Below are positions 1 to 64,000 of a stretch of 64,000 nucleotides of DNA, piece after piece. The notes under the pieces were generated by a model. The model had not been told where the DNA came from. It was given only the letters and a program-made list of their open reading frames with translations, and made no database searches. The DNA lies in NCBI RefSeq assembly GCF_008831075.1, contig NZ_WBJX01000003.1, positions 62,001 to 126,000 on the forward strand. The letters run 5' to 3'. Position 1 is the first letter of the stretch; each line of letters begins with the position of its first letter. Position numbers and translations under genes: made by a program. Source of the stretch: Pseudoclavibacter terrae. Its GTDB lineage: Bacteria > Actinomycetota > Actinomycetes > Actinomycetales > Microbacteriaceae.

Positions 1-1185
<1,185 letters not shown>

Positions 1186-2409
1186 CCGCGCTGGTCTGCG
1201 TGGCCTCTCCGGCGGGCAGCCGACGGAGAGGTCCACGCGTGCCCCACGTGCCCCAGCGCCAGAGCCATTCGAGTGGGCCCTGTGTGAAGGACCGGAGCCA
1301 GAGCGTGCTCGCGACCCACTGCAGCGCGAGGATGCCGACGACGATGCTCAGCAGCAGCGTCCACGAGGTGCTGTGGGGCAGGTCGAACAGCACGCCGGCC
1401 GCGAGCATCAGCGGGGCACCGGCGACGTAGTTGGTGAGCGCCATCTTGCCGAGGGGCGCGAACGCGAGCTGGAGGCCGGGCGCGGCTGGGGTTGTCAGGA
1501 GCAGCGACAGCAGTGCGACGTAGGCGCCGGCCATCGCGAATCCGGCGAGCCCGGAGGCCAGGTCGAAGCCGGACATCCGAAGGTCGCTCGCCTGCCAGAG
1601 CGCGAGCGGGATCGAGGCGGCGGTGAAGGCGAGCAGCGCGACGACCGAGCCGGCGCGCGACCGGCCGATCCCCTGCACGATGCCGTAGCGGGTGAGGGCC
1701 GCTCCGAGGAGGAAGACACCGGGGATCAGCGTGATGCCGCCACCCGTGAGCGCGAAGCTCGCGGCGATGAGGACCGCGGCGCCCGCGGCGACGGCCCAGC
1801 GCGGCAGCCAGGTGCTGGGGAGCAGCACGATGAGGCCGGCGATCGCGTACGGCCACAGCGCCGAGCCGCCCTGCAGGAGCTCGAAGGGGATGCCGATGGC
1901 CAGCAGGAGCAGGAGGCGCCTGAGCAGGACCAGCCTCGGCCGTCGGGAGCGGCGCTTCGCCGATTCGAAGAAGAGCGCGAAGCCGATGCCGAAGAGCAGC
2001 GAGAAGATCGGGAAGAAACGCTGCTGCACGAAGAGCTGCAGCCAGCCACTCGGGTCGCCCAGGTTGGTGGGCTGAGGGGTGCCGGTCTCGGAGCCGAAGT
2101 GCACGAGCGGGGCGATGTTGACGAACAGGATGCCGCAGAGCGCGACGCCGCGGATGACGTCGAGCGCCGCGATCCGGCGACCGGATGTGGGGAGTGCGGC
2201 GGATGCAGCGGGGGCGGCGGCGGTGCGCTCGGGGGAGGAGGGGGAGGTCAAGACGTGCCTTTCGCGGCGCGGCCCGGATCTCGGGATTGGCGCGACGGCC
2301 CATCATGTGGCGACGGCGACCTCGCTCGCGTCCTGCGCTGGGTGGACCGGCGTCATCCGCTGGGCTGACGCCGCGCCGACAACCGGGTCCCTTACGTCGA
2401 GCGGACCCC

Positions 2410-2709
2410 CTACTCCTCGATCCAGGGGCGGGCACGGACGGCGTCCATGTCCCCGCGGAGAACCTCCGCGAAGATCGTGAGCGCCTCGCCCCGGGGCACG
2501 TGGGAGAGAACGAACTCGGGGTCGTGTGGTCGTGCGGCGTGCGCGAGCACCACGGTCCCGGACGAGTAGGCGGTGACGAACCAGCCGTACGGGTCACCGG
2601 CACCGACGTCCGGCTCATCGTCACTCGCACCGTCGAGTTCGGCGAGGAGGGCCGGCAGGTCCTCGACTCGAGCGGGATCCGACGAGCCGTCCAGGTGCAT
2701 CACTTTCAT
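2410..2709 (-). CDS. Small acidic hypothetical protein
   Basis: A 99-residue protein starting MKVMHLDGSSDPARVEDL. I chose the ATG at 2709 because the open frame above it is antisense to the hydrolase gene at 2840 and has no gene-like composition. The protein is acidic and has no signal peptide or membrane segment. It contains YGWFVTAYSSGTVVLAHA followed by a block that looks like a beta-strand/helix fold. The pattern faintly recalls small immunity-type proteins (Imm1-like), but no toxin gene is adjacent and I do not assign that function. It is divergent from the hydrolase gene with about 130 bases between them. Confidence 0.6.
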   Translation of the reverse strand: MKVMHLDGSSDPARVEDLPALLAELDGASDDEPDVGAGDPYGWFVTAYSSGTVVLAHAARPHDPEFVLSHVPRGEALTIFAEVLRGDMDAVRARPWIEE

Positions 2710-2839
2710 GCGGGGCACCCTACGATCCCCTGATGGGCGCCCCCTCAGCGCAAGCACCTGCCTGCGACATCTCCAGCGATCCGGGTGCCGCTCGACTCGA
2801 TCACGCAGGCTCGCAACTCGTGGCTCTAGCCTGCGTGCC

Positions 2840-3436
2840 ATGGCACCTGCATCCACTGACCCCGCCCACCTCCCGGCCCGCGTGATCATCGTCCACGGCT
2901 TCCGCGCGAACGTCGACGCGCACTGGTTCCCGTGGCTTCGGGATGCGCTCGCCGACCGGGGCATCGAGGCGACGAGCGTCGAACTTCCGCTGCCGGAGGC
3001 GCCGAACGCCGCCGACTGGGAGCGCGAGGTCGCGCTCGCGTTGGGAACCCCTGACGAGCGGACCTGGATCGTGGGCCATTCGCTCGGCGCCGTGACGGCG
3101 CTCCGCGCGCTGGCGGCGCAGCTCGGCGACTGGCGGCTCGGCGGCGTCGTCTTCGTGTCCGGCTTCACCGGCACGCTCGACACGCTCCCCGACCTCGACG
3201 ACTACCTCGCCGAGGACGTGGATGCGGAGCGCGTCGCCGAGCGCATCAGCACTCGGGTCGTCATCCGCTCGGACGACGACACCCTCGTGCCGGCCGCGGC
3301 GAGCGACGCCCTCGCGCGTCGACTCTCCGCCGAGGTCCGCGTGCAACCGGGGGCCGGACACTTCCTCGAAGCGACCGGCATGACGTCCCTCCCGGTCGTC
3401 CTCGATGCGATCCTCGGGCAGCACCCGGACCGCTGA
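2840..3436 (+). CDS. Small alpha/beta hydrolase (RBBP9/YdeN type)
   Basis: A compact 198-residue serine hydrolase of the RBBP9/YdeN family. The catalytic triad is visible: nucleophile Ser81 in GHSLGAV, an acid among Asp145-147 in RSDDDTLVP, and His174 in GAGHFLE. An N-terminal VIIVHGF strand-turn supplies the oxyanion region. Length matches the family (about 180-200). No Shine-Dalgarno sequence precedes the ATG. A TAGCCT hexamer at 2827-2832 sits at the distance expected for a leaderless transcript beginning at or near the ATG. The substrate is unknown. It is probably cytoplasmic, as no signal peptide is present. Confidence 0.85.
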   Translation: MAPASTDPAHLPARVIIVHGFRANVDAHWFPWLRDALADRGIEATSVELPLPEAPNAADWEREVALALGTPDERTWIVGHSLGAVTALRALAAQLGDWRLGGVVFVSGFTGTLDTLPDLDDYLAEDVDAERVAERISTRVVIRSDDDTLVPAAASDALARRLSAEVRVQPGAGHFLEATGMTSLPVVLDAILGQHPDR

Positions 3437-3465
3437 GGCGGGCGAATCCTGGGAGGATGACCGGG

Positions 3466-4050
3466 ATGAACTCGCAGACCTCACACGCATCGACTCGATG
3501 GTCGAGCTCCGCGCTGCTGCGCCTCGGCGCGCTGGCTGCGCTGAACGCGGTGGTCGCTCTGGCGTTGGCACCGGCGACAACGGTGCTGGCCGCGGTGAAT
3601 CCACCCGCGTATGCCGCCGTCGCGTCGCTGACGATGATGCTGCCGATGCTCGCCGCGCTGCTTGTGCCCCGATTCGGAAGTGCGACGATCGTCGCGTTCT
3701 GCACCGGCATCTTCCTCATGGTCACCCCGCTTGGGGCGATCGCCGTCGTCGCACTGTGCGGCCCTGCGCTTGTGCTGGAGCTCGTCCTCCTGATCGGGCG
3801 TTTTCTGCGCCGGCGACACCGCGCTGAGGTCGCTGCTGCACCGCCCGACGTGTCCTGGGCAACGTGGCTGCTCGCGTGCGCCGCAGGTGGAACCGCGATC
3901 GCCGCGATGTCGCTCCTGGTCCTCGCCCCTGGTGCAGCGACGCCCGAGCTTGTTGCGCTGCTCTTTGCCATCCGGGTGCTGACCTATGCGGCGATTGGGG
4001 CGCTGATGCGTCGGCTTCGCGCACAGCTGCGTTCGGCGGGCCTCGTCTGA
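3466..4050 (+). CDS. Membrane protein resembling an ECF transporter S component
   Basis: A 194-residue, very hydrophobic protein with about six membrane segments, beginning near ALLRLGALAALNAVVALALAP. The size, the Ala/Leu/Val-rich helices and the short basic C-terminus (RRLRAQLRSAGLV) resemble substrate-capture S components of energy-coupling factor vitamin transporters, possibly the thiamine-precursor (YkoE-like) type. That is inference. The A/T components are not adjacent, which is common for group II ECF systems. I prefer the ATG at 3466 over 3457 because GGGAGG (3451-3456) abuts the earlier ATG but is properly spaced from the later one. The gene follows the hydrolase by about 30 bases. 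Confidence 0.6.
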   Translation: MNSQTSHASTRWSSSALLRLGALAALNAVVALALAPATTVLAAVNPPAYAAVASLTMMLPMLAALLVPRFGSATIVAFCTGIFLMVTPLGAIAVVALCGPALVLELVLLIGRFLRRRHRAEVAAAPPDVSWATWLLACAAGGTAIAAMSLLVLAPGAATPELVALLFAIRVLTYAAIGALMRRLRAQLRSAGLV

Positions 4051-4061
4051 TCGGAGTCGAA

Positions 4062-4100
4062 CGACCGGTTGCGTCGAGTGCGGAGCATCCCGGCCGGTCG
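4062..4100. terminator. Weak inverted repeat between convergent genes
   Basis: CGACCGG (4062-4068) and CCGGTCG (4094-4100) form a 7-bp stem with a 25-base loop between the convergent 3' ends of the membrane protein and the LuxR-type regulator. It may act as a weak bidirectional terminator; no T-run is present. Confidence 0.3.
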
Positions 4101-4113
4101 ATGCCCGCTGGGG

Positions 4114-6669
4114 TCACTGATCGTCGAGCAGGTGGAAGGTCAGCGCCATGTGGATGGCTTCCTCCCGCGAGCGCACGCCGAGCTTCCCGTACAGCGATCT
4201 CACTTGGGTGCGCACGGTGTTGATGCTGACATCGAGGCGTGCACTGACCTCGGCGTAGCTGGCGTTGTCCATCAGCTCCCGGAGCACCGCGAACTCCCGC
4301 GGGGTGAGGGTCGGCGGGGCGGCGGGGTGAGGCTCAGTCGGCTTGGCGAGTCCGTCCGTCAGGTGCGGGAGCGTGATTCCGGTCTCGTCCGCGAGCGACG
4401 CCAGGTCCGCGTGGCCGAGAGACCGATGCCCCAGGAGCGGAAGGGTGAGCCCGCCGTTGGTGAGGCTCGCCGCGGCGCTGCGGAGCAGGACGATCGCGGA
4501 GTCGCGGTGCCCGGTCCGCTGGTAGGCGGTGGCGAGGGCGAGTTCGTAGTCGAGACGGTCGCGCAGTGTCGTTTCGCGCGCGGGCGGGAAGCGGAGGAGC
4601 AGGCCGAGCGCGTCGGTGTCGGAATGGCGGGCGAGATCGACCTTCGCGCGCAGGGTGGCCGCGGGCACGCGGCCGAGCACGTCGACGCCGCGCGAGTACT
4701 GGGCGGCGAGCCCGATGCGGTGCGACGCGAGCGCTGCGTGGGTCGTCGATCGATCGAGATGCGCCGTCACGTAGCTCGGGAGTCGACGCTGGCGTTCCGC
4801 TTGCTTCCTGGTCTCCAGGATGCGGTCGAGGCCTTGAGCCGGGTCGAGTCCGATGTGCGCCCACGTCTCGGCCTCGAGGAGGAGATGGATGTTCTCGATC
4901 GTGCGGTAGTGCGGGTGGAGGCGCGCGAGCACATCCAGCGCAGCTCCGTAGCGGCCCGCTTCCAAGTGCACGTATGCCTCGGCGAGGCGAGCGGGTGAGC
5001 CGCTGTAGTCGTTGTGGCGATGCTCCTGCCCGGGGACGCTGTCCGACTCCGCGATCGCCTGCCGTGCCTCTTCCAGTTCGCCTGCGAGCGCGTGTGCTCC
5101 CGCGCGCAGAGAGAGCGGAAAGTACCGGGCGCGAAGCGGTGCGTGCAGACTCGCTGCGGTCACGGTTCCGGAGACCAGCGTCTGCAGCGCGTTCTGGGTC
5201 AGGCCGGCGAAGAGCTGCGTGGCGGCGAGCTGGGAGATGGCGTGCGGGAGGACGCGGCGGGCGTGTTCCTGCTCTGCTGGGGGGAACTCGGCGAGCATCC
5301 TCGTGAGACGTTGCGCGTGGTGGCGCGCCTGCTTGTAGGAGCCGAAGACGGTCCTGGCAGCGACCATCTCGAGGAGCACGTACATGAGCTGCTCGGTGGC
5401 GGTCGCGGTTCCCCGCCGGAGTCCGATGCCGGTCAGGCTGAGGGCGAACACCTCAGCGGCCTTCCATTGGTGGTCCTGCATCGCGAGGTAGCAGAGCGCG
5501 AGTTCGACACCGAGGAGTGGCCATCGTGCGATCGTCAACCGCGGGAGCCCTTCGAGTGCCGCGACCACTTGGGGGCGGTCGTCACCCAGTTCGAACCAGT
5601 GATCCATGATGATGCTCGATGCCAGCGCGTGGTCGGTCGCGTCGATCGCGGCAGTCAACGCGGCATGAGACAGCCCCCGCTCTTTCGCCCATGCTGCGAA
5701 GGAGCGGCGCTGCTCGACGAACCTGGCCGGTGCGGACGCCCGCAGCCAGGCGCGCCCTGCCCGCGCGATGGCCGGGGTGAAGCGGAAAGCCGACTGGCTT
5801 GTGCCGTCCTCGAGCACGAGCTCCTCCCGGGCACCGAGCCCACGCCGCTCGAGTTCGTCGAGCACCTGGGCGCCGGGGCGCGCCGTGAGCTGCCCGGCCA
5901 GGGCCTCGTCGAGGCAGTCCGCGCCCAGGACGCGGACTGCGATGTCGTCGGCACCGTCGAGGACGCTCTCGGTGACGTACTCGCCGAGCCGCTGGTCCAG
6001 CCACCGCTCGAGCACGTCGACCGCAACCGGCTGCCCTCGCCCGGAGGTCTCGAGGACGCTGAGCTTCACCAGCACGGGGACGCAACCCGACACCCGCTCG
6101 ACGACCGTCGCGATGGCTGGGTCCGCGATACCAGCGCGTCGCAGTTCGGCGTCGATCTCCGAGGCCGTGAACAGCAGTTCCTCGGCCGCGATGACCTGCA
6201 CGTCCATGGACATGCGCGTCCGAACATCTTCGAACCCCGTCATCCGTCGAGTGGCGATCATCACCCTGTGCCAGGGAGCGAGGGCGACGAGCTCGGCGAG
6301 GTCGGCCTCGACCTCCGGCTGATCGGCAAGACGCTCGAACCCGCTGATGACCAGCGTCACGGGGGCCGCCGAGACGATGCCCTCGATGAGCGCATCGATC
6401 GGGCTGGAACCGCTGTGCGAGGGCTCCGCGGATGCGGGGGAATCGACGTCGGCAGCCACGCTCTGCCAGAAGCGCTCGCGACTCGCGTTCCGATCATCGA
6501 TGTCGATTCTCACGACGGGACGCCCGTCCTCGCCCTGCCAGTCCCGCAGTGCGTTCGCCTTGCCGAAGCCCCACGGGGCGCGGATGACGACAACACTCGA
6601 TGTGCTCGCTGCATCGAGCAGTGCTCGGAGCCGGGCGCTGCGTGGCTCCTGCTGGGCGGACGGGTTCAC
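4114..6669 (-). CDS. Large LuxR-family transcriptional regulator with ATPase-like domain (LAL/MalT type)
   Basis: A regulator of about 851 residues with three parts. The N-terminal region resembles a P-loop NTPase: APWGFGKANAL at about residues 31-41 keeps the Walker A lysine but has Ala where Ser/Thr is usual. The long middle is an alpha-helical, TPR-like region. The C-terminal 65 residues form a classical LuxR helix-turn-helix (TLTPREFAVLRELMDNASYA ... SINTVRTQVRSLYGKLGV). The start is uncertain: GTG codons at 6669, 6717 and slightly upstream are all possible, and none has a strong ribosome site. I took the one nearest the conserved domain. The target is unknown; the Tat-exported protein gene just upstream is a candidate. 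Confidence 0.85.
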   Translation of the reverse strand: MNPSAQQEPRSARLRALLDAASTSSVVVIRAPWGFGKANALRDWQGEDGRPVVRIDIDDRNASRERFWQSVAADVDSPASAEPSHSGSSPIDALIEGIVSAAPVTLVISGFERLADQPEVEADLAELVALAPWHRVMIATRRMTGFEDVRTRMSMDVQVIAAEELLFTASEIDAELRRAGIADPAIATVVERVSGCVPVLVKLSVLETSGRGQPVAVDVLERWLDQRLGEYVTESVLDGADDIAVRVLGADCLDEALAGQLTARPGAQVLDELERRGLGAREELVLEDGTSQSAFRFTPAIARAGRAWLRASAPARFVEQRRSFAAWAKERGLSHAALTAAIDATDHALASSIIMDHWFELGDDRPQVVAALEGLPRLTIARWPLLGVELALCYLAMQDHQWKAAEVFALSLTGIGLRRGTATATEQLMYVLLEMVAARTVFGSYKQARHHAQRLTRMLAEFPPAEQEHARRVLPHAISQLAATQLFAGLTQNALQTLVSGTVTAASLHAPLRARYFPLSLRAGAHALAGELEEARQAIAESDSVPGQEHRHNDYSGSPARLAEAYVHLEAGRYGAALDVLARLHPHYRTIENIHLLLEAETWAHIGLDPAQGLDRILETRKQAERQRRLPSYVTAHLDRSTTHAALASHRIGLAAQYSRGVDVLGRVPAATLRAKVDLARHSDTDALGLLLRFPPARETTLRDRLDYELALATAYQRTGHRDSAIVLLRSAAASLTNGGLTLPLLGHRSLGHADLASLADETGITLPHLTDGLAKPTEPHPAAPPTLTPREFAVLRELMDNASYAEVSARLDVSINTVRTQVRSLYGKLGVRSREEAIHMALTFHLLDDQ

Positions 6670-6744
6670 GGTGCTCGGCTGCTTCCGGACGACGGCTCTT
6701 CTGCTGCTTGGGACCACTTCGCCTGCGCAGCACGGGATCACGCG

Positions 6745-6760
6745 TGTGCATGATCGCACA
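6745..6760. promoter_or_regulatory. Short palindrome upstream of the LuxR-type gene
   Basis: TGTGC-ATGATC-GCACA lies in the 146-base gap between the Tat-protein gene and the LuxR-type gene. It is a possible regulator binding site, but arms of only 5 bp make this weak. Confidence 0.25.
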
Positions 6761-6814
6761 GTCAGGCCGTGGCGGGTTCGCGGCCGCGTCAGGGCATCGA
6801 CGACCGGGCGGCCG

Positions 6815-7507
6815 CTAGCAGGGGTTGACGGCGAGGTTGCCGAGTCCGATGACCATGTTCTGCGAGTTCGTGGAGTCACCTGGCTGGAAGTAGCGGAACT
6901 CGACCGCGGAGACGGGCGCCGCCCAGGTGAGCTGCACGTTGCCCTGGTTGGACGTCGGCGCGATGTTGCCGTATGGCGAATCCATGCGGAAGGGGTCACC
7001 GGCCGTGCCGCTGCCGACGACACGCGTCTGCCGCGCGGCGCTGAACCCTCCGGTCAGCACCTCCACGTGGTCGCGGTAGCCGTTTGTCGTCGCGTCGATG
7101 TCGAGGAGGGAGAAGCTGAGGCCGGTCACGGGGCGGTTGAACGCGATGCGGACCGTCGCCGAGTTGTTGGGGATCGGGTTCGAGAACTCGATGCGGTAGT
7201 AGTTGCCGGTGACGCCGCCCTGGGGGCCCGCTGCAACCCGACCGCTGGCCGCCGACGGGGTGGACCCAGACGAGTACGTGATGGAGAAGGTCGCGGTGGT
7301 GGTGGGGCTGGTGCCGGCAACGGTCACCGTCGTGACGTTCGAGCCAGCAGCGAGGGCTGCCCAGTCGAGGGTTCCGGCCGTGCACTGCGATGCGGAGGCG
7401 AGGGGGGCCGCCGTGGCTGCCGCGATGACCGGCACGGACCACACTGCACCGGTGACCAGCGAACGACGAGTCAAGCCGGACTTGGCTTCGGTTTCGAGCG
7501 CGCTCAT
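6815..7507 (-). CDS. Tat-exported protein of unknown function
   Basis: A 230-residue protein with a twin-arginine signal peptide: Arg14-Arg15 in LTRRSLVTG, then a hydrophobic stretch ending in LASAS, a plausible signal-peptidase site. The mature part is Thr/Ser/Asn-rich and beta-strand-rich, like an extracellular carbohydrate-binding or adhesin-type sandwich domain. It has one Cys near the mature N-terminus (SQCTAG), and the last residue (VNPC) is also Cys, so a terminal disulfide is possible. The ATG at 7507 is well supported by AAGGAG seven bases upstream. No sortase motif or lipobox is present. No family recognised. Confidence 0.75.
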   Translation of the reverse strand: MSALETEAKSGLTRRSLVTGAVWSVPVIAAATAAPLASASQCTAGTLDWAALAAGSNVTTVTVAGTSPTTTATFSITYSSGSTPSAASGRVAAGPQGGVTGNYYRIEFSNPIPNNSATVRIAFNRPVTGLSFSLLDIDATTNGYRDHVEVLTGGFSAARQTRVVGSGTAGDPFRMDSPYGNIAPTSNQGNVQLTWAAPVSAVEFRYFQPGDSTNSQNMVIGLGNLAVNPC

Positions 7508-7846
7508 AGGGGACTCCTTGTCGAGGCGGGGCCTCGGAACATTCGAGAAGAGCACCGGGCGGGGGCTGCGGTGCCACACGAGTCGCGATGCCGCTGGACT
7601 CGGTGAGACCTCACTGTACGTACCGACGGAGCCCTGTCCGGGTGCGCTTAACATCGGCCTTCGCATCCGCGGGAGCTCCCGCAATCCCCTGGAAGGACAT
7701 TGGCGAAACGCGACCCAGGGCCCCGAACCTGTGCGCCACCTGAGAGCCGAAAACGAGTTTGTGACACATCGGGGGTGGTCTGCGTCTCACCTGTACAAGC
7801 CCACACGGTGCACCGGCACCAGGCAGAGACCAGAAAGAAGAGCATC
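7508..7846. other. Divergent intergenic region, 339 bases
   Basis: This gap separates the Tat-exported protein gene (minus) from the Asp23-type operon (plus) and must hold both promoters. I found no convincing ORF. GTTTGTGACACATCGGGGG about 80 bases before the operon faintly recalls a stress-sigma promoter (GTTT...GGG) but spacing and bases do not match well enough to call it. Confidence 0.4.
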
Positions 7847-8314
7847 ATGGCGAACACGACTCCCACCACCGCTTCCGCCCCCAAGACGGCTCAGACCTCG
7901 AGCAGCGTCGTCCCGACGAACACCTCGGGCGGACGCGGCACGACGACGATCGTCGACAGCGTCGTCGCTCGCGTCGCTGGGATCGCCGCTCGTGACGCAC
8001 GCGGCGTCTACGACCTCGGCGGCGGCGCGGCCCGCGCCATCGGCGCCATCCGCAACGCGATCAACGCGACGGACCAGAGCCAGGGCATCAACGTCGAGGT
8101 CGGCGAGAAGCAGGTGGCCGTCGACGTGACGATCGTCGCCGAGTACCCCGTCTCGCTGCAGGACGTCGCTGACGGCGTCCGCGCCGACGTGATCCGCGCC
8201 ATCGAGACGATCGTGGGCCTCGAGGTCACCGAGGTCAACGTGACCGTCAACGACGTGCACCTCCCCTCCGACGACGACAACAACGACAAGACGGAAGAAG
8301 CGCGAGTCCAGTGA
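7847..8314 (+). CDS. Asp23/Gls24 family envelope-stress protein
   Basis: A 155-residue soluble protein of the Asp23/Gls24 family, which coats the inner face of the membrane in Gram-positive bacteria and is linked to cell-envelope homeostasis. A Thr/Ser/Pro-rich N-terminus of about 30 residues precedes the domain, which shows ARVAGIAARDARGVYDLGGG, an EVGEKQVAVDVTIVAEY strand pair and VTEVNVTVNDVHLP near the end, all family hallmarks. The tail is strongly acidic (DDDNND). The start is the ATG at 7847 after a purine-rich AGAAAGAAGAG. The stop overlaps the next GTG by 4 bases, and it is the first of five coupled genes. Confidence 0.9.
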   Translation: MANTTPTTASAPKTAQTSSSVVPTNTSGGRGTTTIVDSVVARVAGIAARDARGVYDLGGGAARAIGAIRNAINATDQSQGINVEVGEKQVAVDVTIVAEYPVSLQDVADGVRADVIRAIETIVGLEVTEVNVTVNDVHLPSDDDNNDKTEEARVQ

Positions 8315-8511
8315 ACACCGCATCCCTCACACGAACCGGCATCCTCATCGGCGCAGTCCTCGCGCTCACCTGGATCATCCTCGGCTTCTGGGCGTTCTTC
8401 TTCGTCGCGATCGCGATGATCGTCGGCGGCATCATTGGACGTATCCTCGAAGGGAAGCTCGACGCCACCGCACTCGTCGACGTCATCCGAGGACGGAACA
8501 CCTCCTCATGA
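8311..8511 (+). CDS. Small membrane protein (DUF2273-like) of the Asp23 operon
   Basis: A 66-residue protein with one or two tightly spaced hydrophobic segments (IGAVLALTWIILGFWAFFFV then AIAMIVGGIIGRILEGKLD). The GTG start overlaps the TGA of the preceding gene. Small membrane proteins of this size and position, DUF2273-like, accompany Asp23-type proteins in actinobacteria and firmicutes and are thought to help anchor them to the membrane. The C-terminus overlaps the next gene by 4 bases. Confidence 0.75.
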   Translation: MNTASLTRTGILIGAVLALTWIILGFWAFFFVAIAMIVGGIIGRILEGKLDATALVDVIRGRNTSS

Positions 8512-8888
8512 GCGCAGCCGCGACCACACTCAGCGGCGCGGCGCAGCGAGGCACAACACGACTCACCGCGAAGGCCCTGACTCGTCTCGTGTCAGCTGTC
8601 GCCGGTGATGCGCTCGGGGTCGACGCCGGCAGCGTCAGCGTCGACCTCGACGACCACAACGGCAAGCTCGCTCTGCGCGTGAAGACCCCCATCCGGGTTC
8701 CCTCGCTCGCCCGAATCCGCGAGCAGCCAAGCGCGCTCGAGCGCAGTGGCGGCCCGCTCCTCGAGCGAGTCGAGACCGCGAAGTCCACCATCCGCGACCG
8801 CGTGCAGACCCTCAGCGGGTCGCAGGTCGGCCTCGTCACCATCCGCGTGACCGGGCTCAACATCAAGGCAGAGGAGCGCGTCAGATGA
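8508..8888 (+). CDS. Asp23-operon protein of unknown function
   Basis: A 126-residue soluble, basic protein. An N-terminal helix-rich part (RLTAKALTRLVSAVAGDALG) is followed by a strand pattern VSVDLDDHNGKLALRVKTPI and a C-terminal VGLVTIRVTGLNI, which looks like a shortened, diverged Asp23/Gls24 fold. That relation is an inference from pattern. It overlaps both neighbouring genes by 4 bases, so it is translationally coupled within the envelope-stress operon. Confidence 0.65.
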   Translation: MSAAATTLSGAAQRGTTRLTAKALTRLVSAVAGDALGVDAGSVSVDLDDHNGKLALRVKTPIRVPSLARIREQPSALERSGGPLLERVETAKSTIRDRVQTLSGSQVGLVTIRVTGLNIKAEERVR

Positions 8889-9466
8889 GCACCAACACCT
8901 CCCTGTACTCGCGCCTCTCACGGCGCGAGACGCACGCTCCGCGCTCCGTGCTCGCGATCACCCTCGCAGTGCTGCTGATCCTCGTCGCGGCGTGGATCGG
9001 CACGGAGATCGTGCTGTCGCTGCTCGCCCTCCCGGCGCTGCTCGTCGCCCCCGCGGACATGTTCAGCTCCGCGCTCGGCGTGCTCGAGCAGCCCGCCCAG
9101 TACGTGGGCATCGCCGGCGTGGTCGTCGCGATCATCGGCCTGGTGCTGCTCATCGCGGGCATCGCCCCCGGACGACGAGCACGACACACCCTCTCCTCCA
9201 CCCGCACCGCGACCGTCGCCGACAACGCGGTCATCGCCTCCGCCCTCGCCCGCCACGCAGCGCATGCCGGGAACGTCAGCCCGGACAACGTCACCGTGTC
9301 GGTCTCCCACCGACGCGCCGACGTGCACCTCACCCCCGCATCCGGGCTCCCCGTCGACGCGGCCGCCATCACGGCCGCCGTCAACCAGCAGCTCGAACAG
9401 TACGAACTCACCCCCCGCGTCACCGCCAAGGTCCGGGTCGCAGAGAACGGGAAGGTCGGCGCATGA
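8885..9466 (+). CDS. Membrane protein, DUF6286-like, of the Asp23 operon
   Basis: A 193-residue protein with two membrane helices in its N-terminal half (SVLAITLAVLLILVAAWIG and VGIAGVVVAIIGLVLLIAGI). The cytosolic C-terminal half (NVTVSVSHRRADVHLTPASG ... VTAKVRV) again resembles an Asp23-like alpha/beta domain. DUF6286 proteins are found in the same operons in actinobacteria. Its start ATGA overlaps the preceding stop, and its stop overlaps the next ATG. Confidence 0.7.
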   Translation: MSTNTSLYSRLSRRETHAPRSVLAITLAVLLILVAAWIGTEIVLSLLALPALLVAPADMFSSALGVLEQPAQYVGIAGVVVAIIGLVLLIAGIAPGRRARHTLSSTRTATVADNAVIASALARHAAHAGNVSPDNVTVSVSHRRADVHLTPASGLPVDAAAITAAVNQQLEQYELTPRVTAKVRVAENGKVGA

Positions 9467-10068
9467 ACAGCACCAACCGAGGCCTGAACCGGCTCCTCGT
9501 CACCGCCGTCGGTATCCTCCTCCTCGCCATCGGCGCCGCAGCAGCGGTCGGGGCGTGGCTGCCAGGGGCGAAAGACACCTGGACACCCATCTCCGAGGGC
9601 GTGAACACGCAGACCAGCAGCTGGCTCCAGCAGACCCCGTTCCCCGGCGCCGACTTCAGCTGGCTCCTCCTCGCCGTCGTCGCAGTCCTGGTGATCGGCA
9701 TCATCCTGCTGCTGGTCTTCGCGTTCCGCCAGGGACAGGGACGCACCGGCACGATCGTCAGCGACCGCACGCCGGACACGGGGCGAACCATCGTCGACGT
9801 GTCGGTAGCCCGCGACGCCCTCTCGGACGCGCTCGGCGCCCGCGACGAGTTCCTCACGACGAGCGTCTCCGCGTACGACGTGAAGGGCACCCCGGTGCTG
9901 AAGGTCTCGGCCACCTGCCGGCGCGGCGTCTCACCTCGAGACGCGACCACGATCGTCGAGCAGAACCTCGAGGCACTGGATGCGCTGCTCGGCCGGCAGG
10001 TGCCCGTGCTGCTCCAGCTCAGCGGCGGCTTCCGCGCCCGAGTGCAGCAGTCGACGCGCCTCCAGTAG
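9463..10068 (+). CDS. Alkaline-shock/Asp23-associated membrane protein (AmaP-like)
   Basis: A 201-residue protein with two membrane segments (LLVTAVGILLLAIGAAAAVG and SWLLLAVVAVLVIGIILLLV) followed by a cytosolic domain with TIVDVSVARDALSDALGA and a strand VLKVSATCRRGVSP. The layout matches AmaP-type proteins, the membrane anchors of Asp23, although sequence identity cannot be measured here. ATGA overlap with the preceding gene. It is the last of the five coupled genes; 74 bases separate it from the CsbD gene. Confidence 0.7.
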   Translation: MNSTNRGLNRLLVTAVGILLLAIGAAAAVGAWLPGAKDTWTPISEGVNTQTSSWLQQTPFPGADFSWLLLAVVAVLVIGIILLLVFAFRQGQGRTGTIVSDRTPDTGRTIVDVSVARDALSDALGARDEFLTTSVSAYDVKGTPVLKVSATCRRGVSPRDATTIVEQNLEALDALLGRQVPVLLQLSGGFRARVQQSTRLQ

Positions 10069-10142
10069 GGCCCGCCGCGACAACTCCCCACCGCGGTACC
10101 GCACTTCGACGGCACCGCACCCCCCAACAGAAAGGAACTGCC

Positions 10143-10316
10143 ATGAGCGCAGGAGACAAGATCAAGAACGCAGCTGAAGAGTTCGGCGGCAAGGCCAAGG
10201 AAGCAGTTGGCAAGGTCACCGACAACGAGCAGCTCGTCGCCGAGGGCAAGGCCGACCAGGCCAAGGCCAACGTGAAGCAGGCGGGCGAAGACGTCAAGGA
10301 CGCCTTCAAGAAGTAG
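10143..10316 (+). CDS. CsbD family stress protein
   Basis: A 57-residue, Lys/Ala/Glu-rich, highly charged helical protein: MSAGDKIKNAAEEFGGKA, then KEAVGKVTDNEQLVAEGKAD. This is the CsbD signature. CsbD-family proteins are abundant general-stress proteins in many bacteria with no firm biochemical role. A good ribosome site (AAAGGAAC) precedes the ATG. Position directly after the Asp23-type operon and before a strong terminator suggests shared stress control. Confidence 0.9.
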   Translation: MSAGDKIKNAAEEFGGKAKEAVGKVTDNEQLVAEGKADQAKANVKQAGEDVKDAFKK

Positions 10317-10326
10317 CCCTCACCGG

Positions 10327-10375
10327 CACGGCGAAGCGGCAGTCGACCTTCGGGTCGGCTGCCGCTTCGTCGTGC
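10327..10375 (+). terminator. Strong stem-loop terminator after the CsbD gene
   Basis: GAAGCGGCAGTCGACC, TTCG loop, GGTCGGCTGCCGCTTC (core 10333-10368) forms a 16-base stem with one mismatch that extends outward through GCACG/CGTGC. There is no T-run, as is usual in actinobacteria. It lies between the CsbD gene and the convergent cinA-like gene and probably serves both. Confidence 0.8.
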
Positions 10376-10394
10376 GCCGTCGTTCCGGTGCTGG

Positions 10395-10874
10395 CTAGTG
10401 CTTCCCACCGGTCAGGAGCTGTTCCAGCCGCTCCAGCACCTGACGGACGGTCTGGTCGAGGATCTCCGCAGGCTCCCCGTCGAAGTCGTGACGTTCGCTG
10501 CCCACGACGCCGTCGACACTCCATCCCAGGAACACGGTGCCTTCCGGTTCGCCCTCTTCCGGTCCGGGGCCACCCGCGCCGGTCGTCGCGATCGAGACGT
10601 CGGAGCCGAGCAGGCTCGCGACGCCGACCGCGAGCTCTTCCGCGCACCGGGCCGAGACGACCGGGCCCGGCGTCACACCGAGGACACGCTGCTTCACCTC
10701 CGTCTGGTAGGCGACGACTCCGCCGCGCAACCACGTCTTCGTGTCAGGTCCGCTGCCGAGCGTGGAGGCGACTCTTCCGCAGGTCAGAGACTCAGCCACA
10801 CTCAGGGTGCGGCCCGTCTCCGCGAGTCGTTCGGCGATGGTCTCGATGAGGTTCTCGTCACTGAGCTGTGCCAT
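10395..10874 (-). CDS. CinA C-terminal domain protein (nicotinamide-nucleotide amidase)
   Basis: A 159-residue stand-alone CinA C-terminal domain, the PncC-type amidase that deamidates nicotinamide mononucleotide to nicotinate mononucleotide in pyridine-nucleotide recycling. Diagnostic blocks are VAESLTCGRVASTLGSG near residue 23 and ATTGAGGPGPEEGEPEGTVF in the second half. Length agrees with PncC (about 160). The ATG at 10874 begins MAQLSDENLIETIAERL, typical for the family. The gene is convergent with the CsbD gene and follows the frameshifted monooxygenase on the same strand with about 90 bases between. Confidence 0.9.
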   Translation of the reverse strand: MAQLSDENLIETIAERLAETGRTLSVAESLTCGRVASTLGSGPDTKTWLRGGVVAYQTEVKQRVLGVTPGPVVSARCAEELAVGVASLLGSDVSIATTGAGGPGPEEGEPEGTVFLGWSVDGVVGSERHDFDGEPAEILDQTVRQVLERLEQLLTGGKH

Positions 10875-10962
10875 TGCAGCATCGTAGGAACGCGCGCTGA
10901 ACGGTGGCGGAGTACCTGGTGAGCGTGTCCGCAGAGCAACGCCTGGGTCGCAGCGCGTCGGC

Positions 10963-12293
10963 TCAGACCACGCGCGGGTCCCGACCGTACTGAGCGGGGG
11001 CCCCGAGGTGATCGCGGAGGGTCGCCCCCTCGTAGTCGTCGGGGTAGATGCCGCGCTCCTGCAGGAGCGGGATGACCTCGTCGACGAACGCGTCGATGCC
11101 ATCCTCGTTGACGTCGACCGACACCCAGAAGCCGTCGCACGCGCCGGCCTCGAACCACTCCTGCATATGGTCGGCGATCACGCTCGCCGGACCGACCGGC
11201 GTGGGGTGGTAGTCGATGACCCCGTGGGCGAGGATGTCGCGGATCGTCCACCCCTCGCGAGCGATCTCGAGGGCGCGCGCGGAACGGGGATCGTACGGGT
11301 TCGGGCTGGCGGTGGCCAGCTGGCCCGCGGTGAGCGGCTTGTCGAGCTGGGAGGGGTCCAGCGCCGAGGGCAGGTTCAGCATCTGCCCCAGGTAGCCGAC
11401 GCGGGCAGGCGCAGCGAGCTCACCGAGGGCCACCCGACGGTCGAGCGCCTCGCGCTTGGTCGCACCGAGGGCTGGCATGACACCGGCGAAGAACTTCACG
11501 TCGTCCGGGTCGCGTCCGGCCGCACGCGCAGCCTCCCGCAGCGCCTCGCGCTGCTGCCGCGCATCCTCGATCGTGAACACCGCCCCGATGACTCCGCTGG
11601 CGTGACGGCCGGCGATCTCGGCTCCGTTCGCGCCGCCACCGGCCGAGAAGATCACGGGCTGCCCCTGCTCCGAGGGCGGGATGTTGAGGGGGCCGCGGGA
11701 GGCGACGTACTCGCCCTGCAGGTTGATGGGTCTGATCTTGTCCCGATCGGCGAAGCGGCCCGTGGCTGTGTCCTTCACCCACGCGTCCTGCTGCCAGCTC
11801 CCCCAGAGCGCCTCGACGACCTGGATCGTCTCGTGGGCGCGCTGGTACCGCTCGGGTCTCGGCGCGACGGTGCGGCCGAAGTTGGCCGCCGCTCCCGGGT
11901 CGCTTGTGGTGACGGCGTTCCAACCGGCGCGGCCGTGGCTCATGATGTCGAGCGCCTTGAACTGACGGGCGATGGTGAAGGGCTCGTTGAAGGTCGTGGA
12001 TGCGGTCGCGACGAGGCCGATCCTGTCGGTCTCTCGCGCGATCGCGGCCAACGTCAGCAGGGGTCGATGGAGATCATGAACGACTCGCGGGACAGGTCGA
12101 CCTGCTCGCCCGGGAAGTCCGGGAAGAACAGGAACGCGAACTTCCCGCGCTCGGCGGCCTGCGCGTACCGGACCTGCGCGTCGAAGCTCGTGTAGTTGGC
12201 GGGGTCGACACCTGGCGCTCGCCAGGCGGAGCTCTGCGAGCCGTACCCGCTGCCGATGTGCAGCCCGAGGATCATCGTGCTCTTGCCGGTCAT
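10963..12293 (-). pseudogene. NtaA/SnaA/DszA-type flavin-dependent monooxygenase, frameshifted
   Basis: The two halves of one luciferase-like, FMN-dependent monooxygenase lie in different frames. The ATG at 12293 opens MTGKSTMILGLHIGSGYGS and reads through ERGKFAFLFFPDFPGEQVDL to MISIDP, then hits TGA at 12054. The homologous continuation (LLTLAAIARETDRIGLVATA ... SHGRAGWNAVTTSDPGAAAN) is in the frame one base over and runs to 10963. Restoring a fifth base in the G-run 12060-12063 (C-run on the coding strand) rejoins the halves into about 443 residues, the normal family length. Such enzymes oxidise aminopolycarboxylates, organosulfur compounds or similar substrates with FMNH2. It faces the TetR gene across two operators. 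A single-base sequencing error is an alternative to true inactivation. Confidence 0.85.
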
Positions 12294-12342
12294 TGCGTCC
12301 GCTTCCTGTTGCTGTCGGGAGCACTGGCACTCGCGACGAAAT

Positions 12343-12355
12343 GGAGATACTCTCC
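12343..12355. promoter_or_regulatory. Candidate TetR operator 1
   Basis: GGAGATACTCTCC: inverted arms GGAGA/TCTCC with a 3-base centre. It is repeated 30 bases away. It lies between the divergent monooxygenase and TetR genes. Confidence 0.65.
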
Positions 12356-12372
12356 TCTTCGAGGGACGATAC

Positions 12373-12385
12373 GGAGATGCTCTCC
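12373..12385. promoter_or_regulatory. Candidate TetR operator 2
   Basis: GGAGATGCTCTCC differs from operator 1 by one base in the centre. The 30-base offset is close to three helical turns, so two regulator dimers could sit on the same DNA face. It ends 22 bases before the TetR ATG, consistent with autorepression. Confidence 0.65.
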
Positions 12386-12407
12386 ACTTTGTCAACCGAG
12401 GGGCACC

Positions 12408-13022
12408 ATGACCGAATCCACCGCGAGCAAGCGCCGCGCGCCGCGCGCCGACGCACGACGCAACCGAGACCACATCCTCGACACCGCAGAGCAGTACTTC
12501 TCTGAGCACGGCGTCACCGGATCGCTGGACGCGATCGCCAAGCGTGCCGGCATCGGCGCCGGCACGCTCTACCGCCACTTCCCCAACCGCGAAGCACTCC
12601 TCGCCTCCCTCCTCAGCGCGCGCGACGAACAGCTCGTGGCCCGACGGGATGAGCTCCGCACCTCAGCGAAGAACGCCGCCGAGGCACTCGACGGCTGGTT
12701 GAACGCGGTGACCGACTGGGCGTGCGCGTTCGACGGGCTCCCCGAGCCGCTGCGCGCTGCCACGACCACCAACCTGTCCCCACTGGCTGTGACCTGCCAG
12801 GGCTTCATCACGACCACCGATGAGTTCCTCCGGGCCGCCCAGGACCAGGGAGAAGCGCGCGCCGACATCCGCGCGCTCGACCTCTTCCTCGCAGCCCTCG
12901 CCACCAGCTGGGTGCGAGGGGCCGCCATGGCAGATGCGGCCTCGGGTGCCGCGCTGGCGGCGCTCACGAGAAGCGGATGGGAACAGGCCCCCGACCACTC
13001 GAACACAAGGAGAACAGCATGA
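12408..13022 (+). CDS. TetR family transcriptional regulator
   Basis: A 204-residue TetR-type repressor. The N-terminal helix-turn-helix is clear: RDHILDTAEQYFSEHG ... LDAIAKRAGIGAGTLYRHFP at about residues 18-60. The remaining helical part would bind a small ligand. It is divergent from the flavin monooxygenase, with two matched palindromes between them, and its stop overlaps the start of the oxidoreductase gene in ATGA. It is therefore likely to repress both sides and release them when the monooxygenase substrate or a related compound is present. Confidence 0.9.
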   Translation: MTESTASKRRAPRADARRNRDHILDTAEQYFSEHGVTGSLDAIAKRAGIGAGTLYRHFPNREALLASLLSARDEQLVARRDELRTSAKNAAEALDGWLNAVTDWACAFDGLPEPLRAATTTNLSPLAVTCQGFITTTDEFLRAAQDQGEARADIRALDLFLAALATSWVRGAAMADAASGAALAALTRSGWEQAPDHSNTRRTA

Positions 13023-13726
13023 AGCGCATCGGAATCATCGGCAGCGGATCCATCGGAGCAGCAGTCGCCCGTCTGGCGGTCGCCGCGGGTTGGGAGGTGC
13101 TCATCGCGAACTCGCGTGGGCCCGCCTCCCTCTCGGAACTCGTCGAGGAGCTCGGCCCGCTGGCACGGGCGGGTGACGTCCGCGAAGCCGTCGGATTCGG
13201 CGAGATCCCGCTCCTCGCGGTTCCGCTCGCGGCATACCCGAACCTGCCGCAAGACGCCTTCGCAGGCAAGACCATCCTCTCGACCGGAAACTACTACCCG
13301 CACCGCGACGGCCGGATCGAGCAGCTCGACAGCCTCGCGACCACAACCGCCGAATACGAGCAGGCGCTCCTGCCGGACACGCGCATCGTGAAGGCGTTCA
13401 ACAACATCCTCTTCACGCACATCCCCAACCTCGCCGGTTCGACGCCGCGGACGGCACTGCCGATCGCCGGTGACGACAGCGACGCCAAGGCCCGCGTCTC
13501 GGAGCTCGTCGACACGCTCGGCTTCGACACCGTCGACGCAGGCACCCTCGCCGAGTCGTGGCGCTTCGAACCCGAGTCCGGCGGGTACACGCAGATCTAC
13601 GCAGCCGACCTGGACGCGTTCCGCGCCGACTACCTGAGCGATCCTGGCGCCCCGCTCCCCGCAGACCGGCTCGTCGAGATCCTGGCCACCGCCCATCGCG
13701 CGGACGTTGGCGCGCGACAGTTCTGA
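13019..13726 (+). CDS. NADP-dependent oxidoreductase, F420-dependent NADP reductase-like fold
   Basis: A 235-residue protein starting MKRIGIIGSGSIGAAVARL, a Rossmann dinucleotide-binding motif (GxGxxG) at the extreme N-terminus. VKAFNNILFTHIPNLAGS and PIAGDDSDAKARVSELV match the 'NADP oxidoreductase, coenzyme F420-dependent' family. Many members in bacteria without F420 use NADPH with unknown substrates. AAGGAG precedes the ATG, which overlaps the TetR stop, so the two are co-transcribed. It could supply reduced flavin to, or act after, the divergent monooxygenase; that is inference. Confidence 0.85.
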   Translation: MKRIGIIGSGSIGAAVARLAVAAGWEVLIANSRGPASLSELVEELGPLARAGDVREAVGFGEIPLLAVPLAAYPNLPQDAFAGKTILSTGNYYPHRDGRIEQLDSLATTTAEYEQALLPDTRIVKAFNNILFTHIPNLAGSTPRTALPIAGDDSDAKARVSELVDTLGFDTVDAGTLAESWRFEPESGGYTQIYAADLDAFRADYLSDPGAPLPADRLVEILATAHRADVGARQF

Positions 13727-13743
13727 GCCGACACCGACTCGGA

Positions 13744-13769
13744 CTCAGTGCACGGGATCGCTCACTGAG
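13744..13769. terminator. Small stem-loop between convergent genes
   Basis: CTCAGTG (13744-13750) and CACTGAG (13763-13769) with a 12-base loop. It overlaps the stop codon of the alpha/beta hydrolase and may act as a weak bidirectional terminator. Confidence 0.35.
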
Positions 13770-14595
13770 CCACAGTCGACAGCCACCGCGTGAGCTCCGC
13801 CGCGAGCGCGGCAGGCGCGTCCAGGTGGATCAGGTGGCCGGCGCCGTTGATGAGGGTGAGGGTGGCGTGCGGGATGTAGTCGCTGAGCCGTTGCGCGCGG
13901 TCGCTCGGGATCCAGGTGTCCTCGTTCCCCCAGACGATGTGCACGGGTTCGGTGATCGTGCCGTACAGCGGTTCGACCTCGTCCGTGAAGCGCTCGTCGG
14001 CCTGCGCGATCTGCCGGTAGAACGCCGCCTGCCCTTCCTCGTCCGCCCACGGGTCGACGAGCGTGGCGAGGTCATCCGCGCCCAGGCCCGCGTGGCTGGC
14101 CCCGCGGATGTATGCCTCGACGGCGCCTCGATGCACGGCGGCCGGCAGCTGCTCGAAAACAGCGGCGTGCTCTTTGACGAGGGTGAAGAACGGCGACCCC
14201 CACGGCGACAGGGCCACGACGTCGACGAGGCACAGCGACGCGTATGCCGCACCGTGGAGCAGGCGCGCACGCAACGCCACCGCGCCGCCGAAGTCGTGGG
14301 CGACGACGTGCGGTCGTTCGAGGCCCCAGAAGTCGAGCAGCTCCGCGAACAGCTCGCCCTGCAGCCCCAGGTCGACAGGATGCGACGGGTCCTTCGACGA
14401 GGAGCCGTAGCCGGGCATGTCCCACAGGTAGACGGTGAACTGCGTCGACAGCGCCTCCGCGATGGGCCGCCACAGTGCCGACGACCAGGGTGTGCCGTGC
14501 AGGAGCACGAGGGCGGGCCCTTCACCGAAGCTCTGCCAGTGGACGGACCGGCCACGCCAGGCGAGCACATGCGTCAAGGACTCGTCGATCTGCAT
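13762..14595 (-). CDS. Alpha/beta hydrolase (haloalkane-dehalogenase/epoxide-hydrolase-like)
   Basis: A 277-residue alpha/beta-hydrolase. LVLLHGTPWSSALWRPI near residue 30 gives the HGxP oxyanion loop. VVAHDFGGAVALRA near residue 95 is the nucleophile elbow with Asp (HDFGG) instead of Ser, typical of haloalkane dehalogenases and epoxide hydrolases. IVWGNEDTWIP carries the acid and INGAGHLIHLDAP the catalytic His. The Asp nucleophile implies a covalent alkyl-enzyme mechanism acting on an epoxide or halide; the substrate is unknown. It starts at the ATG of MQIDESLTHVLAWRG. It stands alone, 115 bases upstream of the ppsA 3' end. Confidence 0.85.
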   Translation of the reverse strand: MQIDESLTHVLAWRGRSVHWQSFGEGPALVLLHGTPWSSALWRPIAEALSTQFTVYLWDMPGYGSSSKDPSHPVDLGLQGELFAELLDFWGLERPHVVAHDFGGAVALRARLLHGAAYASLCLVDVVALSPWGSPFFTLVKEHAAVFEQLPAAVHRGAVEAYIRGASHAGLGADDLATLVDPWADEEGQAAFYRQIAQADERFTDEVEPLYGTITEPVHIVWGNEDTWIPSDRAQRLSDYIPHATLTLINGAGHLIHLDAPAALAAELTRWLSTVAQ

Positions 14596-14710
14596 CCGAC
14601 GATTGTGTCATCCGTGGTCGGCGCGCCAGCCGACCGCAGTGCGACCGCGAGGACGAGACCGGTGCACAGCCCGCAGGCAGGGCACCGGCCTCAGGGGGTC
14701 GAGACGCGCC

Positions 14711-17140
14711 TCAGTCCTTCGCGGCGAGCCTCGCCCACGTCTCCACGACCGTGTCGGGGTTGAGCGACAGCGAGGAGATGCCGCGGTCGAAGAGGTACTG
14801 GGCGAGCTCCGGGTGGTCGCTCGGCGCCTGCCCGCAGATGCCGACGTACCGGCCGTGCTTCGTGCAGGCCTCGATCGCGAGGTCGATGAGCCGAAGGACG
14901 GCGGGGTTGCGCTCGTCGAAGCTGTCCGCGATGAGTGCCGAGTCGCGGTCGATCCCGAGGGTGAGCTGCGTGAGGTCGTTCGAGCCGATCGAGAAGCCGT
15001 CGACGCCCTCGAGGAACTGCTCCGCGAGGAGCGCGTTCGAGGGAACCTCGCACATCATGATCACCTCCAGGCCGTTCTGGCCCCGGCGCAGTCCGTTCTC
15101 GGCGAGGCGCTCGACGACGGCCCGCGCTTCCTGGACCGTGCGCACGAACGGGATCATGACCTGCACGTTCGTGAGCCCCATGTCGTCCCGTACGAGCCTG
15201 ATCGCCTCGCATTCGAGCGCGAACGCTTCGGCGAACTCGTCGGAAATGTATCGGGATGCGCCGCGGAAGCCGAGCATCGGGTTCTCTTCGACCGGCTCGT
15301 AGCGGGAGCCTCCGAGCAGTCCGGCGTACTCGTTCGACTTGAAATCGGAGAGTCGCACGATGACGGGCTTCCCATCGAAGGCCGCCGCGAGCGTCGCGAC
15401 CCCCTCGGCGAGGCGCCGCACGAAGAAGTCTGCCGGAGAGTCGTACGCCGCGATGCGCTCGTCGATGGCGGCGCGGATGCTCGACTCCTGGTCGTCGAGC
15501 TCGAGGAGCGCACGAGGATGCACCCCGATCTGGCGGGAGATGACGAACTCCATGCGGGCGAGCCCCACGCCGTCGTTCGGCAGCGCAGCGAGCGTGAACG
15601 CGGCGTCGGGGTTGCCGACGTTGAGCATGATCTTGCCCGGCAGCTCCGGGAAGGAGTCGAGTTCGATGCGCTCCACCTCGATGGGCAGGATGCCCACGAG
15701 CACCGCCCCGGTCTCCCCGTCGGCGCACGTCACGGTCACCTCGTCGCCGTCGGCGAGCCGCTCGGTCGCATCCCCTGCCCCGACCACGGCGGGCACGCCG
15801 AGCTCGCGGGCGATGATCGCGGCGTGGCAGGTGCGGCCGCCCCGGTTCGTGACGATGGCGGATGCGCGCTTCATGATCGGCTCCCAGTCTGGGTCGGTCA
15901 TGTCGGCGACCAGCACGTCGCCCTGCTGGAACTCGCTCATCTGCGATGGCGACGTGAGCAGGCGCACGACACCTGCGCCGATGCGCTGCCCGATCGCTCG
16001 GCCCTCGACGAGCGTCGCGCCGCGCTCGGGCAGGCTGTGCCGCTCGAGGGTGCCGGCGGCCCGCTGGGAGACGACGGTTTCGGGTCGCGCCTGCAGGATG
16101 TAGATGCGACCGTCGATGCCGTCCTTGCCCCACTCGATGTCCATGGGCCGCCCGTAGTGCTCCTCGATCGCGAGGGCCGCCTCGGCCAGCTCCGTGACCT
16201 CGGCGTCCGTGACCGAGAACCTCCGCTGCGCATCCAGTGCTGTCTCGACGAACTCGGTCGTGCGCCCGACGCGGGTGTCCTCCGTGAAGACCATGCGGGT
16301 GGCCTTGCTGCCGACCCGACGAGAGAGCACCGCGGGCCGCCCCTCGCGGAGGGTGCGCTTGTGCACCGTGAACTCGTCCGGGTTCACCGCGCCCTGCACA
16401 ACGCCCTCGCCGAGCCCGTAGGCGCTCGTCACGAACACCGCACCGTCGTAACCCGACTCGGTGTCGACGCTGAACATGACTCCGGCCGCGCCCTCGTCGG
16501 AGCGCACCATGCGCTGAACGCCGACCGAGATCGCGACACCGGTGTGCGCGTACCCCTGGTGCACGCGGTAGGCGATGGCCCGGTCGGTGAAGAGCGACGC
16601 GAACACCTTGCGGGTGGCGGCGAGCACGTTCTCGATGCCGGCGATATTGAGGAACGTCTCCTGCTGCCCCGCGAAGGACGCGTCGGGCAGGTCCTCGGCC
16701 GTGGCGCTGGACCGCACGGCGACAAGCAGCTGACCGTCGGTCTCGGCCTCGAGCGCCGCGAACGCCTTCCGGATGGCGGCCTCGAGCTCGGGTGCGAGCG
16801 GCGCAGCTTCGATGCGGGCGCGGATGCGGGCCCCGACGATCGCGAGGCGCGCCACGTCGTCCACGTCGAGGCCCACGATCTCTCCGCGGATCCAGGTGTC
16901 GATGCCGGTCTCGCGCAGGTGACGGTTGAAGGCGCTCGCCGTCGTCGCGAAGCCGTTCGGCACGCGCACTCCGGCATCCTGCAGGTTGGCGATGAGCTCA
17001 CCGAGCGAGGCGTTCTTGCCGCCCACCTCGGGGATATCGCCGAGCCGCACGGCACTGAAGGGGAGCACGTAGACGCCGTCGCGGGCGGATGCGTCTGCGC
17101 CGGTGTCTGCGGAGAGCGGGGGTTCGTGGAGCAGAGTCAT
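14711..17140 (-). CDS. ppsA: Phosphoenolpyruvate synthase
   Basis: An 809-residue pyruvate, water dikinase that makes PEP from pyruvate and ATP, giving AMP and phosphate, for gluconeogenesis. Visible in order: the N-terminal ATP-grasp domain ([38 protein letters not shown]), the swivelling phosphohistidine domain with [14 protein letters not shown] holding the catalytic His, and the C-terminal PEP-binding barrel with [17 protein letters not shown] and the catalytic Cys in GICGQAPSD. Length fits the family (about 790-810). AGAAGGA precedes the ATG at 17140. It is divergent from a RamB-like regulator across a 124-base gap holding a perfect 9-bp inverted repeat, which points to acetate/carbon-source control. 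Confidence 0.95.
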
Positions 17141-17196
17141 GGTGGGTCCTTCTGGTGTCGTCGTTGACGGGTATTGACGGGTGACCCCAGTATTCG

Positions 17197-17229
17197 GCGC
17201 ATTTCGGATGGTCTTTCGAAGAAATGCGC
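17197..17229. promoter_or_regulatory. Candidate operator between ppsA and the RamB-like gene
   Basis: GCGCATTTC (17197-17205) and GAAATGCGC (17221-17229) form a perfect 9-bp inverted repeat with centres about two helical turns apart, in the short divergent region. It is probably bound by the XRE/RamB-like regulator encoded beside it. Confidence 0.6.
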
Positions 17230-17264
17230 GTAAAGAAGTCTTATTCTTGCGCTAGCGTCATGAC

Positions 17265-18704
17265 ATGCCCGCCGACGTGTACACCGCCTCCGTGCTCGGA
17301 GCGCGCATCCGCCACTACCGCTCGCTCGCGAAGCTCACGCTCGACGACCTCGCCGCGCTGCTCGAGACGAGCCCCAGCCGCATCTCCCTGATCGAGAACG
17401 GGCGCCGAGAGCCGAAGCCCTCCGAGCTGCCCTCCTTCGCGAGGGCCCTCAGGGTGACGGTCGAGGACCTCGTACGCGCCGAGGCGCCGAACAGCCGAGC
17501 CGCGCTCGAGCTCGAGCTGAAGCGCGCGCAGGCCTCCCCGCTGTTCGCCGGCCTCGGACTCCCGAAGCTCCGCGGCGGCAAGGGCATGCCAGACGACACC
17601 CTCGAGACGCTCGTCGGCCTCCACCGTGAACTCGAGCGACGCGCACAGACCGCCTCCGCCACGCCGGAGGAGGCGCGCATCCGCAACACACAGCAGCGGG
17701 CGTGGATGCGGGAGCGAAACAACTCCCTGCCCGAGATCGAAGCGGTCGCCGAGGAGCGCCTCCGCCAGGTCGGGCACGTCGCCGGGGCGCTCACACACCG
17801 CGAGGTGCACCTCATGGTCGAGCAGCTCGGCCTCGAGATCGTCTACGCCGACGACCTGCCCCGCTCGACGCGCAGCATCACCGACCTCGAGAACGGGCGC
17901 ATCTACCTCCCGCCGGAGTCGATCCCGGGCGGCCACGGGCTGCGCTCCATCGCCCTGCAGGCCGTCGCCCACCGCATCCTGGGCCACACGCCGCCAGACT
18001 CGTACGCCGACTTCCTGCGCCAGCGACTCGAGATCAACTACTTCGCGGCCGCGTGCCTCATCCCCCGCACGCAGGCCGTCGACTTCCTGAGCGCCCGCAA
18101 GAAGGACCGCGACCTCGCCGTCGAGGACTTCCGCGACGCGTTCGGCGTCACCCACGAGGCGGCCGCACTGCGCATGACGAACCTCATGACCGAGCACCTC
18201 GGGATGCGCGTGCACTTCCTCCGAGTCGGCTCGGTCGGCGAGGTCTACAAGGCGTACGAGAACGACGACCTGCCGCTGCCGCTCGACGTGACCGGCGCCG
18301 TCGAGGGGCAGATCGTCTGCAGGCGATGGGGCGCACGCCGGGCGACGGAGATCGAGCACCGCACCACCGAGTTCTGGCAGTACACGGACACCCCGGCCGG
18401 AACGTTCTGGAGCACCATCCAGACCGGCAAGTCAGCCGAGGGGGTGTTCTCGATCACCTTCGGGGTGCCCTTCGACGACGCGAAGTACTTCCGCGGCCGC
18501 GACACCGAGAACCGCCAGGTCTCCCGCTGCCCAGACGAGACCTGCTGCCGGCGACCCGACCCGGCGCTCGCGGCCCGCTGGGCGGGACGCGCGTGGCCGA
18601 GCGCGCGACTGCACGCGCAGATCCTCGCATCCCTGCCGGCAGGCCGGTTCCCAGGCGTCGACGACAGCGAGATCTACGCTTATCTGGAACGGCACGCGCC
18701 CTGA
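17265..18704 (+). CDS. XRE-family regulator of the RamB type (HTH + ImmA/IrrE-like + DUF2083)
   Basis: A 479-residue protein with three parts: an N-terminal HTH_3 domain (LGARIRHYRSLAKLTLDDLA ... SRISLIENGRREP), a central ImmA/IrrE-like domain, and a C-terminal DUF2083-type part with paired cysteines (SRCPDETCCRRPDP). This is the layout of RamB, the regulator of acetate metabolism in corynebacteria and mycobacteria. In the central domain the HExxH motif reads AVAHRILGH, with Arg where the catalytic Glu belongs, so it is probably a sensor rather than a protease. It is divergent from ppsA. No ribosome site precedes the ATG, and a TAGCGT hexamer 6 bases upstream fits a leaderless transcript. Confidence 0.85.
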   Translation: MPADVYTASVLGARIRHYRSLAKLTLDDLAALLETSPSRISLIENGRREPKPSELPSFARALRVTVEDLVRAEAPNSRAALELELKRAQASPLFAGLGLPKLRGGKGMPDDTLETLVGLHRELERRAQTASATPEEARIRNTQQRAWMRERNNSLPEIEAVAEERLRQVGHVAGALTHREVHLMVEQLGLEIVYADDLPRSTRSITDLENGRIYLPPESIPGGHGLRSIALQAVAHRILGHTPPDSYADFLRQRLEINYFAAACLIPRTQAVDFLSARKKDRDLAVEDFRDAFGVTHEAAALRMTNLMTEHLGMRVHFLRVGSVGEVYKAYENDDLPLPLDVTGAVEGQIVCRRWGARRATEIEHRTTEFWQYTDTPAGTFWSTIQTGKSAEGVFSITFGVPFDDAKYFRGRDTENRQVSRCPDETCCRRPDPALAARWAGRAWPSARLHAQILASLPAGRFPGVDDSEIYAYLERHAP

Positions 18705-18751
18705 TCCCCGGGCCGCGAGCACTCCCCCGCACGACCGATCGGAGCATCACG

Positions 18752-20989
18752 ATGACCCACGCCGAGCACCTCGACGAGCTGACCCTGGAGGAGAAGGCGT
18801 CCCTGACGAGCGGCGGGAGCTTCTGGTCGACGAAGGCGGTCGAGCGGGTCGGGATCCCAGCGGTGACGCTGACGGATGGGCCGCACGGGGTGCGCCTGCA
18901 GCGTCAGGGCGGCGACCACCTCGGGCTCGCCGACAGCGTGCCAGCCACCTGCTTCCCGCCCGCCGTGGCGCTCGGTGCGAGCTGGGACGCGGACCTCGCT
19001 CGCCGCGTGGGAGTCGCGCTCGGCGAAGAGGCCAAGGCGGAGGGCGTCGGCGTGCTGCTCGGGCCGGGCATCAACATCAAGCGCTCTCCGCTGTGCGGGC
19101 GCAACTTCGAGTACTTCTCGGAAGACCCGCTCGTGAGCGGCGTCATGGGCTCGGCGCTCGTGGGTGGCCTGCAGAGCCAGGGCGTCGGCTCGTCGCTCAA
19201 GCACTTCGCGGCGAACAACCAGGAGACCGACCGGCTGCGGATCAGCGCCGACGTCGACGAGCGCCCGCTGCGCGAGATCTATCTGCGCGCCTTCCAGCGC
19301 GTCGTCACCGAGCAGCAGCCGTGGACGGTCATGTGCTCGTACAACAAGATCAACGGCGTCTACGCCTCCGAGAACCACTGGCTCCTCACGACCGTGCTGC
19401 GGGAGGAGTGGGGGTACGAGGGCCTCGTCGTCTCCGACTGGGGCGCCGTCGACAACCGAGTCACCGGCGTCGCCGCCGGACTCGACCTCGAGATGCCGGC
19501 AAGCGGCGGACGCACGGATGCTGAACTCGTGGCAGCCGTGCGCGCCGGTGACCTCGACGAGCAGCACGTGACCACGGCTGCCCGCCGCGCCCTGGAGCTC
19601 GTCGACAAGATCGTGGCGGGCGCAGACGCATCCGCGAGCTACGACGTCGACGAGCACCACGCACTCGCCCGCGAGGCGGCTGGACGCAGCATCGTGCTGC
19701 TGAAGAACGACGGCGACCTGCTGCCCCTCGACCCCGGCTCCGACGACACCATCGCGGTCATCGGCGAGTTCGCGCGCACGCCCCGCTACCAGGGCGCCGG
19801 CAGCTCGCTCATCAACCCGACCCGACTCGACGACGCGCTCAGCGAGCTGACCAAGATCGCCGGAGACCGAGTGCGATTCGCGCCAGGCTTCACGCTCGAC
19901 GGCTCCGGTGACGCTGCATCGATGCGTGCGGATGCAGCCAGCACCGCCGCGAGCGCATCCGTCGCCGTGCTCTTCCTCGGCCTCCCCGCCCACGAGGAAT
20001 CCGAGGGCTTCGACCGTGAGCACATCGACCTCCCGGCCGACCAGCTCGAGCTCCTCGCCGCGGTCCAGGCCGCGAACGAGAACGTGGTCGTCGTGCTCTC
20101 CAACGGCGGCATCGTGCGCACCTCGACCTGGCAGCACCTCGCTCCCTCGATCGTCGAGGGCTGGCTGCTCGGCCAGGCCGGAGGCGGCGCGACCGCCGAC
20201 GTGCTCTTCGGCGTCATCAACCCCTCTGGGCGCCTCGCCGAGACCATCCCGGTGCGCCTCGAGGACTCCCCGGCCCACCTCGGGTTCCCCGGCGCGTTCG
20301 GCCACGTCCGCTACGGCGAGGACATCTTCGTCGGCTACCGCGGCTATGACGCGCGGAGCACGGAGGTCTCGTTCCCGTTCGGCCACGGGCTGTCGTACAC
20401 GAGCTTCGCCTACGACAACCTTGCCGTCGACGTCCAGGACGCAAGCCTGCGCATCCAGGTGGAGGTCACGAACACGGGCAGCCGGGACGGGCGGGAGATC
20501 GTGCAGGTCTACACGGGACTGCCCGACTCGACTGTGCCGCGCGCGACTCGCTCGCTGGCCGCGTTCACGGTCGTCGACGTGGCTGCAGGCTCGACGGCAA
20601 CCGCCACCATCGACGTCCCGCGTTCCGAGCTCGCCTACTTCCACCCCGTCGCCGGGCAGTGGACGGTCGAGGGCGGCGAGTACCGCGTCGAGGTCGGCGC
20701 CTCGAGCCGAGACATCCGCGTCTCCACGCACGTGAGCGTCGCGGGTGACGACCTCGCGCTGACCTTGGACGAGACCTCGACCATCGCGGAATGGCTGGAC
20801 GACGAGCGGGGTGGGCCGTTGCTCCGCTCCGCCCTGCTCGACGGCGAGAGCGGCCTGTCCGGGATGCTGGCCGACCCGGAGATGCTCAAGATGGTCGGCT
20901 CGATGCCGCTCGGCCGGGTGGCCGCGTTCCCGGGAAGCCCGCTCGACGAGGCGGGGCTCGACGAGCTCGTGCAGAGCGCCAAGCGCTAG
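18752..20989 (+). CDS. Glycoside hydrolase family 3 beta-glucosidase
   Basis: A 745-residue GH3 enzyme that removes terminal beta-linked sugars from oligosaccharides. The N-terminal barrel has LTDGPHGVRL, NFEYFSEDP, KHFAANNQETDR and the nucleophile Asp in LVVSDWGAVDNR. The second domain has GRSIVLLKNDGDLLPL and the family's VVLSNGG ... VEGWLLGQAGGGATADVLFG. A C-terminal fibronectin III-like domain runs from about SYTSFAYDNLAVDVQDASLR to the end. No signal peptide is visible, so it is probably cytoplasmic and acts on imported oligosaccharides. It starts at the ATG 18752, 47 bases after the RamB-like gene, and may be cotranscribed with it. Confidence 0.93.
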   Translation: MTHAEHLDELTLEEKASLTSGGSFWSTKAVERVGIPAVTLTDGPHGVRLQRQGGDHLGLADSVPATCFPPAVALGASWDADLARRVGVALGEEAKAEGVGVLLGPGINIKRSPLCGRNFEYFSEDPLVSGVMGSALVGGLQSQGVGSSLKHFAANNQETDRLRISADVDERPLREIYLRAFQRVVTEQQPWTVMCSYNKINGVYASENHWLLTTVLREEWGYEGLVVSDWGAVDNRVTGVAAGLDLEMPASGGRTDAELVAAVRAGDLDEQHVTTAARRALELVDKIVAGADASASYDVDEHHALAREAAGRSIVLLKNDGDLLPLDPGSDDTIAVIGEFARTPRYQGAGSSLINPTRLDDALSELTKIAGDRVRFAPGFTLDGSGDAASMRADAASTAASASVAVLFLGLPAHEESEGFDREHIDLPADQLELLAAVQAANENVVVVLSNGGIVRTSTWQHLAPSIVEGWLLGQAGGGATADVLFGVINPSGRLAETIPVRLEDSPAHLGFPGAFGHVRYGEDIFVGYRGYDARSTEVSFPFGHGLSYTSFAYDNLAVDVQDASLRIQVEVTNTGSRDGREIVQVYTGLPDSTVPRATRSLAAFTVVDVAAGSTATATIDVPRSELAYFHPVAGQWTVEGGEYRVEVGASSRDIRVSTHVSVAGDDLALTLDETSTIAEWLDDERGGPLLRSALLDGESGLSGMLADPEMLKMVGSMPLGRVAAFPGSPLDEAGLDELVQSAKR

Positions 20990-20996
20990 GCGCCGG

Positions 20997-21039
20997 CCTG
21001 CGCGACCGGTCCGGTTCAATGCCGCCGGACCGGCGCAGG
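20997..21039. terminator. Bidirectional terminator
   Basis: CCTGCGC..CCGGTCCGG, 10-base loop, CCGGACCGG/GCGCAGG: two stacked perfect helices separated by a 2-base bulge. It sits exactly between the convergent GH3 and TetR genes. Confidence 0.75.
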
Positions 21040-21040
21040 G

Positions 21041-21643
21041 TCAGGCGGGCAGGATCGCGGCGACCTGCGTTCGGACCTGCTCGACGATCTCATCGACCGA
21101 GAGCGCGGCGTTGATCGACGCGGCCATCGTGGTGAACATGATGGCGGAGACGACCTGCGCGAGGACGCGGGCGGTGTCGACTGTCGCCACGGTCTCGCGC
21201 GCGATGACCTCAGCGACGAGGTCCTGCGTCTGGCTCGTCAGCGTCAGCGCCTCGGCGTGCCGCGGCTCCTGCGGGTCGCCGAAGACCATCTCCCGAAGGT
21301 AGGTGCGGCCGTTGTCGACCTGCTTGCGATTGCAGGCCACGACGGGGCGAAGCACGGCGAGCACTCCGTCGAGCACCCCACTCGCCTCGGCTGAGGCCGC
21401 TCGGCCCTCCTCGAGCGCACTCTCGTAGAGAGAGTTCTGCACGAGCAGCAGCAGCTCACCTTTGGTCTTGGCGTAGAGGAACAGCGTGCCGGTGCCGATG
21501 TCGGCCCGGTCCGCGATCTCCTGCGTTGTGACGTCGTCGACCCCGCGCTCAGCGAAGAGCTCGCCAGCTGCGGCGGTGATGCGCTCGAGCTTGTCGAGCT
21601 TGTTCCGCTCACGGCGACCCAACGGGCGGGCTTCGGTGGCCAT
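21041..21643 (-). CDS. TetR family transcriptional regulator
   Basis: A 200-residue TetR-type repressor with the helix-turn-helix near residues 18-62 (RITAAAGELFAERGVDDVTT, QEIADRADIGTGTLFLYAKT) and a helical ligand-binding part. GGAGGAGACC precedes the ATG at 21643. It is divergent from an Old Yellow Enzyme gene with overlapping TGAGCAT palindromes in between, so it most likely represses itself and the OYE-SDR pair. A similar site occurs upstream of the quinone-reductase operon at 26080. Confidence 0.9.
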   Translation of the reverse strand: MATEARPLGRRERNKLDKLERITAAAGELFAERGVDDVTTQEIADRADIGTGTLFLYAKTKGELLLLVQNSLYESALEEGRAASAEASGVLDGVLAVLRPVVACNRKQVDNGRTYLREMVFGDPQEPRHAEALTLTSQTQDLVAEVIARETVATVDTARVLAQVVSAIMFTTMAASINAALSVDEIVEQVRTQVAAILPA

Positions 21644-21667
21644 CTGGTCTCCTCCGGGAATAATTCA

Positions 21668-21690
21668 TGAGCATGCTCAGTTATGAGCAT
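21668..21690. promoter_or_regulatory. Overlapping TetR operators
   Basis: TGAGCATGCTCA (21668-21679) is a perfect 12-base palindrome. Its right half also pairs with TGAGCAT (21684-21690) as ATGCTCA-GTTA-TGAGCAT. Two overlapping dyads in the TetR/OYE divergent region are strong evidence for an operator. Confidence 0.75.
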
Positions 21691-21804
21691 AGTCGCCAAT
21701 GCGTGGATCCGGTATCCGTGCCGATTCTTCCACGCGAGCGGAGCACTCATCCGCTCCGCCGACGGACGCGACGCACCGAGAACACCGAACTAAGGAATCA
21801 CCGG

Positions 21805-22878
21805 ATGACCTCCACCCTCTGGCAGCCGTTCACCCTCGGACGGATCGAACTCCCCCACCGGCTGGCCCTTGCACCCATGACCCGGAACCGGGCGGATGCT
21901 GACGGCACGCCCGGCCAGCTCGTCGCCGAATACTACGGCCAGCGTGCCTCGCTCGGCCTGCTCATCAGCGAAGGAACCCAGCCCTCCGACGACGGCCAGG
22001 GCTACCTGCACACCCCCGGCATCTACACGCCTGCGCACGTCGAGGGCTGGCGCGGCGTCGCCGATGCCATCCACGACGGCGGCGGATCGCTCTTCATCCA
22101 GCTGATGCACGTCGGCCGCATCGCGCACCCCGACAACACGCCGCACCACCGGCAGCCCGTCGCACCCTCGGCGATCGCACCGGAGCAGGACATCTTCACG
22201 GCAGAAGGCCCCAAGCAGATTCCGACGCCCCGCGAGCTGAGCCTCGAGGAGATCCAAGCGGTCATCGCGGAGTTCCGCCACGCGGCCGCATCGGCAATCG
22301 CGGCCGGCGCCGACGGCGTCGAGATCCACGGAGCCAACGGCTACCTGCTGCACCAGTTCCTCTCCCCGAACGCCAACCACCGGACGGACGCGTACGGCGG
22401 GTCCATCGAGAATCGGTCGCGCATCGTCGTCGAGATCGCCCGCGCCCTCGCGGAGGAGATCGGGTCCGACCGCGTCGGCATCCGCCTCTCCCCCGCCATG
22501 CCGCTCGGCGGCCTCGACGAGGGCGACACGGAGAGCGTGCGCGCGCAGTACCGCCACCTGGTCGGCGAACTCGCGACACTGAACCTCGCCTACCTGCACG
22601 TGCACCACGTCGGCGACGACGAGCTCCTGCGCTCGTTCCGCGAGGCCTGGCCCACCGCCCTGCTCGTCGTCCGCTACGGCCGGACCCGCGAGCAGATCGG
22701 GGATGACATCGAAGGGGGCCTCGCCGACATCGCCCCGCTCGGCCGCTTCGCGCTCGCGAACCCCGACGTGGTCGCCCGCCTCCGCGAAGGCGCCGAGTTC
22801 AACGAGCTGGACCCGTCAACGCTCTACAGCGGTGGCGCAGCCGGATACACCGACTACCCCGTGCTGACGCACGCCTGA
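21805..22878 (+). CDS. Old Yellow Enzyme family alkene reductase (NemA-like)
   Basis: A 357-residue FMN-dependent NAD(P)H:flavin oxidoreductase that reduces activated C=C bonds and nitro compounds, often as a defence against electrophiles. Landmarks: LAPMTRNRA near the N-terminus (FMN binding), FIQLMHVGRIAH, the substrate/FMN block HGANGYLLHQFLSPNANHRT followed by DAYGGSIENRSR, and the C-terminal FALANPDVVARLREG. AAGGAATC precedes the ATG. The SDR gene follows after 29 bases and a TetR regulator is divergent. The set resembles the nemR-nemA arrangement of other bacteria, where a TetR regulator responds to reactive electrophiles. Confidence 0.93.
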   Translation: MTSTLWQPFTLGRIELPHRLALAPMTRNRADADGTPGQLVAEYYGQRASLGLLISEGTQPSDDGQGYLHTPGIYTPAHVEGWRGVADAIHDGGGSLFIQLMHVGRIAHPDNTPHHRQPVAPSAIAPEQDIFTAEGPKQIPTPRELSLEEIQAVIAEFRHAAASAIAAGADGVEIHGANGYLLHQFLSPNANHRTDAYGGSIENRSRIVVEIARALAEEIGSDRVGIRLSPAMPLGGLDEGDTESVRAQYRHLVGELATLNLAYLHVHHVGDDELLRSFREAWPTALLVVRYGRTREQIGDDIEGGLADIAPLGRFALANPDVVARLREGAEFNELDPSTLYSGGAAGYTDYPVLTHA

Positions 22879-22907
22879 CGACCTACCGATTAGAAAGAGC
22901 CACTCAT

Positions 22908-23621
22908 ATGCCTTCACTCAACGGAGCAGTTGTCCTCGTCACCGGCGCGAACGGGGGCATCGGCACGAACTTCGTCCGCGAGGCCCTCGCCCGCGGCGCC
23001 GCCAAGGTCTACGCCACAGCCCGCACGCCGCGCACCTGGGACGACGAACGGGTCGTGCCCCTCGCCCTCGACGTCACCGACTCGGCATCCATCGCGGCCG
23101 TCGTCGAGGCGGCGCCAGACGTGACCGTCCTCATCAACAACGCCGGAGCCTCGGTCTCGTCCCCCGGCATCCTCTCGCACAGCGATGAGGAGATCCGAGC
23201 CAACATCGAGGTCAACTTCCTCGGGCCGCTCTTCCTCGCGCGCGCCTACGCGCCGCTCCTCGCGAACCGCGAGGGCGCCGCCATCATCGACGTGCACTCG
23301 GCACTCAGCTGGTACGCCGTGGCTGGCATTTACAGCGCGACGAAGGCGGCACTTTGGTCGGCGACGAACTCACTGCGTGTGGAGCTCCAGCCAGCGGGCG
23401 TGCATGTCGTGGGGGTTCACGTGGCCTACGTCGACACCGCCATGGCAGCAGGGGCCGACGGCCCGAAGCTCGACCCTGCCGTGCTCGTGTCGAAGGTCTA
23501 CGACGCGACAGAAGCTGGCGAGTACGAGGTGCTTGCCGACGAAACTTCCGTGCAGTTGAGGGCCGGACTCAGCGCCCCGCTCGAGGCGGTCTACCCGCAG
23601 CTCAACCAGGCGACCAGCTAG
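22908..23621 (+). CDS. Short-chain dehydrogenase/reductase
   Basis: A 237-residue classical SDR. The NAD(P)-binding motif is VTGANGGIG near residue 11, NNAG follows at about residue 78, and the catalytic Ser and YSATK (YxxxK) are near residues 130-145. It probably reduces a carbonyl with NADPH, but the substrate is unknown. The ATG is preceded by AGAAAGAG. It is the second gene of the TetR-controlled OYE operon and ends before a strong 13-bp terminator. Confidence 0.9.
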   Translation: MPSLNGAVVLVTGANGGIGTNFVREALARGAAKVYATARTPRTWDDERVVPLALDVTDSASIAAVVEAAPDVTVLINNAGASVSSPGILSHSDEEIRANIEVNFLGPLFLARAYAPLLANREGAAIIDVHSALSWYAVAGIYSATKAALWSATNSLRVELQPAGVHVVGVHVAYVDTAMAAGADGPKLDPAVLVSKVYDATEAGEYEVLADETSVQLRAGLSAPLEAVYPQLNQATS

Positions 23622-23640
23622 CAGCTCGCAGCACGACCGG

Positions 23641-23672
23641 GGAGGGGCGCCGCCACCAAGCGGCGCCCCTCC
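23641..23672. terminator. Perfect 13-bp stem-loop terminator
   Basis: GGAGGGGCGCCGC, loop CACCAA, GCGGCGCCCCTCC. It lies 19 bases after the SDR stop. No T-run is present. Confidence 0.8.
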
Positions 23673-23687
23673 CTCGCTGCGACGCAC

Positions 23688-23755
23688 CCCTGCAGACTTC
23701 GCGCTCGCGCGTCCCTGCTCCGTCAGGGGGATGCGCAACCCCCAGGTCTGCAGGG
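23688..23755. repeat. Nested inverted repeat
   Basis: CCCTGCAGAC (23688-23697) and GTCTGCAGGG (23746-23755) are perfect 10-base arms. Inside them, GGGGG-ATGCGCAA-CCCCC forms a second hairpin. The gap between convergent genes here holds three separate stem-loops. The role is unknown; it may be a terminator or a palindromic repeat element. Confidence 0.5.
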
Positions 23756-23774
23756 CAGGGGCACCTGCAACGCC

Positions 23775-23817
23775 AAAGTGGCGTGGCTCCGGGTGAATCC
23801 GGGGGCCACGCCACTTT
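23775..23817. repeat. Long palindromic element
   Basis: AAAGTGGCGTGGC (23775-23787) and GCCACGCCACTTT (23805-23817) are perfect 13-base arms, with an inner TCCGG/CCGGG-rich loop. The architecture (AAAGTnG start, inner small hairpin) resembles the 66-bp elements at 38351 and 38596, although the sequence differs. Confidence 0.6.
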
Positions 23818-23819
23818 CG

Positions 23820-24095
23820 TTGTCTGGCCTCCGCCTCTGCTTCCGGCTCGGCGAGGATCTCCCCATCGCGCACGAACGTCAACGCCGCCGTGACCTCGTG
23901 GGCGTGCACGGCGGACGCGACCGGCGCGAGCAATGCAGAGAGCTGGCCGCCGTCTCGCTCCGCGGCGATGCCGGAGTGGGACCCCTTCCAGTAGTCCATC
24001 CCCGTCTGCCGCGTCTGCTCGTTTCGCACTCAGAGGAGGATCGAGGTGCTGAAGCGCTTCTGCACGGCGGTCGCCGAGTTCGATGACGTCGGCAT
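23820..24095 (-). pseudogene. Remnant of an EthD-domain-like gene
   Basis: An ATG at 24095, preceded by AAGGAA, opens MPTSSNSATAVQKRFSTSIL but meets a stop at 24030-24032. The same frame then continues VRNEQTRQTGMDYWKGSHSG. GMDYWKG.HSGI after a TSIL strand is, to my knowledge, characteristic of small EthD-type (ferredoxin-like dimer) proteins of about 220 residues. Beyond that the resemblance fades and the rest of the gene is absent, so only the first 50 or so codons survive; the 3' limit given is approximate. It directly follows the alpha/beta hydrolase gene, so it would have been the last gene of that operon. The assignment is from memory of the motif and needs a database check. Confidence 0.5.
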
Positions 24096-24126
24096 GTGTG
24101 TGCTTTTTCCTTGCCCTTGCGCCGCG

Positions 24127-24987
24127 TCAGCGCGTGAGGAACTCGACGGCGACCGGGGCGAACTGGTGGTGGTACTGGAAGATGCCGCCGTGGCCCGAGT
24201 CGGAGTACATGACGAGCTCGGAGCCGGCGATGCGCCTGTGGAGGTCGTTGGAGAGCACCGATGGAACCATGCGGTCGTTGTCGCCGTTGGCGATGAGGGT
24301 CGGCTGCGTGAGCTTCGAGAGGTCGGAGGGCGCGGAGCGGCCGTAGCGTTGGATGGCCCCCAGCTGCGTCTGGAACGCCTTCAAGCTGATCGACGTGTCA
24401 CGGTCGACCGTGCGTTCGGACAACCGGGCGACGAACGCTTTCGCGGCCCGCTTGCCGCGGTCGTCTCGGTTGAAGAAGAGGAACTCCTTGATGTCGGAGC
24501 GGGTGAGGATGGAGCGCACGAGGTCGAGGTAGGTGACGCCGACGACCTTGTCCATGTCCTTCCCGCCGCGTGGACCTGTGCCCGTGAGGACGAGCCGGCG
24601 GACGAGGTCGGGGTGCTTGACGACGAGGTCCTGCGCGATCATCCCGCCCATGGAGAAGGAGAAGATGTCGACCTTGTCGTAGCCGAGGGCGGTGATGAAC
24701 TCGTACGCGTGGTCGGCGGCTTCCTCGATGGTTCTCGGGACGGTTCCCGTTGAGGCGCCGACGCCCCGTTGGTCGAAGGTGATGACGTGGCGCTTCTCGG
24801 CGATGGGGTCGACGATGCGGGGGTCCCAGTTGTCGAGCGTCGCGGCGAGGTGCACGAAGAAGATGACGGGGATGTCCTCCTTGGGTCCGAGCTCGCGGTA
24901 GGCGTAGCTGATGCCGCCCACGGTGATGTTCTTCGCCGGGGCGAGCGCGTAGGAGGTGACGACGGGTTCATTGGATGCAGTGCTCAT
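24127..24987 (-). CDS. Alpha/beta hydrolase
   Basis: A 286-residue alpha/beta-hydrolase of the hydrolase/acyltransferase type. FFVHLAATLDNWDPRIVDP gives the oxyanion region, FDQRGVGAS the conserved turn, and FSFSMGGMIAQDLVVKHP the nucleophile elbow (Ser in SFSMGG). The acid is in IANGDNDRMVP and the His in SDSGHGGIFQYH. This form is typical of esterases or lactonases next to oxidoreductases. It is the second gene after the quinone reductase on the same strand (52 bases apart). The EthD-like remnant follows immediately. Confidence 0.9.
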   Translation of the reverse strand: MSTASNEPVVTSYALAPAKNITVGGISYAYRELGPKEDIPVIFFVHLAATLDNWDPRIVDPIAEKRHVITFDQRGVGASTGTVPRTIEEAADHAYEFITALGYDKVDIFSFSMGGMIAQDLVVKHPDLVRRLVLTGTGPRGGKDMDKVVGVTYLDLVRSILTRSDIKEFLFFNRDDRGKRAAKAFVARLSERTVDRDTSISLKAFQTQLGAIQRYGRSAPSDLSKLTQPTLIANGDNDRMVPSVLSNDLHRRIAGSELVMYSDSGHGGIFQYHHQFAPVAVEFLTR

Positions 24988-25039
24988 GGTGTTCTCTCTT
25001 GGAACCTTGAGGGGTGAGTGGGGGTGTGACCGCTGGTGG

Positions 25040-26035
25040 TCAGCGGTTGCTGATGACTGCCTTTCCGCGAATGCCGCCGCCCCTCAGCGATTCGAGCGCC
25101 TGCACGGTCTCGTCGAAGGGGAAGACTCGTCCCACTATGGGCTTGATCGCTCCACGCTCGACGAGCGCGGTGATCTCACGCAGCTGCTCGCCGCTCGCTC
25201 GCATGAAGAGGAAGCGGTAGTCGACGCCGAGCCGCTTCGCCTGCTTGCGCACCTTGCCGCTGAGCCCGGCGATCGCGAGGCGCAGCACCGGGTTCAGCCC
25301 GGCGCTCCGCGCGAAGTCAGGGGTGGGCGGCCCCGAGATGCCGACGGCGATTCCACCGGGCTTCAGGATGCGCAGGGATTTCTCGAGGTTCTCTCCGCCC
25401 AGGCTGTCGAGCACGAAGTCGTAGCCGCTGAGCAGCCGCTCGAAGTCGTCGGCTCGGTAGTCGATCGCGTGGTCGGCGCCGAGCCCACGGACGAACTCGG
25501 CGTTGGCCGCGCTCGCCGTGGTGGCGACCTCGGCACCGAGGTGCTTCGCGAGCTGGATCGCGATGGACCCGACGCCGCCCGCACCGGCATGGATCAGGAC
25601 CTTCTGCCCGGGTTGCACCTGACCGATCTCGACGAGCGCCTGCCACGCGGTGAGCGCGACGAGCGGGAGCGAGCCCGCCTCATCCATGGAGATGGACGAC
25701 GGCTTCGGCGCCACATCCGCCTCATCGATGGCGATGCGCTCGGCGAACGTGCCGATGCGGTGGTCGCGGGGTCTCGCGTAGACCTCGTCCCCAGGCCGGA
25801 ACGCGCGGACGGCGCCGCCGACGCGGAGGACCGTTCCGGCGACGTCGTGGCCGAGGGTGAGTGGCAGCTTGTACGGCAGGATCTGCTTGAACTCGCCGAT
25901 GCGGATCTTCTCGTCGAGCTGGTTCACGCCGGCAGCCTGCACCTGGACGAGCACGTCATGCTCTCCCATGGTCGGCTCGGCGGCGTCGACTTCGAGCAGG
26001 GGCGTCTTGTAAGCGGGGAAGGTGAACGCTCGCAT
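25040..26035 (-). CDS. NADP-dependent quinone oxidoreductase (zinc-free MDR family)
   Basis: A 331-residue medium-chain dehydrogenase/reductase of the quinone-reductase type. The GroES-like N-terminal domain is followed by LIHAGAGGVGSIAIQLAKHL, the nucleotide-binding motif. The zinc-ligand Cys residues of true alcohol dehydrogenases are absent. It probably reduces quinones or enones with NADPH. The ATG at 26035 begins MRAFTFPAYKTPLLEV, as in relatives. It heads an operon with the alpha/beta hydrolase and the EthD remnant. A TGAGCAT-like site lies about 45 bases upstream of the start. Confidence 0.88.
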   Translation of the reverse strand: MRAFTFPAYKTPLLEVDAAEPTMGEHDVLVQVQAAGVNQLDEKIRIGEFKQILPYKLPLTLGHDVAGTVLRVGGAVRAFRPGDEVYARPRDHRIGTFAERIAIDEADVAPKPSSISMDEAGSLPLVALTAWQALVEIGQVQPGQKVLIHAGAGGVGSIAIQLAKHLGAEVATTASAANAEFVRGLGADHAIDYRADDFERLLSGYDFVLDSLGGENLEKSLRILKPGGIAVGISGPPTPDFARSAGLNPVLRLAIAGLSGKVRKQAKRLGVDYRFLFMRASGEQLREITALVERGAIKPIVGRVFPFDETVQALESLRGGGIRGKAVISNR

Positions 26036-26079
26036 GGGTAGGACTCCGGGGTTGTGCCGCTTGATCGCCCCGCAAATGC

Positions 26080-26091
26080 CGAGCATACTCA
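26080..26091. promoter_or_regulatory. Candidate second TetR operator
   Basis: CGAGCATACTCA matches the perfect palindrome TGAGCATGCTCA of the TetR/OYE region at 10 of 12 positions. CTGAG-GCGA-CTCAG follows at 26095-26108. It may place the quinone-reductase operon under the regulator encoded at 21041-21643. Confidence 0.4.
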
Positions 26092-26158
26092 ATTCTGAGG
26101 CGACTCAGTAAGTCTGTCAAGGTCCCCCCAGCGGCAGTGCACGGCGGCCTCGGGTGCA

Positions 26159-27349
26159 CTACTCCCTCGGGATGCACCGCCGTCTCCGCCCCAGGACGAT
26201 CAGCGCGACGACTGCCACGCACATCGCACCGAGCACAGCGGCCGCGACCAGCACAGCGTCGGCGAGTGCCTGGCCGGTGGCGATGGCCCCCACTCCGATC
26301 GCAGTTCCGGCCTGCAACGCGTACGCGACGACGTAGAGCAGCGACAGGCTCGCGCCCCGATGCTGCGCGGGAGCGAGCCGATTGATGAGCCCCAACCCGC
26401 CCGTGAACGCGAGCGCGTAGGCGACGCCGCCGACGAAGCACCACCCGAAGAAGAGCGGCAGTGATCCGAACACGCTGGCCGCAGCCATGAGCGCAAGACT
26501 CAAGAGGGTCACGACGGCACCGGCCAGGACGGAGAACTGCGCGGAGATACGGGAGAGCAGGAGCCCCGTCGCGCCGATCGTCGCTGACGAGCACGCGAGG
26601 ATGACGCCGATCAGGGCGCTGTTCTCCGTATCTGCGAACTCCCGGATCATGTGTGCGCCCAGGGAGAGGAAGATGGCCCCCACGCAGTACGCCAGCGCGA
26701 CCGACAGCGTCGAGATCGTGAACCCGAGGCGGATACCCGCCGGCACCCTGGGCTTCTGGGGGCGCCAGCGGCGGCGCTCCGTCGGCCGGTCGTCCGGCGC
26801 CAGCGCGAGCAGCCAGATGTTCACCGCCGCCAACCCCAGCAGCACGACGTAGCTCCAGACGAGCGGCATCGCGACGAACTCCGCGAAGAGCCCGCTGAGC
26901 GCGAGGGCTGCGGTGAGGCCGATGGCCGTGGACACGGTCGCTGCGGAACTCGCGAAGCGCGGGCTCGCACTCGTGTTGTTCTCGACGAGCGAGGCGGTCG
27001 CGGCGCCCATGGCGAGCCCCGCGCCGACACCCTGCAGCACCCTCCCCGCGAAGAGGAACCCGACATGCGGCGCGACCGCGAAGACGAGGGCGGACACCCC
27101 GATGAGCGCGACGCCCCCGATCATCACGAGGCGCCGACCGAGGAGGTCGGAGAGATTGCCGAAGAGCGGGAGCGTGATCACGAGTGCCACCTGGTAGGTC
27201 GCGAAGACGCTCGTCACGACGACAGGCGAGAGGCCCCACTGCTCCGCGTAGAGCGGATACAGCACGCTCGGTGCCCCCGAGGACCAGAGCGCGAGGGCGA
27301 GCACGAACGCCGCCGCCCAGAAGGCGCGGCGCGCGCCGGCCTCCGGCAT
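26159..27349 (-). CDS. MFS transporter (drug/metabolite efflux type)
   Basis: A 396-residue major facilitator protein with twelve predicted membrane helices. NLSDLLGRRLVMIGG between helices 2 and 3 is the MFS motif A. The C-terminal end is basic (GRRRRCIPRE). No substrate can be assigned; the divergent HxlR regulator and surrounding redox genes suggest efflux of a toxic compound. I start at the ATG 27349 (MPEAGARRAFWAAAF), with AGGGG upstream. However, the frame stays open to an ATG at 27505, where a promoter (27512-27540) predicts transcription to begin, so a form with 52 extra cytoplasmic residues is possible. Confidence 0.85.
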   Translation of the reverse strand: MPEAGARRAFWAAAFVLALALWSSGAPSVLYPLYAEQWGLSPVVVTSVFATYQVALVITLPLFGNLSDLLGRRLVMIGGVALIGVSALVFAVAPHVGFLFAGRVLQGVGAGLAMGAATASLVENNTSASPRFASSAATVSTAIGLTAALALSGLFAEFVAMPLVWSYVVLLGLAAVNIWLLALAPDDRPTERRRWRPQKPRVPAGIRLGFTISTLSVALAYCVGAIFLSLGAHMIREFADTENSALIGVILACSSATIGATGLLLSRISAQFSVLAGAVVTLLSLALMAAASVFGSLPLFFGWCFVGGVAYALAFTGGLGLINRLAPAQHRGASLSLLYVVAYALQAGTAIGVGAIATGQALADAVLVAAAVLGAMCVAVVALIVLGRRRRCIPRE

Positions 27350-27511
27350 CGAAGACCCCTGGGCCACCTCAGACAACGGGGACAGTCCGTGCACGCGAGC
27401 GTGCAGAGGCGCCGCCCGGCGCGACACGGGCCCCGGTTCGGCGGCCGAACGTGGTGCAGCGCATAGAGAACCTCCTCGACTGCAGCGCCAGAGAGTGCGC
27501 CGCATGGCATG

Positions 27512-27540
27512 ACCCTAAGAAGCTGACTCTGTTTTGGCAA
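27512..27540 (-). promoter_or_regulatory. Predicted promoter for the MFS gene
   Basis: On the minus strand TTGCCA (27535-27540), a 17-base spacer and TAGGGT (27512-27517) form a good sigma-70-like promoter. The start point would be near 27505, coinciding with an in-frame ATG. Confidence 0.5.
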
Positions 27541-27613
27541 CTCAGGTGGTCGTCTGCGGTCATGGATGAGCAAGATCGCTTGACTCCGAACGCACCCGGG
27601 GGCCGAGCTCCCC

Positions 27614-27643
27614 AGGGCTGGACTCCCTAGGGCTGGACTCCCT
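27614..27643 (+). repeat. Tandem 15-bp repeat upstream of the HxlR gene
   Basis: AGGGCTGGACTCCCT occurs twice back to back (27614-27628 and 27629-27643). Each copy contains GACTCC, which recurs singly nearby and inverted at 27684. These are likely binding sites of the HxlR-type regulator. Confidence 0.5.
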
Positions 27644-27705
27644 GGGGCCGAGACCCCTGGTTCGCCCCCTGGCTCCGAAAAGGGGAGTCAGGTTAGAGTC
27701 CCAGC

Positions 27706-28164
27706 ATGCCCCGCCAGTCGCCCGCCCTCAGTACGGCCCTGAGCGGATCGTGCGCCATCGCCCGATGCCTCGGCGTCTTCGACGACCCGTGGAGCTTCCT
27801 CCTCGTTCGAGAAGCGCTGCTCGGGCGCCGGACCTTCGCGGAGTTCCGAGACAGTCTCGGCATCGCCAGCGATGTGCTCAGCGCCAGGCTGACGAAGCTC
27901 GTCGAGGCTGAAGTCCTGACCAAGGCGGCGTACCAAGAACCCGGGCAGCGCACTCGAGAAGCCTACGACCTCACTCCCGCTGGCCGGGAGTTGAGCGCCG
28001 TCCTCATCGCCATGAAGCAGTGGGGCGAGGCACACGTACCTCGGGAAGCGCCAGCAAGGGTCGACGCGCGCGCCCACGCCGGCCAGACGACCGTCACCTC
28101 GCAGCTCGTGGACGAGCAGGGGCACGCGGTCCAACCCGACGAGGTCTCGTTCGTGCGCCGCTGA
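27706..28164 (+). CDS. HxlR family winged-helix regulator
   Basis: A 152-residue HxlR-type regulator. The family pattern SCAIARCLGVFDDPWSFLLV with the conserved Cys near residue 15 is present, followed by the recognition part RTFAEFRDSLGIASDVLSAR and the wing YDLTPAGRELSAVL. The conserved Cys of several HxlR proteins (HypR, YodB) senses electrophiles or oxidants, and this one has two nearby (SGSCAIARC). It is divergent from the MFS gene across a repeat-rich region, suggesting it controls that pump. No clear ribosome site precedes the ATG. Confidence 0.88.
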   Translation: MPRQSPALSTALSGSCAIARCLGVFDDPWSFLLVREALLGRRTFAEFRDSLGIASDVLSARLTKLVEAEVLTKAAYQEPGQRTREAYDLTPAGRELSAVLIAMKQWGEAHVPREAPARVDARAHAGQTTVTSQLVDEQGHAVQPDEVSFVRR

Positions 28165-28220
28165 GCGCACCGAACCTCGAGGACCTCACCGCGCCCCGTT
28201 CGCCTCCATGAATCCCCGAG

Positions 28221-28616
28221 TCAGCTCTGGTCCCACTCGCTGGCGACGATGACCGTCCCCGGTGGCAACGCCCGCAGCTCCGTGATCCGTGCCGCCGCAT
28301 CGACCGGTGCACTCTTGAGGGTGAGATCGCGGAGGCCGTAGCGCTCCGCTCGTCCATACAGGTCGATCACGCTCTCGACGTGAAGCTCGTACCGCGTCGG
28401 GTAGCCATCACCGCTGGAGCTGATGACCCCCTCCCGCTCGACCATCCCTCGCCAAGGATGCGGCTCGCCGCAAGCGCAGGCACCGCCGACGAATCGAGCC
28501 TCGCACGACGAGATGTCCTCATCGCCGATCGTGTGCAGGCGACTGTCCCAGCCTGGCAAGCGGTGGTCCTCACCGGCTCCGTCCGTCCACCGGAGATGCG
28601 TGTGGAATCCGATCAT
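28221..28616 (-). CDS. Hypothetical protein with CxC motif
   Basis: A 131-residue protein starting MIGFHTHLRWTDGAGEDH, chosen because GAGGGGG precedes that ATG. It is rich in His near the N-terminus. A Cys-containing block (SSCEARFVGGACACGEPH) could bind a metal. The rest is a mixed alpha/beta domain ending TVIVASEWDQS. No signal peptide or membrane segment. No family recognised. It is convergent with the HxlR gene. Confidence 0.6.
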   Translation of the reverse strand: MIGFHTHLRWTDGAGEDHRLPGWDSRLHTIGDEDISSCEARFVGGACACGEPHPWRGMVEREGVISSSGDGYPTRYELHVESVIDLYGRAERYGLRDLTLKSAPVDAAARITELRALPPGTVIVASEWDQS

Positions 28617-28702
28617 GGTGTCCCCCTCTTTCGTTGCCGCCAGTCTCTCGCCGACCACCGACAATCGCGCGCTCGATGATCGACGCCTGCCAGCGGAGCT
28701 AG

Positions 28703-28723
28703 CCAGGGACCGCCGATCCCTGG
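28703..28723. promoter_or_regulatory. Inverted repeat upstream of an SDR gene
   Basis: CCAGGGA (28703-28709), 7-base loop, TCCCTGG (28717-28723), in the 224-base divergent region between the hypothetical gene and the SDR gene. Possible operator; the region shows nothing else. Confidence 0.35.
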
Positions 28724-28840
28724 ATGAGCGAGCCCTGAATCGACGAGGATCAAGGCAACAGACTGGGCCAAGCAGCCAGACTGCGCATTCGCTTCATCAC
28801 CGTCAGCGGGCCCAGCGCCCGCAGGACTCAGGAGAATCTC

Positions 28841-29776
28841 GTGCCGAAGAACCTCGACATCCAAGTTCCACCCCTCAACGGCAAGCTCGCCCTCGTCACG
28901 GGCGCGAGCGACGGCATCGGCTTCCATATCGCCGCCCGCCTCGCCCGCGCTGGCGCCGAAGTCGTCATGCCCGTCCGCAACCGGGAGAAGGGTGAGAAGG
29001 CCGCCGCGCGCATCCGGGCCTCGAACCCGAGCGCGAAGCTCGAGCTGCGCGACCTCGACCTGTCGTCGCTCACCTCGGTCGCGACCCTCACGGACGAGCT
29101 CGTCACCGAGGAACGCCCCCTCAACATCCTCATCAACAACGCCGGCGTCATGACGCCGCCAGAGCGTCGCGAGACCGGCGACGGCTTCGAGCTGCAGTTC
29201 GGCACCAACCACCTCGGCCACTTCGCGCTCACCACCGGCCTCCTCCCCCTGCTCAAGGAGGGCAAGGCGCGCGTCACCACGCAGATCAGCGTCGCTGCCA
29301 ACCAGGGCGCCGTCAACTGGGACGACCTCAACTGGGAGCGCAGCTACAGCAGCATGGGCTCGTACAGCTCGTCGAAGATCGCCACCGGCCTCCTCGGCAT
29401 GCACCTCCACCGCCTCAGCGAGGCGAACGGCTGGGGCATCACGAGCAACCTCTCGCACCCCGGCGTCTCCCCCACGAACCTCTTGTCCGCGCAGCCGGGC
29501 ATGGGCCGCACGAGCGACACCACCGAGGTGAAGGTCATCCGCGTCCTCTCCCGCATCGGCATCGCCGGCACCCCGCAGAGCGCCGCCCTCCCCGCGGTCC
29601 TCGCGGCCACGAGCCCGGGAGCGAAGGGCGGGCGCCTGTACGGGCCGAAGGGGCCCGGTCACATCGGCGGCCGTCCGGGCGAGCAGAAGCTCTACTCGCG
29701 AGTCACAAGCGAAGCGGATGCGCGCCGCCTGTGGGAGCTGTCCGAGCAGCTCGTCGCCGAGCACGTGGCCAGCTAG
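28841..29776 (+). CDS. SDR family oxidoreductase (retinol-dehydrogenase-like)
   Basis: A 311-residue extended classical [23 protein letters not shown] near residue 20 binds [20 protein letters not shown], the catalytic Ser region and [15 protein letters not shown] (YxxxK) follow. The pattern resembles RDH/WWOX-like SDRs common in actinobacteria, where substrates are mostly unknown. The GTG start at 28841 follows AGGAGAATCTC, a good ribosome site. The HTH regulator gene begins 9 bases after its stop, so the two are probably one unit. Confidence 0.9.
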
Positions 29777-29785
29777 CCTCACCTC

Positions 29786-30631
29786 ATGGACAGAGCCCAG
29801 CTTGCCGACTTCCTCCGCAGCCGCCGCGAGGCGCTGCAACCCGAGGACGTCGGCCTGACGAAGGGTCCGCGCCGCCGCACGGCGGGCCTGCGGCGCGAGG
29901 AGGTGGCCTCGCTCAGCGACATGTCCGTCGACTACTACAGCCGACTCGAGCAGAGCCGCGGCCCGCAGCCATCCGAGCAGATGCTCGCCGCCATCGCCCG
30001 CGGGCTGCGCCTCACCGTGGCAGAACGGGACCACCTCTTCCACCTCGCCGGCCAGCAGCCGCCGAAGCGCGCGATCAGCGGCGAGCACGTCGCGCCGGGA
30101 CTCATGCGCATCCTCGACCGGCTCGCCGACACCCCAGCGCAGGTCATGACCGCCATGGGCGAGACGCTCGTGCAGACACCGGCGGCACGGGCACTGTTCG
30201 GTGACGAGACTCGCTTCAGCGGCAACGCCCGCAGCGTCGTCTACCGCTGGTTCACCGACCCGAGCGCGCGCGACGTCTACCCAGACAGCGACCACCAGAA
30301 GCTGGGGCGGGCGTTCGCGGCGGATGCGCGCGGCTTCGCAGCCCAGCAGGGTCCGGACTCGCGTGCGCAGCGGGTCGTGGATGCGCTCCTCGCCGAGAGC
30401 CCGGAGTTCGCCGAGATCTGGGCCGACCACGAGATCAACGCGACGCACGAGCTCGAGAAGCGGGTGCAGCATCCCGAGACGGGTGTCATCACGGTGCAAT
30501 GCCAGTTCCTCGTCGACCCTGTGCAGGGCCAGACGCTGCTGGTGCTGACAGCCACGCCAGGCACCGAGAGCCACAACCGACTGCAACTGCTCTCCGTGCT
30601 CGGCACGCAGCGCCTGACCGCCGACGCCTGA
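29786..30631 (+). CDS. HTH regulator with MmyB-like ligand domain
   Basis: A 281-residue regulator. The N-terminal XRE-type helix-turn-helix (ADFLRSRREALQPEDVGL ... RRTAGLRREEVASLSDMSVD, YYSRLEQSRG) is followed by an MmyB-like PAS-type domain of about 180 residues (ALFGDETRFSGNARSVVYRW, VNDxxxE-like C-terminal strands). Such proteins commonly sit next to an SDR that they regulate, as here. The ligand may be a fatty acid or similar compound, by analogy with MmyB. Confidence 0.9.
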   Translation: MDRAQLADFLRSRREALQPEDVGLTKGPRRRTAGLRREEVASLSDMSVDYYSRLEQSRGPQPSEQMLAAIARGLRLTVAERDHLFHLAGQQPPKRAISGEHVAPGLMRILDRLADTPAQVMTAMGETLVQTPAARALFGDETRFSGNARSVVYRWFTDPSARDVYPDSDHQKLGRAFAADARGFAAQQGPDSRAQRVVDALLAESPEFAEIWADHEINATHELEKRVQHPETGVITVQCQFLVDPVQGQTLLVLTATPGTESHNRLQLLSVLGTQRLTADA

Positions 30632-30664
30632 AGCCCGGGTCGGGCAACCCGTGGCCGCTTCGAC

Positions 30665-31315
30665 TCAGCCGTCACCCCACGGCTGCCCGTAGCGATCGAC
30701 GAGTTCCTGCACCTCGTCGTCGGTGAGCGGGCGCAGGTCTTCCCGCCCTCCGACCAGAAGCCGCGTGCGCGCTGCTTCCTCGATCTCGATAGCGCGGTCG
30801 ACAGCCTGTGCAACCGTGCTTCCGCTGACGATGGACCCGTGATTCTGCAGCAGCGCACCGTGGAACTCGAGCGCACTCGTCCGCACGGCCGCGGCCTGCG
30901 TCGGGTCACCCGGCGCTGCGTATGGCACGAGTGGCACGTTGCCCACGCGCATCAGGAGGTACGGCGTAATCGGCTCGAGGGCGCTGTGCGCACGCCACGG
31001 CGCGAGGCAGGACGCAGCCACCGCATTCGGCGAGTGGAGATGGACGACGCACGTCGCCGCGGGGTCGCGCTCGTACATGGCGAGGTGCAGGGGCGCTTCC
31101 TTGGTCGCTTTGGGCCCCTGCGGATCGAGAGGCTCACCGTCGACGCTCACACGCGCAAACGCGGTCCGGTTGAGGGCGCCGAGCGTCGTGCCGCTCGCAC
31201 TCATCCAGATCTCGTTCCCCAATCGCACCGACACGTTGCCGGAACTCCCAGGTGAGAGCCCCATCTCCGCGAGAAGACGCCCCGCTTCGATCAGCTCATC
31301 GACGAGATCGCTCAT
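30665..31315 (-). CDS. Class II aldolase family protein, OtnC-like (3-oxo-tetronate 4-phosphate decarboxylase)
   Basis: A 216-residue class II aldolase/adducin protein. SPGSSGNVSVRLGNEIWMSA near residue 20 binds substrate phosphate, KATKEAPLHLAMYERDP carries the catalytic Glu, and VVHLHSPNAVA plus LLQNHGSIVSG provide the zinc-binding His residues. In known pathways OtnC decarboxylates 3-oxo-tetronate 4-phosphate to dihydroxyacetone phosphate. The partner kinase is encoded next to it, with 4-base overlap, which supports that role over plain fuculose-phosphate aldolase. Confidence 0.85.
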   Translation of the reverse strand: MSDLVDELIEAGRLLAEMGLSPGSSGNVSVRLGNEIWMSASGTTLGALNRTAFARVSVDGEPLDPQGPKATKEAPLHLAMYERDPAATCVVHLHSPNAVAASCLAPWRAHSALEPITPYLLMRVGNVPLVPYAAPGDPTQAAAVRTSALEFHGALLQNHGSIVSGSTVAQAVDRAIEIEEAARTRLLVGGREDLRPLTDDEVQELVDRYGQPWGDG

Positions 31316-32562
31316 GCGAGCCTCTCCCAAGCGCTGGAGAAGAGATCGACGTCGCCGAAGTTCCCTGACTTCAGCACCAGGTTGACATCGGGAGCCGCGC
31401 GACGGCGCCCGCGCAGCCACGACACGCCTGGGCTGAGGAGCTGTCCGACCTCGAGCACGGAGATACCCAGTCCCTGCGAGACGCTGCCGGACGTCTCGCC
31501 GCCCGCGACGATCAGCTGCGAAGCACCAGCGTCGGCAAGCCGAGGAGCGAGACGCGAGTAGAGCGTCTCGATCAGCTCCGATGCGTGCGGCGAGGCTCCG
31601 CGCCCTGCAGCCACGTCATCGACGTCACCCACTGAGTACAACATGACCGGGCGGTCTGCGTCCTCCGACCAGCGCTCCACAACCCAGTCGAGGAGGCGCT
31701 GCTCTTCCCCCGCCATGTCGTCGACGAGCGCCCGCACATCCAGCTTTCGACTCGACATCGTGCGACGTGCATCCTGCACCTGCGCCTGCGTCGCCCTGGA
31801 TGCGCTGCCGGCGAGCACGACGCGTCTGCCCCGAATACCGGCGAGGTCAGTCGGGGCCACCCGCTTCGCTTCGGCCCCGAGCGCCAGCCCTGACCCGCCG
31901 GTGACGAGCGGATCGTCACGCGTCGCGGTCGCGATGGTTCGAAGGTCTGCACCGTCGATCGAATCGACGACGACGTACCGCGCACCACGTGCACCCGCGG
32001 CATCGATCGCCTCACGCACGGCCGCTGCTCCCCGCTTTACGACATCGACGTGCACCTCCGCCACGGCGTGCGGCGTCTGCGCGCTGAGGAGTGCCGAGAC
32101 GCGCGAATCCCACATGGGGTTCAGCGGATGGTCTCTCATCGAACTGCGGTCGAGAGGATCGTTCCCGACGAACAGATGCCCCTTGTACACGGTGCGACCC
32201 GCATCCGGGAAACCAGGGACGACAACCGCGACCCTCGCCCCCGTCTCCTCGAGCAGCGCGTCGGCGATGGGGCCGATGTTGCCCTCAGGCGTCGAGTCGA
32301 ACGTCGAGCAGTACTTGTCGTAGACCTGCGTGCACCCGAGCTCCCGCAGCACAGCAGCGGCCTCGCGCACCTCAGCGACAGCCTTCTCCGCTCGCACCGA
32401 CCGGATCTTCAGGGCGATCACGACGGCGTCGTGCGCGCGAAGCGCATCAAGCCCATCGGCCTCCGGGACCCCGAGCACCACGGCAGTCGAAAGCCCACGC
32501 GAGCGCCAGTTGCCGGCCAGGTCGGTGGCCCCGGTGAAGTCATCGGCAATCGCTCCCAGCAC
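31312..32562 (-). CDS. Four-carbon acid sugar kinase, OtnK-like (DUF1537)
   Basis: A 416-residue DUF1537 kinase. The N-terminal domain begins VLGAIADDFTGATDLAGNW, the family hallmark. YDKYCSTFDSTPEGNIG and VVPGFPDAGRTVYKGHLFVG follow, and the C-terminal ATP-binding domain has IVAGGETSGSVSQGLGI. OtnK/DtnK enzymes phosphorylate C4 of 3-oxo-tetronate, D-threonate or D-erythronate. The GTG start at 32562 lies 3 bases after the TRAP binding-protein stop with GAGGGG upstream. It is translationally linked to the OtnC-like gene through a 4-base overlap. Confidence 0.9.
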   Translation of the reverse strand: MLGAIADDFTGATDLAGNWRSRGLSTAVVLGVPEADGLDALRAHDAVVIALKIRSVRAEKAVAEVREAAAVLRELGCTQVYDKYCSTFDSTPEGNIGPIADALLEETGARVAVVVPGFPDAGRTVYKGHLFVGNDPLDRSSMRDHPLNPMWDSRVSALLSAQTPHAVAEVHVDVVKRGAAAVREAIDAAGARGARYVVVDSIDGADLRTIATATRDDPLVTGGSGLALGAEAKRVAPTDLAGIRGRRVVLAGSASRATQAQVQDARRTMSSRKLDVRALVDDMAGEEQRLLDWVVERWSEDADRPVMLYSVGDVDDVAAGRGASPHASELIETLYSRLAPRLADAGASQLIVAGGETSGSVSQGLGISVLEVGQLLSPGVSWLRGRRRAAPDVNLVLKSGNFGDVDLFSSAWERLA

Positions 32563-32564
32563 GG

Positions 32565-33581
32565 TCAGCCCCTCGCCTCGGCACTCGCGCGGATCTTCTC
32601 GACCCACTCCACCACCTGCGGATCGACGTGCTCGAGCACCTCGCTCGTCGCATCCGCCCACTCCGCTCGGTCGATCTCGTGGAACTCGACGCCGTTCTCT
32701 TCGAGGAAGGCGATGTTCGCGTCGCGCTCCTCGATCGAGGTCTGCTCGTACCAGTCCGAGACGTCGGCGATTTCGGCATCGACGATGTCGCGCAGCTCGG
32801 CCGGCCAGCCCTGATAGGACTCAGCCCAGGCTTGGAAGTGGAAGTTGCCGTAGATGTGATTCGTCAGCGTGACGTTGGGCGCGACCTCGTAGAAGGAGTT
32901 GAACCGCACCACGTCGATGGGGTTCTCCTGCCCCTCCACCGCCCCCTGCTCGATGGCGGTGAACACCTCGCTCAACGCGAGCGGGGTCGGGCTGGCCCCG
33001 AGCGACTCCCACGTGTCCAGGTACGTCTGCTGCGTGGGAACGCGGAGCTTCAGGCCCTGCGTGTCGGCGAGCTCGGCAACGGGTCGCTGGGTGTTGAGCA
33101 CGCGCGCCCCTCGGTACATCTGGCCGAGAAGCTGGAAGCCTGTATCCTCGCGAACGGCGTCGAGGATCTCGTCGCCGAGCTCCCCCTCCCACACGTCGAG
33201 GAACTGCGCCTCGTCCTCGTAGAGGAACGGCACGCCCTCGATGGCGGCAAGATCCGTGTAGCGCTCGAGAGATCCCACGGATTCGATGACGATGTCGACC
33301 GCCCCGTATTCGAGGCCCTCCTGCATGTCCTCCCAGCTGCCCAGCTGCGAGGCGGGATACACCTCGATCTCGATGCGCCCGTCGGACGACTCCGCGACCT
33401 GCTCCGACAGCATGTTCGCAGCGCGGTCCTGCAGGCTGCCGGCGCCGTACGAGTGACCGAGGCGAAGCAGCAGCTCTGGCTCGGAAGCAGGCGGGGCGGC
33501 GGTGCATCCGCTGAGGATAAGGGCGGCGCCTGCGAGGGCAACCGCACCTCGACGAAGCGACGCGCTGATTCCTTTACTCAC
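32565..33581 (-). CDS. dctP: TRAP transporter substrate-binding lipoprotein DctP
   Basis: A 338-residue extracytoplasmic solute receptor. A signal peptide with lipobox (ALILSGCTAA) anchors it to the membrane. The mature part has the DctP fold: LRLGHSYGAGSLQDRAANML near the start, YPASQLGSWEDMQEGLEYGA, and GLKLRVPTQQTYLDTWESLG, which holds the conserved Arg that binds the ligand carboxylate. That predicts an acid substrate, consistent with the sugar-acid enzymes beside it. The GTG at 33581 follows AAAGGAG. The order on this strand is dehydrogenase, dctQ, dctM, dctP, kinase, aldolase. Confidence 0.9.
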   Translation of the reverse strand: MSKGISASLRRGAVALAGAALILSGCTAAPPASEPELLLRLGHSYGAGSLQDRAANMLSEQVAESSDGRIEIEVYPASQLGSWEDMQEGLEYGAVDIVIESVGSLERYTDLAAIEGVPFLYEDEAQFLDVWEGELGDEILDAVREDTGFQLLGQMYRGARVLNTQRPVAELADTQGLKLRVPTQQTYLDTWESLGASPTPLALSEVFTAIEQGAVEGQENPIDVVRFNSFYEVAPNVTLTNHIYGNFHFQAWAESYQGWPAELRDIVDAEIADVSDWYEQTSIEERDANIAFLEENGVEFHEIDRAEWADATSEVLEHVDPQVVEWVEKIRASAEARG

Positions 33582-33625
33582 GAGGGGAACTCCTTTGGTG
33601 GTGGATGTCGCTGGACGCATCGGGA

Positions 33626-34882
33626 TCAGTACCACCCCAGCGCGAACGGCGCGTAGGTGACGATGAACAGCAGCAGGATCGACACGCCGAGCCACGGCAG
33701 CATGTCCTTCATCGCCTTCTCGGCGGATATGCCTGCGATGCGGCTCGTGATGAGCAGGTTGATGCCGACAGGTGGCGTGATTAGGCCGATCGCGAGGTTG
33801 ATGACCACGATGAGCCCGAAGTGCACGGGGTCGACCCCAACGGCCGTCATGATCGGCAGGAGCACGGGCGTGAAGATGATGATCGCAGCGTTGCCCTCCA
33901 CCACGGTGCCGACGAGCAGGAGCAGGACGTTCGCGACGAGGAGGATCACGAAGATGTTGTCGGTGATCCCGAGGACCGCCGCTGCGAGGATCTCCGGCGT
34001 GCCACCGGTGACGAGCGCCCACGAGTATGCCTGCGCCATGGCGATGATGAGCATGATCGCGGCTACGAGCATGGCGGTCTCCCGCATTGCTGTCACGATG
34101 CGTGCCCAGGTCAGGCCTCGGTACACGAAGAAGCCGATGATCGCGGCGACCGCCACCGCAACCGCGCCTCCCTCCGTCGCCGTGAACACGCCGAGGCGGA
34201 TGCCTCCGAGCACGACGACCGGGATGAGGAGCGCGGGAATCGCCTTGAGGAAGGCCCTTCCGAGACCACGCAGGTCGGTCGACTTCTCAGCTGGATATCC
34301 CTTCTTGCGCGCGATGAGCCACCCCGTGATCAGGTAGGCCACGCCGAACGTGAGACCGATGTACAGACCGTGGAAGAACAGGTCGCCGATCGAGACCTCG
34401 GCGGCGACGGCATAGATGATCATCGTGATGCTGGGTGGGAGCACGAGGGCGATGATCGAGGCAGCGGCGGTGACCGACGCCGCGTCGCCAGGCGAGTAGC
34501 CGCGGCGCAGCATCTGCGGGATGAGGAGACGGCCCACGGCCGACGCGTCCGCGACGGCCGAGCCTGACATGCCGCCGAAAGTGACGTTCGTGAGCACGTT
34601 CACCGCCGAGAGTCCGCCGCGGATGCGCCCGACGAGTGCGTACGCGAAATCGATGAGACGCTGCGTCGTGCCGCCTGCGTTCATGATCGCGCCAGCCAGG
34701 ACGAAGAGAGGAACCGCGAGTAGCGGGAAGGAGCGCATGCCGGCGATGAAGCGCTGGGCCCCCACTTCAGGTGGGACGCCCTCGACTGCCAGGCTGACGA
34801 ACGACGCGAGGCCGACGGAGATCCCCACCGGGACGCCGATAGCGAGGAGCAGGAGGAGCAGCCCTCCGAGGATCACGGGCAT
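33626..34882 (-). CDS. dctM: TRAP transporter large permease DctM
   Basis: A 418-residue membrane protein with about twelve helices. Family landmarks are VPLFVLAGAIMNAGGTTQRL, GGMSGSAVADASAVG and LITPPVGINLLITSRIAGI. It forms the sodium-driven translocation channel together with DctQ. Its ATG overlaps the dctQ stop, so the two are translationally coupled. DctP lies 45 bases downstream. Confidence 0.93.
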   Translation of the reverse strand: MPVILGGLLLLLLAIGVPVGISVGLASFVSLAVEGVPPEVGAQRFIAGMRSFPLLAVPLFVLAGAIMNAGGTTQRLIDFAYALVGRIRGGLSAVNVLTNVTFGGMSGSAVADASAVGRLLIPQMLRRGYSPGDAASVTAAASIIALVLPPSITMIIYAVAAEVSIGDLFFHGLYIGLTFGVAYLITGWLIARKKGYPAEKSTDLRGLGRAFLKAIPALLIPVVVLGGIRLGVFTATEGGAVAVAVAAIIGFFVYRGLTWARIVTAMRETAMLVAAIMLIIAMAQAYSWALVTGGTPEILAAAVLGITDNIFVILLVANVLLLLVGTVVEGNAAIIIFTPVLLPIMTAVGVDPVHFGLIVVINLAIGLITPPVGINLLITSRIAGISAEKAMKDMLPWLGVSILLLFIVTYAPFALGWY

Positions 34883-35463
34883 CAGACGTCCTTGTCTTCT
34901 GGGGTCTTGGTTTCGTCGACGCTCGTCTCCGCGGTGAGAACCGCGACGACGTCGATGGGCTCGTCGAAGTCGCCACGCAGGGCCGCGACCAGCTTCTCGA
35001 GCGAGAAGAGGAACGAAAGGCCCATGCCGATGGGGACCATGAGGTACATGGCGAGCAAGGTCACGTCCACGCCGGAGGCGATAGTGAGACCAGTCATGAG
35101 CTGGCGTGCCCCCGTGGGCAGCATCATCGCCGCATACACCGTGACCAGCGCGAAGAGGGCGGCGGTCAGAACGTAGGCGACTACGACGAAGGTGCGCCGC
35201 ACCTTGCCGTGCATGCGATCGACGACGAGCGTGACCGCGATGTGCTCACTGTGCCGCACGGCGACGGGGATAGCCGCCATGACGCACCACACGAACATGA
35301 GCGTTGCGAACTCCTCGGACCACACCGTGGGGCTGTTGAGCACGTACCTCATGAACACCTGGAACACGAGGACGAGGCTGATGAGCGTGACCGCGATGGC
35401 GGCGATCGTGAGGAGTGCGCGCTCGATGCCCGTGAAGATTCGGCCGACGACTCCGCCGATCAC
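34882..35463 (-). CDS. dctQ: TRAP transporter small permease DctQ
   Basis: A 193-residue membrane protein with four helices, the DctQ size and layout. NSPTVWSEEFATLMFVWCV after helix 1 is the conserved DctQ block. The C-terminal tail is acidic and extended (TAETSVDETKTPEDKDV). The GTG start at 35463 overlaps the dehydrogenase stop by 4 bases. Confidence 0.9.
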   Translation of the reverse strand: MIGGVVGRIFTGIERALLTIAAIAVTLISLVLVFQVFMRYVLNSPTVWSEEFATLMFVWCVMAAIPVAVRHSEHIAVTLVVDRMHGKVRRTFVVVAYVLTAALFALVTVYAAMMLPTGARQLMTGLTIASGVDVTLLAMYLMVPIGMGLSFLFSLEKLVAALRGDFDEPIDVVAVLTAETSVDETKTPEDKDV

Positions 35464-36458
35464 GGGACCATCACCAGCTTGACGATGTCACCTGGGCCGT
35501 CTGCGGCCATCCTTGTGGTGATCTCGGCTCCCTCTTCCAGGGAGGTCGTCCGCGAGACGATGGCGTCGGCCAGACCAGGGTGCCGGTCGAGGACGTCCAG
35601 CGCGGTCGTGAAGTCCGTCTTCGTGTACATGGCTGTGCCGAGCAGGGCGATCTCGCGAACCTGCAGCTCACCGACGGGAACCGGCACGGGCTTGCCGAAG
35701 ACGGCGACCTGCACGATGGCGCCTCCAGGTGCGACAGCCGCGAAGGCCCGCTCGAGGAGAGCTGGCACGCCAGCCGCCACGAAGACCGCGTCGTAGCTGT
35801 GCGATTCGAGCTCGGCGTCCGGCGTGTGCACTCCGGTTGCACCAAGCGACTCGAGCATCGGATGCACGTGGCTTCTCGGTTCGATGACGTCGAGAACTTC
35901 TGCACCAGAGTCGCGCACGACGCGAGCGACAAGGGCACCGATGGTTCCGCCTCCGAGGACAAGCGACCGTGTGCGCTCCCGGTCTCCGAGCTGGGCGACC
36001 GCATGGGCCGCGACTGCGATGGGTTCGGCCAGAGCGAGGTGCTCGTCGGCGACGCCGTCTGGTGCGGGGATGACGGTGCTCGCCGGAACCGCCGTGAACT
36101 CTGCGAACGAGCCGTCCCATTCCGCGATGCCGAGCATCTGCTTGCTCGCGCAGAGGTGATAGCGGCCGCCTGTGCACAGCGCGCACTCGCCGCAAGACCG
36201 CTGCGGGTCGATGACGACCCGATCGCCGAGTGCCAACCCATCCACGCCGGGACCGATCTCAGCAATCCGCCCACCCGCCTCATGGCCTGAGATGAGCGGC
36301 GGAACGCGGAACGGATGCGTGCCGCGAAGCGCAGCGAGATCGGAGCCGCACACTCCGGTGGAGGTCACCTGCACGACCACCTCGCCTCGCCCGGCTAGAG
36401 GTTTCGGAATGTCGACCACCTGGGCTTTCCCAGATTCGTCGAAACGGATAGCGCGCAT
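35460..36458 (-). CDS. Zinc-dependent alcohol/polyol dehydrogenase (MDR family)
   Basis: A 332-residue medium-chain dehydrogenase. The catalytic zinc ligands lie in GVCGSDLAAL and GHEAGG, the structural zinc in CGECALCTGGRYHLC (four Cys), and the NAD site in LVLGGGTIGALVARVV. It resembles sorbitol and threonine dehydrogenases. As the first gene of the TRAP operon it probably oxidises the imported sugar acid or alcohol; the substrate is inferred from context only. It is divergent from the GntR regulator. Confidence 0.9.
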   Translation of the reverse strand: MRAIRFDESGKAQVVDIPKPLAGRGEVVVQVTSTGVCGSDLAALRGTHPFRVPPLISGHEAGGRIAEIGPGVDGLALGDRVVIDPQRSCGECALCTGGRYHLCASKQMLGIAEWDGSFAEFTAVPASTVIPAPDGVADEHLALAEPIAVAAHAVAQLGDRERTRSLVLGGGTIGALVARVVRDSGAEVLDVIEPRSHVHPMLESLGATGVHTPDAELESHSYDAVFVAAGVPALLERAFAAVAPGGAIVQVAVFGKPVPVPVGELQVREIALLGTAMYTKTDFTTALDVLDRHPGLADAIVSRTTSLEEGAEITTRMAADGPGDIVKLVMVP

Positions 36459-36632
36459 GTAACTGCTCTTCCCCGCGACTCACGGCCGCGTTGCTTCGCG
36501 TGCGGGTAGATGCTTGTGCTGCGATCCCAGCGCTGGGGGCAGACTACAAGCTGACTGACTGCATCCTATCATACCAGTTGTGTCATGCTTCAGTGCGGCA
36601 GAATGAAGGCCATACCGACGAAGGGAGCGCTG

Positions 36633-37376
36633 ATGCCCGGCACTGCTCGCACCCAGCGCACGCCACAGGCTGGGATCATTCGGCAGAAGCGACTCTCCGA
36701 TCAGGTCGCGGACGCAATCAAAGATGACATCCTGGCGCGCGGGCTGGAGCCCGGCGACAAGCTCCCTTCCGAACGCCAGCTCTGCGAGGCCTATGGCGTC
36801 TCGCGCACCGTCATCCGCGAGGCTGTCCAGGCACTCACCGCCAAGAGCATCGTGATCGCGACCCCCGGTTCCGGACTCACCGTCGCCCGCGCGAGCATCG
36901 ACGATGTCGGCCAGATGCTGCAGATGTTCCTCCGCAACGGCCCAGAAGTTCCCTACCTGCAGTTGCACGAGGTGCGCGCGACTCTCGAGGTCTCTGTCGC
37001 GGGGCTGGCCGCAGAGCGCATCGACGAGGTCGGCATCAGTGCACTCGCGGACCTCTGCGAACAGCTGCCATCGTTCTCAGACGACATCGCTGCCGCTTCG
37101 CGCAACGACTACGACTTCCATCGTGGACTCGCCGTAGCCACCGGCAACGACTTCTTCGTCACGCTCTACGACGTCCTGGGGGAGGGACTCATGCAGACAC
37201 GCATCGCTACCTTCTCCTTCGACCCGAGGCGCATCGAGGTCGTGGCTCGGGCTCACGCGGCGATCGTGGCGGGACTCGCGGCGCATGACTCTGACGGCGC
37301 AAGCTCTGCCATGGTGGATCACCTCGGAGAGGTGCGCGAGACCTGGATTCTGCACCAGTCCCACCCGTCGGCCTGA
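36633..37376 (+). CDS. GntR family regulator, FadR subfamily
   Basis: A 247-residue regulator. The winged helix is QVADAIKDDILARGLEPGDK then LPSERQLCEAYGVSRTVIRE, and the C-terminal FCD domain has VRATLEVSVAGLAAERIDE, DYDFHRGLAVATGN and HAAIVAGLAAHD with the metal-binding Asp/His residues. FCD regulators typically sense sugar acids or other carboxylates. It is divergent from the TRAP/OtnK operon and upstream of an SDR, so it is the likely local regulator. I chose the ATG at 36633 because AAGGGAG is well spaced; earlier starts add 16 unconserved residues. Confidence 0.9.
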   Translation: MPGTARTQRTPQAGIIRQKRLSDQVADAIKDDILARGLEPGDKLPSERQLCEAYGVSRTVIREAVQALTAKSIVIATPGSGLTVARASIDDVGQMLQMFLRNGPEVPYLQLHEVRATLEVSVAGLAAERIDEVGISALADLCEQLPSFSDDIAAASRNDYDFHRGLAVATGNDFFVTLYDVLGEGLMQTRIATFSFDPRRIEVVARAHAAIVAGLAAHDSDGASSAMVDHLGEVRETWILHQSHPSA

Positions 37377-37389
37377 TCGCGACTCTGTT

Positions 37390-37409
37390 CACTGTGTGAC
37401 TACACAGTG
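37390..37409. promoter_or_regulatory. Perfect palindrome before the SDR gene
   Basis: CACTGTGT-GACT-ACACAGTG has 8-bp perfect arms and is AT-rich for this genome. It lies 80 bases before the SDR start and 14 after the GntR gene. Operator more likely than terminator. Confidence 0.5.
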
Positions 37410-37488
37410 ATTACGGATGCGTGCTCCGTAGCCTTCGTTGAATCCCGGGCGGCCAGCCACGGATCACCGACGACAAAGGAGTTGCGAT

Positions 37489-38259
37489 ATGACAGATTTC
37501 AGCGGACGCTCAGTCCTCATCACCGGCGGCGCGGGCGGCATCGGCGCGGCGACCGCCGAGGAGTTCCTCAAGCTCGGCGCCCGCGTAGCGCTCGTCGACC
37601 TCTTCGCAGAGCCACTCGAGGCGACGCGCGAGCGCCTCGCCGCGCTCGGCGACGTCATCACGATCACGGCCGACGTCACCAATGAGGCAGACGTCGAGCG
37701 CTATGTCGCCGAGACCGTCGAAGCCTTCGGCACGGTCGACGTGTTCTTCAACAACGCCGGCATCGAAGGCGCCGTCGGCCCGCTCACCGAGGCGAGCGTC
37801 GACAACTACGAGAAGGTGTTCGCCGTCAACGTCCGCGGAGTCTTCCTCGGCATGAAGCACGTGCTCAAGGTCATGACCGAACGCGGCAGCGGCAGCATCA
37901 TCAACACCTCCTCGGAGGCAGGCCTCGACGGGTCGCCGGGCGTCTCCGCCTACGTCGCGTCGAAGCACGCCGTCGTCGGCTTTACGAAGTCGGCCGCGCT
38001 CGAGGTCGCATCGACCGGCGTGCGGGTCAACAGCATCCACCCGTCGGGCGTGAACACGCAGATGGTGCGGCGCCTCGAGGAAGGCTTCGGCGGCGGGGAC
38101 ATTGAGGCCGCGAAGGCCGGATTCCAGGCCGCGATCCCCATGGGCCGGTATGCGGAGCCACTCGACATCGCACGCGTCGTCGTGTTCCTCGGCTCGGATG
38201 AGGCGTCGTTCGTGACCGGCGCGCAGTGGCGCGTCGACGGCGGCAACGGCGCCCGCTGA
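37489..38259 (+). CDS. Short-chain dehydrogenase/reductase of the sugar-acid locus
   Basis: A 256-residue classical SDR. ITGGAGGIGAATAEEFLKLG binds NAD(P), with Asp at the end of strand 2 (VALVDLF) favouring NAD(H). NNAGIEG, the catalytic Ser (IINTSSEAG) and YVASKHAVVGF (YxxxK) follow. The C-terminal FVTGAQWRVDGG is typical. AAAGGAG precedes the ATG. It is downstream of the GntR gene and may provide a second oxidation step on the imported sugar acid, or an isomerisation-like oxidation/reduction pair with the zinc enzyme; this is inference. Confidence 0.92.
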   Translation: MTDFSGRSVLITGGAGGIGAATAEEFLKLGARVALVDLFAEPLEATRERLAALGDVITITADVTNEADVERYVAETVEAFGTVDVFFNNAGIEGAVGPLTEASVDNYEKVFAVNVRGVFLGMKHVLKVMTERGSGSIINTSSEAGLDGSPGVSAYVASKHAVVGFTKSAALEVASTGVRVNSIHPSGVNTQMVRRLEEGFGGGDIEAAKAGFQAAIPMGRYAEPLDIARVVVFLGSDEASFVTGAQWRVDGGNGAR

Positions 38260-38350
38260 CCGGAGCGCCCTCCGCACAGCGCGCGGGAGCGCAGGCCAGT
38301 CGGATCGCCCGCACCATTCGTGGCCCCGCGCCTACATCCGCACGCAGACG

Positions 38351-38416
38351 CACGCAGACAAAGTTGTGGCCCGATGCTCCTCCCGAGAACGGGAACAGCA
38401 CCGGGCCACAACTCTT
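38351..38416 (+). repeat. 66-bp palindromic element, copy 1
   Basis: A CACGCAGAC lead, then AGTTGTGGCCCG (38362-38373) and CGGGCCACAACT (38402-38413) as outer arms, with an inner stem TCCCG-AGAA-CGGGA. Copy 2 has the same length and outer arms. Confidence 0.75.
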
Positions 38417-38595
38417 TGGTGCTCGCGGCTCACCTGGGCGCTCGCGGCGACCGCGGCGACCGCCCGCCCCGCCTGTGGCACCCGCCCGCGCGCCGGCAGC
38501 ACCCGCGGCGACCGCCCCGCCCCGCGCGCGGCACCCGCGGCGACCGCGCGCCGGCCCCCGCGCGCCGGCAGCATCCGCGACCCGCGACCCGCCAC

Positions 38596-38661
38596 CACGC
38601 AGGCAAAGTTGTGGCCCGTTGTCACTCCCGCAAGCGGGAACGACAACGGGCCACAACTCTT
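38596..38661 (+). repeat. 66-bp palindromic element, copy 2
   Basis: CACGCAGGC lead, then a 17-base perfect stem from AGTTGTGGCCCGTTGTC to its complement, and an inner stem CTCCCG-CAAG-CGGGA. Same orientation as copy 1, 245 bases away. Bases that differ between the copies change in pairs on both arms. Confidence 0.75.
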
Positions 38662-38688
38662 CGCGCCGCAAGGCCTCACCAGTTGACC

Positions 38689-38730
38689 CCTGACCCATGG
38701 GCCCTGACCCATGGGCCCTGACCCCTGGGT
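38689..38730 (+). repeat. 14-bp tandem repeat, three units
   Basis: CCTGACCCATGGGC at 38689 and 38703, then a degenerate copy CCTGACCCCTGGGT at 38717. It lies before the convergent gene at 38770. The unit is not a multiple of three. Confidence 0.6.
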
Positions 38731-38769
38731 GCCCTGGCCGCTGACCTCCGGCCGCAGTCGCGCCGCCCC

Positions 38770-39300
38770 TCAGGCGAGACTCGTCAGCACGAACAGCGTC
38801 GCGCGCAGCGGCGAGAGGGCGATGGCGACCGCGAGGTCGCGAGGCGTGCACCCGGCGTCGAGCCGATGCGACGTGAACGACGCCCCGCTCGTCACAACCG
38901 GCGCCCCATTGCGGGAGAGCTGAACGCTCGAGAGGCCGACGCCGCGCATCGTCCACTCGGTGCCGTCGACGCGAGCCCGCACCGTGCGCGAGCGGCGAGT
39001 GAGCTGAAGGTCGAATCGCCGAGCATGCGGCTGCGTCACCTCGCCGGCGACACCGCCGACGACGAGCTGCATCGGGAACCGGAACGTGCCCTCGGGTGCG
39101 ACCCACGCCGCCCCGCGGTGCTGCTTCTCGTCGGCGATGAGCTCGGCGGTCGGGAGCCCGTGGCCGGATGCCGTCGCGCGCCAGGGGTCGGCCGAATACA
39201 CGAGCGCAGCCGCGCCGAATGGGGTCTCCGACCTCCACACCTCTTCCGGCGACCTGTGGGTGATCGGGACCCGCTGGGACCTGAATGCACGGATGCTCAC
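38770..39300 (-). CDS. Hypothetical protein downstream of hspR
   Basis: A 176-residue soluble protein starting at GTG (SIRAFRSQRVPITHRSPEEV). It is rich in beta-strand patterns (FDLQLTRRSRTVRARVDGTE) and ends in a hydrophobic stretch that is too short for a clear membrane helix. No motif I recognise. It begins 24 bases after the hspR stop on the same strand, so it may be the last gene of the chaperone operon. Confidence 0.55.
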   Translation of the reverse strand: MSIRAFRSQRVPITHRSPEEVWRSETPFGAAALVYSADPWRATASGHGLPTAELIADEKQHRGAAWVAPEGTFRFPMQLVVGGVAGEVTQPHARRFDLQLTRRSRTVRARVDGTEWTMRGVGLSSVQLSRNGAPVVTSGASFTSHRLDAGCTPRDLAVAIALSPLRATLFVLTSLA

Positions 39301-39324
39301 GTCACGGCCCGTTCCGCGGCGTGG

Positions 39325-39837
39325 CTAGTCGCTCGCCGGCTTCTTCGCGGCGGGGCGGCGTCTGCGTACGGGGCGCGGTCGCTCGTCGGCGTCGACCTCT
39401 GCCTCGTGCACGCGTGCCGGCCGCCAGACGACGACCTCGGTGCGGCGTGCCGTGCGGCGTCCGTGCGCGAGCGGCACGACGTCGCCTCGCTCGCCAGCCG
39501 CGAAGATGCGGCCGCCGAGGCGAGTGAGCCGCTCGTCGGCGAGCTCCGCCTCAAGCGCCCGCACGCGCCGCCGCAACCCGAGCACCTCACGCTGCAGCTC
39601 GAGCACGCGCGCGATGCCTTCGAGGCTCACGCCCTCGTTGGAGAGCACTGCGATCTCGCGGAGCTGCGCCACGTCGCGGAGCGAGTAGCGCCGCACGCGG
39701 CCCGCCGTGCGCTGCGGCGTGACGAGCCCCATCCGGTCGTACTGCCGCAGGGTCTGCGGGTGCATGTTCGCGAGCTCGGCGGCCATGGCGATCGCGAAGA
39801 TCGGGGCGTCCTCGTCGAGGTCGGAGGGGAATGCCAT
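39325..39837 (-). CDS. hspR: Heat-shock repressor HspR (MerR family)
   Basis: A 170-residue MerR-type repressor. The N-terminal winged helix reads FAIAMAAELANMHPQTLRQY then DRMGLVTPQRTAGRVRRYSL, with the MHPQTLRQYDRMGL pattern specific to HspR. A short coiled coil (VLELQREVLGLRRRVRALEA) follows, then a basic tail. In actinobacteria HspR binds HAIR inverted repeats together with DnaK as corepressor and represses dnaK operon transcription. HAIR-like sites are present upstream of dnaK at 43641 and 43703. It is the fourth gene of dnaK-grpE-dnaJ-hspR. Confidence 0.93.
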   Translation of the reverse strand: MAFPSDLDEDAPIFAIAMAAELANMHPQTLRQYDRMGLVTPQRTAGRVRRYSLRDVAQLREIAVLSNEGVSLEGIARVLELQREVLGLRRRVRALEAELADERLTRLGGRIFAAGERGDVVPLAHGRRTARRTEVVVWRPARVHEAEVDADERPRPVRRRRPAAKKPASD

Positions 39838-39845
39838 GAGCGCCC

Positions 39846-40856
39846 CTACCGGCCCTGGCGGGCGAGGCGGAGGAGGTCTTCGCGCGGGCTCTCATCGCCG
39901 GACGCCGCGACGAAGTCAGCGAGCGCCTTCTCCTGCGCGCTCGAGAGATGGTTCGGAACGGCGACCTCCAGGTGCACGAGCAGATCGCCCTTGCCCTTCT
40001 TCGTCTCGATGCCACGGCCCTTGACGCGCAGCGTCTTGCCGTTCGGGGTGCCGGGCGCGACCTTCACGCGCACGGTGCCGCCGTCGACGGTTGGCACCTC
40101 GATCGTGGCGCCGAGCACGGCCTCCGCGAAGGAGACGGGCACGGTGACCTCGAGGTTCAGGCCGGAACGCGTGAACACCGGGTCGGGACGCACGGTGACG
40201 GTGAGGATCAGGTCGCCGGCCTCGCCGCCGTTCGGGCTCTGACCGCCCTTGCCGCGGAGGCGGATCTTCTGCCCGTCCTCGACGCCCGCCGGAACGCGCA
40301 CCTTCACGACCCGTCCGTCCTGCCCCTGCAGCTCCACAGTGTCGCCCTTGATGGCGGTCATGAAGCCGAGGGTCGTGGATGCGCTCTGGTCGCGGCCCTT
40401 CTGCGGCCCGGTCTGGAACCCGGCGGGGCGACCGGCACCGCCGCCGAAGCTGCCGGCGCCGAATCCGCCGCCGCCTCCACCGAACATGGAGCCGAGGAGG
40501 TCCTCGAAGTCGGCGTTCGACGCACCGCGGCGGGCACCGCCGCCGTTGAACATCCCGCCGAACACGTCCTCGAAGCCCGCACCTCCGGGGCCGCCTGGCC
40601 CCTGCTGGAAGCGGGCGCCTGAGCCCATCGCGCGCATCTGGTCGTACTCTGCGCGGTGCTCTGGGTCGGAGATCACCGAGTAGGCCTCGGAGATCTCCTT
40701 GAACTTCGCCTCTGCAGCGGTGTCTCCCGGGTGCGAGTCAGGGTGGTACTGACGCGCGAGCTTCCGGTACTGCTTCTTGAGGTCTTTTTCGTCTACGTCC
40801 TTCGATACGCCGAGCACCGCGTAGAAGTCCTTGTCAAACCAATCCTGACTGGCCAT
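39846..40856 (-). CDS. dnaJ: DnaJ-type co-chaperone without zinc finger (CbpA/DnaJ1 type)
   Basis: A 336-residue Hsp40. The J domain has the HPD motif at residues 38-40, followed by a Gly/Phe-rich linker (FGGMFNGGGARRG ... GGGGGFGAGSFGGG) and two C-terminal beta-barrel substrate-binding domains (VKVRVPAGVEDGQKIRLRGK, VRVKVAPGTPNGKTLRVKGR). The Cys-rich zinc-finger domain of classic DnaJ is absent, as in the DnaJ encoded in the dnaK operon of many actinobacteria. AGAAGGACC precedes the ATG. A stem-loop at 40897-40941 separates it from grpE. Confidence 0.93.
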   Translation of the reverse strand: MASQDWFDKDFYAVLGVSKDVDEKDLKKQYRKLARQYHPDSHPGDTAAEAKFKEISEAYSVISDPEHRAEYDQMRAMGSGARFQQGPGGPGGAGFEDVFGGMFNGGGARRGASNADFEDLLGSMFGGGGGGFGAGSFGGGAGRPAGFQTGPQKGRDQSASTTLGFMTAIKGDTVELQGQDGRVVKVRVPAGVEDGQKIRLRGKGGQSPNGGEAGDLILTVTVRPDPVFTRSGLNLEVTVPVSFAEAVLGATIEVPTVDGGTVRVKVAPGTPNGKTLRVKGRGIETKKGKGDLLVHLEVAVPNHLSSAQEKALADFVAASGDESPREDLLRLARQGR

Positions 40857-40896
40857 ATGGTCCTTCTGTTCCTAGGAATGAGCATGTCTTCTGGAT

Positions 40897-40941
40897 GAAC
40901 ACGAGAGGGGGCCCGCTTCTGCGGTGCCCCCTCCCGTGTTC
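40897..40941 (-). terminator. Stem-loop between grpE and dnaJ
   Basis: GAACACGAGAGGGGGC and GCCCCCTCCCGTGTTC flank a short loop: a 16-base stem with one mismatch, inside the operon. It may attenuate transcription between grpE and dnaJ or protect the upstream mRNA. Confidence 0.6.
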
Positions 40942-40970
40942 GATCGGTGCGGGTGCGCCGATCGCGGTGC

Positions 40971-41681
40971 TTACGAAGCGGGTACGAACACCGCTGCCTT
41001 CGCGACGCGGACCACGCGGTCGCCGACCGTGTAGCCGCGCTCGACAACATCCGCGATGGTGTCGGTCGTGACGCTCGGGTTCGGCAGCTGCGCGATCGCC
41101 TCGTAGCGCTGCGGGTCGAAGGCCTCGCCGGCCTCGCCGTACGCGGTGAGGCCGAGGCGCTCGACCGCCGTGCGGAGCTTGTTGGCGATGACGGCCATAG
41201 GCGTGTCCTCGACGAGGTCGCCGTGCTTCTGGGCACGGTCGAAGTCGTCGAGCACGGGGAGGAGGGAGCGGAGCACCTCGGCCTTGGTGGCGTCGTATGC
41301 TTCGGTCTTCTCCCGATCGGTGCGGCGGCGGTAGTTGGCGTACTCCGCCTGGACGCGCTGCAGATCCTGGAGGCGCTCCTGGGCGAGATCGCTCTCACCA
41401 GGGGTGCCCTCGGTTGGTGCGTCCTCCGCGCCTTCGCCGCTGAGGAGCTTCTCGAGGTCCTCAACGCTCAGGCCTTCAGCCGCGGCTTCAGCAGCCTCGC
41501 CGGTCGCCGGGTCGGCGTCGTCCGTGGTGGACTCCGCCGACTCGGCGCCAGCAGCCTTGCCGAGGTCGCGAACTTCGCCAGTCTCCGGGTCGATCCGACG
41601 CTTGTCGTTGATGATCGGCTCGTTTGCTTCTCCCGAGTTCTCGGGACCGCGTGCTTCTGACTCGTTTCGCTCTTCAGCCAT
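40971..41681 (-). CDS. grpE: Nucleotide-exchange factor GrpE
   Basis: A 236-residue GrpE. A long acidic, low-complexity N-terminus of about 90 residues is followed by the coiled-coil and head domain: RVQAEYANYRRRTDREKTEA, then LLPVLDDFDRAQKHGD and the C-terminal beta domain VGDRVVRVAKAAVFVPAS. It releases ADP from DnaK. It starts 2 bases after dnaK, so the two are translationally coupled. Confidence 0.95.
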   Translation of the reverse strand: MAEERNESEARGPENSGEANEPIINDKRRIDPETGEVRDLGKAAGAESAESTTDDADPATGEAAEAAAEGLSVEDLEKLLSGEGAEDAPTEGTPGESDLAQERLQDLQRVQAEYANYRRRTDREKTEAYDATKAEVLRSLLPVLDDFDRAQKHGDLVEDTPMAVIANKLRTAVERLGLTAYGEAGEAFDPQRYEAIAQLPNPSVTTDTIADVVERGYTVGDRVVRVAKAAVFVPAS

Positions 41682-41683
41682 GA

Positions 41684-43549
<1,866 letters not shown>

Positions 43550-43640
43550 GTGTGGTTCTCCTTTTGTAGAGCTGCTTGTGTGAGTCTGAGTCGGCCCGGC
43601 CTGCTGTCTCGATCAAGCGCTTCGTCGAGGTGCGAGCAGA

Positions 43641-43661
43641 CCTGAGCCGTATGCGCTCAAG
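43641..43661 (-). promoter_or_regulatory. HAIR element 1 (HspR site) at dnaK
   Basis: On the coding strand CTTGAGC-N7-GCTCAGG, matching the HAIR consensus CTTGAGT-N7-ACTCAAG at 11 of 14 defined positions. It abuts the predicted -10 box, so HspR binding would block the promoter. Confidence 0.75.
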
Positions 43662-43687
43662 TTTACTCGACACCGACCTTGCGTCAA
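43660..43687 (-). promoter_or_regulatory. dnaK promoter
   Basis: TTGACG (43682-43687), 16-base spacer, TAAACT (43660-43665) on the minus strand. The -10 box touches HAIR element 1, and HAIR element 2 is just upstream of the -35 box. Confidence 0.7.
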
Positions 43688-43702
43688 GCCAGCAGGCTGA
43701 GA

Positions 43703-43723
43703 GTTGAGTGGGAGCGACTCAAG
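43703..43723. promoter_or_regulatory. HAIR element 2 (HspR site) at dnaK
   Basis: GTTGAGT-GGGAGCG-ACTCAAG matches the HAIR consensus at 13 of 14 defined positions. It lies 16 bases upstream of the -35 box. Confidence 0.8.
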
Positions 43724-43785
43724 TCTCTGCGCTCATGTCGCCGAGCTGGGCGGTGGAGCGCCCGGACCCCTGCTCGAGTCCAGTC

Positions 43786-44556
43786 CTAGGGCGGTGCTGC
43801 ACCATCGGGGCCGGGATCGACGGAGATCGGCTGGCCGGTCTGCGTCCTCACCTGGAGCATGGATCTCGCGAGCACGTCGAGCTGAGCCTCGTTGTAGAGC
43901 GCACGCATCGACTCGACGAGGGCGCTCTCCGCGAGCGGCTGCGCCTGCCGGATGCGCGGCTCGGTGAGCAGCCACGGGTAGCGGTCGAGGTTCTCGCGAA
44001 GCGCCGGCAGCATCTGGCTCACGAGCGCGACCCGTTCCTCCTCGTCGGCATCGGCGGGCAGTGCCTCGAAGGCCGCGTCGAGGTCCTGGTACCGCTGCTG
44101 GCCGTCCTCGAACATCTCCTTCACGTCGGCCATCGCCGCGTCGTCGTAGACCTGCGCGAAGATCGAGGCGAGCGAGCGATCTGTGGGCGTCATGCCCTCG
44201 GCGATGCCCTCGAACCCCGTGGGTGTGTCGAGCGGTGCCCCGTGGGCGAGCAGCGAGCCGACCTCGTCTCGAACCCGCTCGAGGCGCCGGATGCTCGCCT
44301 CGAGCTCTGCGTGCAGCTCACGCAGCAGCTCGCGCTGGTCGCCTCCGGCAACCGCATCCGGGATCTTCGAGAGCGACACCCCGAGGTCGCTCAGCCGGCG
44401 CACCTGCAGCACCCGGACCAGGTGCTCGACCCCGTACCGCTTGTAGCCGTTCGCCTGCCGCTCCGGCTCCGCCAGCAACCCGATCGAATGGTAGTGACGG
44501 ACCGTGTTCACCGTGGTTCCCGCCAGCTGCGCGAGCTGGCTCGTGCTCCAGACCAT
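43786..44556 (-). CDS. MerR family transcriptional regulator
   Basis: A 256-residue MerR-type regulator. The winged helix is at the N-terminus (TSQLAQLAGTTVNTVRHYHS, IGLLAEPERQANGYKRYGVE). A coiled coil (LLRELHAELEASIRRLERVR) and a helical C-terminal domain follow; the latter may bind an effector, as in TipA-like proteins. The ATG at 44556 is preceded by GGAGGAAACGC. It is downstream of a DUF418 membrane protein on the same strand (85 bases) and may regulate it. Confidence 0.88.
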   Translation of the reverse strand: MVWSTSQLAQLAGTTVNTVRHYHSIGLLAEPERQANGYKRYGVEHLVRVLQVRRLSDLGVSLSKIPDAVAGGDQRELLRELHAELEASIRRLERVRDEVGSLLAHGAPLDTPTGFEGIAEGMTPTDRSLASIFAQVYDDAAMADVKEMFEDGQQRYQDLDAAFEALPADADEEERVALVSQMLPALRENLDRYPWLLTEPRIRQAQPLAESALVESMRALYNEAQLDVLARSMLQVRTQTGQPISVDPGPDGAAPP

Positions 44557-44641
44557 GCGTTTCCTCCCTGCGCCGAGTATCACAGCGGCTACCGACAATC
44601 TGCGTCGAGGGCCGGTTCGGGCGGCCCCCGCCATCCGCGCT

Positions 44642-45916
44642 TCATGGGCGCTTGCGGAGCGTGCGGTAGCTGAGCTTCCGCAGCGCGACCTCGGCCGGGC
44701 CTCGCACGTTGCGACGGTCCAACAGGGAGGCGACAGCGACCGTGATGATCCACGCGCCGATCGCGACGACCATCGCAGACCAGCTCGACAGGTGCGCCCC
44801 GAGACCGAACCCCCAGGCCGCGAGCAGCGGGACGAACAGCAGGGATTGCGTGAGGTAGCCGCTCAGCGACCGTCGCCCGAGCGCCAGCAGCGCCCGCCCC
44901 GGGAGGCGCAGGCCCGACCCTCGCGTCTGCACGTGGTGCGCGATGAGGCCGAACGCCGCGGCGTAGCCCACGCCCGCGAAGATGCCGGTGAAGAAGTGCA
45001 CTGACCCGAACCCCGCCGGGTTGGGAAGGTCGAGCATGTCGAAGTGCACCATCACTTGGACGAGACCGGCCGACCAGCCGACGCCGATGCCACCGATCGC
45101 CGCGGTGCGCAGCAGTGGCAGATGCTTCGCTGGCTCCTCGAGGATGCGGTGGCGGGCGGCGAGCAGACCGAAGAGGAACGCGGTCGGAAGCGCAAGCGAG
45201 GCCACGCCGCTCAACAGACCGGGGAACCAGGCAGCCACCCGCAGCACCAGGGCCGCGAGGACATCGGTCTCGGCGAGGATCGGCTGCTGCGCGTTCGGAA
45301 CAGCGGGCAGGGGCGGGAGGAGCTGCATGGCGGCGAACGATCCGACGGCGAAGACGAAGCTGATCGCAAGCAAGACGCCGATCCAGACCTTCAGCGTCCG
45401 GTCGCTGCGGTTGAAGAAGAGGGGCACCATGATGAGTCCGATGAGCCCGTACGTGCCGAGGATGTCGCCCTGCCACAGCAGGACCGCGTGCACGAGGCCG
45501 AACGCGAGCAGCCACCAGTGGCGTGTGCGCAGCAGCCGACGCGCATCCTCGACCGGCAGCCCCTTCGCCACCTGCCGCGAGTACAGCTGCCAGATGCCGT
45601 AGGCGAAGAGGAAGCCGAACATGGTGTGCGTGCGGGTGTCGACGACGACGATGGTGAACGCCTGCGCGATCCGGTCGGCGAGGTTGCCGTCGGCGGGATG
45701 CATGAGCGTCGCGCCGATCTCGGACGTGAACAGGAACCACGGCGTGTGGGCGAGCGCGATGAGCAGCAGCATCATGCCGCGCGCGAGGTCAGGGGCGATG
45801 GCGCGCTCGGAGACCGGGGGCGGGGCTGGCGCGTGCCCCGGCGCCGGCGCTGGGCCGGGTTCACGTCTCTGGCCGGTGCTGGTGGTCACGGCGGATGATC
45901 CTTCGTGGGATTGCAT
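44642..45916 (-). CDS. DUF418 family membrane protein (second copy)
   Basis: A membrane protein of about 424 residues, depending on start. A Pro/Ala-rich N-terminal tail precedes RAIAPDLARGMMLLLIALAH and about ten membrane helices. The C-terminal DUF418 region contains PGRALLALGRRSLSGYLTQS, as in relatives. The start is uncertain: ATG at 45916 or GTG at 45931, neither with a strong ribosome site. It is paralogous to the gene at 1154-2251. Function unknown. Confidence 0.82.
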   Translation of the reverse strand: MQSHEGSSAVTTSTGQRREPGPAPAPGHAPAPPPVSERAIAPDLARGMMLLLIALAHTPWFLFTSEIGATLMHPADGNLADRIAQAFTIVVVDTRTHTMFGFLFAYGIWQLYSRQVAKGLPVEDARRLLRTRHWWLLAFGLVHAVLLWQGDILGTYGLIGLIMVPLFFNRSDRTLKVWIGVLLAISFVFAVGSFAAMQLLPPLPAVPNAQQPILAETDVLAALVLRVAAWFPGLLSGVASLALPTAFLFGLLAARHRILEEPAKHLPLLRTAAIGGIGVGWSAGLVQVMVHFDMLDLPNPAGFGSVHFFTGIFAGVGYAAAFGLIAHHVQTRGSGLRLPGRALLALGRRSLSGYLTQSLLFVPLLAAWGFGLGAHLSSWSAMVVAIGAWIITVAVASLLDRRNVRGPAEVALRKLSYRTLRKRP

Positions 45917-46147
45917 GCATCCATCGGACACCGTGTGGTCGCCACAGGGTCAAGCGGCGAGTCCGGTAACGCCACGTCAGGTTTCTGCGCGGAGCGTCAC
46001 CGAGCGACCGCCCCCGGCCCTCTGTTACGCGCATCCTGGACGCCACCCGGGCTACCTGCGACGCTCTCGCCAGCCCGCCACTCCGAGCGCGCCGCCTCCG
46101 GGCGCCCAGTGCATCCCTCCCATGCATGCATTCACGACAGGACCGTC
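45917..46147. other. Divergent intergenic region
   Basis: 231 bases between the DUF418 gene (minus) and the binding-protein gene (plus). GC-rich; no clear -35/-10 pair, operator or riboswitch found by eye. GCATGCAT occurs at both ends (about 45913 and 46123), probably by chance. Confidence 0.3.
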
Positions 46148-47773
46148 ATGACCAGACGCCGCTCCATCCTCTCCGCCGCCGCCATCGGCGCGACCCTCAC
46201 CTCCCTCCTCCTCAGCGGATGCGCGACCGGGCAGAGCACCGCAAGCCAGGGCTCGGACGCCCCCGTGCAGGGCGGTGACCTCGTGCACGCCGTCACCGCG
46301 ATCGCCGACGGCTGGCAGCAGCAGCAGTCGAACAACTGGCACAAGAGCCAGGTGTGGACGCAGCTCGTCGAGACGCTCGTCTACGTCGACAGCACGGGCG
46401 AAGTGCATCCGTGGCTCGCCGAGTCATGGGCGGAGAGCGAGGACGGACTCCAGTACACGCTGAAGCTGCGCGACGACGTCACCTTCTCGGACGGCACGCC
46501 GCTGACCGCGGACGTCGTCGCGAAGAACCTCGAAGTGCTCGGCCTCGGCGACGAGAGCAAGGGCATCACCCGCTCGCCCATCGTGCCAGGCGAGTTCGCG
46601 AGCGCCGAAGCCGTCGACGACACGACCGTGCTCGTGACCCTCAGCTCCCCGAACCGCGGCTTCATCCCGAGCCTCGGGTTCTTCGCCGCCGGAATCCTCG
46701 GCGAGAGCACGATCGACCTGCCGCTGGAAGAGCAGGCGAAGCTCGAGAACGTCGTCGGCACTGGCCCCTTCGTCTTCGAGTCGCAGGTGCCGGAGCGCGA
46801 GATCGTCGTCACGAAACGCGACGACTACGACTGGGCGAGCGAGGCGTTCGACCACGAGGGGCCCGCGTACCTCGACTCCATCACTTTCAACGTGCTCGAG
46901 GAGGATTCCGCACGCCAGGGAGCGCTCGAAGCCGGCCAGGTCGACTCGGTGCACTTCGTGCAGCCAAGCGAGGAGCAGCGCCTCAGCGACGACGGCTTCA
47001 ACGTCATCTACGGCGAGTACCTCGGCACACCCATCAACTTCGTGCTGCGCCCTCACGCGGCCATCACCGACGACGTGAAGGTGCGCCAGGCCATCCAGCA
47101 CGGCGTGGACCGCCAGGAGATCGTCGACACGGTCTTCAACTCCAACTGGAAGCCCGCCACCTCCTCGGTGCAGGCCGCGACGCCCGGCTGGGTCGACCTG
47201 AGCGAGAACCTCGCCTTCGACCAGGACCTCTCGAACACGCTGCTCGACGAATCCGGCTGGACAGAGACGGACAGTGACGGCTACCGGGTGAAGGACGGCA
47301 CGCGCCTCACGATCCCCGCGTACACGTCCCCGTTCGTCAACGGTTCAGGCCAGATCCTCGAGCTCGCCAAGCAGCAGCTCAAAGCCGTCGGCATCGAGCT
47401 GGAGATCCGCCAGTCGGATGCGAGCACCTACAGCGACATCTTCGCCGCGGGAGGCACACCCATCTTCCCTGTCGCCAACTCCTTCCTCGATGCGACGACC
47501 CTGCGCCAGTACTGGGGCCAGGACTACACGAACCAGTTCCAGCTGAAGAACGGCGAGCTCGAGGAGCAGCTGCTCGGCGTCTCGGAGACCGCGAACGGCA
47601 CCGACGAGCGCGCCGCGAACCTCGCCGAGCTGCAGGAGACGGTCCTCGAGGAGGCCTACACGGTGCCGCTGGTCGACAACTACCAGGTGTTCGTCACGAG
47701 CCCCAACGTGTCCGGCATAGAGACCAACGCCGTCGGCCGCCCGTACTTCTACGACACCTGGCTCGCGCAGTAG
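46148..47773 (+). CDS. ABC transporter substrate-binding lipoprotein (family 5, oligopeptide/nickel type)
   Basis: A 541-residue SBP_bac_5 lipoprotein. The signal peptide ends in a lipobox (LLLSGCATG). The mature protein has VWTQLVETLVYVDSTGEVHP, LAESWAESEDGLQYTLKLRD, then DVTFSDGTPLTADVVAKNLE, the classic DppA/OppA signature. The C-terminal half has VRQAIQHGVDRQEIVDTVF. It binds peptides or similar solutes outside the cell. No permease or ATPase gene is adjacent, so it must use a transporter encoded elsewhere. The ATG at 46148 starts MTRRRSILSAAAIG. Confidence 0.92.
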   Translation: MTRRRSILSAAAIGATLTSLLLSGCATGQSTASQGSDAPVQGGDLVHAVTAIADGWQQQQSNNWHKSQVWTQLVETLVYVDSTGEVHPWLAESWAESEDGLQYTLKLRDDVTFSDGTPLTADVVAKNLEVLGLGDESKGITRSPIVPGEFASAEAVDDTTVLVTLSSPNRGFIPSLGFFAAGILGESTIDLPLEEQAKLENVVGTGPFVFESQVPEREIVVTKRDDYDWASEAFDHEGPAYLDSITFNVLEEDSARQGALEAGQVDSVHFVQPSEEQRLSDDGFNVIYGEYLGTPINFVLRPHAAITDDVKVRQAIQHGVDRQEIVDTVFNSNWKPATSSVQAATPGWVDLSENLAFDQDLSNTLLDESGWTETDSDGYRVKDGTRLTIPAYTSPFVNGSGQILELAKQQLKAVGIELEIRQSDASTYSDIFAAGGTPIFPVANSFLDATTLRQYWGQDYTNQFQLKNGELEEQLLGVSETANGTDERAANLAELQETVLEEAYTVPLVDNYQVFVTSPNVSGIETNAVGRPYFYDTWLAQ

Positions 47774-47903
47774 CCGCATGGCGGCGGCCCGGAACCGGGA
47801 AGGCGCATCCCTTCGCGTCGAACTTCGGTGACTGTTCGGCCTTTTCCGCCCGTCTCGGGCGCGCTGGACCCAAGTTGTCACCGGAGTCTGGCGGCTGCCC
47901 GCC

Positions 47904-48767
47904 TCACGGCTCGTGGAACGTCACCGGGAAGTCCGCGATGTGCAGACCGGATGCGCCGATCCTGCTCTCGATCGCGGCGTGCTGGGCGGCGGGCGCGGTG
48001 ACGTTCACGTGGTCTCGGCCGCCCATCGGGGCGCTCCCGCCGTCGGCCCAGAAGGCGCCGACCTCGTGATCTTCGGCGAGGTCGGCGAGCAGCGCGAGGT
48101 AGGGCTCCTCCTGCCCGGGCAGGATCGTGGCACCGAGCGTCGTTGAGTTGATCTCGACCTCCCTGTCGGGGCCCAAGCCCGCGGCGGCAAGCAGCACCCC
48201 AGCGTTCTGGACGAGCGGCAGCAGGTGGGGGTAGCCGTCTCTGGTCTCTTCGATGGAGACGAGAGCGAAGCGGTCGTTCTCCCAGATCGCGGGCTGCACG
48301 GCCATGCCGGGCGCGACCTCGTCGAGCTCGTCGACGAGCGACACGGCGTCGAAGCCGAAGCTCGGGCAGGTGCCTCCCGACAGCGCTCGGCCCGAGGAGT
48401 CGGTCTGGCTGTGCAGCGACATCACGCCGCCCGCGGCCGCGGGCACCTCGAGAGACCAGCTGACACCCTCGGGATGCGCAGACGCGCAGAGTTCGTCGAG
48501 CAGGGCGGGCAGGTGCTCCTGCTCGACGTCGAGCTCGATCTGCGAGATGGGGTCGACGAAGATGGGCGCTTCAACCCAGCGTTGTCCCGACACCTCGGTC
48601 ACGCCCGGGAGCGCCTCGACCTCCTCGACGAAGGTGTCGAACGCCGCGGTCGGGCGGTCGAAGCGGGTCTCGTTGACCATCCAGCTGAAGAGCGTCGCGG
48701 CGCCGAGCAGGACGTCGAGGAGCGCGATCACGAGGGCGGCGAGCCACACCCGAGTCCGGAGTCGCAC
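47904..48767 (-). CDS. Membrane-anchored extracellular protein of unknown function
   Basis: A 287-residue protein. One N-terminal membrane segment (VWLAALVIALLDVLLGAATL) anchors an acidic extracellular part of about 250 residues. EEVEALPGVTEVSGQRWVEA and the repeated alpha/beta pattern look like two similar small domains. The only extracellular Cys residues are in ELCASAH and GGTCPSFG. The GTG start at 48767 follows GGGAGGCAGCAC. I do not recognise the family. It is divergent from the MFS gene and convergent with the binding-protein gene. Confidence 0.65.
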   Translation of the reverse strand: MRLRTRVWLAALVIALLDVLLGAATLFSWMVNETRFDRPTAAFDTFVEEVEALPGVTEVSGQRWVEAPIFVDPISQIELDVEQEHLPALLDELCASAHPEGVSWSLEVPAAAGGVMSLHSQTDSSGRALSGGTCPSFGFDAVSLVDELDEVAPGMAVQPAIWENDRFALVSIEETRDGYPHLLPLVQNAGVLLAAAGLGPDREVEINSTTLGATILPGQEEPYLALLADLAEDHEVGAFWADGGSAPMGGRDHVNVTAPAAQHAAIESRIGASGLHIADFPVTFHEP

Positions 48768-48940
48768 GTGCTGCCTCCCCTCCCGCAGCCGCGCGTTGCT
48801 CCGACCGCTTTCCGGGCCAGGGTGCCACGCGCAGGTCACCGTGCGGTTCACGGCAGACGAACGGCGAGCGAACGCCGACGGCCAGGACCTCGCGCAGGGC
48901 CGTTCCCCTCCGCGCCGCCTCCCGCGCATAGAATCCGCGC

Positions 48941-50395
48941 ATGGCACTCCCCGGCCGCGCCGACGACGGCGCCCCCTCACCCAGCGACCCGACTCCGAGC
49001 GGACGAGTCGAGACCGTCGACGGCGGCGCTGCGGTCACGCCGAAGGAGCTGAAGAAGCGCGCAACCGCCTGGGCGCTGTGGGACGTCGGCAACTCCGCGT
49101 TCCAGGCGGTCGTCGTCACCTTCGTCTTCGCCACCTACCTCGCGAGCGACCTCTTCATCGACCCGCAGGTCGCAGCGCTCGGCGAAGCGAACCCGCTCGA
49201 CCCGCAGTATCTGGCCGCGCAGGCCGCATCCACCAACGTCATCGCCAACCTGAGCACCGTCGCCGGCCTCCTCGTCGCCCTCATCGCTCCGGTGCTCGGG
49301 CAGCGCTCCGACGGCTCCGGCAGGCGCAAGCTGTGGCTCGGCATCTTCACCGGCATCACCGTGCTCATCATGCTCGCGATGTTCTTCATCCAGCCCGGCG
49401 AGGAGTACCTGTTCTGGGGTGCGCTGCTGCTCGCAGTCGGCACGATCTTCGCCGAGCTGAGCGGCGTCAACTACAACGCGATGCTGTCGCAGGTGTCGAC
49501 GCCCAAGAACGTGGGCCGCATCTCGGGCATCGGCTGGGGCCTCGGCTACCTGGGCAGCATCGTGCTGCTGGTGCTGCTGCTGGTGCTGTTCATCCAGTCG
49601 TTCGGCGCGGAGGGCCGGAACGGCATCCTCGGGGTGCCGAGCGGGGCGGATGGGGGCGCGCTGGACATCCGCTTCGCGATCGTGCTCGCCGCGGTCTGGT
49701 ACGTGGTCTTCGCGCTGCCCGTCATGTTCAAGGTGCCCGAGATTCCGAAGGACGAGAACCGCCCCAAGGTGAGCTTCCTCGCGTCGTACGGCGTGCTGTT
49801 CCGGGTCATCGGGAAGCTCGCGAAGAGCGACCCGAAGCTCCTCCTCTTCCTCGCCGCGAGCGCCGTGTTCCGCGACGGACTGCAGGCGATCTTCGCGTTC
49901 GGCGCGATCCTCGCGGCGCAGGTGTACGGCTTCGCGCCCAGCGAGGTCATCTACTTCGCGGTCGCTGCGAACCTCGTCGCCGGCCTGGGCACGCTCGCGG
50001 CCGGGTGGTTCGACGACCGCTTCGGCCCGAAGCTCGTGATCATGGCCTCGCTCGTCTCGCTCACGGCGTTCTCCGTGGTGCTCATCTTCCTCCCCTCCGA
50101 GAAGACCGTGTTCTGGATCTTCGGCCTCGCGCTCTGCCTCTTCGTGGGGCCGGCGCAGGCCGCGAGCCGCTCCTACCTCTCGCGCGCGACACCTCCCGGC
50201 CGCGAGGGCGAGCTGTTCGGCCTCTACGCCACCACGAACCGGGTCGCGAGCTTCATCACCCCCGCCCTGTTCAGCCTCTTCGTGTTCCTCTCCGGCAACC
50301 CGAAGATGGGCATCATCGGCATCGGCATCGTGCTCGCCGTCGGGTTCCTCATGATGCTTCCCGTGCCGAGCAAGGTGAAGCAGGCGAGCGCGTAG
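48941..50395 (+). CDS. MFS transporter of the UMF1 (Atg22-like) family
   Basis: A 484-residue membrane protein with about twelve helices. A polar N-terminus of about 38 residues precedes RATAWALWDVGNSAFQAVVV, the W-A-L-W-D-x-G-N-S-A-F motif characteristic of UMF1/vacuole effluxer proteins. SDGSGRRKLWLGIFTG is the MFS motif A equivalent. AASRSYLSRATPPGREGELF in the second half is also typical. Substrate unknown; eukaryotic relatives export amino acids from the vacuole. Confidence 0.88.
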   Translation: MALPGRADDGAPSPSDPTPSGRVETVDGGAAVTPKELKKRATAWALWDVGNSAFQAVVVTFVFATYLASDLFIDPQVAALGEANPLDPQYLAAQAASTNVIANLSTVAGLLVALIAPVLGQRSDGSGRRKLWLGIFTGITVLIMLAMFFIQPGEEYLFWGALLLAVGTIFAELSGVNYNAMLSQVSTPKNVGRISGIGWGLGYLGSIVLLVLLLVLFIQSFGAEGRNGILGVPSGADGGALDIRFAIVLAAVWYVVFALPVMFKVPEIPKDENRPKVSFLASYGVLFRVIGKLAKSDPKLLLFLAASAVFRDGLQAIFAFGAILAAQVYGFAPSEVIYFAVAANLVAGLGTLAAGWFDDRFGPKLVIMASLVSLTAFSVVLIFLPSEKTVFWIFGLALCLFVGPAQAASRSYLSRATPPGREGELFGLYATTNRVASFITPALFSLFVFLSGNPKMGIIGIGIVLAVGFLMMLPVPSKVKQASA

Positions 50396-50474
50396 CGGCA
50401 CGCCAGCGGACCCGGCGGAGCCCGCGAGGGAACACCGAATCGGACACTCGATGAACGGCACGTGAACGTGCAGC

Positions 50475-50493
50475 ACTTGCACCCATTGCAAGT
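50475..50493. promoter_or_regulatory. Candidate RpiR operator
   Basis: ACTTGCA-CCCAT-TGCAAGT is a perfect 7-bp inverted repeat 24 bases before the regulator start. A further half-site-like TTGCACTT follows at 50499-50506, and GCACGT-GA-ACGTGC lies just upstream (50458-50471). Confidence 0.65.
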
Positions 50494-50517
50494 TCTTTTG
50501 CACTTAGCGTTCCTGGC

Positions 50518-51348
50518 GTGCTCATCATCAGCCTCGCCAAGCAGCAGGGTCACCTGCTCACGCCGACCGACCGTCGGCTGGTCGGGGCGCTGCAGTCGCA
50601 GCCCCTCGAGGCCACCTTCTGGAGCGCCGCCGAGCTGACCGGCCCCCTCGAGCTGCACCAGTCGGCCGCCACGCGCCTCGCGCAGCGCCTCGGCTTCGAG
50701 GGCTACCCGCAGCTCCGGGATGCGCTCCGCTCCGACTACCACGGGGGCGACGGCCCGTCGCAGCGCATCAGGGGGCGCCTCGAGCGGCACCAGGAGAGCG
50801 ACGTGCTCGGCGGCTTCGTCGCCGACGAGCTCTCCGCTCTGTCGGAGCTGCCACGCCACGTGCACCAGAGCGAGCTCGACGCGCTCGCCGAGCGGGTGCT
50901 GCGCGCCGGCGAGGTGCACCTGTTCGCGCAGGGCAACGCGACCGTGCTCGTCGACCTCGTGAGCCGCCGTCTCCAGCGGTTCGGGATGCGCACCGTGCAC
51001 CTCACCGGTTCGCGTCGCGACATCGGGGAGCGCATCGCTCGCCTCTCAGAGGGCGATCTCCTCCTCGCCTTCGCATTCCGGCGGGCTCCCGCCCTGCTCG
51101 GCCCGCTGCTCGACGTCGCCGCTGAGGTCGGTGCACACAGCGCGCTCATCACGGACACCGTCGTCTGGCCGGCCCCGCACCCGTCAACCATCATCGCCGC
51201 GCCCCGCGGCGGCAGTGACGACTACCTCTCCCTGACCGTGCCGATGGCGATCAGCAACGCGCTCATCCTCACCATCGCGCGCCGCGCCGAGCCATCCCTC
51301 CGTTCCCTCGACCGGCTCGGCACCCTCCTCGACCGCTTCGACTCCTGA
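50518..51348 (+). CDS. MurR/RpiR family regulator with SIS domain
   Basis: A 276-residue RpiR-type regulator. The N-terminal HTH_6 domain (LTPTDRRLVGALQSQPLEAT, AATRLAQRLGFEGYPQLRDA) is followed by a SIS domain, which binds phosphosugars (VHLFAQGNATVLVDLVSRRL, GDLLLAFAFRRAPALLGPLL). It uses a GTG start. It is upstream of an ABC importer and phosphatase on the same strand, about 110 bases away, and has an inverted repeat in its own promoter region. It probably senses a phosphorylated sugar and controls this operon. Confidence 0.9.
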   Translation: MLIISLAKQQGHLLTPTDRRLVGALQSQPLEATFWSAAELTGPLELHQSAATRLAQRLGFEGYPQLRDALRSDYHGGDGPSQRIRGRLERHQESDVLGGFVADELSALSELPRHVHQSELDALAERVLRAGEVHLFAQGNATVLVDLVSRRLQRFGMRTVHLTGSRRDIGERIARLSEGDLLLAFAFRRAPALLGPLLDVAAEVGAHSALITDTVVWPAPHPSTIIAAPRGGSDDYLSLTVPMAISNALILTIARRAEPSLRSLDRLGTLLDRFDS

Positions 51349-51458
51349 CCGCTCACCCAAGTCCGCCTGCGTCCGCAGCCCACCCGCCCCAGACCTGCTC
51401 CACCGCCGCCCTGCCGGCTTCTCCGATCTGCACCCCAACAGACCTGGAAGGATCCCCC

Positions 51459-52625
51459 ATGCGCATCCCCACCCGCCCACTCGTGACGTCCGCCGCGGCG
51501 CTCGCCGCCCTCGCGCTCCTCGCCGGGTGCTCCACCTCCCCCGCCACCGGCGACGACACGGCAGCCGCCGTCGACTGGGAGTCACTGAGCCACGACGAGC
51601 TCGTCGCCATGGCCGAGGAAGAGGGCACCGTCTCCGTGTACGCCTTCACGAGCCGCATCGCGAGCATCGAGGAGAGCTTCGAGGCCGCCTACCCCGGCAT
51701 CGACGTCGTCGCAAGCGACCTCTCGTCGACCGAGCTCATCCAGCGCCTCGCGAGCGAGCACTCGGCTGGCAGCACGACCGCCGATGTCGCCTACGTGAGC
51801 GACGCCCCGGTCGTCGTCACCCAGCTGCTCGCCGACGGCGTGCTCACGCCATACGTGCCGCCGCGCGTCGCCGAATCGCTCCCCGAGGAATTCCAGACGC
51901 CCCTCGTCGCGAACCGCCTCTCGACGAAGGTGCTCATGTACAACGAGGAGGCGCATCCGGACGGCGCCCCGGTCGACAACCTGTGGGAGCTGACCGAGCC
52001 AGCCTGGGCCAGCAAGGTCGTCATGGTCGACCCCAACGTGCGCGGCGACTACCTCGACCTCGTCACCGAGATGTCGCTGCGGTCCGACGAGATGTCAGGC
52101 GCCTACGAGGAGCACTTCGGCACCCCCATCGCGCTCGATGAAGGCGTCGAGGATGCAGGTCTCCAGTTCATCTCCGACCTCTACGCGAACGACGTCGTGC
52201 TCGTCGACGACACCGACACGGTCAACGCGGCAGTCGGCGCTACCGGCCAGGCGAGCCCGCCCGTCGGCTTCACGTCGTACTCCGACCGCCGCGACAACGA
52301 GGACGAGGGATGGGCGCTGCAGGTCGCGGCCGACGTCGCCCCGTCGCCCGGCATCGCCTTCCCCGCGATGCTCGGTGTCACCGCGGGCGCCGAGAACCCG
52401 GCGGCCGCGCGACTCCTCATCGACTACATGATGGGCGACGACAGCGAGACGGGCGGAGCAGGCTTCGAACCGTTCTACGTCGCCGGTGACTACCCGACGC
52501 GCGGCGACGTCGTCGCTCCCGCCGACGCCGTCTCGCTCGACGAGCTCGGCGCCTGGCGCATCGACCCGGAGTCCTCCGCAGAGCGTCGCGACGAGATCGC
52601 CGACTTCCTCCTCAGCATCCAGTGA
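51459..52625 (+). CDS. ABC transporter binding lipoprotein (ferric/AEP/sugar-phosphate family)
   Basis: A 388-residue binding protein. The lipobox is LLAGCSTS. The mature protein has EEGTVSVYAFTSRIASIEES, STTADVAYVSDAPVVVTQLL and VGFTSYSDRRDNEDEGWALQ, typical of the family that contains FbpA/FutA (iron), PhnS (2-aminoethylphosphonate) and AfuA (sugar phosphates). The iron-coordinating Tyr-Tyr pair of FbpA is not evident near the C-terminus, so a phosphorylated organic ligand is more likely here. The stop overlaps the permease GTG by 4 bases. Confidence 0.88.
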   Translation: MRIPTRPLVTSAAALAALALLAGCSTSPATGDDTAAAVDWESLSHDELVAMAEEEGTVSVYAFTSRIASIEESFEAAYPGIDVVASDLSSTELIQRLASEHSAGSTTADVAYVSDAPVVVTQLLADGVLTPYVPPRVAESLPEEFQTPLVANRLSTKVLMYNEEAHPDGAPVDNLWELTEPAWASKVVMVDPNVRGDYLDLVTEMSLRSDEMSGAYEEHFGTPIALDEGVEDAGLQFISDLYANDVVLVDDTDTVNAAVGATGQASPPVGFTSYSDRRDNEDEGWALQVAADVAPSPGIAFPAMLGVTAGAENPAAARLLIDYMMGDDSETGGAGFEPFYVAGDYPTRGDVVAPADAVSLDELGAWRIDPESSAERRDEIADFLLSIQ

Positions 52626-54400
52626 CGCTCCTCACCCGGTCCGTCAGCCGCGACTCCGCCCCGGTGCGGGGTCGCGGCTCGCGGACGGTCGCATCGCGAG
52701 GCCGCATCGGCGTGCTCGCGGCGGTCGTCATCACCATCCTCGTCATCCTCGTCGCGCTGCCCCTCGGCGGCCTCGTCGCCGCCACCGTCGGCGAACGCGG
52801 TGCGGGCGCCTGGGGCGACGTGTTCGTCGGTCGCATCGCCTCGAACCTCTTCTGGCAGCCCCTCGGGAACTCACTGCTCGTCGGGCTCGGCACCGGAGTC
52901 CTCTCGACCATCATCGGCGCCTTCCTCGCCTGGGTCGTGGTCATGAGCGACGTGCCGGGCCGCAAGGTCATCGGCGCGCTCGCCGCCGTGCCGTTCGCAC
53001 TGCCGAGCTTCGCCATCGCACTCGCCTGGGAGACCGTCTTCCGCAACGACCGCATCGGCGGCTCCCCCGGGCTGCTCCAGTCGTTCGGCATCGCGGTTCC
53101 GGATGTGCTGGCCTGGGGCGCCGTGCCCATCACGCTCACCCTCGTCGCGCACTACTTCTCCCTCTCCTTCCTCGTCGTCGCCGCGGCCCTCGCGAACGTC
53201 GGTGGGGACCTGCTCGCGGCCGCCGAGCTGACGGGGGCCTCTCGGCTGCGCATCGCGCTTCGCGTGACGCTGCCGGCCGTCGCCCCCGCCCTGCTCTCCG
53301 GGTTCCTCCTCGCCTTCGCAGAGGGCGTCAGCAACTTCGCCGTCCCGGCCCTGCTCGGTCTGCCCGTCCGCTTCCAGACCCTGAGCACCCGGCTCTACGG
53401 CTCCATCTCCACGGGCGACGTCGAGCGCGGCTACGTGCTCTCGATCCTGCTCGTCGTGGTCGCGGCCGCCGTGCTCTACCTCGGCACCAGGGCCACGGGG
53501 CGCGGCTCATTCGCGACGCTCACCGGCAAAGCCACACGCGCGCGCTCGGTGCGCACCGGGGTCTGGCGCATCCCACTGCTCGTCGTCGCCTCCGCACTCG
53601 TGCTCGTCACGGCGATCATCCCCGGCATCGTGCTCGCCGTCAGCACCGTCCTGCGGCGAACCGGACGCGTCGACGGGGGGTTCACGCTGCACTTCTGGAC
53701 GGGTGAGTCCGACCCCGGCATCGCCCAGGGCGTGCGGGGCATCCTCACCGACCCGACGGTCATCAACGCGCTCGGCGGCACCCTCGCGCTCGGGGCTTCC
53801 GTCGCCGCCGGGGCCATCGTGCTCGGCGTGCTCGGCGCCTACGTGCTGCGTCGCCTCCCGCGAGCGCGCGCCACCTCCGGCACCATCTCGTTCCTCTCCT
53901 ACGTGCCGTTCCTCATCCCGGGCGTCGCCTTCGGGGCCGCGTTCATCGCGCAGTTCGGCACGCCGATCGGCCCGCTCCCCTCGCTCTACGGCACCTTCTG
54001 GATCCTGATCCTCGCCGGCATCGCGGCGAGCGTCCCGTTCGCGTTCCAGACCTCGCGAGCGGCGCTCGGCCAGGTCTCGAGCGAGCTCGAGGAGGCCGCG
54101 ACGGTCGCCGGGGCCCGCGGGCCGCGCCGCCTGGCGCGCATCCTGCTGCCCCTGTCTGCCAGAGGAGTCGTGGGCGGCGGCGTGCTCGTCTTCGTGACCA
54201 TGGTGCGCGACCTGTCGCTCGTCGTGCTGCTCGTCACGCCGGCCACTCCGCTGCTGTCGACCATGACCTTCCGATACGCGTCCGAGGGGTTCACCCAGCA
54301 CGCCAACGCCATCACCCTCATCATCGCCGCCATCTCGGTGGCCGCCACCCTCCTCGCCCGCAGACTGCAGGGCGCTCGAAGCTCCGGGAGCACCACGTGA
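52622..54400 (+). CDS. ABC permease, fused double-domain type (FbpB/AfuB/PhnV family)
   Basis: A 592-residue permease with twelve or so membrane helices in two BPD domains. Each has an EAA loop for the ATPase: AAELTGASRLRIALRVTLPA in the first half and EEAATVAGARGPRRLARILL in the second. The double-length form is standard for the FbpB/AfuB class. The GTG start overlaps the binding-protein stop, and its own stop overlaps the ATPase GTG. Confidence 0.93.
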   Translation: MTLLTRSVSRDSAPVRGRGSRTVASRGRIGVLAAVVITILVILVALPLGGLVAATVGERGAGAWGDVFVGRIASNLFWQPLGNSLLVGLGTGVLSTIIGAFLAWVVVMSDVPGRKVIGALAAVPFALPSFAIALAWETVFRNDRIGGSPGLLQSFGIAVPDVLAWGAVPITLTLVAHYFSLSFLVVAAALANVGGDLLAAAELTGASRLRIALRVTLPAVAPALLSGFLLAFAEGVSNFAVPALLGLPVRFQTLSTRLYGSISTGDVERGYVLSILLVVVAAAVLYLGTRATGRGSFATLTGKATRARSVRTGVWRIPLLVVASALVLVTAIIPGIVLAVSTVLRRTGRVDGGFTLHFWTGESDPGIAQGVRGILTDPTVINALGGTLALGASVAAGAIVLGVLGAYVLRRLPRARATSGTISFLSYVPFLIPGVAFGAAFIAQFGTPIGPLPSLYGTFWILILAGIAASVPFAFQTSRAALGQVSSELEEAATVAGARGPRRLARILLPLSARGVVGGGVLVFVTMVRDLSLVVLLVTPATPLLSTMTFRYASEGFTQHANAITLIIAAISVAATLLARRLQGARSSGSTT

Positions 54401-55536
54401 CCGCCATCACCCTCGACCGCCTCTCAAAGTCGTTCGGCCGCCAGAGCGCCGTCCACGACGTCGACCTCCAGATCCCCGACGGCGCCTTCGTCGTGCTCCT
54501 CGGCCCCTCCGGGTGCGGGAAGACCACGACCTTGCGCATGCTGGCGGGGCTCGAGGAGCCGACGGCCGGGCGCATCCGCTTCGGCGATCGGATCGTCGCC
54601 GACGGCGACACGGGCGCCTCGGTTCCGGCGAGCAAGCGCGGCCTCGGCATGGTGTTCCAGAGCTACGCCCTCTGGCCGCACATGCGGGTGCGCGACAACA
54701 TCGGCTGGCCACTCAAGGTCGCCGGCTGGGGTGCGGCAGACCGGGATGCGCGGGTCGCCGAGGTGCTCGCCATGCTCGAGCTCGACGGGCTCGCGGATCG
54801 CTTCCCGGCCGAGCTCTCGGGCGGCCAGCAGCAGCGGGTCGCCATCGCCCGCACCGTCGCCCCGAAGCCGGGCGTGCTGCTCTTCGACGAGCCCCTCTCG
54901 AACCTGGATGCCCGCCTGCGGCTCGACACGCGCGCCGAGCTCGTGAAGGTGCACCGCCTCAGCGGCGCGACGAGCGTCTACGTCACGCACGACCAGGTGG
55001 AGGCGCTCGCCATGGCGACCCACATCGCCGTCATGCGCGACGGCGCCGTGGAGCAGTTCGGGACGCCAGCCGAACTGCTCGACCGGCCGGCGACCGCGTT
55101 CGTCGCCTCATTCCTGGGCAGCCCGGCGAAGGTGCTGCTGCGGGGCGAGGTCGGCCGCGGGCGCCTCTTCTGCGGCGTGGTTCCCCTCGCCAACGTGCCA
55201 GGCGTCCCGGACGGGACGCAGCTCGATGCGATGTACGCGCCGGACTCGCTCTCGGTCGGGCCGGAGGGGCTCCTCGAATTCGAGGTGCTCGAGTCGACCC
55301 CGGTCGCGGGCCGCTGGATCACGACGGGCCTCGCCGGGACGCACCGTCTGTCGATCGTCACCGACCGCGCGCACCTGCCGGGCGAGGCCACGCGGCTGCA
55401 GCCGCCGGAGCGCCCCGACGCCATCTTCGCGGCCGACGGGGCGCGCCTCGACTCGGGCGGGGCCGCGGTCGGGCAAGCGTCGGCAACCACGGTCGGACCC
55501 GCATCCGCCGCACCCCTCGTGGAGGCGACCCGATGA
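54397..55536 (+). CDS. ABC transporter ATP-binding protein (FbpC/PotA type)
   Basis: A 379-residue ATPase. Walker A is GPSGCGKTTTLRML, the signature LSGGQQQRVAIAR, Walker B VLLFDEPLSNLD, and the H-loop is in YVTHDQVEALAM. A C-terminal TOBE-type domain (about residues 240-340) is present and would regulate transport. GTG start overlaps the permease stop; the stop overlaps the phosphatase ATG. Confidence 0.95.
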   Translation: MTAITLDRLSKSFGRQSAVHDVDLQIPDGAFVVLLGPSGCGKTTTLRMLAGLEEPTAGRIRFGDRIVADGDTGASVPASKRGLGMVFQSYALWPHMRVRDNIGWPLKVAGWGAADRDARVAEVLAMLELDGLADRFPAELSGGQQQRVAIARTVAPKPGVLLFDEPLSNLDARLRLDTRAELVKVHRLSGATSVYVTHDQVEALAMATHIAVMRDGAVEQFGTPAELLDRPATAFVASFLGSPAKVLLRGEVGRGRLFCGVVPLANVPGVPDGTQLDAMYAPDSLSVGPEGLLEFEVLESTPVAGRWITTGLAGTHRLSIVTDRAHLPGEATRLQPPERPDAIFAADGARLDSGGAAVGQASATTVGPASAAPLVEATR

Positions 55537-56093
55537 CCGCGCTGCTGCTCGTGCGCCACGGCTCGACGCCGTGGACTGCGGAGCGCCGCCTGCAGGGCCG
55601 CACCGACATCGACCTCAACGAGAAGGGGCGAGCCGACGCGCTCGCGCTGCGCGCCGCCATCGACGCGTGGGCGCCTGCCACCGTCGTCACCTCCCCGCTG
55701 CTGCGGGCGCGTTCGACGGCCGCGGCGCTCAGCGACCTCGAGCAGGTCGTCGACGAGCGCTGGGCGGAGGCGACGCTCGGCGAGTGGGAGGGCCGCCTTC
55801 CTGCGGAGATCGGCCCCGACTACGCCAAGTGGCGTGCTGGGCGGCTCGTGCCGCCAGGCGGGGAGCCGTCGCCCGTCCTGCGTGCTCGCGTCGAGGGTGC
55901 CGTCAACGATGCGGCCCGACGCCCCGGCCCCGTGCTCGTCGTCACCCATGGGGGCACGATCCGGGCCGTGCTGGCGCGCTACGTGGGGCTCACGGCCGAT
56001 GTCATCGAGCCGGTCGCCGCGCCGAGTCTCACGGCGATCGATGTCCAACCGGAGGGCGCGGCGCGGCTCGTCACGTTCAACGTGGCCCGCTAG
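55533..56093 (+). CDS. Histidine phosphatase family protein
   Basis: A 186-residue member of the phosphoglycerate-mutase-like histidine phosphatases. LLLVRHGSTPWTAERRLQGR at the N-terminus has the catalytic RHG, SPLLRARSTAAAL follows, and VVTHGGTIRAVL has the second His. No signal peptide, so it acts in the cytoplasm. ATGA overlap with the ATPase gene means it is made together with the importer; it may dephosphorylate the imported compound or its product. This link to a transporter is the notable feature of the operon. Confidence 0.92.
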   Translation: MTALLLVRHGSTPWTAERRLQGRTDIDLNEKGRADALALRAAIDAWAPATVVTSPLLRARSTAAALSDLEQVVDERWAEATLGEWEGRLPAEIGPDYAKWRAGRLVPPGGEPSPVLRARVEGAVNDAARRPGPVLVVTHGGTIRAVLARYVGLTADVIEPVAAPSLTAIDVQPEGAARLVTFNVAR

Positions 56094-56100
56094 CCACGTT
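56079..56100 (+). terminator. Stem-loop terminator overlapping the phosphatase stop codon
   Basis: AACGTGGC, loop CCGCTA, GCCACGTT: 8 perfect base pairs, with the TAG stop codon straddling the loop. It ends the ABC/phosphatase operon. Confidence 0.55.
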
Positions 56101-56171
56101 GCCCGGCAACTGTTACTCCCAAGGCCAGGCCCGCTGGCGGAATGTCGGTGGTGCGGACGACACTTGATGCC

Positions 56172-57233
56172 ATGACGCACGAGACGAACGGCACCCCAGC
56201 GCAGCTCCCCACGACCCTCCTCGGCGACGGCCTCGTGACGACCGTGCAGGGGTACGGGGCCATGAGCCTCAGCGACGCGTACGGCCCCATCGACGACGAG
56301 CAGGCGCTGCGCACGCTGCAGCACGCGGTGGATGCGGGCATCACGTTCATCGACACGGCAAACATCTACGGTGACGGCCGCAGCGAGCGCACCATCGCTA
56401 AGATCTTCCCGGCGCAGCGCGAGCGCATCCAGCTCGCCACGAAGTTCGGCATCACCAAGGGCGACGGCGTCGGCAAGCGGGGTGTGCGCGGCGACCGCGC
56501 GCACGTGCGCGAGCAGGTCGAGGCCTCGCTCACGCGCCTCGGCACCGACTACATCGACCTCTACTACCAGCACCGCGTCGACCCGAACGTGCCCATCGAG
56601 GACACGGTCGGCTTCGTCGCCGAGCTCGTCGCCGAGGGCAAGGTGCGGCACATCGGCCTGAGCGAGCCGACGGGCGCCGAGATCATCCGCGCCGCCGCCG
56701 TGCACCCCATCGCGGCCGTCCAGAGCGAGTACAGCATCTTCAGCCGCGACCTCGAGGCCCACGTCATCCCCGCCATCCGCGAGGTCGGAGCAGGCTTCGT
56801 GCCCTACTCCCCCGTCAGCCGCGGCCTGCTCACCGACTCGTGGGCCGAGCTCGCCGCCGAGAAGCCCAACGTGCGCGCCAACTTCCCCCGTTTCTTCCCC
56901 GAGAACCTGCCGGCGAACCGTGCCCTCGCCGGCGAGGTCGCGGCCGTCGCGCAGCAACTCGGCGAACAGCTCGGCCGCCACGTCTCCGTCGCCGAAGTCG
57001 CCCTCGCGTGGGTCTCCGCGAAATCGGCCGAGCTCGGAGTGCGGGTCTCCCCCATCCCCGGCACCCGCAGCCCCGAGCGCATCGACGAGAACCTGCGAGC
57101 ACTCGGCCTCGAGCTGAGCCGCGAGCAGCTGCTTCGACTCGAATCGATCGCCGAACGCGTCGTCGGGAACCGCTCGGCAGACCCAGCCTGGACGTCCCAA
57201 GGACGCGAAGAGGCGGCGCTCGCGGCATCCTGA
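56172..57233 (+). CDS. Aldo/keto reductase
   Basis: A 353-residue AKR (or 363 from an ATG at 56142). The tetrad is visible: Asp and Tyr in DTANIYGDGRSE, Lys in LATKFGI and His in YYQHRVDPN. The NADPH-binding C-terminus has IPGTRSPERIDENLRAL. It resembles the YajO/AKR11-13-like general reductases. Start uncertain because no ribosome site precedes either ATG. It stands between the phosphatase terminator and the CNNM operon. Confidence 0.9.
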   Translation: MTHETNGTPAQLPTTLLGDGLVTTVQGYGAMSLSDAYGPIDDEQALRTLQHAVDAGITFIDTANIYGDGRSERTIAKIFPAQRERIQLATKFGITKGDGVGKRGVRGDRAHVREQVEASLTRLGTDYIDLYYQHRVDPNVPIEDTVGFVAELVAEGKVRHIGLSEPTGAEIIRAAAVHPIAAVQSEYSIFSRDLEAHVIPAIREVGAGFVPYSPVSRGLLTDSWAELAAEKPNVRANFPRFFPENLPANRALAGEVAAVAQQLGEQLGRHVSVAEVALAWVSAKSAELGVRVSPIPGTRSPERIDENLRALGLELSREQLLRLESIAERVVGNRSADPAWTSQGREEAALAAS

Positions 57234-57259
57234 TCCGGGCGGATCCCCAGCATTCCAAG

Positions 57260-57287
57260 TTGCGGGCAAACGAAGTGCCACTAGAAT
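57260..57287 (+). promoter_or_regulatory. Predicted promoter of the CNNM operon
   Basis: TTGCGG (57260-57265), 16-base spacer, TAGAAT (57282-57287). The expected start point is at 57294-57296, where the leader ORF begins with its ATG. Confidence 0.6.
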
Positions 57288-57295
57288 CTCCCCTC

Positions 57296-57382
57296 ATGGA
57301 AGACCCTCCCAGTCATAGTCCCAAGCCTCTTGACGTTCCGGCCGCATCTTCGGCCGCCACAGTCTGGAGGCACCACGCATGA
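57296..57382 (+). CDS. Leader peptide ORF upstream of the CNNM gene
   Basis: A 28-codon ORF with no ribosome site of its own, beginning exactly where the upstream promoter predicts transcription to start, so it would be leaderless. The first residues are M-E-D-P-P-S-H-S-P-K-P-L-D-V-P: three acidic residues and five prolines in fifteen. It ends with W-R-H-H-A and a TGA that overlaps the ATG of the CNNM gene (ATGA). The composition resembles known Mg2+-sensing leader peptides such as MgtL, which stall or drop ribosomes when Mg2+ is low. A small hairpin (CGGCCG-CATCTT-CGGCCG, 57339-57356) lies within it. Function inferred, not shown. Confidence 0.55.
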   Translation: MEDPPSHSPKPLDVPAASSAATVWRHHA

Positions 57383-58758
57383 ACGAATGGGTGATGCTCG
57401 GCATCGGCCTCGTTCTCACAGTAGGAACCGGGTTGTTCGTCGCGAGTGAATTCGCGCTCGTCAACCTCGACCGAAACGATCTCGAAAACCGGCAGAGCCG
57501 CGGAGAGAGACGACTCGGGCCCACCATCAAGGCCCTGAAGATCACGTCGACGCACCTCTCCAGCGCGCAGCTCGGAATCACGCTCACGACCCTGCTCACG
57601 GGATACACGTTCGAGCCGGCCGTCAGCTCCCTCCTCGCAGAGCCCCTCAAGGGCCTCGGGGTAGCCGAGGGCCTCGTGCCCGTCGTCGGAGCCATCGTCG
57701 GCATCGTCCTCGCGACGCTGTTCTCGATGATCATCGGCGAGCTCGTCCCCAAGAACTTCGCGCTCGCCCTCCCACGGGCGACAGCGAAGGTCGTCATCCC
57801 GTTCCAGGCGCTCTTCACGACGGTGTTCAAGCCCGTGATCCTGCTCCTGAACAACACGGCGAACGCCATCATCCGCTCCATGGGCATCGAGCCCAAAGAG
57901 GAGCTCTCGGGCGCCAGAAGCGCCGACGAGCTCTCCTACCTCATCCGCCACTCCGCGCTCTCCGGCCTCCTCGAAGAAGACGACGCGGCCCTGCTGCGCC
58001 GCACCCTCAAGTTCTCCGAGCACGACGCATCCGACGTCATGACACCCCGCGTGCGCATGGCGAGCGTCGAGGTCGACGACACGGCGCAGGCCATCATCGC
58101 CCTCGCCATCGAGACCGGGTACTCCCGGTTCCCCGTCGTCGACGGAACGCCAGACAACATCACGGGCTTCGTGCACGCCAAGCAGGCGTTCGCGGTCGCC
58201 GTCGACAAGCAGGAGCAGGTCCTCGCCAGCGAACTGCAGACGGAGGCGCTGCGCGTGCCCGAGTCGATGGGCGCCTCCGCCCTGCTCACCCTGCTGCGCG
58301 CCGAACGCCACCAGGTGGCCGTCGTCGTGGATGAACACGGCGGCACGGCGGGCATCGTCACACTCGAAGACCTCGTCGAGGAGATCGTCGGAGAACTCGA
58401 AGACGAACACGATCGGCACCAGACCGGCTTCATCCGGCGCGGCCGCTCGGTCACGTTCGACGCCTCCTGGCGTCCCGACGAAGTACTCGACCGCCTCGCC
58501 ATCGAGGTCCCGGAAAACGGCGACTACGACACCGTCGGCGGCTTCATCACCGACACCCTCGAGCGCCTCCCCGAACTGGGCGACGAGGTCGAGATCGAGG
58601 CCGGCACCCTGCGCGTCGAGCGCATCGACGGCACCCGCATCGTGCGGGTCCGCTACCTGCCGAACGAGCCAGACGGAGACCAGAGCCTCATGAGCAATCA
58701 GGAGCTCGCGCACGACAGAGCCCACGAACGAGTGAAGGAGGCGATGATCCATGAGTGA
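57379..58758 (+). CDS. CNNM/CorC family protein (DUF21 + CBS pair + CorC domain)
   Basis: A 459-residue membrane protein of the hemolysin-C/CNNM family. The DUF21 domain with four helices ([20 protein letters not shown], then [20 protein letters not shown]) comes first, then a CBS pair from about residue 200 ([16 protein letters not shown] ... [20 protein letters not shown]), then a CorC/HlyC transporter-associated domain ([20 protein letters not shown]). Family members export or take up Mg2+; older 'hemolysin' names are misleading. GGAGG precedes the ATG. It is preceded by a leader ORF and overlaps the next gene by 8 bases. Confidence 0.92.
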
Positions 58759-59794
58759 GTACCTGCCAGGCATCCTGTGGCTGTTCGTCCTCCTCATCGG
58801 CAACGCCTTCTTCGTCGGCGCAGAATTCGCCGTCATCTCGGCGAAGCGGTCGCAGATCGAGCCGCTCGCCGAGCGAGGCAGCCGCGCCGCGAAGACGACG
58901 CTCTGGGCGATGGAGCACGCGACGCTCATGCTGGCGACAAGCCAGCTCGGCATCACCGTGTGCTCACTGCTCATCCTGAACGTCTCCGAGCCAGCCATCC
59001 ACCACCTCCTCGAGATCCCGCTCGGGCTCACCGCGCTGTCAGCCGAGCTCATCAGCGTGATCGCGTTCGCGGTGGCGCTCGTGCTCGTCACGTTCCTGCA
59101 CGTCGTCTTCGGCGAGATGATCCCCAAGAACCTCGCGTTCTCGGTGCCAGACCGTGCGTCCCTCCTCCTCGCCCCGCCCCTCGTCGTGGTCTCCAAGATC
59201 TTCAACCCGATCATCTGGAGCCTCAACACGATCGCGAACGGCGTGCTGCGCCTCTTCAAGGTCGAGCCGAAGGACGAGGCGACAAGCACCTACACGCTCG
59301 AGGAGGTGGCCGGGATCGTCGAGCAGTCGACCCGTGAGGGAACGCTGAACGACACCTCAGGCACGCTCGCGGGCGCGTTCGAGTTCACCGAGAAGCGGGT
59401 CAGCGACGTGGATGTGCCGATCGCCGAGATGGTGCTCCTGCCTGCGGGCGCGCGCCCCATCGACGTGCAGAAAGCGGTCGCCGAGCACGGCTTCTCGCGC
59501 TACGTCGTCACCGACGACCATGGCGAGCCGACGAGCTACATCCACATGAAGGACGTCATGGACCTCATGGCCCCAGACGCGTTCACAGCCCCGATCCCGC
59601 AGAAGCGACTGCGGAGCCTCGTCTCCGTGTCGCGGGATGCGGAGCTCGAGGACGCCATGGCGGTGCTCCGCGACCGTGGTGCGCACGTCGCGAAGGCGCT
59701 CGACTCCGAGGGCAACGTCACCGGGCTCCTGTTCCTCGAGGATGTCCTCGAGGTGCTGGTCGGCGAGGTCAACGCGACCGCCGCTGCCGCGTAG
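58751..59794 (+). CDS. Second CNNM/CorC-like protein, without CorC domain
   Basis: A 347-residue relative of the preceding protein with DUF21 (ILWLFVLLIGNAFFVGAEFA, VISAKRSQIEPLAERGSRAA) and a CBS pair (KRVSDVDVPIAEMVLLPAGA ... VTGLLFLEDVLEVLVGEV), but ending before a CorC domain. It starts 8 bases inside the first gene, so translation is coupled. Tandem CNNM genes may form a heterodimer. A terminator follows. Confidence 0.9.
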   Translation: MSEYLPGILWLFVLLIGNAFFVGAEFAVISAKRSQIEPLAERGSRAAKTTLWAMEHATLMLATSQLGITVCSLLILNVSEPAIHHLLEIPLGLTALSAELISVIAFAVALVLVTFLHVVFGEMIPKNLAFSVPDRASLLLAPPLVVVSKIFNPIIWSLNTIANGVLRLFKVEPKDEATSTYTLEEVAGIVEQSTREGTLNDTSGTLAGAFEFTEKRVSDVDVPIAEMVLLPAGARPIDVQKAVAEHGFSRYVVTDDHGEPTSYIHMKDVMDLMAPDAFTAPIPQKRLRSLVSVSRDAELEDAMAVLRDRGAHVAKALDSEGNVTGLLFLEDVLEVLVGEVNATAAAA

Positions 59795-59819
59795 ACGACG
59801 CGTTCGAACGAAGCAGGGG

Positions 59820-59851
59820 GATGCCCCCGCCCGGAAACGGGCGGGGGCATC
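59820..59851 (+). terminator. Strong terminator after the CNNM pair
   Basis: GATGCCCCCGCCCG, GAAA tetraloop, CGGGCGGGGGCATC: 14 perfect base pairs with a stable loop, 25 bases after the stop. Confidence 0.85.
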
Positions 59852-59893
59852 CTGCGTTTCGCGCGCATCCACCCCCGCTCGTTGACAGCCCAC

Positions 59894-60946
59894 ATGGCGA
59901 AACGAGAGGCTGGTGCCGTGCAGCCCATCCCGCAGACCGCCCAGACCACCACCACTGCGAGCGGACGGGAGCGGCTCTCGATCGGCGTCTTCCTCGCCCT
60001 GGCCTTCGGCTTGCCCTGGCTTGTGACGCTGCCCCTGTGGTTGGGCGACGGTCTCGCGCACCCCTGGTTCCCGGTCATCTCGATCGCCATGATGATGACG
60101 CCGGCCATCGCCGCGCTGGTCGCCGTCTTCGGCATCGAGCGTCCGGTGAGGCCATGGCGGGCGCTCGGGATCGTCCCGCTGAAGCCCGTCGGGCGGCTCA
60201 TCGCCTACCTTGCCCTCGCCGTCGTCGTCCCGGTGGCGCTCGTGTTCCTCGCGTTGCCCATCGGTGCCCTCTTCGGCGTCTACTCGATGGACCTCGTGAA
60301 CTTCTCCGGCTTCCAGGCGATGCTCGACGAGCAGCTCGCAGCCGAGGGGGTCGGCAACCTGGAGCTCCCCATCCCGGTCGCCGTGCTCGTGCTGCTGCAG
60401 CTCGCGAGCATCCCGCTCGGCGCGTTCCTCAACCTGATCCCCGCCCTCGGCGAGGAGCTGGGCTGGCGCGGGTGGCTGCTCCCGAAGCTCCTCCGGCTCG
60501 GCACCGTTCCCGCGCTCCTCATCTCCGGGGCCATCTGGGGACTCTGGCATGCACCGTTGATCCTCCTCGGCTACAACTACGTGGATGCGCCTGGCTGGCT
60601 CGCGCTGACCATGATGACGGGCATGTGCGTCCTCGTCGGTGCCGTGTTCGCCTGGCTGCGCATCCGCTCCGAGTCGGTGTGGCCCGCGGCCCTCGCTCAC
60701 GGAGCGTTCAACGCCGCCGCCGGTTCGTACCTGCTCTTCGCCGCGGCTGGCGAGCGGGTCGACACGACGCAGGCCACGATCCTCGGCTGGACGGGCTGGA
60801 TCGTGCCGCTCATCTTCGTCGGCGTGCTGCTCGTGACGAAGCAGTTCTCACCCCCGAAACCCGTCGAGCTGCCGGCTGACCTGCCGGGCCAGCTACCGGG
60901 CCAGCCCGCACAGCCGCACTCAGCATCCCCCTCGTCAACCCCCTGA
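59894..60946 (+). CDS. CPBP family intramembrane metalloprotease
   Basis: A membrane protein of about 350 residues with eight or so helices. The CPBP (Abi) motifs are present: GEELGWRGW (EExxxR), AIWGLWHAPL and HGAFNAA. These conserved Glu and His residues are the active site of type II CAAX prenyl-endopeptidase-like proteins. Bacterial members function in bacteriocin immunity or in regulation; the substrate is unknown. The C-terminus is Pro-rich (LPADLPGQLPGQPAQP). Start uncertain (ATG 59894 or TTG 59882). Confidence 0.88.
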   Translation: MAKREAGAVQPIPQTAQTTTTASGRERLSIGVFLALAFGLPWLVTLPLWLGDGLAHPWFPVISIAMMMTPAIAALVAVFGIERPVRPWRALGIVPLKPVGRLIAYLALAVVVPVALVFLALPIGALFGVYSMDLVNFSGFQAMLDEQLAAEGVGNLELPIPVAVLVLLQLASIPLGAFLNLIPALGEELGWRGWLLPKLLRLGTVPALLISGAIWGLWHAPLILLGYNYVDAPGWLALTMMTGMCVLVGAVFAWLRIRSESVWPAALAHGAFNAAAGSYLLFAAAGERVDTTQATILGWTGWIVPLIFVGVLLVTKQFSPPKPVELPADLPGQLPGQPAQPHSASPSSTP

Positions 60947-61047
60947 CGAATCTCAGGCCCTCTCTGCTTTGATGCAGCCACGAAGAGCCACCCGCTGCGG
61001 GCTGACCTGCACAGCGCCAGCGCGGGCGCCAGGGGAAGGGGACCTCA

Positions 61048-62121
61048 ATGGAGACGTTCGGTATCGAAGAGGAAGCGATGCTCGTCGACTCGGACACGCT
61101 CGAGCCGCGACCCGTCGCGGAGACCGTGCTGCGCATCCTGCGCCGCGACGCGGAGCTGCGCCCGTTCGTGACCCGCGAGTACCTGCGTTCGCAGGTCGAG
61201 TACTGCTCGCCCGTGCTGCGTTCCGCTCAGGAGGCGCACGCACAGCTCACCAGGCACCGCCGCGCGCTCGATGACGCGGCCAGCGAGGTCGGGGTGACCC
61301 GGTGGCATGGTGCGGTTCCCTTCGTCCACGGTGAGCCGCAGGCGTCACCCACCCCCAGGTACACGCAGATCGCGAGCGAGTACCGGGGACTCGTTCGCGA
61401 ACATCAGATCAACGCCATTCACGTGCACGTGGGCATCCCGTCGCGAGAGGTCGGCGTGCAGGTGATGAACGCCGTCAGGGGGTGGACGCCGGTGCTGCTC
61501 GCACTGAGCGCGAACTCGCCGCACTGGCGCAGCCAGGACTCCGGGTTCGACAGCTGGCGGACCATCCAGATGCGTCGGTGGACGACCCACGACTGCCCGC
61601 CGGTGTTCGCGGACGCGGACGACTACCAGCGGCGCATCGAACGTCTCGTGGGTGTGGGCGGCACGATCGACGCCGGCACCGTGGCCTGGAACCTGCGCCT
61701 GTCCGCGAACCATCCGACGATCGAGTTCCGAGTCTTCGACGCGCAGCTCGAGGCGCGGGAGACGGTGCTGCTCGCACTCATCTGCCGGGCGCTCGTGACG
61801 GCGACGGTGGCGGGGGATGCGGGCGGGGCGCTCGCCGACCTGCCTCCCGAGCTGCTCGAGGCCTCGCTCTGGCAGGCGGCCCGCGATGGAATCGATGCTC
61901 GCCTCCTCGATCCGGTCACGGGTGAGCTGTCGGGAGCGCGTGCGGTTGCCGACGCCCTCCTCGCGCATCTCGGGCCGGCGGCGGATGCGCTCGGGGACGG
62001 TGATGAGATCCGTTCGGGCATCGATCGGCTCTTCCGCCACGGCACCGGGGCCGCGAGGCAACGGCAGCGCCACCTCGAGGGTGGCCCGCACGCGCTGCGC
62101 GACCTGCACGAGGCCTGCTGA
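61048..62121 (+). CDS. Carboxylate-amine ligase (YbdK/GCS2 family)
   Basis: A 357-residue ATP-dependent carboxylate-amine ligase of the glutamate-cysteine ligase type 2 family. The N-terminus METFGIEEEAMLVDSDTLEP has the conserved GIEEE. INAIHVHVGIPSREVGVQVM and LRLSANHPTIEFRVFDAQLE give the metal/ATP-binding residues. E. coli YbdK has weak glutamate-cysteine ligase activity; actinobacterial copies are mostly uncharacterised. GGGAAGGGGACC precedes the ATG. It is followed by a DoxX gene. Confidence 0.9.
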   Translation: METFGIEEEAMLVDSDTLEPRPVAETVLRILRRDAELRPFVTREYLRSQVEYCSPVLRSAQEAHAQLTRHRRALDDAASEVGVTRWHGAVPFVHGEPQASPTPRYTQIASEYRGLVREHQINAIHVHVGIPSREVGVQVMNAVRGWTPVLLALSANSPHWRSQDSGFDSWRTIQMRRWTTHDCPPVFADADDYQRRIERLVGVGGTIDAGTVAWNLRLSANHPTIEFRVFDAQLEARETVLLALICRALVTATVAGDAGGALADLPPELLEASLWQAARDGIDARLLDPVTGELSGARAVADALLAHLGPAADALGDGDEIRSGIDRLFRHGTGAARQRQRHLEGGPHALRDLHEAC

Positions 62122-62156
62122 GCGGACGGTCCACCGGGAGGGCGCAGACTGGTCCG

Positions 62157-62621
62157 GTGGCCCAGACAACTCCCCCAGCCAAGCCCCGACGCACGTCCCC
62201 GCCTCGGACCATCGCCCGCGTCGTCCTGGGCGCGTTCCTGCTGTTCGCCGGCGTCGCGCACCTGAGCTTCGCCCGCGAGGACTTCCAGGCGCAGGTGCCC
62301 ACGTGGGTGCCGCTGGATGCTGACCTCGTGGTGCTCGCATCCGGTGTCGTCGAGGTGCTGCTCGGGGTGGCGCTCATCGCGGCCTGGCGCTGGCGCGTGG
62401 CGGTCGGCTTCACGGTCGCTGCGTTCTTCGTGGCCGTCTTCCCCGGCAACGTCTCGCAGTACGTGACGGGCACGGACGCGTTCGGCCTGGACACGGACCT
62501 GAAGCGGCTCATCCGGCTGCCCTTCCAGGTGCTCCTCGTCGCGCTCGCGCTCTGGTCGACGGGCGCGTGGCGCGACCGTCGCGAGCTGCTGCAACCGTTC
62601 CGCAGGGGACGGATGCTCTAG
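62157..62621 (+). CDS. DoxX family membrane protein
   Basis: A 154-residue membrane protein with four helices (IARVVLGAFLLFAGVAHLSF, VVLASGVVEVLLGVALIAAW, WRVAVGFTVAAFFVAVFPGN and IRLPFQVLLVALALWSTGAW). The FAGVAHLSFAREDFQAQVPT region is characteristic of DoxX/SURF4-type proteins of about 150 residues. GTG start 36 bases after the ligase. The function of the family is often redox-related but unproven here. Confidence 0.85.
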   Translation: MAQTTPPAKPRRTSPPRTIARVVLGAFLLFAGVAHLSFAREDFQAQVPTWVPLDADLVVLASGVVEVLLGVALIAAWRWRVAVGFTVAAFFVAVFPGNVSQYVTGTDAFGLDTDLKRLIRLPFQVLLVALALWSTGAWRDRRELLQPFRRGRML

Positions 62622-62630
62622 ATTTCTCCT

Positions 62631-63437
62631 ATGACAGATCCCGGCAGCGCAGCCTCGCCCGCCACCGGAAACTCCGGGGTCGCCCCGCTGCTCGTGCTCG
62701 GCAAGATCACCGACATCCTCGACAGCTTCACGCTCGAGTCGCCGTCGCTGTCGCTCGCGGAGATCAGGACGAGGACGGGGCTCCCAACCTCCACCACGCA
62801 GCGCCTCGTCACGAATCTCGTCGCGCAGGGCTTCCTCGACCGGGATGAGGATCGCTTCCGGATCGGGTTGAAGATGGCGTACTGGTCGGCGCCAGCCGTG
62901 CGAGGCATCAAGGCCATCGACCTGCTTGCACCGCTGCTCCGCGAGCTGCGGCAGGCGACCGGTGAGAGCGCGACCCTGTTCAGGGCGGACGACGACTACC
63001 GCGTCTGCATCGCCGTCGACGAGACCCGCCACGAGCTGAAGCAGGATGTGCACGTCGGCAAGGTCGCGCCGCTCACGGTCGGTTCCGCGGGGCGGGTCCT
63101 TCTCGCCTGGAACGATGACCTGCGCGAGCGCATCCTCGCCCAGCCGATCCCCGACCTCGCGGCCAGCACCATCACCGACCCCGCCGAACTCCGCGCCGTG
63201 CTCGATCAGACGCGGCGGGACGGATTCGCGATCACGCGCAATGAGCGCATCGACGGCCTCGTGGGGGTCGCAGCCCCGGTGTTCGAGCCGAGCGGGCGCG
63301 TGCGCATGGCCATGGGCGTGAGCGGGCCCGCCGCCCGCATCCAGCCACACATGCTGGAGGAGTGGGCCCCGATGCTCGTCGAGATGGCTGAACGCGCGAC
63401 TCGCCTGATCGGCGGGCGCGCCCCCGCCGCGGACTGA
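62631..63437 (+). CDS. IclR family transcriptional regulator
   Basis: A 268-residue IclR-type regulator. The winged helix is ILDSFTLESPSLSLAEIRTR then TGLPTSTTQRLVTNLVAQGF, and the C-terminal effector domain has VAPLTVGSAGRVLLAWNDDL, FAITRNERIDGLVGVAAPVF, which bind carboxylates. A TAGATT hexamer at 62620-62625 close to the ATG suggests a leaderless transcript. It is convergent with the HMG-CoA-lyase-like gene, which it may regulate. Confidence 0.9.
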   Translation: MTDPGSAASPATGNSGVAPLLVLGKITDILDSFTLESPSLSLAEIRTRTGLPTSTTQRLVTNLVAQGFLDRDEDRFRIGLKMAYWSAPAVRGIKAIDLLAPLLRELRQATGESATLFRADDDYRVCIAVDETRHELKQDVHVGKVAPLTVGSAGRVLLAWNDDLRERILAQPIPDLAASTITDPAELRAVLDQTRRDGFAITRNERIDGLVGVAAPVFEPSGRVRMAMGVSGPAARIQPHMLEEWAPMLVEMAERATRLIGGRAPAAD

Positions 63438-63460
63438 CAGGGGGCACCCGCTGGCAGCCG

Positions 63461-64000
63461 TCAGCGCGAGGCCGGCAGGACCCACTCGAACGCCGGAGCC
63501 TTCGAACGGGCGCCCTGCCTCGCCTTCGATCGGTTGGGTTCGCCGAGGTCGTCGAGCAGCGCCTCCGACTCGCGGACGATCTGAGCGAACGCCGCCGGAG
63601 TGAGCCAGTCGGGGCGCATGGCGAAGAGCAGGTCCTCCGTGGCCGTGTTGCCGCTGGCGCCGGGGGCGAAGGGGCAGCCACCCAGGCCGCCGAGAGCGCC
63701 GTCGACGACGCCCGCGCCCGCGAGCACCGCTGCGATCGAGTTCGTGACGCCGGCACCCCACGTGTCGTGGCCGTGGAAGACGATCTCGCGCCGCGGGGTC
63801 TCGGCCGCGACCCGCGAGATGAGCGACGACACCTGCCCGGGATGCGCCTGCCCGAGGGTGTCGCAGATCACGATGTCCGCAGCGCCCTCCGCTCGGGGGT
63901 CGTTGGCGATCTGGACGACCCGGTCAGGGTCGACCTGCCCATCGAACGGGCACGTGAAGGACGTGGCGAGGCACAGCTGGATGCGCCCGCCTGCCTCACG
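63461..64000 (-). CDS. HMG-CoA lyase/HMGL-like protein, 3' part (5' end outside window)
   Basis: The visible 179 codons continue open to the window edge. LATSFTCPFDGQVDPDRVVQ and VICDTLGQAHPGQVSSLISR belong to the DRE-TIM barrel family. FHGHDTWGAGVTNSIAAVLA has the metal-binding His residues, and GLGGCPFAPGASGNTATEDL is the HMG-CoA lyase signature with the catalytic Cys. Such lyases cleave 3-hydroxy-3-methylglutaryl-CoA or related 3-hydroxyacyl-CoA acids in leucine or similar catabolism. The N-terminal part, including the start codon, is beyond position 64000. Confidence 0.92.
   Translation of the reverse strand, partial: REAGGRIQLCLATSFTCPFDGQVDPDRVVQIANDPRAEGAADIVICDTLGQAHPGQVSSLISRVAAETPRREIVFHGHDTWGAGVTNSIAAVLAGAGVVDGALGGLGGCPFAPGASGNTATEDLLFAMRPDWLTPAAFAQIVRESEALLDDLGEPNRSKARQGARSKAPAFEWVLPASR

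Follow-up and report, generated by a model that had tools for sequence, protein, structure and literature searches.

The window is the whole stretch of 64,000 nt of Pseudoclavibacter terrae DNA that was analysed. It carries two consecutive CNNM genes preceded by a short leader ORF, with the following features.

57260–57265, + strand: −35-like hexamer TTGCGG, weak, absent from the result of a strict sigma-70 scan.
57282–57287, + strand: −10 hexamer TAGAAT; a TANNNT before the leader ATG is conserved in relatives.
57296–57382, + strand: leader ORF of 28 aa (MEDPPSHSPKPLDVP...), probably leaderless or nearly so; its TGA overlaps the CNNM ATG.
57296–57313, + strand: proposed sensor codons M-E-D-P-P-S; codons 4–6 have no predicted pairing with the CNNM SD.
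57325–57330, + strand: anti-SD arm GCCTCT (codons 10–12), predicted to pair with 57366–57371.
57366–57371, + strand: CNNM SD GGAGG (57366–57370), within the leader ORF, on the 3' side of the hairpin predicted there.
57379–58758, + strand: CNNM1 (CNNM-CBS-CorC_HlyC), from ORF and Pfam; the proposed controlled gene.
58751–59794, + strand: CNNM2 (CNNM-CBS, without a CorC_HlyC match), presumably in the same operon as CNNM1.

The layout upstream of the leader is promoter-like: TTGCGG is followed by a 16-nt spacer, TAGAAT, 8 nt and the leader ATG at 57296. Between the −10 box and this ATG there is too little space for an SD site. The sequence-only reading had described these elements as a good promoter; the hexamers and their spacing are present, but near-consensus quality was not borne out, and a strict sigma-70 scan of positions 56900–57600 reported no promoter. 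It had also described a 28-codon ORF opening with M-E-D-P-P, whose stop overlaps the start of a CNNM/CorC gene in ATGA, and here coordinates and Pfam agree: the leader TGA lies at 57380–57382 and the CNNM1 ATG at 57379, and the Pfam matches are CNNM, CBS and CorC_HlyC for CNNM1 and CNNM and CBS for CNNM2. The two CNNM genes themselves overlap by 8 nt (58751–58758), which is also the overlap of most leaders of other genera into CNNM1. The sequence ATGGANGAYCCNCC occurs only once in the 3.9-Mb genome, at the CNNM1 leader. In a scan of positions 56000–59900 with Rfam models, at E values up to 1, the leader had no match to the M-box (ykoK) or another riboswitch; the one sub-threshold match in this region is unrelated and lies on the opposite strand.

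The conservation of the leader was analysed upstream of 90 CNNM homologs from the family of the window's genome; these are the higher-scoring protein matches and do not cover every CNNM gene in the 199 genomes of the family. Seventeen more distant CNNM paralog loci (L003–L005 and L019–L032) were skipped, and L243 and L245 were without a match. Leaders were called blind to their residues, as a TANNNT placed 5–11 nt before an RTG, with a stop within −10 to +16 of the CNNM start. Such an ORF precedes 88 of the 90 homologs. Residue 2 is acidic (D or E) in 87 of the 88 and residue 3 in 84, and proline is found at residue 4 in 74 and at residue 5 in 75. Residue 6 is serine in 52 of the 88, encoded by TCT, TCA, TCG or AGT, and some leaders read MDDDH, without PP at positions 4 and 5. 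When the 90 loci are classified by motif, there are 72 with M[DE][DE]PP, 12 with M[DE][DE] continued otherwise, four with another M[DE] and two with none; an overlapping M[DE][DE]PP ORF appeared in none of 18,000 Markov-simulated upstream regions. The M[DE][DE]PP leaders range from 11 to 63 aa in length, and 66 of the 72 overlap the gene, ending 8 or 4 nt beyond the mapped CNNM start. The sequence-only reading had asked whether the ORF, its acidic and proline residues and its overlap are conserved upstream of orthologous CNNM genes, and all three are kept; residues 2–5 are the most conserved part of the leader, whose start persists through codon changes. A conserved coupled leader before CNNM genes almost certainly exists. 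Within the genus, CNNM1 is present at 94–100% identity in five of ten genomes, the window's included, and all five have a 28-aa leader (MEDPPSHSPKPLDVPA...) ending in ATGA; the other five lack a CNNM1 ortholog with more than 60% identity to that of the window.

In the family sample, each of the 72 M[DE][DE]PP leaders has a TANNNT ending 5–11 nt before the ATG, mostly at 9–10 nt, and SD-like 5-mers were found upstream of the leader ATG in only one of them. In most relatives 9–10 nt separate the −10 box from the ATG, so that the message could equally well be strictly leaderless or carry a short 5' UTR of a few nucleotides.

The association of the motif with CNNM genes was evaluated at two scales. 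A degenerate DNA pattern for MDDPPSHxP found 78 stretches in the genomes of 84,980 species, and 76 of these directly precede a CNNM ortholog, in Arthrobacter and relatives, Microbacteriaceae and Sanguibacter. The remaining two are L122, where the sequence ends, and L127, from an unrelated MAG. By eye, the pattern-found leaders end 8 nt beyond the mapped CNNM start in 64 cases, 4 nt in nine, 13 nt in two and 1 nt in one. TANNNT is in place in 71 of 77 (the unrelated MAG excluded), and the six leaders without it are Arthrobacter or Pseudarthrobacter records. In 80 family genomes, ATGGAYGAYCCNCC has 71 matches, distributed over 54 genomes; 56 of them belong to CNNM, one at the start of the gene itself and the others immediately before it (33 assigned by tblastn and 23 by coordinate comparison). 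A TANNNT 7–10 nt before the ATG accompanies 33 of the 33 CNNM-linked matches tested, compared with none of the 15 others. The exact ATGGAYGAYCCNCC is absent from 26 of the 80 genomes, including the window's own (GAA there), and the CNNM leaders of these genomes were examined in part. Among MgtE and CorA loci of five genomes, 12 of the 14 loci fetched were scanned and contained no MDD leader; one CorA locus has an unrelated GTG ORF that satisfies the coupling rule. The leader is placed upstream of a putative Mg2+ transport gene, identified as CNNM by Pfam and tblastn, as expected of a leader of the IRD type.

Outside the family, a leaderless coupled ORF precedes CNNM in 45 of 62 homologs (a count that takes in two of the three copies from family f6, Micrococcaceae), compared with 56 of 3100 simulated regions. 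The start of these ORFs is often not acidic, for example MSSDARVDSDPPS, MHSDSPCRREAGAPDDDPHP and the arginine-rich MPSRRCRP, so coupling is more widespread than the acidic start. In the phylum sample, seven of 246 genomes passed the E 1e-100 threshold, and coverage of the wider phylum is limited to these. By the rule used, a leaderless coupled ORF is lacking in the other 17 of the 62 homologs; L139, one of these, has an MDDPPSH leader with TANNNT absent. Other classes of leaderless coupled ORF were seen outside the family, one arginine- and proline-rich (MPSRRCRPxAGLPQSRP) and one of the form MxSDSPSRREAGxPD..., at loci L150, L151, L153, L154, L211, L212, L214 and others.

The frequency and the varied starts of the outside-family ORFs are what would be expected if the leader senses nothing and is a constitutive coupling device, whose leaderless start and overlap load CNNM and whose codons are chosen for an unstructured 5' end. 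Leaderless coupled small ORFs are common (PMC4633059), as is re-initiation at leaders (PMC4833913). Such a device does not account well for an acidic-Pro-Pro start that is kept across codon changes (Ser6 is encoded by both TCN and AGT) and seldom occurs at other places in the genomes. From IRD and EF-P biology, moreover, this start looks unfavourable for efficient translation and seems a poor choice for constitutive loading. We consider purely constitutive coupling unlikely.

Codons 4 and 5 of the leader are CCY at 139 of 148 positions in 74 leaders (CCT 91, CCC 48) and at 152 of 154 positions in the 77 pattern-found leaders; in 37 CNNM ORFs from these loci, 5.5% of the 780 prolines are encoded by CCT and 44% by CCC. 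Codon 4 is T-ending in 24 of 33 CNNM leaders compared with two of 15 chance matches, and the bias towards A/T-ending codons extends to Ser6. IRD is no explanation for the T-ending bias. One effect of the bias may be an open 5' end; alternatively, it may matter for tRNA-Pro(GGG) and its Mg2+-dependent m1G37; m1G37 and TrmD have been tied to Mg2+ and to the proline codons of mgtL (PMC6335274).

The sensed quantity could accordingly be proline decoding rather than acidic destabilization, slow or slipping decoding cutting the passage to CNNM. The CCY codons 4 and 5 would be read by tRNA-Pro(GGG), which receives m1G37 from the Mg2+-dependent TrmD; PP needs EF-P, and the signal may be Mg2+, EF-P, EttA/energy or polyamines. 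Both the CCY preference over CNNM ORF usage and the link between TrmD, Mg2+ and mgtL prolines point in this direction, and EttA acts on acidic starts (PMC11282234). However, acidic residues at positions 2 and 3 (87 and 84 of 88) outnumber prolines at positions 4 and 5 (74 and 75 of 88), the MDDDH leaders dispense with PP at these positions, and the A/T-ending bias at Ser6 means that a low-structure 5' end may account for the codon preference. A leader responding to proline decoding is in our opinion improbable.

The structure of the leader RNA was predicted from individual sequences. In an alignment by MAFFT (A2), the SD arm is shifted between clades, and the analysis was therefore based on per-sequence folds with shuffles and on cross-species pairing. 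A2 contains 80 of 84 unique leaders (L119, L136, L194 and L206 omitted) and was made after removal of duplicates and of eight leaders longer than 125 nt; RNAalifold found six pairs in it, with almost no covariation. In the 27 leaders of the window's kind (type A), the CNNM SD is less accessible than in shuffles (0.106 versus 0.206 unpaired), and it is more closed in 21 of the 27 (p 0.0004). Over their first 24 nt, these leaders are more open than the shuffled sequences (0.566 versus 0.521; 19 of 27, p 0.014), and by eye the strongest SD partner is codons 11–13 in 23 of the 27. The 49 other leaders have a weak SD closure (0.162 versus 0.200 in shuffles, p 0.03). In 71 of 87 cases, arm and SD pair better in the native combination than when arms of distant species are exchanged, the margin being small (means of 21.2 and 20.4); examples of such stems are GCCCCTC/GAGGGGC, GCTCCTTCCG/CGGAAGGAGC and GCCTCTTGAC/GTCTGGAGGC. 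In the fold of the window's own leader, 57325–57330 pairs with 57366–57371, and the whole leader stretch has a folding z of −2.23 (five of 200 shuffles equally stable); its SD, at 0.18 unpaired versus 0.21 in shuffles, is hardly more closed. There is thus modest support for a predicted hairpin masking the CNNM SD in leaders of the window's type. An anti-SD role was also considered for the first leader codons, since GACCCTCCC is seemingly complementary to GGAGG, and was rejected: in 74 leaders, SD-region pairing by codons 4–6 is lower than in synonymous controls (0.13 versus 0.24 of 7 nt).

In one genome the leader and the gene have become one ORF. At locus L287 (G050:C3), which is among the 33 CNNM-linked matches tested for TANNNT, the leader stop is gone and MDDPPSAE stands in frame with the CNNM protein, 10 nt after a TAGAAT; judged by this −10 spacing, the fusion gene is itself leaderless or nearly so. 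Passage through MDDPP would be a condition for CNNM synthesis because the predicted masking of the SD lies 3' of the sensor codons, because leaders of 11 aa exist, and because the motif heads the CNNM protein at this locus. Both the fusion and the existence of 11-aa leaders point to passage, rather than to an alternative RNA fold, as what matters.

These features suggest the following mechanism. Transcription would begin at the leader ATG or a few nucleotides from it, to judge from the −10 spacing, and a ribosome starting on the AUG at the 5' end would immediately make M-(D/E)-D-P-P, an IRD-prone stretch. With adequate Mg2+, it would survive, cross the leader, open the predicted SD-masking hairpin where there is one, terminate at the overlapping ATGA and re-initiate on CNNM. 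At low Mg2+, it would drop off and CNNM would be left untranslated. If CNNM is a Mg2+ exporter, as assumed here, the gate would permit its synthesis only when Mg2+ suffices. Translation of the leader, ribosome drop-off, Mg2+ as the signal, the sign of the response and export by CNNM are what we infer from sequence and from related systems. The bacterial CNNM relative MpfA has been linked to Mg2+ export (PMC6711546), and ‘on at high Mg2+’ is a sensible sign because CNNM/CorC relatives are linked to export or to high-Mg2+ protection. We give about even chances to the leader being a cis-acting translational gate for CNNM with Mg2+ as its signal. The fuller proposal, a positive Mg2+ gate in which a leaderless M-D-D-P-P before both CNNM paralogs allows the exporter only at sufficient Mg2+, one such gate having become the N-terminus of the transporter, is put forward tentatively, as a reasonable possibility.

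Among the closest known systems are the leaders of Mg2+ importers, which are raised when the ribosome on the leader fails (PMC11282234, PMC8092293). MgtL, the leader of enterobacterial mgtA, is similarly short, carries acidic and proline residues directly after Met and lies upstream of a Mg2+ transporter gene, and its early acidic residues destabilize ribosomes (PMC11282234). In that system, however, MgtL acts through Rho-dependent termination, and transcription of mgtA proceeds when ribosomes drop off at low Mg2+ (PMC11282234); the CNNM leader differs in being probably leaderless or nearly so, in overlapping its gene and in the opposite predicted sign. MgtQ, a tiny ORF between mgtC and mgtB of Salmonella, resembles the proposed CNNM device: its translation is impeded by acidic codons 2 and 5, and it controls the translation of a Mg2+ transporter with a structure-masked RBS. 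Unlike the CNNM leader, it is intergenic and its impeded translation raises MgtB (PMC8092293).

A sign of this kind would require that drop-off at low Mg2+ favours an alternative fold or avoids Rho and so turns CNNM on, CNNM being an importer or a helper of import. The resemblance of the leader start to that of MgtL and the use of such a sign by MgtQ (PMC8092293) invite this explanation, which was also the sense in which the sequence-only reading had understood the leader. We find it very unlikely: the SD-masking hairpin is predicted 3' of the sensor, the 11-aa leaders leave scant room for a switch, and MDDPPSAE is fused in frame to CNNM in one genome. What stands of the Mg2+-leader reading is a conserved, probably leaderless or nearly leaderless coupled ORF with an acidic/Pro start that is tied to CNNM; its MgtL-like sign, with the transporter on at low Mg2+, is probably wrong.

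The sign predicted by the positive gate has a parallel in CorC (YbeX) of E. coli and Salmonella, where an N-terminal IRD start is reported inside a high-Mg2+ protection gene, and in YoaL, the leader of mgpA, which overlaps its gene and whose loss lowers mgpA translation (PMC12421838). Expression at high Mg2+ has been proposed for CorC and MgpA (PMC12421838). These are other proteins in other bacteria, and the relevant sections of that paper name no MDDPP motif or leaderless start (PMC12421838). The predicted architecture itself resembles that of the leaderless coupled small ORFs of mycobacteria, which have an RTG at the 5' end and an RTGA stop-start overlap; the sections describing them mention no Mg2+ gene or acidic-Pro motif (PMC4633059).

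A literature search, with most subscription journals and all bioRxiv preprints outside it, returned no paper on such a CNNM leader. Mycobacterial leaderless coupled small ORFs include the polycysteine attenuators, and both parts of the proposed device, ribosome-destabilizing leaders and leaderless coupled ORFs, are known; their combination is apparently new. If the gate is real, few elements that respond to Mg2+ would be smaller than its five-residue sensor, which precedes nearly all the CNNM genes examined in the family and which some leaders carry in an ORF of just 11 codons; ribosome destabilization could then also act as a direct, positive gate. The model yields a clear predicted sign and would identify CNNM as a target of regulation in a large bacterial group.

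The history of the leader can be followed in part from the CNNM genes. In a tree of 74 CNNM proteins, the MDDPP leaders lie on one side, with a support of 100/100, in a group of 53 rows of which three are without an MDDPP-type leader. The three f6 copies (L138–L140), with an MDDP leader, nest within the clade of the window's family, which suggests that gene and leader may have been transferred together. In several genomes there are two CNNM copies, and an MDDPP leader precedes each of them (for example L043 and L203 in G044; L040 and L189 in G011), so both paralogs would be under a leader. The second paralog of three sister species is preceded by the leader MDDDHPPRSAPS..., and that of the window's own genome and of a close relative (L002 and L017) is without one; since the leader is gone in these two species, it is dispensable for the second paralog. 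The loci L002 and L017 represent a natural leader deletion. On visual inspection both retain a −10-like box and an SD, and the gene upstream is one that we take to be guaB1.
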